A stretch of 64,000 bases of DNA from Klenkia brasiliensis (lineage in GTDB: Bacteria > Actinomycetota > Actinomycetes > Mycobacteriales > Geodermatophilaceae): contig NZ_FNCF01000004.1 of NCBI RefSeq assembly GCF_900100695.1, positions 124,001 to 188,000 of the forward strand. The letters run 5' to 3'. Positions 1-64,000 of this stretch are shown here, in pieces. The position numbers and the translations under genes are program-made. Below the pieces are notes generated by a model. It saw only the letters and a list, made by a program, of their open reading frames with translations. It ran no database searches and was not told the DNA's origin. How positions within the stretch are numbered: the stretch's first letter is position 1; every line of letters starts with the position of its first letter.

Positions 1-2
1 TG

Positions 3-470
3 CCGCCGGGCATCGACGTCCTGGAGTGCGTGGAGGCCGCCGAGGGCACCGGCGGTCTCGCCGAGCGGCTGGACGGCACCCGCTGGCGGGTCGACCTGGC
101 CGACGTCGACCCCGCGGAGCTGTCCGCCGCGGTCGACCAGCTGCTCGCCGCCAAGGTGGCGATGGTGGCCAAGCGCACCAAGAACGGCACCAAGGACGTG
201 GACGTCCGGGCCGCCCTGGTCTCCGCATCGGTGGCCGGGGAGGCAGGTCGTGCCATACTGCACGTGGTGGTACGGCAGGTGACGCCGACCGTACGACCGG
301 ACGACGTGTTGGCCGCACTGGCTGCCGTCGCCGACCTGCACCCGCCGGTGCCCCCCCGGGCCGTGCGTGAGGCGCAGGGCCGGCTCGACGGCACCGGTGA
401 GGTGACCGACCCGCTCGAGCCCGACCGCGAGGCCGGCTCCCGCTGCCAGGGGGAGCCCCAGCCGGTCTGA
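3..470 (+). CDS. C-terminal part of TIGR03936 family radical SAM-associated protein (DUF2344), 5' end outside window
   Basis: Only the last 155 codons are present; the frame is already open at the window edge and ends in TGA at 468-470. The visible part is an alpha/beta domain with residues such as LPPGID and AKRTKNGTKDVDVR, which resembles the end of the DUF2344/TIGR03936 family. In actinobacteria this family is normally encoded just upstream of the RNase E/G gene, as here. Its biochemical role is not established; it is found fused or adjacent to a B12-binding radical SAM protein. The assignment rests on the motif and the neighbour, so it is good but not certain. The final residues (PDREAGSRCQGEPQPV) look like a disordered tail. 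Confidence 0.7.
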   Translation, partial: PPGIDVLECVEAAEGTGGLAERLDGTRWRVDLADVDPAELSAAVDQLLAAKVAMVAKRTKNGTKDVDVRAALVSASVAGEAGRAILHVVVRQVTPTVRPDDVLAALAAVADLHPPVPPRAVREAQGRLDGTGEVTDPLEPDREAGSRCQGEPQPV

Positions 471-806
471 CCCGGACGGAGCCGGGCACCCGGGTCGACG
501 CCCGTCACCCGCACCGCGAACTGCCAGCCGTGGCGCACCCAGCCTTCTGCAGCACCCGCTCCATCGAGCACAGCCTTCGAGCACACCGCTCACGCACCAC
601 CAGCAGCACCGCTCCACCCCGCGAGCCAGCACTGCGCACCAGCACCACCCGGGACCCCGGTCACCCGGCCGGGTCCCGCGCACAGACTTCACGCGGGCCC
701 CGGCGCGCCGCACGGCGCACCGACCCGCCCGACCCGCGCCCCTGCGCGGCCGCCAGTCGCCACCCGGCGATCGGCGCCCGGGGGTGCACCAGGAGGCGAG
801 CCCCTC
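471..806 (+). other. 336-bp gap before rne: probable 5' leader, no gene seen
   Basis: The gap is rich in C and in short CACC/AGCAGCACC runs and has no convincing coding frame: the frames that stay open are Arg/Pro/Ser-rich by composition. A direct repeat around CGAGCACAGCCTTCGAGCACAC lies near 567-589. An AGGAG ribosome binding site at about 790-794 serves the rne GTG at 807. Long leaders are common for RNase E genes because the enzyme often cleaves its own mRNA, but I saw no specific element that proves this here. Confidence 0.4.
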
Positions 807-3800
807 GTGGCCGACACCGACGACACCAGCAGCGGGACCACCGACCAGCAGGTCGCCGAACCGCAGGACACCACCCCGCCGGACATCCCCGCCGGCGAGC
901 CCGCCCCCGACGAGGAGACCGTCGAGGAACCGGCCGACGAGGCCGCCGGGGAGCCGGCCGCGGAGCAGGCACCGGCGGAGGAGCAGGCGCCGGTCGCCGA
1001 GCTGCGTGCCGACGCCGCCACCCTCGAGGCCGCGGCCATCCCGCCCACCCGGGCGCTGGCCGAGGACCCCGAGGCCCCCCGCTTCGGTGCCCAGTTCAGC
1101 TCCCCGGAGCCCACCACCGTGACCGCCCGCCCGCGCCGCCGGGCCACCCGCCCCGCGCTGTCGGCCGACCCCGGCTCCGTCGAGCCCGCCGCGGCCGCCC
1201 CGCCCGCGCCGGCCTTCGTCAGCTTCGTGGCCGCCCCGCAGGAGGTCGCCCCGCCGGCGCCCCGCCGGCGCAGCCGCCGCACCCAGGCCGAGACCCCCGC
1301 CGAGCCGGAGGAGCCGACCGCGCCCGTCGAGGCGCCGGCCGAGGAGGACGCCAAGCCGCGGCGCAGCCGCTCCCGCCGCCGCGCCACCGAGCCGGCCGCC
1401 GAGCCCGCCGCCGGCGACACGGCCGAGGAGACCGTCGTCCTGACCGCCGCGGGTGAGGACGAGGACACCCGCGAGGCCGAGGACGACGCCACCGACGGCG
1501 ACGAGGACGACGACCGCGACAGCGGGTCGGGCAGCCGCCGGCGCCGCCGTGGCCGGCGTGGCCGCGGTCGGGGCCGCTCCGGCGAGGACGACGACGAGCA
1601 GACCGGCACCGCCGAGGGCGAGACCGCCGAGGACGACGGCGACGACGAGCCCGGCGACGCCGAGGGCGACGAGGACGGCGCCGACGACTCCGCCGACGGC
1701 GGCCGCTCCACCACCCGCCGGCGTCGCCGGCGCCGCCGCCGCGGCGAGTCCGCGGGTGATGCCGCCGAGACCCCGGCCGACGACGACCGGCCCGAGCGCG
1801 CCGGCCGCAACGGCAAGGACTCCAGCGACGACGCCGTCCGCGGCGTGGCCGGGTCCACCCGGCTGGAGGCGAAGCGGCAGCGCCGCCGGGACGGCCGCGA
1901 CACCGGCCGCCGCCGCGCCCCGATCCTGTCGGAGTCGGAGTTCCTGGCCCGCCGCGAGGCCGTGGACCGCGCGATGGTCATCCGCCAGCAGGGCGAGCGC
2001 ACCCAGATCGCCGTTCTGGAGGACGACGTCCTGGTCGAGCACTACGTGACCCAGGCACAGTCCACGTCCTTCGCCGGCAACGTCTACCTCGGCCGCGTGC
2101 AGAACGTGCTGCCCTCCATGGAGGCGGCGTTCGTCGACATCGGCAAGGGCCGCAACGCGGTGCTCTACGCCGGCGAGGTCAACTGGGAGACCGCGGGCCT
2201 GTCGGGCAAGTCGCGCTCCATCGAGCAGGCGCTGAAGTCCGGCGACAAGGTGCTGGTGCAGGTCACCAAGGACCCGATCGGCCACAAGGGCGCCCGGCTG
2301 ACCCAGCAGATCAACCTGCCCGGCCGGTTCCTGGTGTACGTGCCCGGCGGCTCGATGACCGGCATCAGCCGCAAGCTGCCCGACACCGAGCGTCAGCGCC
2401 TCAAGGACATCCTCAAGAAGATCGTCCCCGAGGACGCCGGCGTCATCATCCGGACCGCCGCGGAGGGCGCCTCGGAGGAGGAGCTCACCCGCGACGTGGC
2501 CCGGCTGCAGGCGCAGTGGGAGGTCATCCAGACCAAGGCCGCCTCGACGTCGAACGCCCCGTCGCTGCTCTACGGCGAGCCCGACCTCGCCATCCGGGTC
2601 ATCCGCGACGTGTTCAACGAGGACTTCAAGCGGCTGGTCGTGCAGGGCGACGACGCGTGGGACACCGTCGAGGCCTACGTCGCGCACGTCTCCCCGGAGC
2701 TGTCGGAGCGGCTGGAGCGCTACATCGGCAACGGTGACGTCTTCCGCGACCTGCGCGTGGACGAGCAGCTGCTCAAGGCGCTGGACCGCAAGGTCTGGCT
2801 GCCCTCGGGCGGGTCGCTGGTCATCGACCGCACCGAGGCGATGACCGTCGTCGACGTCAACACCGGCAAGTTCACCGGCTCCGGCGGCAACCTGGAGCAG
2901 ACGGTCACCCGGAACAACATCGAGGCCGCCGAGGAGATCGTCCGCCAGCTCCGGCTGCGCGACATCGGCGGCATGATCGTCATCGACTTCATCGACATGG
3001 TGCTGGAGAGCAACCGGGACCTGGTGCTGCGCCGGCTCACCGAGTGCCTGGGCCGCGACCGCACCAAGCACCAGGTCGCCGAGGTCACCTCGCTGGGCCT
3101 GGTGCAAATGACCCGCAAGCGGGTGGGCCAGGGCCTGCTCGAGGTCTTCAGCGACACCTGCGAGCACTGCCGCGGGCGCGGCGTCGTCGTCCACCTGGAC
3201 CCCACCGAGAAGCGCTCCGCCGGCAACGGCGGGAACGGCAACGGGGGCAACGGCCACGGCGGGAACGGCGGCGGCAACGGGAACGGCGGCAACGGGAACG
3301 GCGGCAACGGGAACGGCAGCAACGGCGGCCGGTCCCGGGGCGAGGAGCGGGCGGCCGACAAGCCGGCCGAGGCCCCCGACGACGCGCCCGCGACCGGGCC
3401 GGACGCCGAAGGCGGCCAGGAGCCGACGGGTCGGTCGGGGCGCCGCAACCGCGGGCGCCGCAACCGCGGCCGCAACGGCGACGAGCAGGTGGCCGAGGAC
3501 GCCGCCGTGCTGGCCGCCAGCCGTGGCGACGACGCCGCCCCCGACGCGGTGGACCCCGAGGCCGGTGTCCCCGACACCGGTGCCGCCGAGGTGGCCCCGG
3601 CGGCCGGTGTCCCCGACACCGGGCACGCCGAGGACGCCGCGGGGGAGAAGGCCGGCGTCGTCGAGCCCGACGAGGTGGCCGACGCGGTCGAGGCCGCAGC
3701 GCCCGCCGACGCCCCTGCCGAGGACGCCCCGGCCGGGGACGCCTCCGCCGAGGACGCCCCTGCTAGGGACGGGACCAGGCCGGAGCTGCCCGAGCCCGCG

Positions 3801-4052
3801 GACGCGGTGACCGAGCAGTCCCCGGCCACCAGCACCGAGGGCGACGCCGCCCCCGAGCCCACGGCCGTCGAGGCCACGACGCCCGAGCCGTCGGAGCAGA
3901 CCCCGGCCGCCGAGCCGGTGGCTACCGAGCCGGTGGCTGTCGAGCCGGTGGCTGCCGAGCCGGTGGCGGAGGCCCCGGTGAGCGAGGCGCCCGTGGCCCG
4001 TCCGCGGCGTCGCCGGGCGGCCAGCCGCCCGGCCGGTCCGCCCGCCGAGTGA
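807..4052 (+). CDS. rne: Ribonuclease E/G family endoribonuclease with long disordered N- and C-terminal arms
   Basis: Single-strand-specific endoribonuclease that starts mRNA decay and trims rRNA and tRNA precursors. The protein has 1081 residues. Residues 1 to about 370 are low-complexity, alternating acidic stretches with Arg-rich blocks. The S1 domain spans roughly 410-490 (GNVYLGRVQNVLPSMEAAFVD). The catalytic domain follows, with the Mg-binding Asp residues in VVDVNTGKF (about 683) and VIDFIDM (about 725). The Zn-link CEHCRGRG begins at about 785. The C-terminal arm holds GGNGN repeats, Arg-rich GRRNRGR blocks and EPVA repeats, a likely scaffold for RNA and degradosome partners, as in mycobacterial and Streptomyces RNase E. 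The GTG start is preceded by AGGAGG about ten bases upstream. It is followed by a perfect hairpin (4056-4088) and the L21-L27-Obg genes, the usual actinobacterial order. Confidence 0.96.
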   Translation: MADTDDTSSGTTDQQVAEPQDTTPPDIPAGEPAPDEETVEEPADEAAGEPAAEQAPAEEQAPVAELRADAATLEAAAIPPTRALAEDPEAPRFGAQFSSPEPTTVTARPRRRATRPALSADPGSVEPAAAAPPAPAFVSFVAAPQEVAPPAPRRRSRRTQAETPAEPEEPTAPVEAPAEEDAKPRRSRSRRRATEPAAEPAAGDTAEETVVLTAAGEDEDTREAEDDATDGDEDDDRDSGSGSRRRRRGRRGRGRGRSGEDDDEQTGTAEGETAEDDGDDEPGDAEGDEDGADDSADGGRSTTRRRRRRRRRGESAGDAAETPADDDRPERAGRNGKDSSDDAVRGVAGSTRLEAKRQRRRDGRDTGRRRAPILSESEFLARREAVDRAMVIRQQGERTQIAVLEDDVLVEHYVTQAQSTSFAGNVYLGRVQNVLPSMEAAFVDIGKGRNAVLYAGEVNWETAGLSGKSRSIEQALKSGDKVLVQVTKDPIGHKGARLTQQINLPGRFLVYVPGGSMTGISRKLPDTERQRLKDILKKIVPEDAGVIIRTAAEGASEEELTRDVARLQAQWEVIQTKAASTSNAPSLLYGEPDLAIRVIRDVFNEDFKRLVVQGDDAWDTVEAYVAHVSPELSERLERYIGNGDVFRDLRVDEQLLKALDRKVWLPSGGSLVIDRTEAMTVVDVNTGKFTGSGGNLEQTVTRNNIEAAEEIVRQLRLRDIGGMIVIDFIDMVLESNRDLVLRRLTECLGRDRTKHQVAEVTSLGLVQMTRKRVGQGLLEVFSDTCEHCRGRGVVVHLDPTEKRSAGNGGNGNGGNGHGGNGGGNGNGGNGNGGNGNGSNGGRSRGEERAADKPAEAPDDAPATGPDAEGGQEPTGRSGRRNRGRRNRGRNGDEQVAEDAAVLAASRGDDAAPDAVDPEAGVPDTGAAEVAPAAGVPDTGHAEDAAGEKAGVVEPDEVADAVEAAAPADAPAEDAPAGDASAEDAPARDGTRPELPEPADAVTEQSPATSTEGDAAPEPTAVEATTPEPSEQTPAAEPVATEPVAVEPVAAEPVAEAPVSEAPVARPRRRRAASRPAGPPAE
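3270..3314 (+). repeat. Three perfect 15-bp tandem units inside rne (GGNGN repeats)
   Basis: The unit GGCGGCAACGGGAAC occurs three times head to tail, inside a wider Gly/Asn-rich stretch of about 3220-3330. It encodes a flexible linker after the Zn-link of RNase E. Copy number probably varies between strains by slippage. Confidence 0.85.
3912..3971 (+). repeat. Four 15-bp tandem units near the 3' end of rne (EPVAx repeats)
   Basis: Units of the form GAGCCGGTGGCTNNC, the last one diverged, encode EPVAT-EPVAV-EPVAA-EPVAE. The Pro/Glu/Ala-rich repeats lie in the disordered tail just before the terminal Arg-rich block. Confidence 0.8.
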
Positions 4053-4055
4053 CCT

Positions 4056-4088
4056 GCTCCGGCCCGGGGTGACCCCCCGGGCCGGAGC
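4056..4088 (+). terminator. Hairpin terminator after rne
   Basis: Perfect 14-bp stem GCTCCGGCCCGGGG (4056-4069) with CCCCGGGCCGGAGC (4075-4088) and loop TGACC. It starts 4 nt after the rne stop. There is no U-tract, as is usual for high-GC actinobacterial terminators. Confidence 0.75.
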
Positions 4089-4138
4089 GCGGACGCGATG
4101 TCCGGCACAGGGGTTCGACCCCGACCGCCGGCCTCGGG

Positions 4139-4144
4139 TACGCT
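4139..4144 (+). promoter_or_regulatory. Predicted -10 box for rplU-rpmA
   Basis: TACGCT fits the actinobacterial TANNNT -10 consensus. Transcription would start near 4151 and give a leader of about 140 nt before rplU, long enough to hold an r-protein leader structure. No clear -35 is visible; TTCGAC at 4114-4119 is a loose candidate. Confidence 0.5.
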
Positions 4145-4291
4145 AGCCGGGTTGCTCCGTCCGGAGTGGCTGCTGCCCTGCGCCCCGCGCGCAGACGGTG
4201 GTGGGCCCCGGGGGCGTGAGCGGCCCGTCCCGCACACCGGTCCGCACCGGGGTGCGCCCAGGACAACGAGAGACCTATCGAGGAGTCAGTG

Positions 4292-4612
4292 GTGTACGCA
4301 GTCGTCAAGGCCGGTGGCAAGCAGCACAAGGTTGCTGTCGGTGACCGGTTCACCGTCAACCGTCTCGAGGGTGCGGCCGGCGACACCGTCACGCTCCCCG
4401 TGGTGCTCCTGGTCGACGGCGACACCGTCACCAGCGACGCCGAGGCGCTGGCGAAGGTCACCGCCACCGGCGAGATCGTCGAGCACGGCAAGGGCCCGAA
4501 GATCCGCATCCACAAGTTCAAGAACAAGACCGGCTACCACAAGCGCCAGGGGCACCGTCAGCCGCTGAGCGAGGTCGTGGTCACCGCCATCGGTTCCGAG
4601 AAGAAGGGCTGA
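4292..4612 (+). CDS. rplU: 50S ribosomal protein L21
   Basis: Large-subunit protein that binds 23S rRNA and contacts L20. The 106-residue length is normal and the N-terminus [14 protein letters not shown] is the family signature. Two GTG codons are adjacent (4289 and 4292). The AGGAG at 4281-4285 leaves only 3 nt to the first and 6 nt to the second, and family members begin M-Y-A, so 4292 is preferred. It is followed 7 nt later by rpmA (L27), the universal rplU-rpmA pair, and they share the promoter near 4139. Confidence 0.97.
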
Positions 4613-4619
4613 GCACGCC

Positions 4620-4895
4620 ATGGCTCACAAGAAGGGCGCATCGTCGTCCCGCAACGGTCGTGACTCCAACGCCCAGCGCCTGGGCGTGAAGCGCTTCGGC
4701 GGGCAGGTCGTCAAGGCCGGCGAGATCATCGTCCGCCAGCGCGGCACCCACTTCCACCCCGGTCTCGGCGTCGGCCGCGGCAAGGACGACACCCTGTTCG
4801 CCCTCACCGCCGGTGCCGTCGAGTTCGGCCGCCGCGGTGGCCGTCGCGTGGTGAACGTCCAGCTCGTCGAGCCGGCCCTCGAGCCGGCCAGCTGA
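4620..4895 (+). CDS. rpmA: 50S ribosomal protein L27
   Basis: Protein of the large subunit whose N-terminal tail reaches the peptidyl-transferase centre. It has 91 residues. The start [16 protein letters not shown] shows the actinobacterial form without the cleavable N-extension found in Firmicutes. The body has the expected [10 protein letters not shown] and [11 protein letters not shown] segments. It lies 7 nt after rplU and before a strong hairpin (4915-4954) that separates it from obg. Confidence 0.97.
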
Positions 4896-4914
4896 CACCA
4901 GCACCCGTTCCACC

Positions 4915-4954
4915 AGCAGGGGCCCGGCGGATGAACACCCGCCGGGCCCCTGCT
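4915..4954 (+). terminator. 16-bp hairpin between rpmA and obg
   Basis: Perfect stem AGCAGGGGCCCGGCGG (4915-4930) with CCGCCGGGCCCCTGCT (4939-4954) and an 8-nt loop ATGAACAC. It lies 19 nt after the rpmA stop and 36 nt before obg. No T-tract follows. It should reduce read-through from the r-protein genes into obg. Confidence 0.75.
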
Positions 4955-4990
4955 GCGTCCGCACCACCGAATGTCTGAGAGGTACCCACC

Positions 4991-6466
4991 GTGGCCGCGT
5001 TCGTCGACCGCGTGACCGTGCACGTCACCGCGGGCAACGGCGGCCACGGCGTGAGCTCCGTGCACCGCGAGAAGTTCAAGCCCCTCGGCGGCCCGGACGG
5101 CGGCAACGGCGGCGACGGCGGCGACGTGGTCCTCGAGGTCGACGCCAGCGTGCACACGCTGCTGGACTTCCACCACCACCCGCACCAGAAGGCGCCCAAC
5201 GGCAAGCCCGGTGAGGGCCGCAACCGCAACGGCGCCCGCGGTGAGGACGCCGTGCTGCGCGTCCCCGAGGGCACCGTCGTCAGCATCGGCGGCGAGGTCG
5301 TCGCCGACCTGATGGGCGTGGGCACCCGGCTGGTGCTGGCCGCCGGCGGCAAGGGCGGGCTGGGCAACGCGGCGCTGGCCAACGCCCGCCGCAAGGCTCC
5401 CGGCTTCGCGCTGCTCGGCGAGCCCGGCGAGGAGGTCGACGCCGTCCTCGAGCTCAAGAGCGTGGCCGACGTCGGCCTGGTCGGGTTCCCCTCGGCCGGC
5501 AAGTCCTCCCTGGTCGCCGCGATGAGCGCGGCCAAGCCGAAGATCGCCGACTACCCGTTCACCACCCTGGTGCCCAACCTCGGGGTGATCCGCTCCGGCG
5601 ACGTCACCTACACGATGGCCGACGTCCCCGGCCTCATCCCCGGTGCCTCCACCGGCAAGGGCCTGGGCCTGCAGTTCCTGCGGCACGTCGAGCGCTGCGC
5701 AGTGCTGGTGCACGTCGTCGACATGGCGACGATGGAGCCCGGGCGCGACCCCGAGACCGACATCGAGGCCCTCGAGCACGAGCTGCGCGCCTACGACGAG
5801 GAGCTCGACCTGGTCGGCCGGCTGCGCATCGCCGTGCTCAACAAGGTCGACGTCCCCGACGGCCGCGAGCTGGTCGACCTCGTGCGGGGCACCCTGGAGG
5901 CCCGCGGGCTCGAGGTCTTCCCGATCAGCGCGGTCACCGGCGAGGGCCTGCCCGAGTTCGGCTACGCGCTGGCCCGCGAGGTCGAGGCCTACCGCGCCTC
6001 GCTGCCCGCGCCCGACAGCGTCCGGATCACCCTCACCCCGCGCGCGGTCGACGACGGCGGGTTCACCGTGCAGCCCGACGCCCGCACCGGCGGCTGGGTG
6101 GTGCTCGGCGTCAAGCCCGAGCGCTGGGTCCGGCAGACCGACTTCTCCAACGACGAGGCCGTCGGCTACCTCGCCGACCGGCTCAACCGGCTGGGCGTGG
6201 AGATCGAGCTGGCCAAGGCCGGCGCCGTCCCCGGCGACGCGATCACCGTCGGCGACGTCACCTTCGACTGGGAGCCGACCCTGCCGGCCGGCACCCTCAC
6301 GGTGGAGGAGACCGCCGGGCTCGGCGGTCGCGGTACCGACGCGCGGCTGGAGAGCAACCACCGGCCCCGGGCCGAGGAGCGACTGGCCGCCAAGCGGCGC
6401 CGCCGCACCCCGTACGAGCTGCTTGAGCCCGAGGACGACGACCCCAGCTGGGACGACGAGCCGTGA
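4991..6466 (+). CDS. obg: Obg family GTPase
   Basis: Ribosome-associated GTPase that acts in 50S assembly and stress responses. The 491 residues cover three parts: the glycine-rich Obg fold (about 1-157), the G domain (G1 GFPSAGKSS near 165, [10 protein letters not shown] switch, NKVD), and a C-terminal OCT domain (about 345-425) followed by a charged tail. The GTG start at 4991 has GAGAGG about 8 nt upstream. Its TGA overlaps the GTG of proB by 4 nt (GTGA), so the two are translationally coupled. The same rplU-rpmA-obg-proB order is found in mycobacteria. Confidence 0.97.
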
Positions 6467-7581
6467 GCCGCGCGGCGGTCGCCGGCGCGCACCGGGTGGT
6501 CGTCAAGGTGGGCTCCTCCAGCCTGACCTCGCTGCAGGACGGCCTGGACACCGCGCGGCTGCGCGCCCTGGTCGATGTCCTGGCCGGGCTGCGGGCCGCC
6601 GGCCGCGAGGTCGTGCTGGTGTCCTCCGGCGCCATCGGCACGGGGCTGGCGCCGCTGGGCATCACCGGCCGGCCGCGGGACCTGGCGACCGCGCAGGCCG
6701 CGGCCAGCGTCGGCCAGCTGCGGCTGATGGCCGCCTACGCCGAGGCCTTCGCCGAACACGGCGCCGCCGTCGGCCAGGTGCTGCTGACCGCCGACGACCT
6801 GACCCGCCGCGGGCACTACCGCAACGCCCGGCAGACGGTCGACCGGCTGCTGGCCCTCGGCGTCGTCCCCGTGGTCAACGAGAACGACACGGTGGCCACC
6901 GAGGAGATCCGCTTCGGCGACAACGACCGGCTGGCCGCGCTGGTCGCCCACCTCGCGGTCGCCGACGCGCTGGTGCTGCTGTCCGACATCGATGCTGTCT
7001 ACGACGGCGACCCCCGCGAGGGGGCGGCCTCGCGCATCGACACCGTGGCCGACCCCGCCGACCTGGCCTCGGTGGTGCTCGGGTCCGCGTCGCGCAACGG
7101 GGTGGGCACCGGCGGGATGGCGACCAAGGTGGAGGCCGCGTTCATCGCCGCCCGCGCCGGTGTCCCCGTCGTCGTCACCTCGACCGCGCAGGCCGCTGCC
7201 GCGCTGGCCGGCGAGCCCGTCGGCACGCTGTTCCCCGCCCACGGCCGCCGCCCCTCGGCCCGGCAGTTCTGGCTGCGCTACGCCTCCCGCCCCCGCGGCC
7301 AGGTGCTGCTGGACGCCGGCGCGGTCGCCGCGGTGCGCGAGCGCGGCGCCTCCCTGCTGGCCGCCGGCATCACGGGCGTGGTGGGGGAGTTCCTGGCCGA
7401 CGACCCGGTCGAGCTGGTCGGGCCGGACGGCGTGGTGGTCGCCCGCGGGCTGGTCTCCTACGACGCCCGCGAGCTCCCCGCGCTGCTGGGCCGCAAGACC
7501 GGTGAGCTGGACCCCGAGCACCGGCGCGAGGTGGTGCACCGCGACGAGATGGTGCTCGTCCGCACCCGCGCCGGCGCCTGA
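6463..7581 (+). CDS. proB: Glutamate 5-kinase
   Basis: Phosphorylates L-glutamate to gamma-glutamyl phosphate, the first step of proline synthesis. It has 372 residues: an amino-acid kinase domain (KVGSSSLTS near the N-terminus, VNENDTV and [12 protein letters not shown] for substrate and nucleotide) and a C-terminal PUA domain from about residue 280, as in E. coli ProB. The start overlaps the obg stop by 4 nt. The partner gene proA lies 2 kb downstream, separated by def, a rhodanese gene, a regulator and a GNAT gene. Confidence 0.96.
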
Positions 7582-7593
7582 GAGGATCCCCGC

Positions 7594-8088
7594 GTGGCCG
7601 TCCGTCCCCTCCGTGAGCTCGGTGACCCGGTGCTGCGCACCCCCTGCGACCCGGTGCGCGCCTTCGACGCCTCCCTGGCGGCGCTGGTCCGCGACCTGGA
7701 GGAGACCGTCGACCACCCCGGCCGGGCGGGTCTGGCGGCCAACCAGATCGGCGTCTCGCTGCGGGTCTTCTCCTACAACGTCGACGACGAGATCGGCCAC
7801 CTCGTCAACCCGGTGATCGTCGAGCGGTCCGAGGAGACCCAGGACGGCGACGAGGGTTGCCTGTCGGTGCCCGGCCTCTACGCCCCCACGGTGCGGGCGA
7901 TGTGGTGCGCGGCCGAGGGCTTCGACGTCGAGGGGAAGCCGCTGCGGCTGGAGGGCGAGGGCCTGATGGCCCGCTGCCTGCAGCACGAGGTCGACCACCT
8001 CGACGGCAAGGTCTTCCTCGACCGCCTGCAGGGCGACGCGAGGAAGGCCGCGTTCCGTGCGCTCCGGGCTGCCAGCTCCGGCAGTTGA
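7594..8088 (+). CDS. def: Peptide deformylase
   Basis: Metallohydrolase that removes the formyl group from the initiator Met of nascent proteins. It has 164 residues. All three family motifs are present: motif 1 as AGLAANQIG (near 45), motif 2 DEGCLSVPG with the metal-binding Cys (about 88), and motif 3 QHEVDHLDG (about 130-138) with both His ligands and the catalytic Glu. The GTG start lies 12 nt after proB, behind AGAGGA. Motif 1 has Asn where the E. coli enzyme has Pro, a common actinobacterial variant. Confidence 0.94.
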   Translation: MAVRPLRELGDPVLRTPCDPVRAFDASLAALVRDLEETVDHPGRAGLAANQIGVSLRVFSYNVDDEIGHLVNPVIVERSEETQDGDEGCLSVPGLYAPTVRAMWCAAEGFDVEGKPLRLEGEGLMARCLQHEVDHLDGKVFLDRLQGDARKAAFRALRAASSGS

Positions 8089-8091
8089 TGG

Positions 8092-8496
8092 TCAACCGGC
8101 CGCCGGGGCGGTGAGCGGGTCCGGCGTGCGGCGCTGACGGCCCGCCGGCGTCACCACCGCGAAGCCCTCGCGGACCCAGTACTCGTAGCCGCCGACCAGC
8201 TCCCGCACCCGGGTCCAGCCCTGCTCGGCGAGCGCCAGGGCGGCCTTGGTGGCGCCGTTGCAGCCCGGGCCCCAGCAGTGCACGACGACGTCGGCGTCCC
8301 GGTCGGGGAGCACGTCGGCGGCCCGGGTGACGTCGGGCAGGTGCACCGCGCCGGGCAGGTGGCCCTGGTCCCAGGCGGCCTGCGAGCGGACGTCGACCAC
8401 CACCGGCCCGGTGCCGGCGGCGCGGGCCGCGGCGAGGTCGGCGGGGTCGGTCTCGTGGGCGAGCTTGGCGGCGAAGAACGCGGCGGCGGTGAGCAC
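8092..8496 (-). CDS. Rhodanese-like domain protein
   Basis: Single rhodanese domain of 134 residues, probably a sulfurtransferase acting on thiosulfate or a persulfide carrier. The active-site loop is VVVHCWGPGCNGATKAAL: Cys sits at the expected position after the central beta strand. The upstream DVRSQAAWDQGHLPGAVHLP segment is also typical. The GTG at 8496 is chosen because it gives the full domain and has GGTGGGA upstream. The gene is convergent with def (3 nt apart) and divergent from the Lrp/AsnC gene, with 93 bp between. The physiological substrate cannot be read from sequence. Confidence 0.85.
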   Translation of the reverse strand: MLTAAAFFAAKLAHETDPADLAAARAAGTGPVVVDVRSQAAWDQGHLPGAVHLPDVTRAADVLPDRDADVVVHCWGPGCNGATKAALALAEQGWTRVRELVGGYEYWVREGFAVVTPAGRQRRTPDPLTAPAAG

Positions 8497-8576
8497 GGAC
8501 CCATCCCACCCTGGCGGCGGGCCTCCGGACAGGGGACATCGAGGGCGTTCAGCGTCTCGGGCCGTGGGATCCCCGG

Positions 8577-8582
8577 TAGGTT
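8577..8582 (+). promoter_or_regulatory. -10 box for leaderless Lrp/AsnC mRNA
   Basis: TAGGTT (TANNNT) ends 7 nt before the GTG at 8590, so the transcript is predicted to begin at the start codon. Confidence 0.55.
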
Positions 8583-8589
8583 GCGCCGT

Positions 8590-9042
8590 GTGCCCCCGGT
8601 CCCACGGCTCGACGACACCGACCGCCGCATCGTCGCGGCCCTGCAGCGCGACGGCCGGTTGACCACCGCCGAGCTCGGGCGCGAGGTGAGCCTGTCGGCC
8701 AGTGCCACCGCCGACCGGGTCCGGCGGCTCACCGACACCGGAGTGATCACCGGCTACTCGGCCGTGGTCGACCCCGAGGCGCTGGGCTACGCGGTGGGTG
8801 CCTTCGTCCGGCTGGCCTACCCGTCGGGGAACTACAAGCCCTTCCACGACCTGGTCGACACCACACCCGAGATCGTCGAGGCCCACCACGTCACCGGCGA
8901 CGACTGCTTCGTGGTGCGGGTGGTGGCTCGGTCGATGCGCGACCTGGAGCGGATTACCGGCCGGCTGGCGACGCTGGGCGGCATCACCACCAGCGTCGTC
9001 TACTCCAGCCCGGTGCCGCGTCGGCCGCTCGCGCCGGCCTGA
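8590..9042 (+). CDS. Lrp/AsnC family transcriptional regulator
   Basis: Feast/famine-type regulator of 150 residues. An N-terminal winged helix-turn-helix (LDDTDRRIVAALQRDGRLTTAEL to about residue 60) is followed by a RAM ligand-binding domain (GYAVGAFVRL through VHxVTGDDCFVVRV to the C-terminus). These proteins usually bind amino acids and form octamers. The start is the GTG at 8590, directly behind a -10 box. The 3' end overlaps the convergent GNAT gene by 43 bp. Its divergent neighbour, the rhodanese gene, is an obvious candidate target; proA just downstream may be another, but neither is shown. Confidence 0.9.
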   Translation: MPPVPRLDDTDRRIVAALQRDGRLTTAELGREVSLSASATADRVRRLTDTGVITGYSAVVDPEALGYAVGAFVRLAYPSGNYKPFHDLVDTTPEIVEAHHVTGDDCFVVRVVARSMRDLERITGRLATLGGITTSVVYSSPVPRRPLAPA

Positions 9043-9569
9043 GCCCGCCACTCGTCGGCCAGCAGGCTGCCGAGCCAGGCGTCGTACCGGACCCCGCGGG
9101 CCACGGTGTGCCCGCGGGCCGTGCCCTCCATCAGGAAGCCGCACTTCTCCGCCACCCGACGGGACGGCTCGTTGCCGACGAACGCCTCCCACCGGACGCC
9201 GATCAGCTGCTGCTCGGTGAACGCCCACTCCAGGGCCAGCCGAGCGGCCGTCGTCATGACCCCGCGCCCGCGGGCCCAGGGGTGGAGGCCGTAGCCGATC
9301 CCACCCCATCCCTCGCCCAGCTCGATGTCGACGGTGCCGGCGAACCTGCCGCCGACGTCGATCGCCCAGGACGCGGCGCTGCCCCCGGTCCACCCGGCGC
9401 GGACCCGTTCGAGGAACTGCGGGGCGAGCTCCGGGCCGTAGGGCACCGGGATCGTGGTGAACCGCTGCATGCTGGGGTCCTGGCACTGCTCGACGACGCC
9501 GGGCAGGTCCGCCTCGGTGTGCGCCCGCAGCAGCACGTCACCGTCGCGGAGCTCGGGCACCTCGGTCAT
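9000..9569 (-). CDS. GNAT family N-acetyltransferase (RimJ/RimL type)
   Basis: Acetyl-CoA-dependent N-acetyltransferase of 189 residues. Visible features are the N-terminal LRDGDVLLRAHTEADLPGVVE segment, the acetyl-CoA pyrophosphate-binding loop GYGLHPWARGRGVMTTAARL, and NEPSRRVAEKCGF, which is typical of the RimJ/RimL/Acetyltransf_3 subgroup. The substrate is unknown. The ATG lies 8 nt after a TAGCGT -10 box (opposite strand, 9578-9583), so the leader is very short. It ends in TAG, one of six such stops in this window, and overlaps the end of the Lrp gene on the other strand. Confidence 0.88.
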   Translation of the reverse strand: MTEVPELRDGDVLLRAHTEADLPGVVEQCQDPSMQRFTTIPVPYGPELAPQFLERVRAGWTGGSAASWAIDVGGRFAGTVDIELGEGWGGIGYGLHPWARGRGVMTTAARLALEWAFTEQQLIGVRWEAFVGNEPSRRVAEKCGFLMEGTARGHTVARGVRYDAWLGSLLADEWRAQAGASGRRGTGLE

Positions 9570-9642
9570 GCCCGGGGACGCTAGGCGGCGGACCGGGGAC
9601 GGTCACCCCGGTTTCCGCCGACGGTCAACGCTGACGGTTGCG

Positions 9643-9648
9643 TAAGCT
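9643..9648 (+). promoter_or_regulatory. -10 box for leaderless proA mRNA
   Basis: TAAGCT ends 7 nt before the GTG at 9656. This argues for 9656 rather than the in-frame TTG at 9638, which would lie upstream of the transcription start. Confidence 0.6.
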
Positions 9649-9655
9649 CGGCCGC

Positions 9656-10906
9656 GTGCCCGAGGTCGAGCTGCCCCTGATCGGCGACGCCGCCCGTCGC
9701 GCCCGCGCCGCCGCCCGGGTGCTGCGCACGCTGCCCACCGCCACCAAGGACGGCGCCCTGCTGGCCATGGCCGACGCGCTGGTCGCGCACACCGACGACG
9801 TGCTGGCCGCCAACGCCGCCGACGTCGAGGCCGCCCGGGCGGGGGGCACCCCCGACGCGATGCTCGACCGGCTGCGGCTGGACGCCGACCGCGTCGCCGG
9901 GGTGGCCGAGGCGCTGCGCCAGCTCGTCGCCCTGCCCGACCCGGTGGGCGACGTCGTCCGCGGGTCGACCCTGGAGAACGGGCTGCAGCTGCGCCAGGTC
10001 CGGGTCCCGCTCGGCGTCGTCGGCATCGTCTACGAGGCCCGGCCCAACGTGACCGTCGACGCCGCCGGGCTGTGCCTGAAGAGCGGCAACGCCGCACTGC
10101 TGCGCGGGTCGGCCTCGGCGTACCGGACCAACACCGCCCTGGTGCAGGTGCTCGCCGAGGCCGCCGCCAAGGCCGGGCTGCCGGTCGACAGCGTGCAGCT
10201 GCTGCCCGCCGAGCGGGCCAGCGTCGGCGAGCTGCTCAACGCGCGTGGCCTGGTCGACGTCGTCATCCCGCGCGGTGGCGCCGAGCTGATCCAGCGGGTG
10301 GTCCGCGAGTCCACGGTGCCGGTCATCGAGACCGGCGTCGGCAACTGCCACGTCTACGTCGACGCCTCCGCCGACCCGGCGACCGCCGAGGCCGTCGTCC
10401 TCAACGCCAAGACCCACCGGGTCAGCGTGTGCAACTCCGCCGAGACCCTGCTGGTGCACCGCGACTACCCGCAGCGCGAGCGGCTGCTGGCCGCGCTGGT
10501 CGAGGCCGGGGTGACCCTGCACGGTGACGACGCCAGCCGGGCCGCGCACGACGCCGTGGTCCCGGCCACCGACGAGGACTGGGCCACGGAGTACCTGTCG
10601 ATGGACATGGCCGTGCGGGTGGTCGACGACGTCGACGCCGCGCTGGACCACATCGCCGCGTGGGGGAGCGGGCACTCCGAGGCGATCCTCGCCGACTCGG
10701 CCACCGCGATCTCGGCCTTCGTCGCGGGCGTGGACGCCGCCGCCGTGCTGGTCAACGCCTCCACCCGGTTCACCGACGGGGGCGAGTTCGGGTTCGGCGC
10801 CGAGATCGGCATCTCCACCCAGAAGCTGCACGCCCGCGGCCCGCTCGGCCTGCCCGAGCTGACCTCCACCACCTACGTCGTGACCGGTTCCGGCCACACC
10901 CGATAG
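9656..10906 (+). CDS. proA: Gamma-glutamyl phosphate reductase
   Basis: NADPH-dependent reductase giving glutamate 5-semialdehyde, the second step of proline synthesis. It has 416 residues of the aldehyde dehydrogenase superfamily. Family landmarks include [30 protein letters not shown], and the catalytic Cys region [15 protein letters not shown]. The GTG at 9656 is preferred because the -10 box would leave an upstream TTG (9638) untranscribed. The gene ends in TAG at 10904-10906, and this TAG forms part of the TAGGAG ribosome binding site of the next gene. Confidence 0.95.
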
Positions 10907-10913
10907 GAGCCCC

Positions 10914-11798
10914 GTGACGCACGCGCAGCAGGCAGCCCGGTTCGCCGACGTCGCGGACGTGTCCGCGCGGCTGGCCGCGGCCGGGTACCTCCCGGACGCC
11001 CAGATCGCGACCACGGTGTTCCTCGCCGACCGGCTGGGCAAGCCGCTGCTGGTGGAGGGCCCGGCCGGCACCGGCAAGACCGAGCTGGCGAAGGCGCTGG
11101 CCACCGCCACGTCCTCGGACCTGATCCGGCTGCAGTGCTACGAGGGCCTGGACGAGGCCCGGGCGCTGTACGAGTGGAACTACAAGAAGCAGCTGCTGCG
11201 CATCCAGGCCTCGCAGGGCACCGACGGCGCCGACTGGGGCGACCTGCACGACGACGTGTTCGGCGAGGAGTTCCTGCTGTCGCGGCCGCTGCTGACCGCG
11301 ATCCGGCGCGAGGACCCGACCGTCCTGCTCGTCGACGAGACCGACAAGGCCGACGTCGAGGTCGAGGGCCTGCTGCTGGAGGTGCTCAGCGACTTCCAGG
11401 TGACCATCCCCGAGATCGGCACCATCGTGGCCACCCGCCGTCCGATGGTGGTGCTGACCTCCAACGCCACCCGGGAGCTGTCCGAGGCGCTCAAGCGCCG
11501 CTGCCTCTACCTCGCGCTGGACTACCCCAGCGCGGAGCGGGAGCGGGAGATCGTGCTGTCGCGGGTGCCCGAGCTCGCGCCGGCGCTGGCCGAGCAGCTG
11601 GTGCGCACCGTGCGGGCGCTGCGGGCGATGGAGCTGAAGAAGTCCCCGTCGATCTCCGAGACGCTGGACTGGGCGCAGACCCTGCTCGCCCTCGGCCTGG
11701 ACACCCTCGGCGACGACGAGGTCCGGGCGACCCTCGGCGTGGTGCTCAAGCACGCCAGCGACCAGACGCGGGCCGCCGCCGAGCTGCGGCTCAACTGA
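10914..11798 (+). CDS. MoxR-family AAA+ ATPase
   Basis: AAA+ ATPase of 294 residues. Walker A is GPAGTGKTE (about 49-57), Walker B is LLVDETDKAD (about 138), and sensor 1 is VVLTSNATRELSEALKRRC. MoxR proteins act as chaperones that load metals or mature complexes together with a VWA-domain partner, which is encoded immediately downstream. GTG start, 7 nt after proA with TAGGAG. It corresponds in position to Rv2426c of M. tuberculosis, where the client is also unknown. Confidence 0.93.
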   Translation: MTHAQQAARFADVADVSARLAAAGYLPDAQIATTVFLADRLGKPLLVEGPAGTGKTELAKALATATSSDLIRLQCYEGLDEARALYEWNYKKQLLRIQASQGTDGADWGDLHDDVFGEEFLLSRPLLTAIRREDPTVLLVDETDKADVEVEGLLLEVLSDFQVTIPEIGTIVATRRPMVVLTSNATRELSEALKRRCLYLALDYPSAEREREIVLSRVPELAPALAEQLVRTVRALRAMELKKSPSISETLDWAQTLLALGLDTLGDDEVRATLGVVLKHASDQTRAAAELRLN

Positions 11799-13189
11799 TG
11801 GCCGACGGCGGCCTCCCGGCCCACCTCGACGGCTTCGTGCGGGCGGTGCGCGAGGCCGGCATCCCGGTGGGCATCTCGGCCGCCGTCGACGCCGCCCAGG
11901 TGCTCACCGCCGTCGACCTGCTCGACCGCGAGCAGCTGCGCCACGGGCTGGCCGCCGTCCTGCTGCAGCGAGCCGCCCAGCGGCAGACCTACGACGTGCT
12001 GTTCGACCTGTGGTGGCCGCTCTCGGACCGTCCCGAGGACGACGCCGACACCGAGCCCGCGCCCGACGACGGCAGCACCGACGCCCAGCGGCAGGCCGCC
12101 CTGGCCGCGCAGCTGCGCGAGGAGCTGCTGCGCCGGCTGCTGGACGGCGACGAGGAGGCGCTGCGCCGCTTCGCCCGGCTGGCGGTGGACCAGCTCGGGC
12201 AGGGGCAGCCCTCGCCGTCCGGCCAGTCCTTCTTCTCCTACCGGGTGCTGCGCGCGCTGTCCCCGGACACGCTGGTCTCCCAGCTGCTGGACGGCCTGCT
12301 GGGCGGCGCCGACCGCGGCGGGCTGGCCGAGCAGGTGGCCCGGCAGACCGTCCGCGAGCGGCTGGCCGCCTTCCGCGCCGCGGTCGAGGCCGAGGTCCGG
12401 CGACGCTCGGCGGCCGAGCGGGGCCGCGACCGGGTCGCCCGGACGGCGGTCAAGCCGCTGGCCGACCAGGTGGACTTCCTGCGGGCGCAGTCCGCCGACC
12501 TCGCCGAGCTGCGCCGGTCGGTGGCACCGCTGGCCCGGCGGCTGGCCGCTCGGCTGTCGGCCAAGCGCCGGATGGGCCGGGAGGGCCGGCTGGACTTCCG
12601 GCGCACCGTGCGGGCGTCGCTGGCCACCGGCGGGGTGCCGGTGGTCACCCACCACAAGCCGCGCACGGTGCACAAGCCGGAGCTGGTGGTGCTGTGCGAC
12701 ATCAGCGGGTCGGTGGCCGGGTTCAGCCACTTCACCCTGATGCTCACCCAGGCGCTGCGCGAGCACTTCTCCGGCGTGCGGGCGTTCGCGTTCGTGGACT
12801 CCACCGACGAGGTGACCCGGTTCTTCGCCCCCGGCGCGGATGTCGCCGACGCGGTGCAGCGGATCGGTCGGGAGGCCGAGGTGGTGACCTTCGACGGGCA
12901 CAGCGACTACGGCAACGCCTTCGGGGTGTTCGCCGAGAAGTGGGCGACCGCGGTGGGGCCGAAGACGTCGCTGCTGGTGCTCGGCGACGGCCGGACGAAC
13001 TACCGCCAGCCCGGGTTGCCCGTGCTGGCCGACCTGGTCCGGCGGTCGCGCTCGGCCTACTGGCTGAACCCCGAGCCGGCCCGGCTGTGGGGGACCGGGG
13101 ACTCCGCGGCCGACCGGTACGCCCGGGTGATCCCGATGGTCGAGGTGCGCAACGCGGCCCAGCTCGCGGAGTTCGTCACCACGCTCTGA
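11798..13189 (+). CDS. VWA domain protein, CoxE-like partner of MoxR
   Basis: 463-residue protein with a C-terminal von Willebrand factor A-like domain. The metal-binding MIDAS motif DISGS lies at about 301-305, and further metal-site positions lie in GDGRTN. The N-terminal half is helical with Arg-rich segments and no membrane span, like CoxE and the MoxR-associated VWA family. The ATG overlaps the MoxR stop (TGATG), so the proteins are made together and probably form one complex. It matches Rv2425c in gene order. What the pair assembles is unknown; nothing nearby is an obvious metalloenzyme client. Confidence 0.9.
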   Translation: MADGGLPAHLDGFVRAVREAGIPVGISAAVDAAQVLTAVDLLDREQLRHGLAAVLLQRAAQRQTYDVLFDLWWPLSDRPEDDADTEPAPDDGSTDAQRQAALAAQLREELLRRLLDGDEEALRRFARLAVDQLGQGQPSPSGQSFFSYRVLRALSPDTLVSQLLDGLLGGADRGGLAEQVARQTVRERLAAFRAAVEAEVRRRSAAERGRDRVARTAVKPLADQVDFLRAQSADLAELRRSVAPLARRLAARLSAKRRMGREGRLDFRRTVRASLATGGVPVVTHHKPRTVHKPELVVLCDISGSVAGFSHFTLMLTQALREHFSGVRAFAFVDSTDEVTRFFAPGADVADAVQRIGREAEVVTFDGHSDYGNAFGVFAEKWATAVGPKTSLLVLGDGRTNYRQPGLPVLADLVRRSRSAYWLNPEPARLWGTGDSAADRYARVIPMVEVRNAAQLAEFVTTL

Positions 13190-13280
13190 CCCGGCAGCAC
13201 CCGATGGGCACGATCCCACCGCGCGTCACAGATTTTCTTCGTCCCGGGCCGTAACCCGGAGGTTCCGGACCCGTTGGTCC

Positions 13281-13330
13281 GCGCGGAGGCAGCACGACGC
13301 CTCCGCGCGCCGACCGGGGAACCGGTCGGC
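13281..13330 (+). terminator. Two back-to-back perfect hairpins after the VWA gene
   Basis: Hairpin 1: GCGCGGAGGC (13281-13290) with GCCTCCGCGC (13299-13308), 8-nt loop. Hairpin 2 follows without a gap: GCCGACCGG (13309-13317) with CCGGTCGGC (13322-13330), closed by the GNRA tetraloop GGAA. They probably end the moxR-VWA transcript; a structured RNA is the alternative. Confidence 0.6.
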
Positions 13331-13459
13331 CGGCCGGCGACACGGGGGCGCCGGCCGGGCGGGCCGGTCGGCCCCACGCCGAGCAGGCGGGGGCGGGTCG
13401 GCCCGCACGCGCGCCCCTCCACCTGCACGATCGCCCCGCTGGCCACCTGCCGACCGGGC

Positions 13460-13465
13460 TACGCT
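13460..13465 (+). promoter_or_regulatory. -10 box for leaderless nadD mRNA
   Basis: TACGCT ends 6 nt before the GTG at 13472. Confidence 0.6.
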
Positions 13466-13471
13466 GCTCAG

Positions 13472-14185
13472 GTGGCGGGCAGTCGACTGGGCGTGATGGG
13501 TGGCACCTTCGACCCGGTGCACCACGGCCACCTCGTCGCCGCCAGCGAGGTGGCGAGCCTGTTCGAGCTCGACGAGGTGGTCTTCGTGCCCACCGGCGAG
13601 CCCTGGCAGAAGGCCGACCGGCAGGTCAGCCACGCCGAGGACCGCTACCTCATGACCGTCATCGCCACCGCGTCCAACCCGCGGTTCTCGGTCAGCCGGG
13701 TCGACGTCGACCGCGGCACCACCACCTACACCATCGACACCCTCACCGACCTGCACCGGCAGCGGCCCGACGCGCAGCTGTTCTTCATCACCGGCGCCGA
13801 CGCGCTGGCCCAGATCGTCGGCTGGCGGGACACCGAGCGGTTGTTCGACCTGGCCCACTTCGTCGGCGTCACCCGGCCCGGGTACCAGCTGGCCAGCGCC
13901 GACCTGCCGGCCGACCGGGTGAGCCTGGTCGAGATCCCGGCCCTGGCCATCAGCTCGACCGACTGCCGCGACCGGGTCCGGCGCGGGATGCCGGTCTGGT
14001 ACCTCGTCCCCGACGGCGTGGTGCAGTACATCGAGAAGCGCGGCCTCTACCGCGACGGCGTCCCGGCCACCCCGCCCGGGCAGCTGCTGCCCGGCACCGG
14101 CGTCCGGCACGCCGACGCCCCCGTTCCCCCGCCGACGGTCGACCCCGACCCCGGCACCCCCGAGCTCCAGGAGATCCCCCGATGA
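13472..14185 (+). CDS. nadD: Nicotinate-mononucleotide adenylyltransferase
   Basis: Adenylates nicotinate mononucleotide to deamido-NAD in NAD synthesis. The protein has 237 residues. The nucleotidyltransferase motif [12 protein letters not shown] stands close to the N-terminus and the C-terminal [13 protein letters not shown] motif is also present. About 35 extra Pro-rich residues end the protein. GTG 13472 is chosen because it starts right behind a -10 box and one strand before the motif. The stop overlaps the rsfS ATG by 4 nt. The order nadD-rsfS-phosphatase matches Rv2421c-Rv2420c-Rv2419c. Confidence 0.94.
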
Positions 14186-14619
14186 CCGCCTCGACCGAGG
14201 CCCGCGAGACCGCGCTGGTGGCCGCGCAGGCCGCCGCCGACAAGCTCGCCACCGACGTGTCGATCGTCGACGTCAGCGACCGGCTGGCCATCACCGACGC
14301 CTTCGTCCTCGCATCGGCCCCCAACGAGCGCCAGGTGCAGTCCATCGTCGACGAGGTCGAGGACCGGCTGCGCCAGCACGGGATCAAGGCGGTGCGCCGC
14401 GAGGGCGTGGCCGAGTCCCGCTGGGTGCTGCTGGACTTCGTCGACGTCGTCGTGCACGTCCAGCACGCCGAGGAGCGGGCCTACTACTCCCTCGAGCGAC
14501 TCTGGAAGGACTGCCCGGTCATCCCGTTCACCGACAGCGCGCTGCCCCCGGCAGCCGGGGGTGCGCAGCCCGCCGACGACGACGGCGCCGGGTCCGCGCA
14601 GGCCGACGCCGACCGGTGA
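14182..14619 (+). CDS. rsfS: Ribosome silencing factor RsfS
   Basis: Binds ribosomal protein L14 on the 50S subunit and blocks 30S joining when nutrients are low. It has 145 residues. The family core runs from about residue 10 to 110 ([47 protein letters not shown]) and is followed by an acidic, Ala-rich tail of about 25 residues. ATG overlaps the nadD stop; its own TGA overlaps the GTG of the next gene, so three genes are coupled. Confidence 0.95.
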
Positions 14620-15440
14620 GCGCCGGCACGGGGGAGCAGGTCGCGCCGTCCGTCGAGCGGGTGCTGGTGTGGCGGCACGGCCGCACCGAGTGGAACGCCA
14701 GCGGGCGCTTCCAGGGCCAGCTGGACCCGCCGCTGGACAGCACGGGCCGGGCGCAGGCGCGGCAGGCGGCCGACGCCCTCGCCGTCGAGCTCCCGGCGGG
14801 GGCCCTCGTGGTCACCAGCGACCTGGTGCGCGCGCGGGACACCGCGCAGGCGCTCGCGGACTCCCTGGGTGCCCGGCTGCGGGTCGAACCGCGGCTGCGC
14901 GAGCACGGTCTGGGCAGCTGGGAGGGCCTGACCCGCGAGGACGTCGCGCGCGACCTCCCCGAGCAGTACGCCGACTGGACCCACGGCCGGCCGGTGCGCG
15001 GCCGGGGCGGGGAGGACCCCGCCGACGTCGCCCGCCGTGCGCTGGCCGCGCTTGCCGACCTGCCCGCGGCGCCCGTGGCGGTGCTGGTGACCCACGGCGG
15101 CACGGGCGGACGGCTGATCGAGGCGCTGCTGGGCCTGGGCCCGGAGCACCGGCGCATCTTCGGCCCGCTCGGCAACTGCCACTGGACCGAGCTGGTCCAC
15201 TCCGGCAGCCGCTGGCGGGTGCTGCGGCACAACGCCTCGGCCACCGGCGGGGCACCGGGTGTGCCGCGCCGGTCCGGGGCCGACGGTGCCCCCGACGTCG
15301 CGGAGGCAGCCGGTGTCGCCGAGGCCTCCGCTGCCGGTGGGTCGGCCCGTGGCGGCGCCGCGGTCGCCGGGACCGTCCCTGCCGGTGCCAGCCCGGACGA
15401 GGCGCCCCCGGCCCCGACGGACGCCGACGCGCTGTCCTGA
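14616..15440 (+). CDS. gpgP: Histidine phosphatase, probable glucosyl-3-phosphoglycerate phosphatase
   Basis: Histidine phosphatase superfamily enzyme of 274 residues. The phosphate-accepting motif is RHGRTEWN (about 20-27); the second catalytic His is in VTHGGTGG. Gene order after nadD-rsfS is that of M. tuberculosis Rv2419c, the GpgP phosphatase of methylglucose lipopolysaccharide synthesis, so that role is likely; general phosphoglycerate-mutase-like activity is the alternative. The catalytic domain ends near residue 205. The remaining 70 residues are Ala/Gly/Pro-rich and look disordered, an extension not needed for the fold. Confidence 0.8.
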   Translation: MSAGTGEQVAPSVERVLVWRHGRTEWNASGRFQGQLDPPLDSTGRAQARQAADALAVELPAGALVVTSDLVRARDTAQALADSLGARLRVEPRLREHGLGSWEGLTREDVARDLPEQYADWTHGRPVRGRGGEDPADVARRALAALADLPAAPVAVLVTHGGTGGRLIEALLGLGPEHRRIFGPLGNCHWTELVHSGSRWRVLRHNASATGGAPGVPRRSGADGAPDVAEAAGVAEASAAGGSARGGAAVAGTVPAGASPDEAPPAPTDADALS

Positions 15441-15512
15441 CCGGCCCGGTCGCGGGCGCCGGCCGCGGTCCCGCGAGGGCGACTGCCCTGCGGGGGCGGG
15501 GGAGCAGCCGGT

Positions 15513-15518
15513 TAGCCT
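15513..15518 (+). promoter_or_regulatory. -10 box for leaderless degV-family mRNA
   Basis: TAGCCT ends 7 nt before the ATG at 15526. Confidence 0.6.
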
Positions 15519-15525
15519 CGCGCCC

Positions 15526-16395
15526 ATGCCCGTCGCCGTGGTCACCGACTCCACGGCCTACCTGCCCGACGCGCTGGTCGCCGAGCTCGACGTCGAGGTC
15601 GTCCCGCTCTACGTCGTGCTGACCGGGCGCTCGGGTCGCGAGGGCATCGACGTGGGCCCGGCGGAGGTCGCCCGCACGCTCGCGGTGAAGGGGCAGCAGG
15701 TGACGACCTCCCGGCCCACCCCGGGTGACTTCGTCGCGGCCTACCGCCGGCGGCTGGACGCTGGCGCCGACCGGGTCGTCTCGGTGCACCTGTCCAGCGA
15801 GCTGTCGGGCACCTGGGACGCCGCGCGCACCGCCGCCGGTCAGGTCGGCGAGCACCTGGTGTCGGTCGTCGACAGCCGCACCGCGGCCATGGGCACCGGC
15901 TTCGCGGTGCTCGCCGCCGCCCGCGCCGCCGCCGCCGGCGCCGGGGCCGCGGAGGTGGCGGCCACCGCGCAGCGGACTGCGGACGCCGGCAGCACCCTGT
16001 TCGTCCTGGACACCCTGGACCACCTGCGCCGCGGAGGCCGGATCGGCCCGGCGGCCGCGGCGCTGGGCACCGCCCTGGCCGTGCGGCCGGTGCTGCACGT
16101 GCGCGACGGCCGGATCGTCGCGCTGGAGAAGGTGCGCACCACCTCGCGTGCGGTCGCCAAGCTGGTGCAGCGCGTCGCCGACCTCTGCGGTGACCAGCCG
16201 GTGTCGCTGGCGGTGCACCACCTCGCCGCCCAGACCCGGGCCGACGCGCTCGCCGAGCAGCTGCGGCAGCGGGTGCCCGGCCTGCGGGACCTCTACGTCA
16301 GCGAGCTGGGTGCGGCCATCGGCGCCCACGTGGGACCCGGGGCCCTCGGCGTCGTCGTCGACCCCACGGCCACCCCGGCCACCGTCGCCAGCTGA
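15526..16395 (+). CDS. DegV family fatty acid-binding protein
   Basis: 289 residues with the DegV/FakB fold. The N-terminus VAVVTDSTAYLP and the segments TTSRPTPGDF and SVHLSSELSGTW line the acyl-binding pocket in this family. FakB-type members present fatty acids to a kinase (FakA); in actinobacteria the partner is often absent or unknown and none is encoded nearby. ATG 15526 sits directly behind a -10 box. The gene matches the DegV gene (Rv2417c) of the mycobacterial block. It is convergent with the next gene, 10 bp apart, with no clear terminator between. Confidence 0.88.
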   Translation: MPVAVVTDSTAYLPDALVAELDVEVVPLYVVLTGRSGREGIDVGPAEVARTLAVKGQQVTTSRPTPGDFVAAYRRRLDAGADRVVSVHLSSELSGTWDAARTAAGQVGEHLVSVVDSRTAAMGTGFAVLAAARAAAAGAGAAEVAATAQRTADAGSTLFVLDTLDHLRRGGRIGPAAAALGTALAVRPVLHVRDGRIVALEKVRTTSRAVAKLVQRVADLCGDQPVSLAVHHLAAQTRADALAEQLRQRVPGLRDLYVSELGAAIGAHVGPGALGVVVDPTATPATVAS

Positions 16396-16405
16396 GCCCG
16401 AAGGG

Positions 16406-17989
16406 TCAGCAGTGGCCGGACGGTCGCCAGGCGCTGGTGACGGTGAGCGGGCCCGCGCCGGCGGCGCGGACGCGGACGGTGCCCTCGACGGGGCCGGGCT
16501 CCAGGCAGCCGTCACCCACCAGCGTCAGCCGGTCGTCCCAGAACAGCGCAAGCACCACGTCGCCCGCGCCACCGACCGCGACCTCCATCGCCTGCCGGTC
16601 GCTGCGGCGCACCTCGGCCTCGCCGGAGAGGACCACGCCCGGGCCGTCCACGGCGTAGAGCGACCAGGTGCCGTCGGACCACACCCGGTCCAGCCCGGGG
16701 ACGCCGCGGCGGACGAGTGCGGCCTCCGCGCGACCGGCCCAGTCCGGCCGCCGCTCGGCCAGCGCGACGTAGGAGACGCCACGCGCGCGCAACCAGGCCA
16801 GGTAGCTGCCGGCGTCGAGGGTGCCGTCGTAGAACAGCGGGTTCCGGGCGACGTCCAGCTGCCGGGTCCAGCCCCGGGCCAGCGGCACCTGACTCCCCAT
16901 CGCGGCGTCCGAGTGGTCGGCCAGCGGGACCACCTCGACCCGGCCCACCGGGGCCCGGTGGGCCAGCTCCGCCAGCACCGGCGCCGCCGCCCGCTCCACC
17001 GCGGTCGTGTCCCGCGGGACCAGGTCCCGCGGCACCAGCGGCGGGAGCAGCCAGGTCACCAGCGCCGCCGCCAGCCCCACCAGCAGGGCCGGCCGGCCGG
17101 GTACCGCCACCAGGACCGGCACCGCGAACAGCAGGACCAGCCGGGTCGTGTTCGAGCCCATCGGGTCGGGCACCAGCCAGGCCGCCAGCAGCGCGAGCAC
17201 CGTCAGCGCCGCGCCCGCCCGCACCACCGGCAGGCGCGGCCCCGCCACCGCCAGGACGACTGCCCCGGCCAGGGCCGCGGCCAGCATCTGGTGCGCGCTG
17301 CCCGTCATCGGGCCGCCGGCCGCGCCGAGGAGCAGCATCGCCGCCAGGGGCGCGGCCGCCCCCACCAGCAGCGCCGCGACCGCCAATCCGCACCGTGACC
17401 TCCGCGCGACGGCCACCCACCACGCCACCGCAGCGAGGCCGACGAACACCCCGGCCACCGGGCTCAGCGCCCCCGCCACCGCCGCCAGCAGCCCGGCCGC
17501 CACCCACCGGCCGGCCGTCCCCGGCCCCGGTCGGCCGGCCACCAGCAGCGCCAGCAGACCCACCGCCGCGCCCATCGCGAACGTCGTCCGGCCCGAGATC
17601 TGGTCGGCCAGGAACGTCAGGGCGCTGGCCACCGCCACCACCCGCGGCCGGGTGGCCCCCGCCCGCACCAGCAGCCGGGTGGTGGCCCACGCGCCTGCCC
17701 CGCTGCTCAGCACACCCGCCACCGCCGGGCCCGCCGCCGCCAGCACCCACGGGGCGAGCAGGCTGTAGGAGACGGCCGGCGAACCGGCGTACCAGGCCAG
17801 GTCCACCGGCTGCCCACCGCCGGACGCGGCCCAGGACTGCCACCAGCGCTGCGCGACCAGGTCGCCACCCCCGACCGGGACCAGCTCCACCAGCACGCCG
17901 CCCAGCAGCCCGACGAGCGCCGCCAGCAGGGCGGCGTCGGGACGGGTCGCGGGGCGTGGACACCGCGCCAGGCTGACCCCCGACGACAT
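16406..17989 (-). CDS. Polytopic membrane protein of unknown function, GT-C-like layout
   Basis: 527 residues. The first 330 or so form about ten hydrophobic segments rich in Ala/Leu/Val (for example LLAALVGLLGGVLVELV and LTVLALLAAWLV). An extracytoplasmic domain follows, with VPLARGWTRQLDVARNPLFYDG and YLAWLRARGVSYVAL, ending in a beta-rich part with a Cys at the C-terminus. The layout resembles GT-C glycosyltransferases, but I see no convincing catalytic DD/DE loop, so no activity is claimed. ATG 17989 is used; an in-frame ATG at 18007 is possible. It is divergent from comEA across 93 bp. Confidence 0.65.
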   Translation of the reverse strand: MSSGVSLARCPRPATRPDAALLAALVGLLGGVLVELVPVGGGDLVAQRWWQSWAASGGGQPVDLAWYAGSPAVSYSLLAPWVLAAAGPAVAGVLSSGAGAWATTRLLVRAGATRPRVVAVASALTFLADQISGRTTFAMGAAVGLLALLVAGRPGPGTAGRWVAAGLLAAVAGALSPVAGVFVGLAAVAWWVAVARRSRCGLAVAALLVGAAAPLAAMLLLGAAGGPMTGSAHQMLAAALAGAVVLAVAGPRLPVVRAGAALTVLALLAAWLVPDPMGSNTTRLVLLFAVPVLVAVPGRPALLVGLAAALVTWLLPPLVPRDLVPRDTTAVERAAAPVLAELAHRAPVGRVEVVPLADHSDAAMGSQVPLARGWTRQLDVARNPLFYDGTLDAGSYLAWLRARGVSYVALAERRPDWAGRAEAALVRRGVPGLDRVWSDGTWSLYAVDGPGVVLSGEAEVRRSDRQAMEVAVGGAGDVVLALFWDDRLTLVGDGCLEPGPVEGTVRVRAAGAGPLTVTSAWRPSGHC

Positions 17990-18069
17990 GGGGGTGCATG
18001 CTGCCATCCACAACTGGGTGGCCTGTCCACAGATGCGCCGGCGACGGCCCGCGCCGGTCCGCGGGGCCC

Positions 18070-18075
18070 TACGGT
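18070..18075 (+). promoter_or_regulatory. -10 box for leaderless comEA mRNA
   Basis: TACGGT ends 7 nt before the GTG at 18083. Confidence 0.55.
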
Positions 18076-18082
18076 CCGCGCC

Positions 18083-19081
18083 GTGCTGTTCTCCTCCCGG
18101 CGGCCCGACGACGCCGACGTCATCCGCGCCCGGCTGCGGGCGCTGCTCGACGAGGGCGCCGGTCGCACCGGGTGGCTGCCCGACGACGACCCGCCCGCCC
18201 GGCACGCCCGCCCCGGCCCCGCGGGCCAGGACGACGACCGGTACCCGGACGACGACCGGTACCCGGACGACGAGGGGGTCGACGAGGACGTCTGGTCCGT
18301 GCCGCCGGCGCCTGCCGGGACCCCACCGCCCGAACCCGGCCCCGGGCGGGACGGTCCGGCGGCGACCGGTCGGCACCGGGCCGCCGGCGCGGGCACCCGC
18401 CTGGACCCGGGACCGCACGGCACCCGGACCCTCTGGCTGGTCGCCGTGCTCGCCGCCCTCGCCGTCGCGCTCTGGAGCTGGGCCGGTCGCCCCGACGTCG
18501 CGCCCGTCGACCCCGAGGGTGCCGCGGTGCCGGCGGCCAGCACCGCCTCGCCGAGCCCGGCCGCCGCACCCGACGGCTCCGCACCCGACGGCTCCGCACC
18601 CGACGGCTCCCCACCCGACGGCACCGCACCCGACGGCACCGCAGCGTCCGGGACACCCGCGGCCGACGTGGTGGTCGTCTCCGTGATCGGCCTGGTCGTG
18701 TCCCCGGGCCTGGTCACCCTGCCGGCCGGGTCCCGGGTCGCCGACGCCCTGGCCGCGGCCGGCGGCCTGGTGCCGGGCGCCGACCCGGCGGCGGTCAACG
18801 CCGCGGCCCTGCTCACCGACGGCCAGCAGATCGCGGTCGGCGTCCCCGGCGCGCAGGGGCCCACCGCCACCGCGGGTGCTGCCGAGGGCGGGACGGTCGA
18901 CCTGAACACCGCGACGCTGGCCGACCTGGACGGGCTGCCCGGGATCGGCCCGGTCCTGGCCCAGCGGATCCTCGACCACCGCGCCCAGCACGGCCCCTTC
19001 ACCAGCGTGCAGGAGCTCGACGACGTCAGCGGCATCGGGCCGGCCCTGTTCGCCGAGATCTCCCCGCTGGTCGGCGTCTGA
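18083..19081 (+). CDS. comEA: ComEA-like DNA-binding protein (SLBB plus helix-hairpin-helix)
   Basis: Membrane-anchored DNA-binding protein of the DNA uptake machinery. 332 residues: a charged cytoplasmic region (1-115) with a DDDRYP tandem repeat, one membrane span at about 117-136 (TLWLVAVLAALAVALW), a repeat linker (PDGSA units), an SLBB domain (about 197-258), and a C-terminal helix-hairpin-helix pair (about 272-331; VDLNTATLADLDGLPGIGP and VSGIGPALFAEI). comEC lies 0.8 kb downstream with bluB in between. Competence has not been shown for most actinobacteria with this pair, so the cellular role is inferred from the family. Confidence 0.9.
   Translation: MLFSSRRPDDADVIRARLRALLDEGAGRTGWLPDDDPPARHARPGPAGQDDDRYPDDDRYPDDEGVDEDVWSVPPAPAGTPPPEPGPGRDGPAATGRHRAAGAGTRLDPGPHGTRTLWLVAVLAALAVALWSWAGRPDVAPVDPEGAAVPAASTASPSPAAAPDGSAPDGSAPDGSPPDGTAPDGTAASGTPAADVVVVSVIGLVVSPGLVTLPAGSRVADALAAAGGLVPGADPAAVNAAALLTDGQQIAVGVPGAQGPTATAGAAEGGTVDLNTATLADLDGLPGIGPVLAQRILDHRAQHGPFTSVQELDDVSGIGPALFAEISPLVGV
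18230..18265 (+). repeat. Two 18-bp tandem units in comEA (DDDRYP)
   Basis: The unit GACGACGACCGGTACCCG is repeated twice, perfectly, followed by a partial third copy (GACGACGAG). It lies in the cytoplasmic part before the membrane span. Confidence 0.8.
18566..18640 (+). repeat. Five 15-bp tandem units in comEA (PDGSA/PDGTA linker)
   Basis: The unit GCACCCGACGGCTCC occurs five times with one or two changes in the last two copies. It encodes the linker between the membrane span and the SLBB domain, so copy number would change how far the DNA-binding domain sits from the membrane. Confidence 0.85.
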
Positions 19082-19104
19082 CCGCTGCCGTGTGGGATGG
19101 GCGC

Positions 19105-19737
19105 ATGGACGCTGGCCTCTACGACGTCATCCACCGACGGCGGGACGTGCGCCGGGAGTTCACCGGCGCGCCGGTCGACCCCGCCGTCCTCGAGCGGGTG
19201 CTGGGTGCCGCGCACGCCGCGCCGAGCGTCGGGCTGACCCAGCCCTGGGACTTCGTCGTCGTCCGCGACCAGGAGCTGCGTGCCCGGTTCCGGGCGCACG
19301 TCGCCGACGAACGTGCCGTGTTCGACGCCTCCCTGGACGCCGCGCGCGCGGAGGTGTTCTCCCGCATCTCGATCGAGGGCATCCGCGAGGCGAGCCTGGG
19401 GGTGGTCGTGACCCACGACCAGGACCGCGGCGCCCCCGCCGTGCTCGGCCGGCACGCCATCGCCGACACCGGTCTGTACTCGACCTGCCTGGCCATCGAG
19501 AACCTGTGGCTGGCCGCCACCGCCGAGGGCTGGGGCGTGGGCTGGGTGTCCTTCTACCGCGAACCCTTCCTCCGCGACCTGCTCGGCATCCCCGACCACG
19601 TCCGCCCGGTGGCCTGGTTGTGCGTGGGGCCGGTCGCCCAGCTGCAGCAGGTGCCCGACCTGGAGCGGCACGGCTGGCGCACCCGTCGTCCGCTGTCCGA
19701 CGCGGTGCACGCCGACCGCTGGGGCGCGCGCCCGTAG
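19105..19737 (+). CDS. bluB: 5,6-dimethylbenzimidazole synthase
   Basis: Flavin-destroying nitroreductase-fold enzyme that makes 5,6-dimethylbenzimidazole, the lower ligand of vitamin B12. It has 210 residues. Diagnostic segments are RRRDVRREFTG, HAAPSVGLTQPWDFVVV, and GWGVGWVSFYREPFLRDLLGIP, which set BluB apart from other nitroreductases. ATG 19105 is used. It is inserted between comEA and comEC; no other cobalamin genes are nearby and no cobalamin riboswitch is visible. The stop codon is TAG. Confidence 0.88.
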   Translation: MDAGLYDVIHRRRDVRREFTGAPVDPAVLERVLGAAHAAPSVGLTQPWDFVVVRDQELRARFRAHVADERAVFDASLDAARAEVFSRISIEGIREASLGVVVTHDQDRGAPAVLGRHAIADTGLYSTCLAIENLWLAATAEGWGVGWVSFYREPFLRDLLGIPDHVRPVAWLCVGPVAQLQQVPDLERHGWRTRRPLSDAVHADRWGARP

Positions 19738-19829
19738 CAGGTCCGCGGCCGGTGCGCCGGCCGTCGTCCCCACCCGGGGCCCGCGTCCACAGCCAGGTCG
19801 GTCGGCCTCCCCGCTGCGCGGACCGTCCC

Positions 19830-19835
19830 TAGCGT
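19830..19835 (+). promoter_or_regulatory. -10 box for leaderless comEC mRNA
   Basis: TAGCGT ends 7 nt before the GTG at 19843. Confidence 0.6.
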
Positions 19836-19842
19836 CGGCCGC

Positions 19843-22800
19843 GTGCGGGTGCAGCGGCGACGCGTGGTGGACAGGTGGTCCTGGACCGACCTGCGGCTGG
19901 TGCCGCCTGCCCTGGCGGTGTGGGCGACGACGCTGCTGGCGCCGCACCTGACGCCGACCGGCGCCCTGCTGCTCGCGGCCGGCGCGGTCGTCCTCGCGGT
20001 CGTCGTGGCCCGCGCCGGCCACGGGGGTGCCCTCCGCCGGGTCGTGCTGGTGGCGCTGGCCGGGGTGCTCGCGGCGTCGGCGGCAGCAGCGGTCCGCGGG
20101 GCGGAGCGGGCCGGCTCGCCGCTGCTGGCCCTGGCCGAGCAGGGCAGCACGGTCACCCTGCGGCTCCAGGTCGACGGCGAACCGCACGTGCTGGCCGGTG
20201 GACCGGGCCCGTCGCGGGTGCTCGTCCCCGCGACGGTCGTCGCGATCGCCGACGGCCCGGCGCTCCGGCCGGCGACCGTGGTCCTGTTCGGCACCGCCGC
20301 CGACTGGGACGGCGTCCTGCCCGGCTCGACCACGACGGTGCGGGCGACGGTGCGGCCACCGCAGGACGGCGACGACGCGGTCGCGGTGCTCAGCGCCCGC
20401 TCACCGCCGGTGGTCGTCGGCGGACCGGGCCCCGCCCAGCAGGTCGCCGGCGACCTGAGGTCCGGCCTGACCGACGCCTCGGCGCGCGTGCTGCCGCCCG
20501 ACCCGGCCGGCCTGCTGCCCGGCCTGGTCGTGGGCGACACCAGTCGGATGCAGCCGGGGGTGACCGCGGACTTCCGCCGCGCCGGGCTGGGCCACCTGAC
20601 CGCCGTCTCGGGCGCGAACGTGGCCATCGTGCTGGCGCTGCTGCTGTGGCCGCTGCGGCGGCGGTCGGTGGACCGGCGCTGGCAGGCCCTGACCGGCCTG
20701 GCGGGCGTGGCCGGTTTCGTGCTGCTGGCCGGACCCGGCCCCAGTGTCCTGCGGGCGGGTGCGATGGGCGTGGTGACCCTGCTGGCGCTGGCGTCGGGCC
20801 GCGCCCGGGTCGCCGTGCCGGCCCTGGCGGCGTCGGTCTGCGTGCTGCTGCTCGTCGACCCCGCGCTGGCCGGCGACGGCGGCTTCGCGCTGTCGGTGGT
20901 CGCGACCGCGGGCATCGTGCTGCTCGCGCCCGGCTGGTCACGTGCCTGGCGGGGCCGCGGGGTGCCGGGCCCGGTGGCTGACGCCCTCGCGGTCAGCGCA
21001 GCCGCAGGCCTGGTCACCGCCCCGCTGGTCGCCGGCCTGTCGGGGGTGATCAGCCTGGTCTCGCTGCCGGCCAACCTGCTCGCCGCACCCGCCGTGGCGC
21101 CGGCCACCGTGCTGGGCCTGCTCGCCGTGCTCGTCGCACCGGTGGCGGCAGCACCTGCCGACCTGCTCGTGTGGGCCGCCGGGTGGCCGACCCGCTGGCT
21201 GGTGCTCGTCGCCGACCGGGCCGCGGCGGTCCCCGACGGCGCGTTCGGCTGGCCCGGCGGGGCGGCCGGCGCCCTGCTGCTGGTCGGGCTGCTGGTCGCC
21301 GGTGCCGCGGTGCTGGTCCGGTGGCCGCGCGCCCGCCCGCTGGCGGTCGCCGCCCTCGTGGGGGTCGTCGCGCTCGGGTGGCCGGCCCGGCAGCTGGCCG
21401 ACGGCTGGCCGGTGCCGGGCACCGTGCTGGTCGCCTGCGACGTGGGCCAGGGCGACGCCCTCGTCCTGCCCGTCGCCGAGGCCGCCGCGGTCCTCGTGGA
21501 CGCCGGCCCGGACCCCGTGCTGGTCGACGGGTGCCTGACCCGCCTCGGGGTCGAGCGGCTGCCGTTGGTGCTGCTGTCCCACCTGGACGCCGACCACGTC
21601 ACCGGGCTGCCGGGCGCGCTGGCCGGCCGGGAGGTCGGGGAGGTCGCCACCGGGGTGCTCGCGCCGACCGAGGAGCGGATCGGGGCGGTCGCCGCCGAGG
21701 TCGCCGCCGCCGGCGCGGAGCTGGTCGTCCTGCCCGCGGGCGCGGTGCGCACCGTCGGGAGCGCGACGCTGGAGGTCCTGGCGCCGGACGCGGCCGATGC
21801 CCGGGCCGGTGCCGACGCCAACGCGCTGTCGGTGCTGGCCCGGGTCACCCAGCACGGCATCACCACCCTGTTCACCGGCGACCTCGGTGCCGACCGGGAG
21901 GCCCGGCTCGCCGACGGCGGGCTGGACCTGCGGGCCGACGTCCTCAAGGTGCCCCACCACGGCAGCGGCGACGTCGACCCGGGTTTCCTGGCCGCGGTCG
22001 GTGCGCGGGTGGCCCTGGTCTCGGTCGGTGCGGACAACGACTACGGCCACCCAGCGGCGCGGTTGCTCGACCTGCTGGCCGCCGACGGCGTGCCGGTGCA
22101 CCGCACGGACGTCGAGGGCGACCTCGCGGTGGTCGGCGAGGCGGGGGAGTGGGGGGTGACCGCGCGCGGGGTCGACGAGGTCCAGCGCGCCGTCGCCGCA
22201 CCCCGTGCCGAGGGGTTCCCGGTGGCCGTCCGCGCGGCCCGGGACCGTCGGTGCCCCGTGACACGATGGCGGTGTGCCGCAGACCGCCCCCGCGCCGCCC
22301 CCGCTGTCCCGGCTGCGGCTGGTCGTCGGCGAGGAGGAGCTGCTGCGCGCCCGGGCCGTCGCCGAGGTGCGGGCCGCGGTCCGCCAGCTCGACCCCGACT
22401 CCGAGGAGCACGAGCTCGCCGCCGCCGGCCTGCCGGTCGGCGACCTGGCCGACGTGCTGGCGCCGTCCCTGTTCGGCGGGCACCGCCTGGTGGTCGTCAC
22501 CGGCGTGCACGAGGCGGCCGGTGCCCTGGTCGACTCCCTGCTCAGCTACGCCACGGACCCCGACCCGGGTCTGACGCTGGTGCTGGTGCACGCCGGCGGC
22601 AAGCGCAACGAGGCCCTGCTGCAGGCCTTCCGCAAGGCCGGCGCGGCCGAGGACACCTGCGCCAAGCTGACCTCCGCCGGCGACCGGATGGGGTTCGTGC
22701 GCAACGAGGTCCGTCGGGTGGGCGGGCGCATCACCGCCGACGCGGCCGGTGCGCTGCTCGACGCCGTCGGCAACGACCTGAGGGCGCTGTCGGCAGCGGC

Positions 22801-22917
22801 CAGCCAGCTGGTGTCGGACTTCGGCGGGTCCATCGACGCCGACGCCGTCGCCCGGTTCCACCGGGGACAGGCCGAGGTCACCGGCTTCACCGTGGCCGAG
22901 CGGGTGCTCGTGGGTGA
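19843..22917 (+). CDS. comEC: ComEC/Rec2 DNA-translocation channel protein; open frame runs on across holA
   Basis: Channel for single-stranded DNA entry in competence systems. An N-terminal hydrophobic half (to about residue 520) holds the ComEC domain, with AGLGHLTAVSGANVAIVLAL as its signature. A metallo-beta-lactamase-like domain follows (about 528-770): LLSHLDADHVTGLPGAL, TLFTGDLG and KVPHHGSGD. After GEWGVTARG (about 772) recognisable homology stops. The frame stays open for about 250 more codons, reading an Arg/Pro-rich tail to a TGA at 22915-22917 that overlaps 644 nt of holA. The tail is probably not native protein: a one-base contraction of the G6 tract at 22151-22156 would give an immediate TGA. 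Confidence 0.85.
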   Translation: MRVQRRRVVDRWSWTDLRLVPPALAVWATTLLAPHLTPTGALLLAAGAVVLAVVVARAGHGGALRRVVLVALAGVLAASAAAAVRGAERAGSPLLALAEQGSTVTLRLQVDGEPHVLAGGPGPSRVLVPATVVAIADGPALRPATVVLFGTAADWDGVLPGSTTTVRATVRPPQDGDDAVAVLSARSPPVVVGGPGPAQQVAGDLRSGLTDASARVLPPDPAGLLPGLVVGDTSRMQPGVTADFRRAGLGHLTAVSGANVAIVLALLLWPLRRRSVDRRWQALTGLAGVAGFVLLAGPGPSVLRAGAMGVVTLLALASGRARVAVPALAASVCVLLLVDPALAGDGGFALSVVATAGIVLLAPGWSRAWRGRGVPGPVADALAVSAAAGLVTAPLVAGLSGVISLVSLPANLLAAPAVAPATVLGLLAVLVAPVAAAPADLLVWAAGWPTRWLVLVADRAAAVPDGAFGWPGGAAGALLLVGLLVAGAAVLVRWPRARPLAVAALVGVVALGWPARQLADGWPVPGTVLVACDVGQGDALVLPVAEAAAVLVDAGPDPVLVDGCLTRLGVERLPLVLLSHLDADHVTGLPGALAGREVGEVATGVLAPTEERIGAVAAEVAAAGAELVVLPAGAVRTVGSATLEVLAPDAADARAGADANALSVLARVTQHGITTLFTGDLGADREARLADGGLDLRADVLKVPHHGSGDVDPGFLAAVGARVALVSVGADNDYGHPAARLLDLLAADGVPVHRTDVEGDLAVVGEAGEWGVTARGVDEVQRAVAAPRAEGFPVAVRAARDRRCPVTRWRCAADRPRAAPAVPAAAGRRRGGAAARPGRRRGAGRGPPARPRLRGARARRRRPAGRRPGRRAGAVPVRRAPPGGRHRRARGGRCPGRLPAQLRHGPRPGSDAGAGARRRQAQRGPAAGLPQGRRGRGHLRQADLRRRPDGVRAQRGPSGGRAHHRRRGRCAARRRRQRPEGAVGSGQPAGVGLRRVHRRRRRRPVPPGTGRGHRLHRGRAGARG

Positions 22918-23278
22918 CAGCGCCGGGTCGGTGGAGATGCTGCGCTGGGCGCTGGACCGCGGCGTGCCGCACGTCCTGGTGGCCGACGCCCTGGCCGACG
23001 GCGTGCGCACCGCCGCCCGGGTGGCGTCGGTGGGCACCTCGAACGTCGGCGACCTCGCCCGCCAGCTGAAGATGCCGCCGTGGAAGGTCAAGAAGGCCCA
23101 GGCGCAGGCCCGGGGGTGGAGCATCCCGGCGCTGCAGCAGGCGGTCGGCGTGGTCGCCGAGCTGAACGCCGACGTCAAGGGCGTGGCCGCGAGCGCGGAC
23201 TACGCGCTGGAGCGGGCAGTGCGCAGGATCGTCGAGCTGCGGGCGACGTCGGGTGCCGGCCGGGGCGGCCGGCGCTGA
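22274..23278 (+). CDS. holA: DNA polymerase III delta subunit
   Basis: Clamp-loader subunit that opens the sliding clamp. It has 334 residues. An N-terminal RecA-like domain starts LRLVVGEEELLRARAV. The central and C-terminal helices include KMPPWKVKKAQAQARGW, a segment conserved in actinobacterial HolA. The GTG start at 22274 lies inside the over-long comEC frame. It matches Rv2413c in gene order, next to comEC and rpsT. A near-perfect bidirectional hairpin follows (23295-23335). Confidence 0.94.
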   Translation: MPQTAPAPPPLSRLRLVVGEEELLRARAVAEVRAAVRQLDPDSEEHELAAAGLPVGDLADVLAPSLFGGHRLVVVTGVHEAAGALVDSLLSYATDPDPGLTLVLVHAGGKRNEALLQAFRKAGAAEDTCAKLTSAGDRMGFVRNEVRRVGGRITADAAGALLDAVGNDLRALSAAASQLVSDFGGSIDADAVARFHRGQAEVTGFTVAERVLVGDSAGSVEMLRWALDRGVPHVLVADALADGVRTAARVASVGTSNVGDLARQLKMPPWKVKKAQAQARGWSIPALQQAVGVVAELNADVKGVAASADYALERAVRRIVELRATSGAGRGGRR

Positions 23279-23294
23279 GCCGATCCCGGAACGC

Positions 23295-23335
23295 GACGAG
23301 CCCCCGTCCCCGGTGGCCGGGGAGGGGGGCTCGTC
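23295..23335. terminator. Bidirectional hairpin terminator between holA and rpsT
   Basis: GACGAGCCCCCGTCCCCGG (23295-23313) pairs with CCGGGGAGGGGGGCTCGTC (23317-23335), with one bulge and a 3-nt loop. It lies between two convergent genes and can end both. Confidence 0.8.
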
Positions 23336-23351
23336 GAGGGAGCGGGGGGCC

Positions 23352-23612
23352 TCAGAGGGAGGAGGCCTGCTTCGCCAGCGCCGACTTGCGGTTGGCGGCC
23401 TGGTTCTTGTGGATGACGCCCTTGCTGACGGCCTTGTCCAGCAGCTTGGTGGCGTTGCGCAGGGCGGTCGTGGCGGCGTCCTTGTCCCCGGACTCGGCCG
23501 CGGTGTGGAACCGACGGACCGACGTCTTCAGGGCGGACTTGACCGCGACGTTGCGCTGGCGCGCCTTCTCGTTGGTCTTGATCCGCTTGATCTGGGACTT
23601 GATGTTCGCCAC
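23352..23612 (-). CDS. rpsT: 30S ribosomal protein S20
   Basis: Small-subunit protein that binds 16S rRNA. It has 86 residues, almost all helical and Lys/Arg/Ala-rich. The start [20 protein letters not shown] and the end [17 protein letters not shown] are typical. GTG 23612. It is convergent with holA as in mycobacteria (Rv2412). A -10 candidate on the minus strand (TAACCT, complement of 23692-23697) gives a leader of about 75 nt. Confidence 0.97.
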
Positions 23613-23691
23613 GCGTGAGCCTCTGGGTCTTCTCGGGGAAAGTCTGCTGGAGCGTCCACAGCGCATCAGGCGTCCTGCGGACCGGTTCGCC

Positions 23692-23697
23692 AGGTTA
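23692..23697 (-). promoter_or_regulatory. Predicted -10 box for rpsT
   Basis: TAACCT on the minus strand fits TANNNT. It lies in the 192-bp gap between the divergent genes rpsT and lepA. Confidence 0.45.
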
Positions 23698-23804
23698 CCA
23701 GCCCTCCCGGGGCGTGCCCAGCGGCGCCCGGTGCGGTGCGCGCCACGCGGGGACGGGCGCCCCGGCCCCGGCGGTGCGCCAGCTCGTCGCCGCGACGTGG
23801 GACG

Positions 23805-25651
<1,847 letters not shown>

Positions 25652-25655
<4 letters not shown>

Positions 25656-26299
25656 CCGGCCGGGTCGAGGCCGTCTGCGTCTCGGGCAGCGACCTGCTGC
25701 CCCTGCCGGGCAGGCGGCCGGCGTCCACCGGGATCCGCAAGCGACCGGTCACCGGCCGGGTCGCCGTCCTCCCGGAGACGCTGGACGGCGACCGGCAGGT
25801 CAACCGCAAGCACCACGGCGGCGAGGGCCAGGCCGTCTACGCCTACGCCGCCGAGGACGCCGCCTGGTGGGAGGCCGAGCTCGGCCGCGACCTGCCGGCC
25901 GGGTCGTTCGGGGAGAACCTGCGGACGGCGGGGCTCGACCTGACCGGCGCCGTGCTGGGCGAGCACTGGGCGGTCGGCAGCGCGCTGCTCGAGGTCACCG
26001 CCCCGCGCATCCCGTGCGCGAACTTCGCCCGCTTCTGGGACGTCCCGGACCTGGTCAAGCGGTTCACCGCCCACGGCGCCAGCGGCGCCTACCTCCGAGT
26101 CCTGCGGACCGGCGACGTCGGCGCCGGCGACGCCGTCGAGGTCGTGCACCGACCCGACCACGGCGTCACCGCGGGCACCCTCTTCCGGGCGCTGACCACC
26201 CAGAGGTCCCGGCTGGCCGAGGTCGAGCCCGCGCTGGACGCCGTCCCGCACAAGGACCGGGACGTGCTCGCCCGGCGGATCGCCGCGCTCGTCGGCTGA
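25652..26299 (+). CDS. MOSC domain protein (YiiM-like)
   Basis: MOSC domains bind sulfur or a molybdenum cofactor through a conserved Cys. This 215-residue protein has the YiiM arrangement: [40 protein letters not shown], and the Cys in [12 protein letters not shown] (about 125). YiiM-type proteins reduce N-hydroxylated substrates. The GTG overlaps the lepA stop (GTGA), so it is co-translated with an unrelated factor. Confidence 0.85.
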
Positions 26300-26317
26300 A
26301 CCGTCGGGGCGCCGCGC

Positions 26318-26323
26318 TACTGT
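26318..26323 (+). promoter_or_regulatory. Predicted -10 box for the lipoprotein-MFS operon
   Basis: TACTGT fits TANNNT. It gives a leader of about 32 nt with GGGGAGG as the ribosome binding site before GTG 26362. Confidence 0.45.
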
Positions 26324-26361
26324 CCGGCCGGGTCCCGCCCGGGACCGACGGGGGAGGGCAC

Positions 26362-27051
26362 GTGCGACTGCGAGCGACGGCGGCGGTGCTGCTCACCGCG
26401 CTGACCCTGGCCGGCTGCGGCGGGGGCAGCTCCGACGAGTCCCCCGACGACCTGCTGTCCCGGGCCAGGGCCACGCTGGACGACGCCTCCAGCGCGCACT
26501 TCGTGCTCACCAGCGACGGCGCGACCGGCGGCGGCTCGTCCCTGCTCGGCGGCGAGGGCGACATCGCCCGGCCGGCCTCCTTCCGCGGCACCCTGCAGGT
26601 GCAGGCACTCGGCAGCTCGGTCGACGTTCAGGTGGTCTCGGTCGACGGCACGGTCTACGCCCAGCTCCCGCTGACCAGCGGCTTCTCCGTCGTCGACCCG
26701 GCCACCATCGGCGTGGGCGACCCCGGCGCGCTGCTGGACCCCGAGTCGGGCATCAGCCAGCTGCTCACCGCCACGCAGGACCCGCAGCTGGGCGACGAGT
26801 CCCGGGTCGACGGCGAGGTGGTCCGCCAGGTCAGCGGCACGCTGCCCGGCCAGCTGGTCGCCGACCTGCTCACCAGCGAGGACCCGGCGCAGGACGTCGA
26901 CGCCGTCTACTCGATCGCCTCCGACAGCGGTCAGCTGCGCCAGGTGCAGCTGACCGGGCCGTTCTTCTCCGCCGACGCCGAGGGCAGCTACACGATCGTG
27001 CTGTCGGACTACGGGGCCGATGTCTCCATCACCGCACCGCCCACCGGCTGA
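26362..27051 (+). CDS. lprG: LprG/LppX family lipoprotein
   Basis: Exported lipid-binding lipoprotein of 229 residues. The signal peptide RLRATAAVLLTALTLAGC carries a lipobox, with the lipidated Cys at 19. The mature part fits the LppX/LprAFG fold, which encloses a pocket for triacylated lipids (SSAHFVLTSDG, SVDGTVYAQLP, VSGTLPGQLVADLL). It precedes and overlaps an MFS transporter, the same pairing as lprG-Rv1410c (P55) in M. tuberculosis, where the two export lipids to the outer envelope. Start: GTG 26362 behind GGGGAGG. Confidence 0.85.
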   Translation: MRLRATAAVLLTALTLAGCGGGSSDESPDDLLSRARATLDDASSAHFVLTSDGATGGGSSLLGGEGDIARPASFRGTLQVQALGSSVDVQVVSVDGTVYAQLPLTSGFSVVDPATIGVGDPGALLDPESGISQLLTATQDPQLGDESRVDGEVVRQVSGTLPGQLVADLLTSEDPAQDVDAVYSIASDSGQLRQVQLTGPFFSADAEGSYTIVLSDYGADVSITAPPTG

Positions 27052-28747
27052 GGTCGCGGCGCCGGGGCGGGCCGCCGTCGTCCTGGCGACGCTGGCGGTC
27101 CTGGTCTCGGCGGCCGACACCTACGTCGTCGTCCTCGCCCTGCCCGACATCCTCACCGGGGTCGGCGTCGGGCTCGACCAGCTGCAGGAGGCCACCCCGA
27201 TCATCGGGGGCTTCCTCCTGGGCTACACCGCCACCCTGCCGCTGCTGGGTCGCCTGGCGGACCTGCGCGGCCGGGTCCCGGTGCTGGTCGGGTGCCTCCT
27301 GCTCTTCGCGCTGGGCTCGCTGCTGACCGCCACCGCCGTCTCGCTGGGCCCCGCGGTCCTCGGCCGGGGGCTGCAGGGCATCGGCGCCGGAGGGCTGGTC
27401 CCGGCAACCCTGGCGCTGGTGGCCGACCGGTGGCCGCCGGACCGCCGGGCCGTCCCGCTCGGCGTGGTCGGCGCGGTGCAGGAGGCCGGTGCGGTGCTCG
27501 GGCCGCTGGCCGGGGCCGCGGTGCTGGCCGTCTCCCACTGGCGCGCCATCTTCTGGCTCAACCTCGCCCTGGGCGTCGGGCTGGCGGTGGCGCTGCGGGT
27601 GTCCGGGCCCCGCCGGCCCGGGCGCGACCTGGCCGGGGTGGCGTGCGCGGTGGTCGCCGCCGCGGCCCTGGCCCTGCAGCTCGCCGAGCCCGAGCCGCTG
27701 GTCACCGATGTCACGCTGGGGTTGGGCTGGGTGCCGGTCGTGGCTGCCCAGCCGTGGACGACGCCGCTGGTGCTGGTCACCGTCGTGGCGGTGGCCGGGC
27801 TGGTCGCGCGGTCGCTCACCGCGGCCCACCCGGTGCTGCCGCTGCGCGGGCTGCCGGCGCTGGCCCGGGAGGTCGACGTCCTGGGCGCCGTCCTAGTCGT
27901 GGTGGCGCTGGGCAGCCTGGTCTGGGCCTTCGCGGCCGCCGACCCCGCCACCCAGGTCGTCGCGCACGGCCCCGTGCTGCTGCCGCTGGCCGCGGTCGCG
28001 GCGGGGGCGTTCGTGCTGCACGAGCGCCGGACGGCGGAACCCCTGCTGCCGCTGACCGAGCTGCGGCCGGTCGGTGCCTGGGGCGCGCTGGTGGTCAACC
28101 TGCTGGTCGGCGTGGCCCTGGTGGCCGCGCTGGTCGACGTGCCGCTGTTCGCCCGGGCCACCACCGAGACCGACCAGCTGGGTGCGGCCCTGGTGCTGGT
28201 GGAGCTGCTCGTCGCCGTCCCCGTCGGTGCGGTCGCCGGCGGCTGGCTGTGCCGGCGCACCGCGCCGCGCTGGGTCGCCGCGGTCGGCATGGGGCTGGCC
28301 GCCCTGGCCTTCGTGGCGATGACCCGGTGGGACGCCACCTCCCTGGACAGCTGGACCTCCACGGCCGCGCTGCTGGCCGCCGGTCTCGGCTTCGGCCTGG
28401 CCGTCGCGCCGGTCAACGCGGTGCTGCTGGCGGTGACGCCGTCGCGGGTGCACGGCAGCGCCAGCGCGCTGGTCGTCGTGGCCCGCACGGTGGGCATGCT
28501 GGTCGGGCTGTCGCTGTTGACCGCGATCGCGCTGCGCCGGTTCACCGAGGTGGTCCGGGGGATTCCCAGCCCGCTGGTCACCTGCCCGGACACCCCGGCC
28601 GACTGCGCGCCCTACGACCGGGCCGTGGACGCCGCGGTGCTCACCCAGCTGCACACCGTCTTCGCCGGCGCCGCGGTCGCCGCCGCGCTGGCCGCGCTGG
28701 CCGCCGTCCTGCTGCTGCGGACGGCGGCCGTCGACGTCAGACGGTGA
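27020..28747 (+). CDS. MFS transporter, P55/Rv1410-like partner of LprG
   Basis: 575-residue major facilitator with about 14 hydrophobic segments (DHA2 type). Motif A appears as GRLADLRGRVPVLVG, and motif C is in GAVQEAGAVLGPLAG. The context with LprG supports a role in lipid or drug export across the inner membrane. The ATG overlaps the lprG end by 32 nt. Its 3' end overlaps the convergent oxidoreductase gene by 11 bp. Confidence 0.87.
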   Translation: MSPSPHRPPAEVAAPGRAAVVLATLAVLVSAADTYVVVLALPDILTGVGVGLDQLQEATPIIGGFLLGYTATLPLLGRLADLRGRVPVLVGCLLLFALGSLLTATAVSLGPAVLGRGLQGIGAGGLVPATLALVADRWPPDRRAVPLGVVGAVQEAGAVLGPLAGAAVLAVSHWRAIFWLNLALGVGLAVALRVSGPRRPGRDLAGVACAVVAAAALALQLAEPEPLVTDVTLGLGWVPVVAAQPWTTPLVLVTVVAVAGLVARSLTAAHPVLPLRGLPALAREVDVLGAVLVVVALGSLVWAFAAADPATQVVAHGPVLLPLAAVAAGAFVLHERRTAEPLLPLTELRPVGAWGALVVNLLVGVALVAALVDVPLFARATTETDQLGAALVLVELLVAVPVGAVAGGWLCRRTAPRWVAAVGMGLAALAFVAMTRWDATSLDSWTSTAALLAAGLGFGLAVAPVNAVLLAVTPSRVHGSASALVVVARTVGMLVGLSLLTAIALRRFTEVVRGIPSPLVTCPDTPADCAPYDRAVDAAVLTQLHTVFAGAAVAAALAALAAVLLLRTAAVDVRR

Positions 28748-29705
28748 AGACGATCTTCCCGTTCGTGCGGCCCTCGTGCATGCGCTCGAAGCCCTCGCGG
28801 GCCTGGGCCAGCGGCAGCTCGACGTCGATCTGCGGGCGCAGCCCGGTGGTGGCGCACAGCTGCACCAGCTGCTCGAGCTCGGTGCGGGTGCCCATCGTCG
28901 AGCCGATGACCGACAGCTGGGTGAAGAACACCCGGTTCAGCTCGGCGCCGGGGTCGTAGCCGGTGGTGGCGCCCGAGGTGACGATGACGCCGCCGGGCTT
29001 GAGCGACTTCACGCTGTGCGACCAGGTCGCCTTGCCGACGGTCTCCATGACCGCGTCGACCCGCTCGGGGAGCCGGGCACCGCTCTCGAAGGCCTGGTCC
29101 GCGCCGAGCTGCAGGGCGGCGGCCCGCTTCTCCTCCGACCGGCCGGTCACCCACATCCGGTAGCCGGCGGCGCGCCCCAGCGCGACCAGCGCGGTGGCCA
29201 CGCCACCGGAGGCGCCCTGCACCAGCACGGTCTGGCCCGGCTGCAACCCGGCCTTGGTGAACAGCATCCGGTAGGCGGTCAGCCAGGCGGTGGGCAGGCA
29301 GGCGGCCTCGGCGAAGGTCAGGTCGGCCGGCTTGGGCAGCACGTTGCGCGCCGGCACGAGCACCTGCTCGGCCAGCGTGCCCTGGTGCACCTCGGACAGC
29401 AGGGAGCGCTTGGGGTCCAGGGTCTCGTCGCCCGACCACCCCGGGGTGCCGGTGATGACCGCGTGCACGATGACCTCGTTGCCGTCGGCGTCGGTGCCCG
29501 CGGCGTCGCAGCCCAGGATCATCGGCATCCGCTCGGCCGGCAGGCCCACCCCGCGCAGGCTGAACAGGTCGTGGTGGTTGAGCGAGGCCGCCTTCACGTC
29601 GACGACCACCCACCCGTCGCGGGCCTCGGGGGAGGGGCGCTCGCCCACCTCGAGCACGGACAGCGGGTCGTCGGCGGACGGGGTCGACACGAAGGCAGCC
29701 AGCAT
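28737..29705 (-). CDS. Zinc-binding dehydrogenase-family oxidoreductase
   Basis: Medium-chain dehydrogenase/reductase of 322 residues. An N-terminal GroES-like domain (KAASLNHHDLFSLRG, ILGCDAAG) is followed by a Rossmann domain with VLVQGASGGVATALVALG. The pattern fits quinone oxidoreductase/crotonyl-CoA-like members; the cysteine cluster of a structural zinc is absent. Substrate unknown. ATG 29705 lies 6 nt behind a -10 box, so a leaderless mRNA is predicted. Confidence 0.88.
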   Translation of the reverse strand: MLAAFVSTPSADDPLSVLEVGERPSPEARDGWVVVDVKAASLNHHDLFSLRGVGLPAERMPMILGCDAAGTDADGNEVIVHAVITGTPGWSGDETLDPKRSLLSEVHQGTLAEQVLVPARNVLPKPADLTFAEAACLPTAWLTAYRMLFTKAGLQPGQTVLVQGASGGVATALVALGRAAGYRMWVTGRSEEKRAAALQLGADQAFESGARLPERVDAVMETVGKATWSHSVKSLKPGGVIVTSGATTGYDPGAELNRVFFTQLSVIGSTMGTRTELEQLVQLCATTGLRPQIDVELPLAQAREGFERMHEGRTNGKIVFTV

Positions 29706-29711
29706 GGCCGC

Positions 29712-29717
29712 ACGTTA
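29712..29717 (-). promoter_or_regulatory. -10 box for leaderless oxidoreductase mRNA
   Basis: TAACGT on the minus strand ends 6 nt before the ATG at 29705. Confidence 0.55.
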
Positions 29718-29739
29718 ACGGGGCCTCACGTGCCCGGCA

Positions 29740-30735
29740 TCACCGGACGACGACGGCGTGCTCCCCGGCGGGCACGAACTCCCCGACCACCGGCGACCCC
29801 GGCACCTCGCCGGCCAGCAGCAGGCCACCGGAGGTCTGCGCGTCGGCCAGCAGCAGGGCGTCGTCCTCGCCGACCGCGGACAGGTCGGTGTGCGGCGCCA
29901 CCCAGTCCAGGTTCCGCCGCGTGCCGCCGGAGACGTAGCCGTCGGCCACCGACTGCCGGGCGCCGGCCAGGTAGGGGACGTCGGCGGCCGACACCACCGC
30001 GGTGACCCCGCTGGCCCGGGCCATCTTGTAGAGGTGGCCGAGCAGGCCGAACCCGGTGACGTCGGTGCCCGCCCGGATCCCGGCGGCGACCGCGGCGACC
30101 GAGGCCTCGGCGTTGAGCCGGGTCATGGACTCGATGGCCTCCGGCGACGGCTCACCGGTGGCCTTCATCCGGTTGTTCAGGGTGCCCACGCCCAGCGGCT
30201 TGGTCAGGGAGATGGCGTCGCCGGCGGCGGCGCGGTCGTTGCGGATCAGCCGGTCCAGGTCGACCAGCCCGGTGACCGCCATGCCGTAGGTGGGTTCGGG
30301 CGAGTCGATGGAGTGCCCACCGCCGACGTGGCAGCCCGCCGCGTGCGCCACCTCCAGGCCGCCGCGCAGCACCTCGGCGGCGAGCTCGGCGGGCAGCACG
30401 TCCCGCGGCCAGCCCAGCAGGTTCACCGCCACGACGGGCTGCCCGCCCATCGCGTAGACGTCGGACAGCGCGTTGGCCGCGGCGATCCGGCCGAAGGTGT
30501 ACGCGTCGTCCACGACCGGGGTGAAGAAGTCGGCGGTGAGCACCAGCCCCTGACCACCGGGCAGGCGGACCACCGCGGCGTCGTCGCCGTCGTCCAGGCC
30601 GACGACCAGCTCGGTGGCCGGGTCACGCGGGCCGGTGTGGGTGAGCCCGGCGACGACCGCCTCGAGCTCGCCGGGCGGGATCTTGCAGGCGCACCCGCCG
30701 CCGTGCGCGTACTGGGTCAGCCGGGTCGCGGTCAC
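29740..30735 (-). CDS. selD: Selenide, water dikinase (selenophosphate synthase)
   Basis: Makes selenophosphate, the selenium donor, from selenide and ATP. It has 331 residues. The N-terminal glycine-rich loop is HGGGCACKIPPGEL: the catalytic residue is Cys15 (Sec in some organisms), with Lys18 after it. The GLDDGDDAAVV and GGGHSIDSPEPTYGMAVTG segments bind Mg-ATP. GTG 30735 is chosen as the start, with a -10-like TTCACT 7 nt before it. It is transcribed away from the permease-selC-selA-selB series, with 90 bp between, and completes the set for Sec-tRNA synthesis. Because SelD itself uses Cys, it can be made without selenium. Confidence 0.96.
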   Translation of the reverse strand: MTATRLTQYAHGGGCACKIPPGELEAVVAGLTHTGPRDPATELVVGLDDGDDAAVVRLPGGQGLVLTADFFTPVVDDAYTFGRIAAANALSDVYAMGGQPVVAVNLLGWPRDVLPAELAAEVLRGGLEVAHAAGCHVGGGHSIDSPEPTYGMAVTGLVDLDRLIRNDRAAAGDAISLTKPLGVGTLNNRMKATGEPSPEAIESMTRLNAEASVAAVAAGIRAGTDVTGFGLLGHLYKMARASGVTAVVSAADVPYLAGARQSVADGYVSGGTRRNLDWVAPHTDLSAVGEDDALLLADAQTSGGLLLAGEVPGSPVVGEFVPAGEHAVVVR

Positions 30736-30825
30736 CCGCCCCAGTGAACCGGACCGCCCGGGTCGGAGCAGGATGGGCCCCGGCCCGAGCAGGGGGTCGC
30801 CGACGACCGCCGCCGAGGGGATCCC

Positions 30826-31893
30826 GTGACCACCACCGAGCAGCCGCCCGCCACCGACCGCCGCCGCCTGGTGGTCCTGGGCGGCGTCGCCGTCGCGCTC
30901 CTGGTCGGCGGGCTGTGGTGGGCCAAGTACGGGCCCTACGCCGGCAAGGTCCCCGCCGTGCTGGGCAGCCACGACCTCGGTGCCTCCGTCGTCACCGGGG
31001 GCGCCGCCGCTGCGCCGCCGGTCTCGCTGGCCGCAGGCTGGGACTTCACCGTCGCCTACACGGCGGCCATCTGGAAGGCCCTCGTGGTCGGGCTGGTGCT
31101 GGCCGCCGCGGTGCAGGTGCTGCTGCCGGTGAGCTGGCTGCAGCGGGTGCTGGGCCGCCCCGACGCGGGCACGGCCCGCGGCGGGCTGCGGGGCGGGCTG
31201 GCCTCGGTGCCGACGCTGATGTGCTCGTGCTGCGCCGCGCCGCTGGCGGTGGGCCTGCGGCGGGCCCGGGCCGGCACCGGCGCGGTGCTCGCGTTCTGGC
31301 TGGGCAACCCGGCGCTCAACCCCGTCGTGCTGGTCTTCTGCCTGGCGGTGCTGCCGTGGCCGTGGGCGGTGCTGCGGTTCGGCGCCGGGCTGGCCGTGGT
31401 GGTCGGTGCCGTGGCGCTGGCCGGGTTCCTCGCCGGCCGCCGGGGGACGGCGCCGGTCCAGGTGCCCCAGGTGCCGGTCGACACCCGCCCGCTGCCGGTG
31501 CGGTTCGTCGCGGTGCTGGCCGGGCTGTCGGTGCGGCTGCTGCCCGAGTACCTCGCGGTCGTCTTCGTGCTGGGGGTGTTCCGCGGCGTGCTGTTCCCGG
31601 CCGACGCGGGCACCGGCGCCGCCGCGGTCGCCGTCCTGCTCCTCCTCCTGGTCGCCGGGATCGCCCTGCCGGTCCCCACCGGCGGGGAGGTGGCCGTTGT
31701 GGCCGCGGCGCTGGCCGCGGGCCTGGCCGCACCGGCGGCCGCCGTCCTGCTGGTCACGCTGCCGGTGCTCAGCCTGCCGTCGCTGCTGATGGTCCGGCAC
31801 GCGTTCCCGCGGCGGCTGCTCGCGGGGACGACGGCCGTGGTCGCCGCAGTGGCGCTGGCCGGCGCCGGGGTGACGGCCGTGCTGACCGGGTGA
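30826..31893 (+). CDS. DUF318/ArsP-like permease inside the sel locus
   Basis: 355 residues with 8-10 hydrophobic segments in two similar halves (GLASVPTLMCSCCAAPLAVG and GIALPVPTGGEVAVVAAAL). The fold and the CSCC motif place it in the permease family that includes ArsP. It begins 90 bp from selD and ends 21 bp before the tRNA-Sec gene, so it lies inside the selenocysteine locus. A role in moving a selenium compound is plausible by position and by the Cys motif, but it is inference; arsenic or another solute is the alternative. GTG 30826. Confidence 0.75.
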   Translation: MTTTEQPPATDRRRLVVLGGVAVALLVGGLWWAKYGPYAGKVPAVLGSHDLGASVVTGGAAAAPPVSLAAGWDFTVAYTAAIWKALVVGLVLAAAVQVLLPVSWLQRVLGRPDAGTARGGLRGGLASVPTLMCSCCAAPLAVGLRRARAGTGAVLAFWLGNPALNPVVLVFCLAVLPWPWAVLRFGAGLAVVVGAVALAGFLAGRRGTAPVQVPQVPVDTRPLPVRFVAVLAGLSVRLLPEYLAVVFVLGVFRGVLFPADAGTGAAAVAVLLLLLVAGIALPVPTGGEVAVVAAALAAGLAAPAAAVLLVTLPVLSLPSLLMVRHAFPRRLLAGTTAVVAAVALAGAGVTAVLTG

Positions 31894-31901
31894 GCCGCAC
31901 G

Positions 31902-31907
31902 TAGGGT
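31902..31907 (+). promoter_or_regulatory. -10 box for selC placed 7 nt before the mature tRNA 5' end
   Basis: TAGGGT fits TANNNT. Transcription would start at or next to 31915, the first base of the tRNA. No strong -35 is visible. Confidence 0.5.
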
Positions 31908-31914
31908 CGTCGGT

Positions 31915-32010
31915 GGAGGCGTCAGGGTGTCTGGTGGCCCCCGCGGCCTCTAAAGCCGACGTGACCCGGTAGCCGGGTCAGGCGGGTTCGATTCCCGTCC
32001 GCCTCCGCCA
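31915..32010 (+). tRNA. selC: tRNA-Sec with anticodon CUA (reads UAG)
   Basis: 96-nt gene with encoded CCA. Acceptor GGAGGCG (31915-31921) pairs with CGCCTCC, discriminator G, then CCA. The acceptor and T stems together give 13 bp (7+6, or 8+5 with one mismatch), the hallmark of Sec tRNAs. The D arm is long with a TGGT loop. The variable arm is a perfect 8-bp stem, TGACCCGG/CCGGGTCA, with loop TAG. The T loop is TTCGATT. The anticodon loop is CTCTAAA (31948-31954) on a CGGC/GCCG stem; E. coli has CTTCAAA. The anticodon at 31950-31952 is therefore CTA where other bacteria have TCA. The gene sits directly before selA and selB. Sec tRNAs with CUA are reported in Geodermatophilus and Blastococcus (from memory). 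A tRNA-Ser/Leu or plain amber suppressor is unlikely given the 13-bp axis and the flanking genes. Confidence 0.93.
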
Positions 32011-32033
32011 CAGCTCCACCGCCACCCCAGACC

Positions 32034-33320
32034 TTGGGAGACCCGACGACCGACCCCCGCCGGCAGGTGCCCCGCACCGACGCGCTGCTCGCCGACCCCC
32101 GCGTCGCCGCGGCCGCCGACCGGCTCGGCCGCGAGCTGGTCAAGGCGGTCGTCACCGCCGTGCAGCAGCGTGTTCGGGCCGGTGAGGTGCCACCCGTGGA
32201 CGCCGCCGACACCGTGGTCGCCGCGCTGCCGACGTCGGCGGCGAGCCTGCACCGGGTGCTCAACGCCACCGGCGTGCTGGTGCACACCAACCTGGGCCGC
32301 GCGCCCTGGTCGGCCGCCGCGGTCGAGGCGGTGGTCGCGGCCAGCGGCACCACCGACGTCGAGCTCGACCTCGCCACCGGCCGCCGCGGGCCGCGCGGCG
32401 AGGGTGCGATCCAGGCGCTGCTGGCCGCGGTCCCGGCCGCGGAGGCGGCGATCGTGGTGAACAACTGCGCGGCCGCGCTCGCCCTGGTCGCCACCTGCCT
32501 GGGCGGCGAGCTGGTCGTGGCCCGCGGGGAGCTGGTCGAGATCGGCGACGGGTTCCGCATCCCCGACCTGCTGGAGTCCACCGGCGCCCGGCTGCGCGAG
32601 GTGGGGACGACGAACCGGGTGGCCCTCGCCGACTACACCGCGGCCGTCGGGCCCGGCACCGGCGCGGTGCTCAAGATCCACCCGTCGAACTTCGTGGTCC
32701 GCGGCTTCACCCGCTCCGTCGAGGTGGCCGAGCTGGCCGGGGTCGGCGTCCCCGTAGTGGCCGACGTCGGCTCTGGCCTGCTCCGCCCGCACCCGGCGCT
32801 GCCCGACGAGCCGGACCTGCAGACCACGCTGGCCGCCGGCGCCGACCTGGTGCTGTGCAGCGGGGACAAGCTGCTCGGCGGCCCGCAGGCCGGGCTCGTG
32901 CTCGGCCGGGCCGACCTGGTGCAGCGGCTGCGCCGGCACCCGCTCTACCGCGCGCTGCGGGTGGACAAGACCACCCTCGCCGCGCTGGAGGCCACGCTGC
33001 GCGGCCCGGTGCCCCCGGTGCGCCGGATGCTCGAGGCGACCGTGGCGGAGCTGCGCACCCGGGCCGAGGCGGTGGTCGCGGCGCTGGGCGGCGACGCGCA
33101 GGTGGTCGACGCCGGTGCCCGGGTCGGGGGCGGGGGCGCACCCGAGTTCGAGCTGCCCAGCGTGGCGGTGTCGGTCCCGGCCGACCTCGCCGAGCCGCTG
33201 CGCCGCGGCACGCCGCCGGTGGTCGGCTACCTGGCCGAGGGGCGCACGCTGCTGGACCTGCGCAGCCTCGACCCGGCCGACGACGAGGCGCTGGTGGGCG
33301 CCGTGCGCGCGTGCAGGTGA
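32034..33320 (+). CDS. selA: L-seryl-tRNA(Sec) selenium transferase
   Basis: PLP enzyme that converts Ser-tRNA-Sec to Sec-tRNA-Sec with selenophosphate. It has 428 residues from a TTG at 32034. Family landmarks are NATGVLVHTNLGRAPWS, VNNCAAALALV, and the PLP-binding Lys in SGDKLLGGPQAG (about residue 279). The start is uncertain: TTG 32034 lies 24 nt after the tRNA; GTG 32067 (VPRTDALLADPR) would remove 11 residues and still leave the SelA N-terminal domain. Stop TGA is 4 nt before selB. It recognises the tRNA by its shape, not by its anticodon, so a CUA tRNA is a possible substrate. Confidence 0.95.
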   Translation: MGDPTTDPRRQVPRTDALLADPRVAAAADRLGRELVKAVVTAVQQRVRAGEVPPVDAADTVVAALPTSAASLHRVLNATGVLVHTNLGRAPWSAAAVEAVVAASGTTDVELDLATGRRGPRGEGAIQALLAAVPAAEAAIVVNNCAAALALVATCLGGELVVARGELVEIGDGFRIPDLLESTGARLREVGTTNRVALADYTAAVGPGTGAVLKIHPSNFVVRGFTRSVEVAELAGVGVPVVADVGSGLLRPHPALPDEPDLQTTLAAGADLVLCSGDKLLGGPQAGLVLGRADLVQRLRRHPLYRALRVDKTTLAALEATLRGPVPPVRRMLEATVAELRTRAEAVVAALGGDAQVVDAGARVGGGGAPEFELPSVAVSVPADLAEPLRRGTPPVVGYLAEGRTLLDLRSLDPADDEALVGAVRACR

Positions 33321-33324
33321 CCGC

Positions 33325-35055
33325 ATGCAGGTGATCGCCACCGCCGGGCACGTCGACCACGGCAAGTCTGCACTGGTCACCGCGCTCACCGGCATGCAGC
33401 CCGACCGGTGGGAGGAGGAGCGCCGCCGCGGCCTGACCATCGACCTCGGCTTCGCCTGGACGACGCTGCCCGGCGGCCGCACGGTCGCCGTCGTCGACGT
33501 CCCCGGGCACGAGCGGTTCGTCGGCAACATGCTCGCCGGGGTCGGGTCCGTGCCCGCCGCGCTCATCGTGGTCGCCGCCGACGACGGCTGGTCCGCGCAG
33601 ACCGCCGAGCACGTCGCGGTGCTCGACGCGCTCGGGGTCGCGCACGGGCTGCTGGTGGTGACCAAGTCCGACCTGGCCGACCCCGCCCCCGTGCTCGCCG
33701 ACGTGCGGGAGCGGCTGGCCGCCACCTCGCTGGCCGGCATCCCCGGGGTGGCGGCGAGCTCGCGCACCGGGGACGGCGTCCCCGCGGTCGCCGCCGCGTT
33801 GGACGAGGTGCTGGCCGGCCTGCCCGCCCCCGACCCCGCCGCGCCCGTGCGGCTGTGGGTGGACCGGGCCTTCACCATCCGCGGCGCCGGCACCGTCGTC
33901 ACCGGCACCCTCGCCGCCGGCACGGTCACCGCCGGAGACCGGCTGTCCCTCGGCGGCCAGGACGTCGTCGTCCGCGGCCTGCAGTCCCTGGGCGCACCGG
34001 TGGAGCGCGCCGGGGCCACCGCCCGGGTGGCGCTGAACCTGCGCGGGGTGGCCGTGGAGGACCTCTCCCGCGGCGACGCGCTGCTCACCCCGGGGGCGTT
34101 CCGGGAGACCGCCGAGGCCGACGTCGTGCTGACCCGCACGGTGGACAAGCTGCCCGCCGAGCTGGTGGTGCACATCGGCTCGGCCACGGTCGCTGCCCGG
34201 GTGCGGCCGCTGGACGGCGCCGCGGTCCGGCTGCGGCTGGCCGCCCCGCTCCCGCTGCGGGTGGGTGACCGGCTGCTGCTGCGCGACCCGGGCAGCCGCA
34301 CCGTGCACGGCGCCGACGTCCGCGACGTCGACCCGCCGGAGCTGCGCCGCCGCGGTGCCGCCCGGGCCCGCGCAGCCGACCTCGCCGCCGGCGGGGGAGC
34401 GGCCGCCGACCTGGCCCGCCGCCGGGTGGTGCCGCTCGCCGACTTCACCGCGATGGGCTGGCCGGTCCCCGCGGGCGCGACCACGGTCGGGCGCTGGCTG
34501 CTGGCCCCCGGCCTGGCCGACGAGCTGGCCGCCCGGGTGCCCGCCGTGGTCGCCCGCTACCGGCAGCTGCGCCCGCTGGAGCCCGGCCCGCCGACCGCGG
34601 TGCTGCGCAGCGCGCTGGACCTGCCCGACGCCGACCTGGTGGCCGGGCTGGTCCGCCCGCCCCTGGCGCTGCGCGACGGCCGGGTGGTGAGCGCCGACGG
34701 CGGCCTGCCCGAGCCGGTGCAGCGGGCGGTCACCGAGGTGCTGGCCCGGTTGGCCGCCGACCCGTTCGCCGCGCCCGACGCCGAGCAGCTGGCCGCCGCC
34801 GGGCTGGGCCCGCGCGAGCTCGCGGCCGCGGTCCGCGACGGCCAGCTCGTGCGCGTGGCGGAGGGCGTCGTGCTGGCCCCGGGGGTGGAGGAACGGGCCC
34901 GCCGGGCGCTGGCCGGGTTGCCGCAGCCGTTCACCCTCAGCCAGGCCCGGCAGGCCTGGGGGACGTCGCGCCGGGTCGCCGTCCCGCTGGCCGAGTGGCT
35001 GGACGCGCGCGGCGTCACCGTGCGGCTGGGCGACGCCACCCGGAGGCTGCGGTGA
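33325..35055 (+). CDS. selB: Selenocysteine-specific elongation factor SelB
   Basis: EF-Tu-like GTPase that binds Sec-tRNA-Sec and the SECIS hairpin of the mRNA. It has 576 residues. G1 is GHVDHGKSA (8-16) and switch 2 lies in VVDVPGHERFVGNM; TKSD is G4. Beta-barrel domains 2 and 3 follow, then about 210 residues of winged-helix repeats that bind SECIS RNA (HLPQ-type segment LPQPFTLSQARQAWGTSRR). ATG 33325. SelB selects the site by SECIS, so ordinary UAG stops can still terminate. The gene overlaps the downstream GNAT gene by 4 nt. Confidence 0.95.
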   Translation: MQVIATAGHVDHGKSALVTALTGMQPDRWEEERRRGLTIDLGFAWTTLPGGRTVAVVDVPGHERFVGNMLAGVGSVPAALIVVAADDGWSAQTAEHVAVLDALGVAHGLLVVTKSDLADPAPVLADVRERLAATSLAGIPGVAASSRTGDGVPAVAAALDEVLAGLPAPDPAAPVRLWVDRAFTIRGAGTVVTGTLAAGTVTAGDRLSLGGQDVVVRGLQSLGAPVERAGATARVALNLRGVAVEDLSRGDALLTPGAFRETAEADVVLTRTVDKLPAELVVHIGSATVAARVRPLDGAAVRLRLAAPLPLRVGDRLLLRDPGSRTVHGADVRDVDPPELRRRGAARARAADLAAGGGAAADLARRRVVPLADFTAMGWPVPAGATTVGRWLLAPGLADELAARVPAVVARYRQLRPLEPGPPTAVLRSALDLPDADLVAGLVRPPLALRDGRVVSADGGLPEPVQRAVTEVLARLAADPFAAPDAEQLAAAGLGPRELAAAVRDGQLVRVAEGVVLAPGVEERARRALAGLPQPFTLSQARQAWGTSRRVAVPLAEWLDARGVTVRLGDATRRLR

Positions 35056-35567
35056 GGGCCGTCGTCCGGGTCGGTGCGCCCCAGGAGGCAGCGGCGCTGA
35101 CCCGGGCGATGGACGCGCCGGCCGGGGTCTACGCCTCGCACCTCGCCGCGCAGGCCGAGGGCCGGTGCACCGTGCTGGTCGCCGAGGTCGGCGGCCGGGT
35201 CGTCGGCACCGGCATGCTGCGCCGGGAACCGCGGGACACCGTCGTGCGGGAGCGGCTGGGGAGCATGCCGGAGATCAGCAACCTGCAGGTGCACCCCGAC
35301 GAGCAGGGCCGGGGCCACGGCACCGCGCTGGTCGAGGCGGCGTGCGCCCTCGCCGCCGCCGGGGGCGGCACCCGGGTCGGCATCGGCGTCGGCGAGGACA
35401 ACCCGGACGCGGCCCGGCTGTACCTCCGGCTGGGCTTCGCCGACGTCGGGCTCGCCTACGCCGACCACTACAACTGGACCGACGTCGACGGCGTCGAGCA
35501 CCACGCGGCCGACGACGTCCGCTACCTGGTCCGGGACCTGGGTCAGGGCAGCGGACCGCCGAGGTAG
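35052..35567 (+). CDS. GNAT family N-acetyltransferase in the sel operon
   Basis: 171 residues. The acetyl-CoA loop VHPDEQGRGHGTALVEAA and the end motif NPDAARLYLRLGF mark a standard GNAT fold. The GTG overlaps the selB stop (GTGA), so it is the last gene of the selA-selB operon. A link to selenium metabolism (for example acetylation of a selenium or arsenic-type amino compound) is only suggested by position. It ends in TAG, overlapping the small opposite gene by 25 bp. Confidence 0.85.
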   Translation: MRAVVRVGAPQEAAALTRAMDAPAGVYASHLAAQAEGRCTVLVAEVGGRVVGTGMLRREPRDTVVRERLGSMPEISNLQVHPDEQGRGHGTALVEAACALAAAGGGTRVGIGVGEDNPDAARLYLRLGFADVGLAYADHYNWTDVDGVEHHAADDVRYLVRDLGQGSGPPR

Positions 35568-35701
35568 ACCGCGCGGGCCACCGCGTCGCCGTCCCGCTCG
35601 GGTGCGGTCGGGCGCTGGGCGGTGTCGGTGGTCTCCACCCACTCCTCGGGCCGGGGGCCTTCGGGGAGGGCGGCGAAGCGGCTGCGGTCGGGCTCGCTCA
35701 T
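35543..35701 (-). CDS. Small conserved-looking protein, 52 residues
   Basis: MSEPDRSRFAALPEGPRPEE and ending AVARAVYLGGPLP. I do not recognise a function. The composition (acidic start, Pro-rich centre, hydrophobic end) is not like a shadow frame, and it fills the gap between the sel operon and the enoyl-CoA hydratase gene on the same strand as the latter. ATG 35701. Confidence 0.5.
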   Translation of the reverse strand: MSEPDRSRFAALPEGPRPEEWVETTDTAQRPTAPERDGDAVARAVYLGGPLP

Positions 35702-35739
35702 GGGCGCAGGGTCCCGCCCGGCGCGCCCGCCCGCAAGCG

Positions 35740-36501
35740 TCAGCCCTGCGGCACCCAGGACGCCGGCCGCTTCTCCCGGAACGCGGCGATGCCCTCCTGT
35801 CCCTCGGCCGAGGCGAAGAAGCGGGCCGAGGTCTCCAGCAACGGCGCGAAGTCCAGCTCGCTGCCCGAGCGCAGCAGCCGTTTGGTCTCGGCGAGCGCCG
35901 CGGGGGCGCCGGCGGCGAGCGCGGTCACCTGGGCCTGCACGGTCGCGTCCACCTCGTCGTCGGCGACGGCCAGGTCGACCAGCCCGGCGTCCCGCGCGGT
36001 CGCGGCGTCGAACACCTCGCCGGTGAGCATCAGCCGGTGCACCGCGTTCGCGTGCATCCGCGGCCGGCAGACCGCCGAGATCACCGCGGGGACGACGCCG
36101 ATCCGCACCTCGGCGAACCCGAACGTGGCCGAGGCACCCGCCACGACGACGTCGCAGGCGGCCAGCAGGCCCACCCCGCCGGCCCGGGCCGGACCACGGA
36201 CGGCGGCCAGCACCGGCTTGGGGGAGTGCCAGAGCGTGGCGAGCAGGTCGGGGAACTCGTGCACGCCCTGGTCCTGCGCGGCGCCCCCGGCGGCCTCCGA
36301 CAGGTCCATGCCGGAGCAGAACACCCGCCCGGTGTGGTCGAGCACCACCACCCGGACGGCGTCGTCGGCCAGCGCGGAGGCCAGCGCCTCGCGCAGCTGG
36401 GCGCGCATCGCCCGGGACAGCGCGTTGCGGTTGGCGGGGGAGTCCAGCGTCAGGGTCGCGACACCGCGGGACACCTCGACGTGCAGCACCGAGTCGGTCA
36501 C
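35740..36501 (-). CDS. Enoyl-CoA hydratase/isomerase family protein
   Basis: Crotonase-fold protein of 253 residues. The oxyanion-hole segments are FCSGMDLSEA and [19 protein letters not shown]; the usual GIxxGGG is modified but the Gly pair is present. The catalytic Glu of hydratases near ATFGFAEVRIGVVP has Glu at the expected place. GTG 36501 lies 7 nt behind CAGGAT; an ATG at 36510 is possible. It is divergent from hemW across 40 bp. Substrate not predictable. Confidence 0.85.
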   Translation of the reverse strand: MTDSVLHVEVSRGVATLTLDSPANRNALSRAMRAQLREALASALADDAVRVVVLDHTGRVFCSGMDLSEAAGGAAQDQGVHEFPDLLATLWHSPKPVLAAVRGPARAGGVGLLAACDVVVAGASATFGFAEVRIGVVPAVISAVCRPRMHANAVHRLMLTGEVFDAATARDAGLVDLAVADDEVDATVQAQVTALAAGAPAALAETKRLLRSGSELDFAPLLETSARFFASAEGQEGIAAFREKRPASWVPQG

Positions 36502-36541
36502 GCGCCCCATCCTGCCGGGCGCGTGGACACTGGGTGCAGCG

Positions 36542-37774
36542 ATGACCACCACCCTGCCGATCCTCGGCGACACCCCGACCCTGCCGGCCGACCCGTCGAT
36601 GCTCGACGACGCCGCCCGGGCCGCCGTCCCCACCACGCCGTTCGGGCTGTACGTGCACGTGCCGTTCTGCGCGACCCGCTGCGGCTACTGCGACTTCAAC
36701 ACCTACACCTCCGACGAGCTCGGGCCCGGCGCCAACCGCAGCGAGTACGCCGCCACCGCGATCGCCGAGCTGGAGCTGGCCGCCCGCGTGCTGGGCCCCG
36801 AGCCGCCGGAGATCAGCACGGTGTTCGTCGGCGGCGGCACCCCGACCCTGCTGCCGGCGGCCGACCTGGTCGCCGTGCTGGACCGCGCCCGGCAGCTGTT
36901 CCCGGTGGCGCCCGACGTCGAGGTCACCACCGAGGCCAACCCGGAGTCGGTCACCCCGGAGTCCCTCGCCGTGCTCCGCGCCGGCGGCTTCACCCGGATC
37001 AGCCTGGGCATGCAGTCCGCCGCGCCGCACGTGCTCGCCGTCCTCGACCGGCGGCACACCCCCGGCCGGGCCGCCGCGGCCGCCCGCGAGGCCCGCGCCG
37101 CCGGGTTCGAGCACGTCAACCTGGACCTCATCTACGGCGCCCCGGGGGAGACCGACGCCGACTGGGACCTGTCGCTGCAGGCGGTGCTCGACGCACCCGT
37201 CGACCACGTCAGCGCCTACGCCCTCATCGTCGAGCAGGGCACGAAGCTGGCCCGCCGGGTCGCCCGCGGCGAGCTGCCGATGCCCGACGACGACGTCCTC
37301 GCCGACCGGTACGAGCAGGCCGACCGGGTGCTGCGCGGGGCCGGGCTGGAGTGGTACGAGGTGTCCAACTGGGCCACCGACCGCGCGGCCCGCTGCCGGC
37401 ACAACGAGCTGTACTGGGCCAACGCGCACTGGTGGGGCATCGGCCCGGGCGCGCACAGCCACGTCGGCGGGCTGCGCTGGTGGAACGTCAAGCACCCGGC
37501 CGCCTACGCCGCCCGGCTCGCCGAGGGCTCGCACCCGGCCGCCGGGGCGGAGCGGCTGACGCCCGAGGACGTCGCCCTGGAGACCGTGATGCTCGGCCTG
37601 CGGCTGCGCGACGGGCTGGCCCTCACCGCGCTGTCGGACGCCGGCCGGGCCCGCGCCGCCGACGCCGTCGCGCGGGGCCTGCTGGACCCCGAGGCCCACG
37701 CGGCCGGGCGCGCCGTCCTCACCGACCCCGGCCGCCTGCTCGCCGACGCCCTCGTCCGCGACCTGACCGACTGA
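36542..37774 (+). CDS. hemW: Radical SAM heme chaperone HemW
   Basis: 410 residues. The radical SAM cluster motif is CATRCGYC (Cys43, Cys47, Cys50), with FCxxxCxYC arrangement; GGGTPTLL and TEANPES follow, and the HemN C-terminal domain ends the protein. HemW binds heme and inserts it into respiratory proteins; it lacks the coproporphyrinogen oxidase features of HemN. ATG 36542 is used. It corresponds to the mycobacterial hemN-like gene that lies between lepA and hrcA. Confidence 0.93.
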   Translation: MTTTLPILGDTPTLPADPSMLDDAARAAVPTTPFGLYVHVPFCATRCGYCDFNTYTSDELGPGANRSEYAATAIAELELAARVLGPEPPEISTVFVGGGTPTLLPAADLVAVLDRARQLFPVAPDVEVTTEANPESVTPESLAVLRAGGFTRISLGMQSAAPHVLAVLDRRHTPGRAAAAAREARAAGFEHVNLDLIYGAPGETDADWDLSLQAVLDAPVDHVSAYALIVEQGTKLARRVARGELPMPDDDVLADRYEQADRVLRGAGLEWYEVSNWATDRAARCRHNELYWANAHWWGIGPGAHSHVGGLRWWNVKHPAAYAARLAEGSHPAAGAERLTPEDVALETVMLGLRLRDGLALTALSDAGRARAADAVARGLLDPEAHAAGRAVLTDPGRLLADALVRDLTD

Positions 37775-38440
37775 TCACCCGACGGTGAACGCCGCAGCGG
37801 GGCCGGTCGCCCGCTCGGGCCGGGCGAGCGCCCGCACCGCGGCCGCCGTCCCGTGCTGCTGCGCGGACAGCAACGCCAGGAGGGCCAGGGCCGGCTCGGT
37901 GACGTCGGGGTCGAGCTCGGGCACCGGCAGGTCCACGCCGGCGGCGAGGTCGTCGGTGTGCACCAGCAGCTCCATGGCCCGGACGACCAGGAAGTCGTCG
38001 GTGGCCAGCACGCAGTCCTGCCACGGCACGTAGGTGGTCGGCCCGGCGCCGGTGAGTGCGCCCGGCAGTGCGGCGGTGGCGGCGGCCAGCAGGGCGACCG
38101 ACTCCGTGGGGCCGCCGGCGGCCATGGCGTCGAAGTCCGCGGCGATCGAGGTGTTCTCGGGGGCGTCGACCGGGGCGGCGAACCAGTCGGTGCGCCGGTA
38201 GAGCTCGGTCAGCGAGACCACGGGCGCGTGGGGCGGCGGCGGCTGGATGCCCAGGAACTCCACCGCGGTCTCCACCTGGCTGACCAGGTGCCGGGCCACC
38301 CCGCCGACGGTCATGCCGGGGAGCACGGAGTGCTGCGTCCACGCCTCGGCCACGGCCGGTGACCCCACCAGCGGGGCGATCGACAGCGCAGCGCGGTGCA
38401 GCGCGGTGCGGTCCAGGGTCCCGGCGAAGGTCAGCGGCAC
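37775..38440 (-). CDS. Maleylpyruvate isomerase N-terminal domain (DinB-fold) protein, mycothiol-type
   Basis: 221 residues. The N-terminal helical bundle has the metal-binding His pattern of the MDMPI/DinB fold (AEAWTQHSVLPGMTVGGVARHLVSQV) and the C-terminal part continues the family fold. Members use mycothiol, the actinobacterial thiol. GTG 38440 is 7 nt from a -10 box. Convergent with hemW: their stops are adjacent. Substrate unknown. Confidence 0.75.
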   Translation of the reverse strand: MPLTFAGTLDRTALHRAALSIAPLVGSPAVAEAWTQHSVLPGMTVGGVARHLVSQVETAVEFLGIQPPPPHAPVVSLTELYRRTDWFAAPVDAPENTSIAADFDAMAAGGPTESVALLAAATAALPGALTGAGPTTYVPWQDCVLATDDFLVVRAMELLVHTDDLAAGVDLPVPELDPDVTEPALALLALLSAQQHGTAAAVRALARPERATGPAAAFTVG

Positions 38441-38447
38441 CGACCCG

Positions 38448-38453
38448 ACGGTA
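38448..38453 (-). promoter_or_regulatory. -10 box for leaderless maleylpyruvate isomerase-like mRNA
   Basis: TACCGT on the minus strand ends 7 nt before the GTG at 38440. Confidence 0.55.
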
Positions 38454-38487
38454 GGGACCCGGGCCCCGGCGGGGCAAGCCCCCGGGG

Positions 38488-40299
38488 TCAGGCGTGCAGG
38501 GCGGCGAGGATGCCCTCGCCGTAGCGCTCGAGCTTGGCCGCGCCGACCCCGCTGATGCTGCCCAGCGCCGCGGTGTCGGCGGGCTCCTCGGTCGCGATCT
38601 GGCGCAGCGTCGCGTCGTGGAAGACGACGTAGGCCGGCACGCCCTGCTCCTTCGCGGTCGCCGCCCGCCAGGCCCGCAGCCGCTCGAACGCCGGGGCCGC
38701 CTGCGCGGGCAGGTCCACGGCGGCCCTGGCCGCCTTGCCGGTGCGGCCGCGGGCCACCCGGTCGGGCTCCCGGCGCATCGGCACGCTGCGCTCCCGGCGC
38801 AGCACCGGTCCGCTGGCCTCCGACAGCGCCAGCGTCCCGTACTCGCCCTGCACGGCCAGCAGGCCCTGGGCCAGCAGCTGCCGGACGACGCCGCGCCACT
38901 GCGTCTCGGTCAGGTCGGTGCCGATGCCGAAGGTGGTCAGCTCGTCGTGCCGGTGCTGGGCGACCTTGTCGGTCCGCTTGCCGAGCAGGATGTCGATCGA
39001 CTGCCCGGCACCGAAGGACTGGCCGCGCTCGCGCTGCAGCCGCAGCACGGTGGACAGCAGCATCTGCGCCGGGATGGTGGCGTCCCAGGTCTCCGGCGGC
39101 ACCAGGCAGGTGTCGCAGTTGCCGCAGGGCTGCGACTCCTGCCCGAAGTGGGCCAGCAGCCGGACCCGCCGGCACTCCACCGTCTCGCAGAGGGCGAGCA
39201 TCGCGTCCAGCTGCCGGGTCAGCTGCCGGCGGTGCGCGGCGTCGCCGTCCGAGCCGTCGATCATCTTGCGCTGCTGCACGACGTCGGCCAGCCCGTAGGC
39301 CAGCCACGCCGTCGAGGGCAGGCCGTCGCGGCCGGCCCGGCCGGTCTCCTGGTAGTAGCCCTCGACCGACTTGGGCAGGTCCAGGTGGGCGACGAACCGG
39401 ACGTCGGGCTTGTCGATGCCCATCCCGAACGCGATGGTCGCCACCATCACCAGCCCGTCCTCGCGGAGGAACCGAGACTGGTGCCGGGCGCGGGTCCCGG
39501 CATCGAGCCCTGCGTGGTAGGGCAGGGCCGGGATGCCGTTCGCGACCAGGAACTCCGCGGTGGACTCGACCGAGGCCCGGGACAGGCAGTAGACGATGCC
39601 GGCGTCCCCGGGGTGCTCGGTGCGCAGCAGCTCCAGCAGCTGCTTGCGCGGCTCGGCCTTCGGCGCGATCCGGTACTGGATGTTGGGCCGGTCGAACCCG
39701 GCGACCACGTGCAGCGCGTCGTCCAGCTGCAGCCGGGTGCTGATCTCGGCGTGCGTGGCCGGGGTGGCGGTGGCGGTCAGCGCGATGCGGGGGACGTCGG
39801 GCCAGCGCTCGTGCAGCACCGACAGCGCCAGGTAGTCCGGCCGGAAGTCGTGGCCCCACTGCGCCACGCAGTGCGCCTCGTCGATGGCGAACAGCGCGAT
39901 CCGGCCGCGCTCGAGCAGCCGCGCGGTGCGTGACTCCCCGCCGCCCAGGGACTCCGGCGCCACGTAGAGCAGGTCCAGCTCGCCGGCCAGGAACGCCTGC
40001 TCGACGGTGCGCCGCTCGTCGGGGTCCTGGCTGGAGTTGAGGAACCCGGCCCGCACGCCGAGGGCGGTCAGCGCGTCGACCTGGTCCTGCATGAGGGCGA
40101 TCAGCGGGGAGACGACGACGCCGGTGCCCTCGCGCAGCAGCGCCGGGACCTGGTAGCACAGCGACTTCCCGCCACCGGTCGGCATGAGCACCAGCGCGTC
40201 GCCGCCGGCCACGACGTGGTCCACGACCTGCTGCTGCGGGCCGCGGAAGGCGTCGTAGCCGAAGACCCGGCTCAGCACCTCCAGGGTCTGCGCACTCAC
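38488..40299 (-). CDS. recQ: ATP-dependent DNA helicase RecQ
   Basis: 3'-5' helicase of 603 residues. Motif I is [12 protein letters not shown], motif II is [16 protein letters not shown], and motif VI is [12 protein letters not shown]. The zinc-binding domain has the Cys set ending in PCGNCDTC. A winged helix and a C-terminal HRDC domain (about 520-600) follow, so it is the full bacterial RecQ. GTG 40299 lies 6 nt from a -10 box (TACCCT). Confidence 0.95.
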
Positions 40300-40305
40300 A
40301 CCCCG

Positions 40306-40311
40306 AGGGTA
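40306..40311 (-). promoter_or_regulatory. -10 box for leaderless recQ mRNA
   Basis: TACCCT on the minus strand ends 6 nt before the GTG at 40299. Its -35 region would fall about 40329-40334, inside the TGAC-N4-GTCA palindrome. Confidence 0.55.
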
Positions 40312-40324
40312 GGTCGGCCCCGTC

Positions 40325-40336
40325 TGACATCCGTCA
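40325..40336. promoter_or_regulatory. TGAC-N4-GTCA palindrome upstream of the first two-component operon
   Basis: TGACATCCGTCA lies 60 nt before the kinase start. The same TGAC-N4-GTCA pattern stands before the second, paralogous system (59279-59290). It could be the operator of the LuxR-type regulators. Confidence 0.45.
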
Positions 40337-40395
40337 GCAGCTGTGGACGACGTCCGGCACTCCCGCCGCGGCCCGGTGCCGACCAGGCTGGCGGC

Positions 40396-41562
40396 ATGAC
40401 CGGGCAGACTGCCGTGGTGGACGACGCCGCGACCGGGACCCGCGGCCGCCTGCGCGGCGTCGCCTGGGCGCTGCCCTGGCTGGTCTTCCAGGTCTTCCCC
40501 GTGCTGGACCTGGTCGCCACGCCCCGGCCCGCCGCGACCCGGGTGGTCATCGGCGCGCTGCTGGTGGTCTTCACGGTCGCCTACCTGGCGGTGATGAGCA
40601 GGTTCAGCGGGGCCCGTGGGTTCCGCGCCGACTTCGTGCTCGTCGTCGCGCTGGCCCTGGGGCTCTCGACCGTGCTGGGCACGAGCTACGCCGGGCTGTG
40701 GATCTACGTCGCCGCCGCGGCCGCGGCCACCCTGCCGGCGCGGCTGGTCTGGCCGGTGGTGCTCGCCGGCACGGTGGTGTGCGCGGCGGTGGTCATCGGC
40801 TACCGGGACTGGCCGACGCTGTTCCTGCCGGTGCTCTGCCCGATGACCGCGGCCACCCTGCAGGGCACCCGGCACCTGCTCACGGTCAACGCCGAGCTCA
40901 CCGCAGCCCGCGACGAGCTGGCCCGCAACGCCGTCGCCGAGGAACGGATGCGCTTCGCCCGCGACCTGCACGACCTGCTCGGGCACTCCCTGTCGCTCAT
41001 CGCGCTCAAGAGCGAGCTGGCCCGCCGGCTCGCCCCGGTGGACGGCGCCCGCGCGGCCGCGGAGATGGCCGACGTGGAGTCCGCGGCCCGGCGCGCGCTG
41101 GCCGAGGTCCGGGAGGCCGTGAGCGGCTACCGCCAGGTCAGCTGCGCGCAGGCGGTCGCCGAGGCCCGGGCCGCGCTCACCGGCGCCGGCATCGCGCTCC
41201 GCGGCCCGGACCGGGTGCCCGTGCTGCCCGGCACCGTCGACGCGGCGCTGGGCTGGGTGGTCCGGGAGGCCACCACCAACGTGCTCCGGCACAGCGGCGC
41301 CTCCGCGGTGACCGTGGAGCTGGCCGACGACGGCGTCTGGGTGACCCTGACCGTCACCGACGACGGCCGCGGCCCCTCCGGCGCTGCCGCGCCGGGCACC
41401 ACCCCGGGCTCCGGGCTCACCGGGCTGCGCGAGCGGGTCGCCGCCGTCGACGGCGAGCTCACCGGCGGGGCGGGCCCCCGCGGCGGGTGGCAGCTGCGGG
41501 CCGTCGTCCCCCTGGTCCAGACCGTCGTGCCGGCCGTCTCCCCGACCGGGGTGGCCCCGTGA
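40396..41562 (+). CDS. Sensor histidine kinase, NarL/DesK type (system 1)
   Basis: 388 residues. Four to five membrane spans (about 30-150) come first. The HisKA_3 dimerisation domain holds the phospho-acceptor His192 ([16 protein letters not shown]). The HATPase domain has [15 protein letters not shown] (N box) and [11 protein letters not shown] (G box). ATG 40396. The stop overlaps the regulator start by 4 nt. The membrane-rich input with no outside domain is like DesK, which senses membrane state; the actual signal is unknown. Confidence 0.92.
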
Positions 41563-42164
41563 TCCGGGTGCTGCTCGCCGAGGACCAGCAGCTGGTGCGC
41601 GGGGCGCTGCGGGCGCTGCTGGAGCTCGAGGAGGACCTGGTGGTGGTGGCCGAGGTCGGCCGCGGCGACCTGGTGCTGCCGGCGGCGCGCGAGCACGCCC
41701 CCGACGTCGCGGTCATGGACATCGAGATGCCCGGGTGCGACGGCATCGAGGCCGCCCGGGCGCTGGCCGCCGAGCTGCCCGCGGTCAAGGCGGTCATCCT
41801 CACCACGTTCGGCCGGCCCGGCTTCCTGCGCCGGGCCATGGAGGTCGGCGCGCAGGGCTTCCTGGTCAAGGACTCCCCGGTCGCCGAGCTGGCCGCGGCG
41901 ATCCGGTCGGTGGTGGCGGGGCAGCGGGTCATCGACCGGGACCTGGCCGCTGCCGCGCTGGCGCTGGGCTCCTCGCCGCTGTCGGCGCGGGAGGCCGACG
42001 TGCTGCGGGCCGCCGCCGACGGGGCCACGGTCGCCGACATCTCCGGCCGGCTGTTCCTGTCCGAGGGCACCGTGCGCAACTACCTGTCCAACGCCATCGG
42101 CAAGACCGGCGCCCGCACGAGGGTGGAGGCCGCCCGGGTCGCCGCCGACAAGGGCTGGCTCTAG
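41559..42164 (+). CDS. Response regulator, NarL/LuxR type (system 1)
   Basis: 201 residues. Receiver domain with phospho-acceptor Asp54 ([16 protein letters not shown]) and the switch Lys in FLVKDSP. The LuxR-type helix-turn-helix lies at about 140-195 ([34 protein letters not shown]). GTG overlaps the kinase stop. It is clearly paralogous to the regulator at 62248. Ends in TAG. Confidence 0.93.
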
Positions 42165-42183
42165 CGGGCCGGGCACGCGCCGG

Positions 42184-42540
42184 TCAGGCGGTGGGCATCA
42201 GGGAGTCGAGGTCCAGGACGCGGACGTGGATGACGTTGCGCTGCTGCAGGGCCGCGCGCAGGGCCCGGTGCAGGCCGTCCTCCAGGAACAGCTCGCCCCT
42301 CCACTGCACCGCGTGCGGGAAGAGGTCGCCGTAGAAGGTCGAGTCGTCGGCCAGCAGGGCGTCCAGCTCGAGCTGGCGCTTGGTGGTGACCAGGGTGTCC
42401 AGCCGGATCTGGCGGGGCGGGATCATCGCCCAGTCGCGGGTCGAGAAGCCGTGGTCGGGGTAGGGCCGCCCGTCGCGCACCGCCTTGAAGATCAGTGCCC
42501 CGGCTCCCCTCAGACCGCACCCCGGTACCCCGGAGCACAT
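42184..42540 (-). CDS. Conserved actinobacterial protein next to hrcA, with a ParB-like motif
   Basis: 118 residues from ATG 42540. The conserved part starts at [16 protein letters not shown], and relatives as I recall them begin there, so a CTG at 42495 (behind GGGGAG) may be the true start. Further conserved-looking segments are [25 protein letters not shown] (only part is quoted as known) and [16 protein letters not shown]. The DGLHRALRA stretch resembles the G-x-H/R-R-x-x-A motif of ParB/sulfiredoxin-fold proteins, but that is a similarity only. It lies between a two-component operon and the divergent hrcA. Confidence 0.6.
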
Positions 42541-42595
42541 GGACGACCCCACCCTAACGGCCTCCGCGGTGCGGGACGGCGACCCCGTCCGGTCG

Positions 42596-42601
42596 TATGC
42601 T
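42596..42601 (+). promoter_or_regulatory. Predicted -10 box for hrcA-dnaJ
   Basis: TATGCT fits TANNNT. Transcription would start near 42608, inside the CIRCE element, which is how HrcA blocks initiation. Confidence 0.65.
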
Positions 42602-42605
42602 GGCG

Positions 42606-42634
42606 GCTGGCACTCAGCGGTTCGGAGTGCCAGC
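42606..42634. promoter_or_regulatory. CIRCE operator (HrcA-binding inverted repeat)
   Basis: GCTGGCACTC (42606-42615), a 9-nt spacer, and GAGTGCCAGC (42625-42634). The arms are perfect inverted repeats and match the CIRCE core (CACTC-N9-GAGTG). It lies 35 nt before the hrcA start and over the predicted transcription start. Confidence 0.9.
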
Positions 42635-42669
42635 AGCGAGCCCAGCACGAGGCGGACGGGAGGTGGCGG

Positions 42670-43716
42670 GTGGCCCACGAGGAACGCCGGTTGCAGGTCC
42701 TGCGGGCGATCGTCCAGGACTACGTCTCCACCAACGACCCGGTCGGGTCCAAGGCCCTCGCGGCCCGCCACGACCTGGGCGTGTCGCCGGCCACCATCCG
42801 CAACGACATGGCCGTGCTGGAGGAGGAGGGGTACATCACCCAGCCGCACACCAGCGCCGGCCGGGTGCCCACCGACAAGGGCTACCGCTTCTTCGTCGAC
42901 CGGCTGTCGGCGATCAAGCCGCTGTCGGTCGCCGAGCGGCGGGCCATCGAGCGGTTCCTCGACGGGGCCCTCGACCTGGACGACGTGCTGGCCCGCACCG
43001 TGCGGCTGCTGGCCCAGCTGACCCGCAACGTCGCGGTGATCCAGTACCCGACGCTGTCCCGGTCGGCCGTCCGGCACCTGGAGGTCGTGCAGCTGGCGAC
43101 CACCCGGCTGCTCGTCGTGCTGATCACCGACACCGGCCGGGTCGAGCAGCGGGTGGTGGAGGTCCCGCCGGTCGTCGACGCGCCGGCCGGCTCCGACCCG
43201 GTCGCCGAGCTGCGCACGCTGCTCAACGCGGCCTTCGTCGGCGCCAAGCTCGCCGACGCGGCCACCAAGGTCGCCGACCTGCTCGACACCGCGCCGGCGC
43301 ACCTGCGCGGGCTGGTCGCCGCGGTCAGCGCCACCCTGGTCGAGACCCTCGTCGAGCCCGGCGAGGACCGGCTGCTCGTCGGCGGCACCGCCAACCTCAC
43401 CCGCGGCGGCGCCCTGGACTTCCCGGGCACCCTCCGCCCGCTCCTGGAGGCCCTCGAGGAGCAGGTCGTCGTGCTGCGCCTGATGGGCGAGGTCGCCCCG
43501 GGTGCGGTGCTGGTGAGCATCGGCGAGGAGAACGAGCACCAGAGCTTCACCGGCGCCTCGGTGGTCTCCGTGGGCTACGGGTCGGCCGGGGGCACCGCCG
43601 ACCTGGCCCTCGGGGGCCTGGGCGTCGTCGGACCCACCCGGATGGACTACCCCGGGACGATGGCCGCGGTACGAGCCGTGGCCCGCTACGTCGGCCAGCT
43701 GCTGGCCGAGAGCTGA
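42670..43716 (+). CDS. hrcA: Heat-inducible transcription repressor HrcA
   Basis: Winged-helix repressor of class I heat-shock genes; binds CIRCE and is helped by GroE. It has 348 residues. N-terminal HTH ([20 protein letters not shown]), the HrcA core with [18 protein letters not shown], and the dimerisation domain with [17 protein letters not shown] near the end. GTG 42670 with GGGAGGTGG upstream. CIRCE lies in its own promoter, so it is autoregulated. dnaJ follows 10 nt later. Confidence 0.95.
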
Positions 43717-43726
43717 GGATCGAGAA

Positions 43727-44863
43727 GTGGCAACGGACTACTACGGCGTGCTCGGGCTTGCCCAGGGGGCGACCGACCGGGAGATCAAGAGCGCGTACCG
43801 CCGCAAGGCCCGCGACCTGCACCCCGACGTCAACCCCGACCCGGCGGCCAAGGAGGAGTTCCAGAAGGTCAGCCGGGCCTACGAGGCGCTCACCGACCCG
43901 GACAAGCGCCGCATCGTCGACCTCGGCGGCGACCCGTTCGAGACCGGCGGCGGGGGCGGCGGCAACCCCTTCGGCGGGGCGGGCTTCGGCGGCCTCGGCG
44001 ACATCATGGACGCCTTCTTCGGCGGCGGGACGGCGACCCGCGGCCCGCGCAGCCGCACCCGCGCCGGCGGGGACGCCCTGATCCGCGTCGAGCTGGACCT
44101 CGCCGAGACCGTCTTCGGCACCACCACCGAGATCACCGTGGACACCGCGGTGCTGTGCACCCTGTGCACCGGGGCCGGCACCGCGCCGGGCACCCACCCC
44201 GCGCAGTGCACCACCTGCAACGGCCGCGGCGAGGTGCAGAGCGTGCAGCGCTCCTTCCTCGGCCAGGTCGTCGCCTCCCGGCCCTGCCCCACCTGCGGGG
44301 GCACCGGCCAGGTCATCCCGCAGCCCTGCTCGCAGTGCGCGGGCGACGGCCGGGTGCGCGCCCGCCGCACCATCCCGGTGAAGATCCCGGCCGGCGTCGA
44401 GGACGGCATGCGGATCCGGCTGTCCGGCCACGGCGAGGTCGGCCCCGGCGGCGGCCCGGCCGGCGACCTGTACGTCGAGGTGCACGAGCGGCCGCACGAC
44501 GTGTTCACCCGCGACGGCGAGGACCTGCACTGCCGGGTCACCCTGCCGATGACCGCCGCTGCGCTGGGCACCACGCTGACCCTGCGCACGCTGGACGGCG
44601 ACGAGCCGCTGGACATCAAGGCCGGCACGCAGTCGGGCTCGGTGCTGACGCTGCGCGCGCACGGCGCGCCCCGGCTGCGGGCCACCGGCCGCGGCAACCT
44701 CATGGTGCACGTGGACGTGCAGACCCCGACCCGGCTGGACGCCGAGCAGGAGGAGCTGCTCCGCAAGCTCGCCGCCGTCCGGGGCGAGGACCACCCCGAG
44801 GCCAGCAGGGCGCAGCACAACGGCCTGTTCGGCCGGGTCCGCGACGCCTTCAACGGCCGATGA
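43727..44863 (+). CDS. dnaJ: Chaperone DnaJ (type I Hsp40)
   Basis: 378 residues. J domain with the HPD motif (LHPDVNPDP, about 30), a Gly/Phe-rich region ([19 protein letters not shown]), four zinc-binding CxxCxGxG-type repeats (first CTLCTGAG, last CSQCAGDG), and the C-terminal substrate domain. It corresponds to DnaJ2 of mycobacteria, downstream of hrcA. GTG 43727. The stop overlaps rsmE by 4 nt. Confidence 0.96.
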
Positions 44864-45615
44864 GCGACCCCGGCACCCTCACCCACGACGGCGCGCCGCT
44901 GTTCCTGGTCGACGAGCTGCCCGCGGGCGGCACGGTGCTGGTGACCGGGCACGAGGCCCGGCACGCCGTCGACGTGCTGCGGATGACGGCGGGGGAGCGG
45001 GTCCGGGTCGCCGACGGCGAGGGCACCCTGGTCGAGGGCGTGGTCGCCGCGGCCGGTCCCGAGGGGCTGCAGGTCGAGGTGCTCGCCCGGCACGAGGTGC
45101 CCCCGCCCACCCCCGAGCTGGTGCTCGTGCAGGCCCTGCCCAAGGGCGACCGCGGCCCGCTGGCCGTGGAGCTGGCCACCGAGCTCGGCGTGGACCGGGT
45201 GGTGCCCTGGACGGCGTCCCGGTGCGTGACGAAGTGGCGCGACGACCGGGTGGACAAGGGCCTGGCCAAGTGGCGCTCGGCCGCCCGCGCGGCGAGCAAG
45301 CAGGCCCGCCGTCCGCGGCTGCCCGAGGTCACCGAGCCGATGAGCACCCGGGCGGTCTGCGGCCTGCTCGCCGACGTGGACCTGGCGCTGGTGCTGCACG
45401 AGCAGGCCCGCCGTCCCTTCTCCGCGGTGCAGGTCGGCGGCGCCGGCTCGATCGCCGTCGTCGTCGGGCCCGAGGGCGGCATCACCGACGGCGAGGCCGT
45501 CGCCTTCCGCGCCGCCGGCGCCGAGGTCGTGCGGCTGGGCGAGGAGGTGCTGCGGACGTCGACCGCCGGTGCCGCGGTCCTCGCCGCGATCTGCGCCCGC
45601 ACCCGCTGGGCGTGA
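44860..45615 (+). CDS. rsmE: 16S rRNA m3U1498 methyltransferase
   Basis: SPOUT-class methyltransferase of 251 residues. The N-terminal PUA-like domain has [12 protein letters not shown]; the C-terminal knot has [13 protein letters not shown] and [19 protein letters not shown], the RsmE signature. It binds S-adenosylmethionine at the knot. ATG overlaps the dnaJ stop. Confidence 0.94.
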
Positions 45616-45628
45616 GAGGGTCGGCGCC

Positions 45629-45988
45629 GTGACCGACTGCCTGTTCTGCCGGATGGTCGCCGGGGAGATCCCCGCCGACGTCGTGCACGAGACCGAGCGC
45701 ACCCTGGCCTTCCGGGACATCAACCCGCAGGCGCCCACCCACGTGCTGGTCATCCCCAAGGACCACCACGCCACCGCGGGTCTGCTGGTCGGCGCGGAGC
45801 CGCAGCTGCTGGCCGAGGTGGTGGCCGCGGCGCACGCCGTCGCCGTGCAGGAGGGGCTGGCCACCGCCGAGGCGCCCGAGCCCGGCTACCGGCTGGTCTT
45901 CAACTCCGGTCCGCAGGCCGGGCAGACGGTGCACCACGTGCACGGCCACGTCCTCGGCGGCCGCGACCTGACCTGGCCGCCCGGGTGA
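45629..45988 (+). CDS. HIT domain nucleotide hydrolase
   Basis: 119 residues of the HINT branch. The catalytic motif is HHVHGHVLGG, with the three His of the HIT triad. The N-terminal CLFCRMVAGEIPADVV is the usual zinc-free HINT start. HINT proteins hydrolyse aminoacyl- or phosphoramidate nucleotides. GTG 45629. The stop overlaps the next gene by 4 nt. Confidence 0.92.
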   Translation: MTDCLFCRMVAGEIPADVVHETERTLAFRDINPQAPTHVLVIPKDHHATAGLLVGAEPQLLAEVVAAAHAVAVQEGLATAEAPEPGYRLVFNSGPQAGQTVHHVHGHVLGGRDLTWPPG

Positions 45989-46791
45989 CCGTCCGGCTGG
46001 AGCGGGACGGCGACGTCGCCGTCCTCGTGCTGGACAACCCGCCGGTCAACCTCTTCGACGCCGCGGTGCTCGACGCCCTGGAGGCCCGCGTCGACGAGCT
46101 CGCCGACCTGACCGCGCCCGGGCGCCCGGACCGCCCGCGCGCGGTGCTGGTCCGCGCCGAGGGCCGGGTGGTCTCCGCCGGGGTCGACGTGTCGTTGTTC
46201 GCCGCGATCGCCGAGGGGCCCGACGCCGAGGCCGCCGGCGGCGCGCTGTGGGCCCGGCTGCTGCGCACCGTGCAGACCCTGGAGGACCTGCCAGTGCCCA
46301 CGGTGTTCGCCGCGCACGCGCTCACCCTCACCGCCGCCTTCGAGCTGGCGCTGGCCTGCGACCTGCTGGTGGCGGCCGAGGGGGCCTCCTTCGGCCTGGT
46401 GGAGCTCGTCGTCGGGCTGACGCCGTCGATGGGCGGGCCGCAGCGGCTGGCCGAGCGCGCCGGCGCCGCCCGTGCCAAGGAGCTGGTGTTCACCGGCGAG
46501 CGGTACTCCGCCGCCAGCCTGCACAGCTGGGGCGTGGTGAACCGCGTGCTGCCCGACGAGGGCTTCGCCGACGCCGCCCTCGCCCTGGCCCGGCAGGTCG
46601 CCGCCGGCCCGACCGTGGCCCACGCGGCCACCAAGACGCTGGTCGCCACCGCCTCCCGGCAGGGCGTGCGGGCCGCCGACGACGCGGTCCCCGCGGTGTC
46701 CGGCGCGCTGTTCGGCACCGAGGACCTGCACGGCGCGGTCGCCTCGTTCCTGGCCGAGGGGCCGGGGAAGGCCACCCACCGGGGTCGGTGA
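45985..46791 (+). CDS. Enoyl-CoA hydratase/isomerase family protein (second)
   Basis: 268 residues with a crotonase fold. DNPPVNLFDAAVLDAL opens the domain; AHALTLTAAFELALACDLLV and FGLVELVVGLTPSMGG stand where the oxyanion hole and catalytic residues sit. The first oxyanion-hole loop (VVSAGVDVSLF) is typical, but the second lacks the usual GGG, so substrate choice is open. GTG overlaps the HIT gene stop. It differs clearly from the copy at 35740. Confidence 0.85.
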   Translation: MTVRLERDGDVAVLVLDNPPVNLFDAAVLDALEARVDELADLTAPGRPDRPRAVLVRAEGRVVSAGVDVSLFAAIAEGPDAEAAGGALWARLLRTVQTLEDLPVPTVFAAHALTLTAAFELALACDLLVAAEGASFGLVELVVGLTPSMGGPQRLAERAGAARAKELVFTGERYSAASLHSWGVVNRVLPDEGFADAALALARQVAAGPTVAHAATKTLVATASRQGVRAADDAVPAVSGALFGTEDLHGAVASFLAEGPGKATHRGR

Positions 46792-46827
46792 GCCGGGAAT
46801 GCGCACGCCGGGTCCACGCGCTCGGCG

Positions 46828-46833
46828 TAGGCT
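46828..46833 (+). promoter_or_regulatory. Predicted -10 box for the phoH-ybeY operon
   Basis: TAGGCT fits TANNNT and gives a leader of about 40 nt before the TTG at 46879. Confidence 0.45.
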
Positions 46834-46878
46834 CGGTGGGGTCCCACCCCCGTCGCAGGAAGGCAGGGTCGAGCGTTC

Positions 46879-47928
<1,050 letters not shown>

Positions 47929-47931
47929 CCC

Positions 47932-48423
47932 GTGGCCGTCGAGGTCGCCAACGAGTCCGGCATCGCCGTCGACGAGACGTCGCTGACCGGCGTCTGCCGC
48001 TTCGTGCTCGGCGAGATGGGCGTCAGCCCGCTGGCCGAGCTGTCGGTGCTGTGCGTCGACGTCGACCACATGGCGAGCCTGCACGAGCGGTGGATGGGCG
48101 AGAAGGGCCCCACCGACGTGCTGGCCTTCCCCATGGACGAGCTGGACACCGGCCGGCCCGACGACCCCGACCCGGGCCCCGAGCTGCTCGGCGACGTCGT
48201 GCTGTGCCCGGCCGTCGCCATCCGCCAGGCCCGCGCCGCCGGCCACACCATGGACGACGAGCTGCTGCTGCTGGCCACGCACGGCGTGCTGCACATCCTC
48301 GGCTACGACCACATGGAGCCCGACGAGGAGAAGGAGATGTTCGGCCTGCAGTCCGACCTCCTGAAGAAGTTCGCCTCCGTGCCGCGCGACCAGGTCACCG
48401 GCGAGGAGACCGCGCCGCGATGA
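47932..48423 (+). CDS. ybeY: Endoribonuclease YbeY, 16S rRNA 3'-end maturation
   Basis: Zinc metalloprotein of 163 residues. The zinc site is the three His of [11 protein letters not shown] (117-127). [13 protein letters not shown] is a conserved substrate segment. GTG 47932, 3 nt after phoH. Its stop overlaps the next gene by 4 nt. Confidence 0.95.
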
Positions 48424-49838
48424 GCCCCACCGCGATCACCCTGCTGGTGATCGCCGTCCTGCTCGTCCCCCTGGCCGGTGTCTTCGCCGCCGTCGACGCG
48501 GCCCTGCAGGGGATCTCGCGCGCCCGCGTGGAGACCATGCGGCGCGACGGCGTCCGGCGGGCCGGCGCGCTGCTGGCCGTGGTCGAGGACCGGGCCCGGC
48601 ACGTGTCGCTGCTGCTCCTGCTGCGCATCGTCTGCGAGACGACCGCGGCGGTGCTGATCGCCGTCATCCTGTTCGTCCAGTTCGACGGCGTGGCGGCCGG
48701 CGTGGTCACCGCCGCCGCGGTCATGACGGTGGTCAGCTACGTGCTCGTCGGCGTCGGCCCCCGCACGCTGGGCCGCCAGCACGCCTACTCCATCGCGCTG
48801 GCCGCGGCGGGCCCGACCCGGTTGCTGGGCCGGCTGCTCGGGCCGGTGTCCACGCTGCTGATCCTGCTGGGCAACGCCATCACCCCCGGCCGCGGCTTCC
48901 GCGACGGCCCGTTCTCCACCGAGGTCGAGCTGCGCGAGCTGGTCGACATCGCCGAGGAGCGCGGGGTGGTGGAGTCCGGCGAGCGCAACATGATCCAGTC
49001 GGTGTTCTCCCTCGGCGACACGATCGCGCGCGAGGTCATGGTGCCCCGCCCCGACGTGGTCTTCGTGGAGGGCTCGAAGAACCTCCGGCAGGCCCTGGCG
49101 CTGGCGCTGCGCAGCGGGTTCAGCCGCATCCCGGTCATCGGGGAGAACGTCGACGACATCGTCGGCGTGGTCTACCTCAAGGACCTTGTCCGCCGCACGC
49201 AGGGCGACCAGGACACCAGCCGGATCCGGGTCGAGGAGATCATGCGCCCGGCCTCCTTCGTCCCGGAGTCCAAGCCGGTGGACGTGCTGCTGCGCGACAT
49301 GCAGGCCCGCCGCATCCACATGGCCGTCGTGGTCGACGAGTACGGCGGCTTCGCCGGCCTGCTGACCATCGAGGACATCCTCGAGGAGATCGTCGGGGAG
49401 ATCGACGACGAGCACGACGCGGTGCACCGGCCCCCGGTCGAGGAGCTGCCCGACGGGTCCTACCGGGTCACCGCCCGGCTGCCGGTCGAGGACCTCGCCG
49501 ACCTGTTCCGGGTCGAGCTGCCCGAGGACGACGACGTCGAGACCGTCGGCGGTCTGCTCGCCCGCGCCATCGGCCGGGTGCCCATCGAGGGCTCGGAGAC
49601 CGTGGTCGGCGAGCTGCACCTGCTCGCCGAGTCCACCGGCGGTCGGCGCAACCAGATCGACACGATGCTCGTCCGCCGGGTCGAGGAGGAGCCCGAGACC
49701 GCCGAGGGCGAGCCGGAGGAGACCGACGAGCCCGAGGACGACGAGCGGGCCGAGCGGCGCCGGCGCAAGCGGGAGAAGAAGGAGGCCGCCGCCCTCGCCG
49801 CCGAGGGCGCGGACGGGCCTGAGAAGGTGGCCCCGTGA
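48420..49838 (+). CDS. CNNM/CorC family membrane protein with CBS domains (hemolysin-like)
   Basis: 472 residues. DUF21/CNNM membrane domain with four spans (about 1-150), then two CBS domains (about 205-325; [15 protein letters not shown] and [12 protein letters not shown]), then the CorC/HlyC domain (about 345-425; [18 protein letters not shown]). A charged tail of about 45 residues ([17 protein letters not shown] and a Lys/Arg block) follows and is disordered. The family moves Mg/Co or other divalent ions. ATG overlaps ybeY. Corresponds to Rv2366c. Confidence 0.92.
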
Positions 49839-50167
49839 CCCAGCTCGACACCGAGGACGCCAAGCTCGTGACCCTCGCCCGCTCCGCCCGCGGCCGCACC
49901 GGCGCGCCGGAGGGGGCCGCCGTCCGCGACACCGACGGCCGCACCTACCTCGCGGCCACCGTCGCGCTGCCGTCGCTGCAGCTGTCGGCCCTGCAGGCCG
50001 CCGTCGCCGCCGCGGTGTCCTCGGGGGTCGAGGGCCTGGAGGCCGCCGCCGTGGTGTCGGCCGCGGGCGCGGTGGAGGAGGCCGGGCTGGCCGCCGTCCA
50101 CGACCTCGCCCCGGGTGCCCCGGTGTACCTGGCCGGACCCGACGGCACCCTGGTCACCACCGCCTGA
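49835..50167 (+). CDS. Cytidine deaminase-fold protein without the zinc ligands
   Basis: 110 residues with the length and layout of the first part of a cytidine deaminase ([21 protein letters not shown]). The catalytic HxE is replaced by AL-Q-A-A in [11 protein letters not shown], and the PCxxC zinc motif is absent. It is therefore not an active deaminase. It sits between CorC and era, like Rv2365c. It may be a degenerated subunit kept for its fold. GTG overlaps the CorC stop. Confidence 0.75.
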
Positions 50168-50170
50168 CGC

Positions 50171-50767
50171 CTACTCCAGCGGGCGGTCCAGCGCCTCGGC
50201 GAAGGCCTGCGGGTCGCGCACCCAGACGGAGAAGGCCCGGTCGCGCTCGCCGTCGGCGGCGAGGTGCCGGACGACGACCCGCCGGCGCCCCGGCCACCAG
50301 CCGCCGCGCCGCTTGGCCCGTGGCCAGTCCGCCGGCGCGGGGGCGCGGACGACGTCCTCGACCAGCACCAGCGGCACCACGCCGAACGACGAGGTCTGCC
50401 GCACCCCGGCGATGTCGGTGGAGACCGCGAAGTCCGAGACGGTGAGCCGGCTGGTCGCCAGCACCAGCACCAGCAGCCCGAGGACGATGGCCAGCGGCGT
50501 CTCCGACCGGGCGGCGGCCCACCCGCTGATCAGGCCCAGCGCCACCAGCCACACGACGACCGCGGCGACCGTGGCGGCCGCGACGCCGGGGGACACCAGC
50601 AGGTACTGCCAGTACCGCAGCGGCGCGGGGGTGACGGTGACCGACCGCTTCGGGCCGCGCCGGGCGAAGAACCCGTAGCTGGTGACCTGGCTGACGTGCC
50701 GTTCCCGGTCGCGGGCGGCGCGCACCGCGGGCGGCTCGTCGTTCGGGCGTCGCGTGCGTCGGGCCAT
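50171..50767 (-). CDS. PH-like membrane protein (DUF3093-type), two spans
   Basis: 198 residues on the minus strand. Two close membrane spans (about 55-110: LLVSPGVAAATVAAVVVW and ETPLAIVLGLLVLVLATS) follow an Arg-rich N-terminus. The C-terminal part is a small beta-rich domain (FAVSTDIAGVRQTSSFGVVPLV) like bacterial PH/DUF3093 domains. Role unknown. ATG 50767 and stop TAG. Convergent with the deaminase-fold gene (3 bp) and divergent from era. Confidence 0.7.
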   Translation of the reverse strand: MARRTRRPNDEPPAVRAARDRERHVSQVTSYGFFARRGPKRSVTVTPAPLRYWQYLLVSPGVAAATVAAVVVWLVALGLISGWAAARSETPLAIVLGLLVLVLATSRLTVSDFAVSTDIAGVRQTSSFGVVPLVLVEDVVRAPAPADWPRAKRRGGWWPGRRRVVVRHLAADGERDRAFSVWVRDPQAFAEALDRPLE

Positions 50768-50816
50768 GGCTCCATCCTCGCAAGCGTTGTCGGACCCCGG
50801 TGGGAGACTGGTCGGC

Positions 50817-51731
50817 GTGAGCAACCCGGAGGTGCCGTACCGCAGCGGCTTCGTCGCGCTGGTCGGTCGCCCCAACGCCGGCAAGACCACGCTGACCAAC
50901 CGTCTCGTCGGCGACAAGGTCGGCATCGTCAGCAACCGGCCGCAGACCACCCGGCACGCCATCCGCGGCGTTGTGCACCGGCCCGAGGGCCAGCTGGTCC
51001 TCGTCGACACCCCCGGCCTGCACAAGCCCAAGAGCCTGCTCGGCCAACGCCTCAACGACGTCGTCCGCGACACCCTCACCGAGGTCGACGTGGTCGTGTT
51101 CTGCATCCCGGCCGACCAGCCCGTCGGCGCCGGTGACGCGTTCATCGCCCGGCAGTTGAAGAACGTCAGCACCCCGGTCGTCCTGGTGGTCACCAAGACC
51201 GACGCGGCGTCGAAGAAGCAGATCACCGAGCAGCTCGTGGCCGCCTCGCAGCTGGTCGAGGCCCGCGAGGTCGTACCGGTGAGCGCCGTGGCCGACGACC
51301 AGGTCGACCTGCTCGCCGACCTGCTGATCGGCATGCTGCCCGAGGGCCCGCCGCTCTACCCCGACGACCAGCTCACCGACGACGACCTGGAGCGGCAGAT
51401 CGCGGAGCTGGTCCGCGAGGCCGCGCTGGAGAAGGTGCGCCAGGAGGTGCCGCACTCCCTGGCCGTCAGCGTCGAGGAGATCGTCCGCAAGCCCGACCCC
51501 CGCGACCCCGACGCGGTGTTCACCGAGCTGCACGTGCTGCTGCACTGCGAGCGGCCCAGCCAGAAGCCGATGCTGCTGGGCAAGGGCGGGGCCACCATCA
51601 AGGCCATCGGCAGCGAGGCACGGGTGGGGCTGGAGCACCTGCTCGGCGGCCGGGTGCACCTGGCGCTGCACGTCACCGTCCTCGGCGAGTGGCAGGACGA
51701 CCCCAAGAAGCTGCAGCGGCTGGGCTACTGA
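50817..51731 (+). CDS. era: GTPase Era
   Basis: Binds the 3' end of 16S rRNA and checks 30S assembly. It has 304 residues. G1 GRPNAGKTT (17-25), switch 2 [19 protein letters not shown]4 TKTDA. The KH domain at the C-terminus has [23 protein letters not shown] 50817, with GAGACT 7 nt upstream as a possible leaderless -10. recO follows at once. Confidence 0.96.
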
Positions 51732-52478
51732 GTGAGCACCACCCCGAAGTCCCTCTACCGCGACGAGGGCGTCGTGCTGCGGGTGCAGAAGCTGGGCGAG
51801 GCCGACCGCATCGTCACCGTGCTCACCCGCCGCACCGGCAAGGTCCGGGCGGTGGCCAAGGGCGTGCGCCGCACGAAGAGCAAGTTCGGCGCCCGGCTCG
51901 AGCCGTTCAGCCACGTCGACCTGCAGCTCTACACCGGGCGCAACCTCGACATCGTCAGCCAGGCCGAGTCGCTGCACTCCTACGGCCCGGCGATCGTGGC
52001 CGACTACCGCGCCTACACGGCCGGCACCGCGGTGCTGGAGACCGCCGACCGGCTCACCGCCGAGGAGAAGGAGCCCTCGCTGCGGATGTTCCTGCTGGTC
52101 ATCGGTGCGCTGCGCAGCCTGGCCGAGCAGGCGCACCCGCCGGGCCTGGTGCTGGACGCCTTCCTGCTGCGCGCCATGTCCGTCGCCGGCTGGGAGCCCG
52201 CGCTCAGCGACTGCGCGCGCTGCGCCGAGCCCGGCCCGCACCGGCACTTCTCCGTGCCGGGCGGCGGCATGGTGTGCCCGGCCTGCCGGCCGACCGGGTC
52301 GGCGATGCCCAGCCCGGTCACCGTCGAGCTGCTGGACGCCCTGCTCACCGGCGACTGGGCCACGGCCGAGGCCAGCCAGGGGATCAACCGACGCGAGGGG
52401 AGCGGGCTCGTGGCCGCGCTGCTGCAGTGGCACCTGGAGCGCGGGCTGCGCTCGCTGAGCCTGGTGGACCGGTCGTGA
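51732..52478 (+). CDS. recO: DNA repair protein RecO
   Basis: 248 residues. An OB fold ([20 protein letters not shown]) comes first, then helices with a zinc-binding set: CARC, and CPAC about 20 residues later (roughly 158-182). RecO loads RecA onto SSB-coated DNA with RecR. GTG 51732 directly after the era stop. Its stop overlaps uppS by 4 nt. Confidence 0.95.
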
Positions 52479-53239
52479 GGCGGGCCGTCCGCCCCCCGAA
52501 CCCGCACCCCTCCGGCGTCCGGCCGCCGGACATCCCGCGCGACAAGGTGCCCCACCACGTCGCCGTGGTCATGGACGGCAACGGCCGGTGGGCCAAGGAG
52601 CGCGGCCTGCCCCGCACCAAGGGCCACGAGGCGGGGGAGTCCTCGCTGTTCGACTGCGTCGAGGGCGCGATCGAGCTGGGCATCGGCGCGATCAGCGCGT
52701 ACGCGTTCTCCACCGAGAACTGGAAGCGCAGCCCCGAGGAGGTGCGCTTCCTCATGGGGTTCAACCGCGACGTGATCCGCCGCCGCCGCGACGAGATGCA
52801 CGAGCTCGGCGTCCGGGTCCGCTGGGCCGGCCGCCGGCCGAGGCTCTGGGGCTCGGTGATCAAGGAGCTCGAGGTCGCCGAGGAGCTCACCCGTGACAAC
52901 GACGTCCTCACCCTGACCATGTGCGTGAACTACGGCGGCCGGGCGGAGATCGCCGACGCCGCGCGCGCCATCGGCCGGGAGGTCGCCGCCGGCCGGCTGG
53001 ACCCCGACCGGATCAGCGAGAAGACCGTCGCGCGGTTCCTCGACGAGCCCGACATGCCCGATGTCGACCTCTTCCTGCGCAGCTCCGGGGAGAACCGCAC
53101 GTCGAACTTCCTGCTCTGGCAGTCCGCCTACGCCGAGCTGGTCTTCCAGGACGTGCTGTGGCCGGACTTCGACCGACGGCACCTGTGGGCCGCGTGCGAG
53201 GAGTACGCGTCCCGCCAGCGGCGCTTCGGCAAGGCCTGA
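52475..53239 (+). CDS. uppS: Z-prenyl diphosphate synthase (decaprenyl/undecaprenyl type)
   Basis: Makes the polyprenyl phosphate carrier for cell-wall synthesis. It has 254 residues. The catalytic Asp34 is in [28 protein letters not shown] and [20 protein letters not shown] (shown in part) are the other family motifs. Corresponds to Rv2361c. GTG overlaps the recO stop. Confidence 0.95.
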
Positions 53240-53251
53240 GTCCCCGGCGCC

Positions 53252-54826
53252 TCAGCCGAAGGAGTCCCGGGTCGCCGTCCACCAGTCGGTGAGCTCGGCC
53301 AGGCCGTCGGCGCCGGTGCCGGCGGAGGTGGCGACGACGAGCAGCTGCTGGGCGCTGGAGCTCCAGAAGAGCACGGCGTCGCCGCGGGTGGTCGTCATGC
53401 AGCCCACCCGGCCGGCGGTCTGCTGGTCGGCGTCGCGCCAGTAGTAGTAGCCGGTGGACGTCGGGCAGGTGTCGCGCGCCTGCAGCGGCGGCAGGTCGCC
53501 CCGGTCCACCAGCCCGAGGAAGGCGGCGTCGGCGTCGTCGGCGTCCGCGTAGGCCGACACCCGCACCGACGTCGGTCCCGGCTGGTCGGCCGCGCACTGG
53601 ACCCGGGCGTCCTCCCCGACGCCGTCCGGCGTCGCGGACGCGCACCCGGTCAGCGCGGCGGGCAGCCGGTCGCGCAGCGCGGCCTCCTCCGCCGAGGTGG
53701 TCGGCGCGGCGGACGTCGTGGGCGCGGTGGTGTCCCCGGCGTCCCCGCCCCCCGACAGCACGACCGCCAGCACGACGGCGGCCGCCACCGCGGCCGCCCC
53801 GGCCGCCGCCCACGGCAGCCAGCGGCGTCGGGTGGCCGGCCCGGGGTGGGTGACCGGCACCGGCGCGGGCCCGCGCCAGCCCGGACCGGGAGCCGGCGGC
53901 GCGGACCAGGACGGCGCGGCCGTGCCCACGGCCTGCGGTGGCGGCGGCGGGGGGCCGGGCGCCGGGCCGTTGTCCCGCTGCGGGGTGACCCCGCCGGTGC
54001 TCAGCGCCGCCCGGGCCGCCGCGGCCAGCGCGCCGGCCGAGGGCCAGCGCTGCGCCGGGTCCTTGGCCAACCCGCGCGCGACCACGTCGTCCAGCCCCGG
54101 CGGCAGGCCCGGCCGGACCGACGACACCCGCGGCGGGACGGCGTTGAGGTGGGCGTACATCATCGCGGCGAGGCCCTCGCCGGTGAACGGCCGCCGGCCG
54201 GCCAGGCACTCGAACAGCACGCAGGCCAGCGCGTAGACGTCGGTGCGGGCGTCCACCGGGCGCTCCGCGAAGCGCTCGGGGGCCATGTAGTCGAACGAGC
54301 CGACCGCCGACCCGGTCTGGGTGAGCGACGCGGTGGCGGAGTCACCCGCCGACCACGCGATGCCGAAGTCGACCAGGTAGACGAACTCGTCCCCGGGCTC
54401 GCCGGTGACCAGCACGTTGGAGGGCTTCACGTCGCGGTGCACCAGGCCCTCGGCGTGCGCGGCGTCCAGCGCCCGCGCGACCTGGGCCACGACGGCGACC
54501 GCCCGGGCCGGCTCGAGGGCTCCCTCGCGGTGCAGCAGGTCGCCGAGGTCGACGCCCTGCACCAGCCGCATGTCCAGGAACAGCCGGCCGTCGACCTCGC
54601 CGTAGCGGTGGATGGGGATGACGTGCGGCTCGGAGAGCCGGGCGACCGCGTGCGCCTCGCGGCGGAACCGCTCCCGGTAGCCGGCGTCCCCGGCCAGGCC
54701 GGCGGAGAGCACCTTGAGCGCGACGGTCCGGCGGTGCTCGGTGTCGTGGGCCCGGTAGACCTCGCCCATGCCGCCGCGACCGATGAGCTCCTCGATGCGG
54801 TAGGCCCCGAACCGACCGGGCTCCAC
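53252..54826 (-). CDS. Membrane Ser/Thr protein kinase (tandem copy 1)
   Basis: 524 residues. Kinase domain (about 6-265): [39 protein letters not shown], and YMAPERF. A Pro/Gly-rich linker follows, one membrane span (about 338-360), then an outside domain of about 150 residues with Cys pairs, not PASTA repeats. Ligand unknown. GTG 54826 is used; GGGAGG is 7-12 nt upstream, and a -10 box TACGAT (complement of 54876-54881) stands about 50 nt before it. The kinase domain is strikingly like the next gene. Confidence 0.92.
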
Positions 54827-54875
54827 GGGCCTCCCTCGGGCGTGCGCGGCGGGGCCTGCCCCCGTCGTGGCGTCG

Positions 54876-54881
54876 ATCGTA
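54876..54881 (-). promoter_or_regulatory. Predicted -10 box for kinase copy 1
   Basis: TACGAT on the minus strand fits TANNNT. It gives a leader of about 43 nt with GGGAGG. Confidence 0.5.
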
Positions 54882-54896
54882 GGGGGCCGTGCGGAC

Positions 54897-56576
54897 TCAG
54901 CCGGCCTGGAAGTCGCTCCGGTCGGCGTCGTTCCACCACTCGAACAGCTCGGCCAGCCGGGTCTCCCCGTCGCTGATGAACACGAACCCCTCGGCGAGGG
55001 CGTCCTCCTGGGTCCAGGCCACCACGCCGTCGCCGTCGGCGTTGACGAAGCAGGCCACCGACCCGGCTCGGCCGCCGTCCTGGCCCGCGTAGTCGATCCA
55101 GCCGCGGGCGGTCGCGCAGTCGGCCAGCGAGGACATCTCGGCCAGGCCCTGCCGGTCGACGTCGCCGCTGAAGGCGTCGCGCAGCGTGCCGGTGTCGGGG
55201 TAGCCGTAGAAGTTGCCCGACCGCGGGACCGGCCCCGAGAGCGCCGCGGAGCAGCGCACCGCGGCGTCGGCGCCGTCCCCGGGCAGGTCGTTGTCCTCGC
55301 AGTCGGCGGGGTCGAAGTCACCGGGCAGCCGGGTGAGCAGGGCGTCGTTGCCGCCGGTGGGCTCGGTGGGCTCGGTCGTCCCCGGCGTGCTCGTGGTGCT
55401 CGACGCCGTCGTCGTCGCCTCCGCGGTCGTGGTGGCAGCCGTGGTCGTGGCGACGGCGTCGCTGCCACCGCCGCCGCGGGTGGCGACGACGGCGACCACC
55501 ACCAGGACGGCGACGACGACAGTGGCGACCAGGGCGACGACCAGGGCGGGGGAGGTGCGCGACGGCGCAGCCGGTGGCGGGGGCGCACCCCACCCGGGAC
55601 CGGTGCCGCCACCGGTCCAGGCCGGCGGCGGGCCCGACCAGCCCCCGCCGCCGGAGGGGTCGGTGAACCCGACGGTCTGCGGGACGGGCCGCTGCACCGG
55701 GTTCGGCGGCAGCTGCGGCACCACGACCTCGGTGCGCGCCGGCCCGGCCCGCAGCGCGGCGCGGGCCTGCGCGGCCAGTTGGCCGGCGCTGCCCGGCCGG
55801 CCGGCGGGGTCCTTGGCCATGCCCCGGGCGACCACCGCGTCCAGGCCCGCGGGCAGCCCCGGCACCAGCGCGGACGGGCGGTCGACCTCGGTGTTGACGT
55901 GGGCGAACATCTGCGCGGCCAGCCCCTCGCGCGGGAAGGGCCGCCGGCCGGTGAGGCACTCGAAGAGCACGCAGGCCAGGGCGTAGACGTCGACCCGGCG
56001 GTCGACCGGCTGCTCCAGGAACCGCTCGGGCGCCATGTAGTCGAAGGAGCCCAGCGCGGCGCCGGTCATGGTGAGCGAGGGGCCCTGGGAGTCGCTGGTG
56101 GAGCGGGCGATGCCGAAGTCGACCAGGTAGGCGAACTCGGCGTCCCCGCTGCCGGTGAGCAGCACGTTGGAGGGCTTGACGTCGCGGTGCACCAGGCCGT
56201 CGGCGTGCGCGGCGTCCAGCGCCTGCGCGACCTGGCTGATCACCGACACCGCCCGCTCCGGGGTCATCCGGCCCTCGCGGTGCAGCACGGTGGCCACGTC
56301 GTCGCCCTGCACCAGCCGCATGTCCAGGAACAGCCGGCCGTCGATCTCGCCGTAGCGGTGGATCGGCACCACGTGCGGCTCGTTGAGCCGGGCCGCGGCG
56401 TGCGCCTCGCGGCGGAAGCGCTCCCGGTAGCCGCGGTCGGCGGCCAGGTGCTCGGAGAGGACCTTGAGGGCGACGGTGCGCTCGTGCTCGGTGTCCCAGG
56501 CGCGGTAGACCTCGCCCATGCCGCCGCGGCCGATCAGCGACTCGATGCGGTAGCTGCCGAACTGCCCGGACTCCAC
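54897..56576 (-). CDS. Membrane Ser/Thr protein kinase (tandem copy 2)
   Basis: 559 residues. Kinase domain with [33 protein letters not shown] and YMAPERF. A proline-rich linker, one membrane span (about 343-364) and a Thr-rich stalk ([14 protein letters not shown]) follow, then an outside domain with Cys residues ([16 protein letters not shown]). GTG 56576 is chosen by analogy with copy 1 ([12 protein letters not shown] against [12 protein letters not shown]); GTG 56615 would add 13 residues. The two copies face the same way with 70 bp between. Confidence 0.92.
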
Positions 56577-56624
56577 CGCCCGCCCCCTCCGTCTCCGTGG
56601 GGCCCGCGCGACCACCGGGCAGCG

Positions 56625-56630
56625 AGTCTA
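56625..56630 (-). promoter_or_regulatory. Predicted -10 box for kinase copy 2
   Basis: TAGACT on the minus strand fits TANNNT; transcription would begin about 42 nt before GTG 56576. Confidence 0.5.
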
Positions 56631-56658
56631 GGGAGGCCCGCAGCCCCCGACCAGGACC

Positions 56659-57057
56659 TCAGCCCGTCGGCGCACCGGCGTCGCGGCAGGCCGCGCAGGT
56701 GCCGAAGATCTCCAGCGTGTGGCTGACGTCGGCGAAGCCGTGCTCGTCGGCCACCCGGTCGGCCCACCGCTCGACGGCCGGGCCCTCGACCTCGACGGTG
56801 CGGCCGCAGCTGCGGCAGACCAGGTGGTGGTGGTGGCGGGTGCTGCAGCGCCGGTAGAGCGCCTCGCCGGTGTCGGTGCGGATCGAGTCCAGCTCGCCGT
56901 CGTCGGCCAGGGCCTGCACGGCGCGGTAGACCGTCGACAGGCCCACGGTGTCGCCCTCGGCGCGCAGCCGGGCGTGCACCTCCTGGGCGCTGTGGAAACC
57001 CTCGAGCTGGTCGAAGACCGCCGCGACCGCGGTGCGCTGGCGGGTGGTGCGGACCAT
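56659..57057 (-). CDS. zur: Fur family regulator, zinc uptake regulator Zur (FurB)
   Basis: 132 residues. Winged helix (TTRQRTAVAAVFDQLEGFHSA; VGLSTVYRAVQAL), the His cluster HHHHLVCRSCG with the structural-zinc Cys pair, and a second pair CAAC near the end. Position next to smtB and glyS matches Rv2359 (FurB/Zur) of M. tuberculosis. ATG 57057 overlaps the smtB stop (TGATG), so the two are one operon, controlled by the Zur box at 57419-57433. Confidence 0.9.
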   Translation of the reverse strand: MVRTTRQRTAVAAVFDQLEGFHSAQEVHARLRAEGDTVGLSTVYRAVQALADDGELDSIRTDTGEALYRRCSTRHHHHLVCRSCGRTVEVEGPAVERWADRVADEHGFADVSHTLEIFGTCAACRDAGAPTG

Positions 57058-57398
57058 CAGCCGATCGTCGCAGCCGGGACGTCGCCGTGCCCGGCGTGCT
57101 CCAGCGCGTCGCGCACGATGTGGCCCACGTGGGAGTCGACGAGGCGGTAGTGCACCTCGCGGTGGCGGCGGTCGCCGGCGACCAGCCGGGCGCCGCGCAG
57201 CACCCGCAGGTGCTGGGAGACCAGGGGCTGCGGGACGCCGAGCGCCTCGACCAGCTCGTGCACGCAGAGGGTGCCGTGCTCGTCGAGCAGGGACACGATG
57301 GACAGGCGCAGCGGCGCGGCCAGCGCCGACAGCAGCTCGCTGGCGGCGGCGACGTCCTCGGGGAGCCGCCGGGGCAGCGGGAGCGGGGCGGCGGTCAT
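57057..57398 (-). CDS. smtB: ArsR/SmtB family zinc-responsive repressor
   Basis: 113 residues with a winged helix (LSALAAPLRLSIVSLLDEHG; GVPQPLVSQHLRVLRGARLV) and C-terminal His/Asp residues (DSHVGHIVRDALEHAGHGD) that form the alpha5 zinc site of SmtB/CzrA proteins. Corresponds to Rv2358, which with Zur sets zinc homeostasis. ATG 57398 is used. A longer GTG start at 57434 would run through the Zur box and is not preferred. Confidence 0.88.
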   Translation of the reverse strand: MTAAPLPLPRRLPEDVAAASELLSALAAPLRLSIVSLLDEHGTLCVHELVEALGVPQPLVSQHLRVLRGARLVAGDRRHREVHYRLVDSHVGHIVRDALEHAGHGDVPAATIG

Positions 57399-57418
57399 GC
57401 CACCATCGTCGGCGCATG

Positions 57419-57433
57419 TGAGAACCATTGTCA
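57419..57433. promoter_or_regulatory. Zur box upstream of smtB-zur
   Basis: TGAGAACCATTGTCA: 6-nt arms TGAGAA and TTGTCA (inverted, 5 of 6 match) around CCA. It is close to the actinobacterial Zur consensus TGAAAATCATTTTCA. It lies 21 nt upstream of the smtB start and 13 nt before the divergent monooxygenase-fold gene. Confidence 0.8.
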
Positions 57434-57445
57434 ACTTCCCGGGGG

Positions 57446-57733
57446 ATGCCCGTGTTCGCGCTCACCAGGTTCCGCACCGACGACCCGGCCGCCCTGCGCG
57501 CCGACGCGGCGCTGCTGCTCACCGCGCTGCGGCAGCGGCCCGGGTTCCTGACCGGGGAGTACGGGACGGCGGCCGACGACCCGGGTCTGTCGGCCCTGCT
57601 CACCACCTGGGACGGCGTCGGCTCCTACCGCCGCGCGCTGTCGGCCCACGAGGTGAAGGTCGCCGGGGCGCCGGTGTGGCTGCACGCGGTGGACGAGCCC
57701 GGGGTGTACCTCGACGACGGTGCCGCGGAATGA
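57446..57733 (+). CDS. Small antibiotic biosynthesis monooxygenase (ABM)-fold protein
   Basis: 95 residues: VFALTRFRTDDPAALRADAALLLTALRQRPG opens a ferredoxin-like fold (only partly quoted), ending at VWLHAVDEPGVYLDD. The ABM fold occurs in heme-degrading and cofactor-free monooxygenases. ATG 57446 is used; an upstream TTG at 57428 lies in the Zur box. It is divergent from smtB and may share the Zur box. Confidence 0.65.
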   Translation: MPVFALTRFRTDDPAALRADAALLLTALRQRPGFLTGEYGTAADDPGLSALLTTWDGVGSYRRALSAHEVKVAGAPVWLHAVDEPGVYLDDGAAE

Positions 57734-57797
57734 GGTCGCGGGGGGCGTCTAGCGTTGCAGGGCAACCGCCGACCGCCAGCCGGATGGAGATCCTCCG

Positions 57798-59195
<1,398 letters not shown>

Positions 59196-59197
59196 GC

Positions 59198-59275
59198 GGT
59201 GGGTGGACCCACCGCGCTGTCCCTCGGTCCACGGCATGCCCTGGAGCACGGGACACGCGGGTGGGTCGACCCACC
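59198..59275. terminator. 78-bp dyad element after glyS
   Basis: Imperfect inverted repeat centred on GGCATGCC (59233-59240); about 30 of 39 positions pair. Its outer arms are GGTGGGTGGACCCACC (59198-59213) and the perfect palindrome GGTGGGTCGACCCACC (59260-59275). TGTCCC/GGGACA and TCCA/TGGA pair nearer the centre. It starts 2 nt after the glyS stop and probably acts as a terminator. Confidence 0.65.
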
Positions 59276-59278
59276 TCA

Positions 59279-59290
59279 TGACAGGTGTCA
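59279..59290. promoter_or_regulatory. TGAC-N4-GTCA palindrome upstream of the ABC/two-component operon
   Basis: TGACAGGTGTCA lies 59 nt before the ATPase start. It shares TGAC-N4-GTCA with the site before the first system (40325-40336). Likely operator of the operon's own LuxR-type regulator. Confidence 0.45.
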
Positions 59291-59349
59291 CGGCGAGGTG
59301 GTGATGCGCGGCCGATGTGCGCCGGCCGGCTGATCGGCACGGTGGTGCC

Positions 59350-60290
<941 letters not shown>

Positions 60291-60294
<4 letters not shown>

Positions 60295-61067
60295 CCGCCG
60301 TCCCCGTCCGCCGCGCCCCGAGGGCCGGCGGCTTCTCCCTCGGCTTCCTCGCCCTCGAGGTCCGTCGCCTGGTGCGCAACCGCCGCACGCTGGTCTTCAC
60401 CGTCGTGCTGCCGCCGGCCTTCTACTTCCTGTTCGGCGGGGCCTCCTACGCCGACCAGACCGCCGGCCGGGGCAACGTGTCGGCCTACGTGATGATCAGC
60501 CTGGCCGTCTACGGCGCGATGATCGCCACCACCTCGGCCGGGGCCCAGGTGTCCGTCGAGCGGGCCGTCGGGTGGTCCCGGCAGCTGCGGCTCACCCCGT
60601 TGCGGCCCGCCGCCTACATCGCCACCAAGCTGCTGTCGGCGATGGTCATGGGCGCCATCGCCGTCGTGGTCGTGTTCCTGGCCGCCGGGGTGCTGGGCGG
60701 GGCCCGGATGGACGCCTGGGTGTGGGTGGTCTCCGGCCTGGTCGCCTGGCTCGGTGCCCTCGTGTTCGCCGCCCTCGGTCTGCTGGCCGGCTACCTGCTG
60801 CCCTCGGAGAACGTGATGCAGCTGCTCGGCCCGCTGCTGGCGGTGCTGGCCTTCCTCGGTGGCCTGTTCGTGCCGCTGGACGTGCTGGGCCAGACCTTCC
60901 GGGACCTCGCGGAGTACACCCCGGCCTACGGGGTGGGCGTGCTGGCCCGGATGCCGCTGACCGACGAGGGCTCGCTGGTCACCGCGGTGCTCAACGTGGC
61001 CGTCTGGACCGCGGTGTTCGGGGTCGGGGCCGCCTTGCGCTTCCGCCGCGACACCGCGCGCGTGTGA
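60291..61067 (+). CDS. ABC-2 type permease
   Basis: 258 residues and six membrane spans (for example LVFTVVLPPAFYFLFGG and LLGPLLAVLAFLGGLFVPL). Typical ABC-2 permease that pairs as a dimer with the upstream ATPase. Overlaps the ATPase and the kinase genes by 4 nt each. Confidence 0.92.
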
Positions 61068-62251
61068 CCAGCACCGACACCCCCCGCCGCGGAGCAGGAT
61101 GGCCCCCGGAGGTGGTCGTCGTGACGGGCACGGTGCTCGACGACCCGCAGCTGGGCGTGCGCCCGCCGTGGCGCTGGGGCGGGCTGTTCGCCGTGGTGTG
61201 GCTGGTCTACCTGCTGCAGCCGGTGCACACCGCCTGGGGTGCGCCCGCCCCGGGGACCAGGGTGCTGGCGCTGGCGGCGCTGGCCGCCTTCGCCGCCGGG
61301 TTCGCGGTCTTCTTCCACTGGCTCCGCCGGGTCCGGGCCGCCGGGGAGCCGGTACCCCAGGCGGTGGTCGCCGCGACGCTGGTGGCCGGCGTGGCGCTGC
61401 TGGTCGCCGCCGAGCCGGCGGCCGGCGAGGACGTGCTGGTCGGCTACGTCTACCTCGGGGTCGCCGCGGTCATGGGCCTGCCGAAGCGGGAGGCACTCCT
61501 CACCGTCGCCGGGCTGACCGCCTCGGCCGTCGGGCTGGGCTACGGCCTGCCCGGCTGGGAGCCGCAGTGGGACTTCCTGCCCGAGCTGCTGCTGGCCTGC
61601 TTCGCCGCCTACGGCGTCGACCAGGTGCTGCTGCGCAACGCCCAGCTCTCCCGGGCGCGCGAGCTCGTCGTGGACCTGGCGGTCAGCCGCGAACGGGAGC
61701 GGGTGGCCCGCGACGTGCACGACATCCTCGGCCACTCGCTGACCGTCATCACCGTCAAGACCGAGCTGGTGGGCCGGCTCATCGAGGCCACCGGCCCCGA
61801 CCGCGCCCGCACCGAGGTCGCCGAGATCGAGCAGCTGGCCCGCAGCGCGCTGGCCGACGTCCGGGCCACCGTCGCCGGCACCCGCGAGGTCTCCCTGGCC
61901 GGTGAGCTGGCCGCGGCCCGCCGCGCGCTGGGCTCCGCCGGCATCGAGGCCGACCTGCCGCTGTCGGTGGAGGGTGCCTCGGCGGCGCACCGCGAGCTGT
62001 ACGCCTGGGTGCTGCGCGAGGGCGTCACCAACGTGGTGCGGCACTCGGCGGCCCGGCGCTGCCGGGTGCACTGGGACGCCGGGTGCCTGGAGGTCGTCGA
62101 CGACGGCCGAGGGGTCGGCGTCACCGCCGCCGGCACCGGGCTGGCCGGTCTGCGGGCCCGGGCCGAGGCCGCCGGTGCGCGGCTGGTGTCCGGGCCGGTG
62201 CCCGGCGGCGGGTACCGGCTGCGGCTGGTGGTCGGGTCGGGGGCCGCGTGA
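61064..62251 (+). CDS. Sensor histidine kinase, NarL/DesK type (system 2)
   Basis: 395 residues. Five membrane spans (about 38-190), HisKA_3 domain with phospho-acceptor His219 (RVARDVHDILGHSLTV), HATPase domain (VLREGVTNVVRHSAA; GTGLAGLRARA). Co-translated with the ABC exporter, so it probably senses membrane stress or the exporter's substrate. Paralogous to the kinase at 40396. Stop overlaps the regulator. Confidence 0.92.
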   Translation: MTSTDTPRRGAGWPPEVVVVTGTVLDDPQLGVRPPWRWGGLFAVVWLVYLLQPVHTAWGAPAPGTRVLALAALAAFAAGFAVFFHWLRRVRAAGEPVPQAVVAATLVAGVALLVAAEPAAGEDVLVGYVYLGVAAVMGLPKREALLTVAGLTASAVGLGYGLPGWEPQWDFLPELLLACFAAYGVDQVLLRNAQLSRARELVVDLAVSRERERVARDVHDILGHSLTVITVKTELVGRLIEATGPDRARTEVAEIEQLARSALADVRATVAGTREVSLAGELAAARRALGSAGIEADLPLSVEGASAAHRELYAWVLREGVTNVVRHSAARRCRVHWDAGCLEVVDDGRGVGVTAAGTGLAGLRARAEAAGARLVSGPVPGGGYRLRLVVGSGAA

Positions 62252-62877
62252 TCCGGGTGCTGCTGGCCGACGACCAGGCGCTGGTCCGCGGGGCGCTGGC
62301 CGCGTTGCTGGACCTGGAGGCGGACCTCGAGGTGGTCGCCGAGGTCGGCCGCGGCGACCAGGTGGTGGCCGCCGTCCGGGAGCACGCGGTCGACGTCGCG
62401 CTGGTCGACGTCCAGATGCCCGGGCTGGACGGCATCGCCGCCACTGCGCAGCTGCGCCGGGCGGTGCCGGGCTGCCGGGTGCTGGTGGTGACGACGTTCG
62501 GCCGGCCGGGCTACCTGCGCCGCGCGGTGGACGCCGGTGCGGCCGGGTTCGTGGTCAAGGACACCCCGGCCCGGGAGCTGGCCGACGCGGTGCGCCGGGT
62601 GCACGCCGGGCTGCGGGTGGTGGACCCCGTGCTGGCCGCGGAGACCCTCACCGCGGGGGACTCGCCGCTGTCCCAGCGGGAGACCGAGGTGCTGGCCGCC
62701 GCGCAGGGCGGCGGGACGGTCGCCGACCTCGCCGCCGCGCTGCACCTGGCGCCGGGCACGGTGCGCAACCACCTGTCGGCCGCGATCGGCAAGACCGGTG
62801 CCCGCACCCGCGCCGAGGCGGTGCGCATCGCCGACGCGAACGGCTGGCTCGGCGCCCCGCCTACCCTGGACCGGTGA
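62248..62877 (+). CDS. Response regulator, NarL/LuxR type (system 2)
   Basis: 209 residues. Phospho-acceptor Asp54 (VALVDVQMPGLDGIAA), Lys in FVVKDTP, LuxR HTH ([34 protein letters not shown]). The DNA-recognition helix is nearly that of system 1 ([15 protein letters not shown] against [15 protein letters not shown]), so the two may bind the same sites. GTG overlaps the kinase stop; the end overlaps dusB. Confidence 0.93.
   Translation: MIRVLLADDQALVRGALAALLDLEADLEVVAEVGRGDQVVAAVREHAVDVALVDVQMPGLDGIAATAQLRRAVPGCRVLVVTTFGRPGYLRRAVDAGAAGFVVKDTPARELADAVRRVHAGLRVVDPVLAAETLTAGDSPLSQRETEVLAAAQGGGTVADLAAALHLAPGTVRNHLSAAIGKTGARTRAEAVRIADANGWLGAPPTLDR
62862..62867 (+). promoter_or_regulatory. -10 box for leaderless dusB mRNA inside the regulator gene
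   Basis: TACCCT ends 6 nt before the GTG at 62874. It would uncouple dusB from the exporter operon. Confidence 0.5.
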
Positions 62878-64000
62878 CCGCCGTCCTCGACACCGCACCG
62901 CCGCCGCCGCGGCCGGGCGCGCTGCCGCCGCTGCGGCTGGGCGCGCTGACCGTCGACCCGGCGGTGGTCCTCGCGCCGATGGCCGGCATCACCGGCCCCG
63001 CGTTCCGCACGCTGTGCCGCGAGTTCGGGGCCGGGCTCTACGTCTGCGAGATGATCACCACCCGGGCGCTGGTGGAGCGCAACGAGAAGACCCTGCGGAT
63101 GGTCCGGGCGACCACCGAGGAGCACGACGCGTTCTCCGTGCAGCTCTACGGCACCGACCCGGCCACCGTCGGGCGGGCGGTGGAGATGCTGGTCGACGAG
63201 TGCGTCGCCGGCACCCGGCCCGCCCACGTCGACCTCAACTTCGGCTGCCCGGTGCCCAAGGTGACCCGCAAGGGCGGCGGGTCGGCCCTGCCGTGGCGCC
63301 GCCGGCTCTTCGCCGACATCGTCGCCGCCGCCGTGCGCGCCGCGCGCGACGTGCCGGTCACCGTGAAGACCCGCATCGGCATCGACCCCGAGCACCACAC
63401 CTACCTCGACGCCGGCCGGATCGCCGCCGACGCCGGTGCCGCGGCCATCACGCTGCACGGCCGCACCGCCGACCAGCTCTACAGCGGGACGGCGGACTGG
63501 AGCTACATCTCCCGCCTGGTCGAGGCCGTGGACATCCCGGTGCTGGGCAACGGCGATGTCTGGGAGGCCGACGACGCGCTGCGGATGGTCGCCGAGACCG
63601 GGTGCGCCGGGGTCGTCGTCGGCCGCGGCTGCCTGGGCCGGCCCTGGCTGTTCGGCGACCTGGCCGCCGCCTTCGCCGGCTCCGCGCAGCGGGCGCTGCC
63701 GACCTTCGGCGAGGTGGCCGCGGTCATGCACCGGCACGCCACCCTGCTGGCCGACGAGCACGGCGAGGCGCACGGCTGCGCGGACTTCCGCAAGCACGTC
63801 GCCTGGTACACCAAGGGCTTCTCCGTCGGCTCCGAGGTGCGCCGGGCGCTGGCCATGGTCAGCTCGCTGGACGAGCTCGCCGGGCTGCTGGCCCGGGTGG
63901 AGGACCAGCCGTACCCGACCGCCGTCCTCGGCGCCCCGCGCGGCCGGACGTCGTCCCCGCGGCCGGTCGCGCTGCCTGAGGGCTGGTTGGACGACCGCGA
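62874..64000 (+). CDS. dusB: tRNA-dihydrouridine synthase (DusB family), 3' end outside window
   Basis: Flavin enzyme that reduces uridines in tRNA. 375 codons are present and the frame is still open at the window edge. VVLAPMAGITGPAFR opens the TIM barrel; the catalytic Cys125 is in DLNFGCPVPKVTRKGGG; HGRTADQLYSG and GNGDVWEADDA are further Dus segments. GTG 62874 overlaps the regulator stop by 4 nt and follows a -10 box. Confidence 0.93.
   Translation, partial: MTAVLDTAPPPPRPGALPPLRLGALTVDPAVVLAPMAGITGPAFRTLCREFGAGLYVCEMITTRALVERNEKTLRMVRATTEEHDAFSVQLYGTDPATVGRAVEMLVDECVAGTRPAHVDLNFGCPVPKVTRKGGGSALPWRRRLFADIVAAAVRAARDVPVTVKTRIGIDPEHHTYLDAGRIAADAGAAAITLHGRTADQLYSGTADWSYISRLVEAVDIPVLGNGDVWEADDALRMVAETGCAGVVVGRGCLGRPWLFGDLAAAFAGSAQRALPTFGEVAAVMHRHATLLADEHGEAHGCADFRKHVAWYTKGFSVGSEVRRALAMVSSLDELAGLLARVEDQPYPTAVLGAPRGRTSSPRPVALPEGWLDDR

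Follow-up and report, generated by a model that had tools for sequence, protein, structure and literature searches.

A selenocysteine tRNA with anticodon CUA, and UAG as its probable codon, in Klenkia brasiliensis and its relatives

The sel cluster and its tRNA

The window analysed here is a stretch of 64,000 nucleotides of Klenkia brasiliensis (contig NZ_FNCF01000004.1, positions 124,001 to 188,000). It carries a cluster of selenocysteine (Sec) genes in the order selD-selC-selA-selB:

about 29740..30735, minus strand: selD, selenophosphate synthase, Cys form (GGGCACK); GTG start inferred; TIGR00476, 382.8 bits
31915..32010, plus strand: selC, tRNASec with encoded GCCA end; RF01852, ARAGORN and a stem check
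31950..31952, plus strand: anticodon CTA of selC, reads UAG; ARAGORN and Rfam RF01852
32034..33320, plus strand: selA, Sec synthase; Pfam SelA 6.4e-95, TIGR00474 413.5 bits; start uncertain, TTG in the list of open reading frames
33325..35055, plus strand: selB, Sec-specific elongation factor; GTP_EFTU, SelB-wing_3 and SelB beta-barrel domains

As the preliminary description had stated, selC lies directly before selA and selB: selA starts 27 bases on from it, and selB comes next on the same strand, in a frame that opens at 33115 but has an ATG at 33325 that fits the start of the domains. The selD gene on the minus strand is an addition to that description, which named only selA and selB; its TIGR00476 match covers window positions 29809-30723 (G000:C12:153809-154723). 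The genome holds a single SelA match over the TIGR00474 cut-off; the window's SelA and its K. taihuensis counterpart share 95.6% identity.

The Rfam tRNA-Sec model RF01852 matches selC over its full length (31915-32006; 67.7 bits, cut-off 47, E 1.2e-11), and the encoded GCCA follows directly at 32007-32010. An acceptor stem of 7 standard pairs and a T stem of 6 (one G-U) give a 13-pair axis, and the variable arm is long; dividing the axis as 8+5 instead puts one U-C pair in the acceptor stem. The anticodon loop is closed by four standard pairs; the Rfam model has two further positions at the outer end of this stem, which here are C-C and G-A and do not pair. The loop reads CT-CTA-AA, and the RF01852 alignment places CTA at positions 34-36; UCA, the usual but not universal anticodon of tRNASec, is absent, and CTA is a variant feature. 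Hence the Sec-specific 13-bp axis, the long variable arm and the CTA anticodon of the preliminary description are all borne out, with no TCA shifted into 34-36.

A second selC bearing TCA had been named as a finding that would count against UAG decoding. The assembly (4.45 Mb, 14 contigs, estimated by the tool to be 99.97% complete) was searched with RF01852 and showed no other tRNASec, whether with TCA or with another anticodon. Six matches were obtained, of which only selC is above the cut-off; the other five are tRNAs for Ser (tga, cga, gga), Arg (tct) and Tyr (gta).

ARAGORN likewise calls a tRNA over 31915-32010, reads its anticodon as cta and on that ground labels it tRNA-Pyl. The label and the anticodon would suit a pyrrolysine tRNA, with UAG standing for pyrrolysine, but we consider this reading extremely improbable. 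The tRNA-Sec match is full-length and over its cut-off, the 13-pair axis and long variable arm speak for tRNASec, selA and selB adjoin the gene, and the TAG of the target gene described below stands at a Sec site. Furthermore, a search for PylS gave no match in this genome, and one of 14 control genomes was over the cut-off.

A formate dehydrogenase gene with TAG at the Sec site

A search of the K. brasiliensis genome for the molybdopterin family gave one match with an internal TAG, the formate dehydrogenase (FDH) alpha gene:

contig C3, TAG at 664176, minus strand: FDH alpha (formate dehydrogenase-N alpha); 1106-residue open reading frame when read through, TAG at codon 200

At E<=1e-30, FDH alpha has one match in the genome, and this match holds one in-frame TAG. 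When translated past the TAG, it matches the NF041513 model (formate dehydrogenase) with 1917 bits. The context of the TAG, QARI*HSATV...YGRG, is the Sec site, where relatives carry either TGA or a codon for Cys. The frame after FDH alpha gives a partial match to FDH beta, at 174.9 bits below the cut-off of 334.7.

FDH, UGSC-type and AhpC-type genes were looked for, and FDH alpha is the one selenoprotein gene found. In this genome, a UGSC-type pattern carrying TAG matched 14 times, versus 21 times for a reversed control, and thus shows no excess; eight of the 14 were inspected by frame, one of which (L228) is flanked on either side by long open frames. None of the six AhpC-type matches in K. 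brasiliensis holds an internal stop, nor does any of the 11 in Geodermatophilus sp. LHW52908. An AhpC-type match holding TGA in another genome of the family (G017) is weak (24.3 bits, cut-off 26) and was dropped after inspection. Selenoprotein genes with in-frame TGA only had been proposed as a refutation of UAG decoding; the gene found carries TAG, while a TGA selenoprotein may still exist outside the FDH, UGSC-type and AhpC-type families covered.

The hairpin behind the Sec codon

The preliminary description had called for an FDH gene with an in-frame TAG followed by a SECIS-like hairpin, and such a hairpin begins 11 bases past the TAG of FDH alpha, with a 7-pair stem and the loop GGTCT. Together with the TAG at the Sec site, it supports the claim that this genome would decode UAG as Sec.

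The hairpin was compared across 32 of the 113 listed TAG genes of the family (20 distinct sequences), all 32 of which, read base by base, have TAG at the Sec codon. Pairs are formed in 99.3% of cells over the 20 distinct sequences, and in at most 62.1% when the partner is slid by 1 to 3 columns. Changes on both sides occur in seven cells, and the covariation score amounts to 0.235 versus 0.092; none of 500 shuffles attains either value. Two pairs show changes on both sides, but 54 of 500 shuffles reach that number. Part of the conservation here is not due to RNA, because the protein is conserved at this place too.

In other families, the same stem stands behind TGA and is 92.4% paired (16 of 17 fetched genes; L212, without the FDH motif by the expression used, was left out). 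Just seven of the 15 distinct sequences form its outermost pair. A single pair shows changes on both sides, a number reached by 427 of 500 shuffles. The stem is broken in two FDH genes with Cys (L223 and L224), which keep 4 and 3 of the 7 pairs.

UAG as a stop codon elsewhere

TAG terminates proA (9638-10906), whose match to its family extends as far as position 417 of 418. Rough gene calling on the window and the loci L042 and L044 gave 41 calls, with TGA as the stop codon in 35 and TAG in six. One of these six may be the piece of FDH before the Sec codon, and another, at 34995-35567, shares 61 bases with the end of selB.

Since a CTA anticodon would pair with any UAG, selC could in principle act as a general amber suppressor, with UAG reassigned throughout the genome. 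We judge this very unlikely, given how proA ends. Moreover, a suppressor would have no need of the SECIS-type hairpin that is kept behind the FDH TAG with two pairs changed on both sides. Because proA is complete and TAG-terminated, we conclude that UAG is recoded at marked sites and is not reassigned genome-wide.

Anticodon and codon across the Geodermatophilaceae

A 321-residue FDH query was run against 196 genomes and found matches in 150 of them; the following counts are among the 150 matches listed. All 113 from the Geodermatophilaceae (96 genomes) hold one TAG, while those from other families of the order hold one TGA (35/37) or no stop (2/37), and none holds TAG. The family is represented by 112 genomes, of which 12 have no FDH match and four have one outside those listed.

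The anticodon of tRNASec was read in 28 of the 112 family genomes and is CTA in 21 (one of which, Geodermatophilus sp. LHW52908, has an extra TCA gene) and TCA in seven. All nine genomes of the genus Klenkia have CTA. The seven TCA genomes are fragmented drafts (G012, G015, G017, G022, G024, G031 and G035; loci L059, L060 and L188-L192), in none of which the 321-residue query found an FDH match.

Scanning 84,980 species genomes with a pattern picked out 92 stretches in which a CTA loop sits in a tRNASec-like frame; other CTA tRNASec genes could be missed, because the pattern demands fixed letters in the D- and T-loops. Rfam was used for confirmation on few of the 92, and 82 have a SelA match in the same stretch. 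Geodermatophilaceae is the label of 86, and three with other labels belong there too (89/92 in all): L103 and L138 sit inside the CTA clade of the family in the SelA tree, and the SelA of L111 is 75% identical to the window's. The remaining three are one Coriobacteriia metagenome-assembled genome (MAG), treated below, and two that were rejected as tRNASec, namely L128, which gives neither a tRNA nor an Rfam match, and L153, which Rfam assigns to RF00005. The latter (L153 2782-2868, on an Erysipelotrichaceae MAG contig) is an ordinary-type tRNA with CTA, possibly an amber suppressor.

A SelA tree was built by a quick method from 105 distinct rows of 138 SelA-matching loci, leaving out 16 with under 380 aligned residues and 17 repeats. 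In this tree, 82 of the 83 CTA rows form one clade with support 100, and the anticodon label changes twice (the same with the starred branches alone) versus 20.3 times in shuffles. The four TCA rows of the Geodermatophilaceae form their own group (support 98), which may stand next to the CTA clade. The exact places of the Coriobacteriia row and of L302 are unsure, because both are flagged as long branches.

A further conceivable reading for K. brasiliensis is a decayed or mis-sequenced selC and an FDH pseudogene. This we regard as highly implausible in view of the CTA shared by every Klenkia genome and by the 89 pattern stretches of Geodermatophilaceae type, and of the single TAG in each family FDH match listed. 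What is added here is the mapping of the agreement between anticodon and codon across the Geodermatophilaceae, in which members with the old code (TCA) are still present.

Genomes with two tRNASec genes

Geodermatophilus sp. LHW52908 has both a CTA and a TCA tRNASec:

L046 9836-9927, contig C11: CTA tRNASec
L045 1173-1263, contig C17: extra TCA tRNASec, 81.8 bits

A third RF01852 match in this genome, at 48.2 bits barely over the cut-off, is a tRNA-Ser. The surroundings of the extra TCA gene have lower GC and contain transposase genes and a JAB-like gene; no match to selA, selB or FDH was found on contig C17. The genome has one selA, and its single FDH match (E<=1e-30, among the matches listed) holds TAG. 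Scanning contig C17 for a stop codon plus hairpin gave five candidates, none of them convincing, and these searches brought no target with TGA to light.

No phage tRNAs similar to the extra TCA tRNASec were found, and seven plasmid records hold a similar tRNA. Two of these were read: on a plasmid of Arthrobacter sp. YA7-1, typed as conjugative (L204), and on one of Tsukamurella tyrosinosolvens, typed as non-mobilizable (L205), an FDH operon is accompanied by selD, tRNASec, selA and selB.

In Blastococcus endophyticus, two CTA tRNASec genes lie on one contig (L169 2092-2183 and L183 5048-5139), with selA near each.

A CTA tRNASec in a Coriobacteriia MAG

The remaining pattern stretch comes from the Coriobacteriia MAG S32M_St_metabat_43 (JAUNNF010000009.1, locus L174; genome G196, 1.5 Mb), of which the 40 kb read are 34% GC. 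The following features were identified:

L174 7597-7689: tRNASec, anticodon CTA; RF01852, 64.2 bits
L271 4895-6208: GrdB, glycine reductase, with TAG; TIGR01917, 672 bits (cut-off 602.2), whole length read through
L271 10319-10795: GrdA, glycine reductase, with TAG; reduct_selen_A, 274.6 bits (cut-off 130), whole length read through

The tRNASec is the sole RF01852 match over the cut-off in this genome. Its start lies within selB, 16 bases short of the end of that gene, in the order selA, selB, tRNASec, with YedF and SelD coming after it. Both glycine reductase genes are on the same contig as the tRNA. GrdA reads ECFV*TSAGAMDLENQ and GrdB reads ILTST*GTCTRCGATMVKEIE, where the asterisk is TAG; the latter is probably the Sec site, judging from the GrdB motif together with the whole-length TIGR01917 match. 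TAG also ends other frames of the MAG (8 of 35 rough calls, one being a piece of GrdB).

GrdA was found at E<=1e-10 in eight of the 199 genomes around the MAG. The MAG has TAG and the other seven have TGA, in all seven cases at the same codon as the MAG's TAG. Six relatives were searched for tRNASec; five have one over the cut-off, in each case with TCA, and the sixth has none over the cut-off.

A sequencing error in the MAG is unlikely, because three changes agree (the tRNA and two genes). We do not take the system as a transfer from the Geodermatophilaceae, because its SelA is only 34% identical to that of the window. Single-sequence folds of the MAG behind the TAG of GrdA and GrdB showed no informative hairpin. 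Judging from the tRNA and the two genes, the MAG is apparently an independent second case of UAG-Sec. A literature search found no report of UAG-Sec in Coriobacteriia; Mukai 2016 was outside this search and may contain one.

Interpretation

Taken together, we hold with great confidence that selC encodes a functional tRNASec in which CUA has replaced the anticodon UCA and which would insert Sec at hairpin-marked UAG codons. The tRNA, its anticodon, the sel genes, the TAG at the Sec site, the hairpin and the family-wide agreement of tRNA and codon are read from the DNA itself. By analogy with the known bacterial Sec pathway, serine would be attached to tRNASec(CUA), and SelA would turn Ser-tRNASec into Sec-tRNA with selenophosphate from SelD. 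SelB would then deliver the Sec-tRNA to ribosomes at UAG codons with a SECIS hairpin behind them, placing Sec in the protein, and UAG codons elsewhere would keep their stop meaning.

A change of codon meaning usually needs many simultaneous changes; Sec, with one or a few hairpin-marked sites, seems cheaply switchable. It is likely that UAG-Sec arose at least two times, once in the main Geodermatophilaceae clade with FDH and independently in Coriobacteriia with the tRNA and two glycine reductase genes, alongside a possible natural two-codon state in one Geodermatophilus. A switch in most of a family, members that keep the old code and an apparent second switch in another class make the route testable: whether the tRNA or the gene changed first, and what happens when both tRNAs share one cell. 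A reading by the standard code splits these FDH and Grd genes in two at the TAG.

Comparison with known systems

Mukai et al. (Angew Chem, 2016) reportedly confirmed the use of UAG in Geodermatophilus and Blastococcus by selenium labelling or mass spectrometry, and are said to have described tRNASec for UAG, UAA and ten sense codons in genomes and metagenomes.

The precedent in this family cited by the preliminary description is found in section 17 of PMC5330540, which describes tRNASec CUA in three genomes of the Geodermatophilaceae, where UAG occurs in genes for FDH, for UGSC-motif proteins and for AhpC, the AhpC selenoprotein being that of Blastococcus saxobsidens DD2, and which credits UAG-Sec in the Geodermatophilaceae to Mukai 2016. 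PMC5330540 also reports two tRNASec genes in each of eight bacterial genomes, in passages that do not mention differing anticodons. No report of a mixed CTA and TCA pair of tRNASec genes in one genome was found in the literature searched, which did not include Mukai 2016. None of the three mentions of UAG in a 2026 review (PMC13188914) concerns natural UAG-Sec.

For the Geodermatophilaceae, then, this is a known code variant, here in the genus Klenkia. The Klenkia system shares the family, the anticodon and the kind of target (FDH with TAG at the Sec site) with that previously described, but the UGSC-motif and AhpC selenoproteins of the latter were not found in the Klenkia genome. The anticodon CUA, the TAG at the Sec site and the SECIS-type hairpin are all present, the last with the caveats of the shuffles. 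The standard tRNASec(UCA)/UGA/SECIS system of other families of the order is alike in having selA and selB beside the tRNA, in fold, in hairpin and in its FDH target; it differs in using UCA and UGA, where Klenkia has CUA and UAG. Amber decoding by tRNAPyl and PylS likewise reads UAG, but with another tRNA fold and charging enzyme and without SECIS, and PylS is unmatched in this genome. Finally, the Coriobacteriia MAG resembles Klenkia in its CTA tRNASec after selA-selB and in its TAG at Sec sites, but it belongs to a separate lineage, set apart by its divergent SelA, its low GC and its glycine reductase targets GrdA and GrdB.
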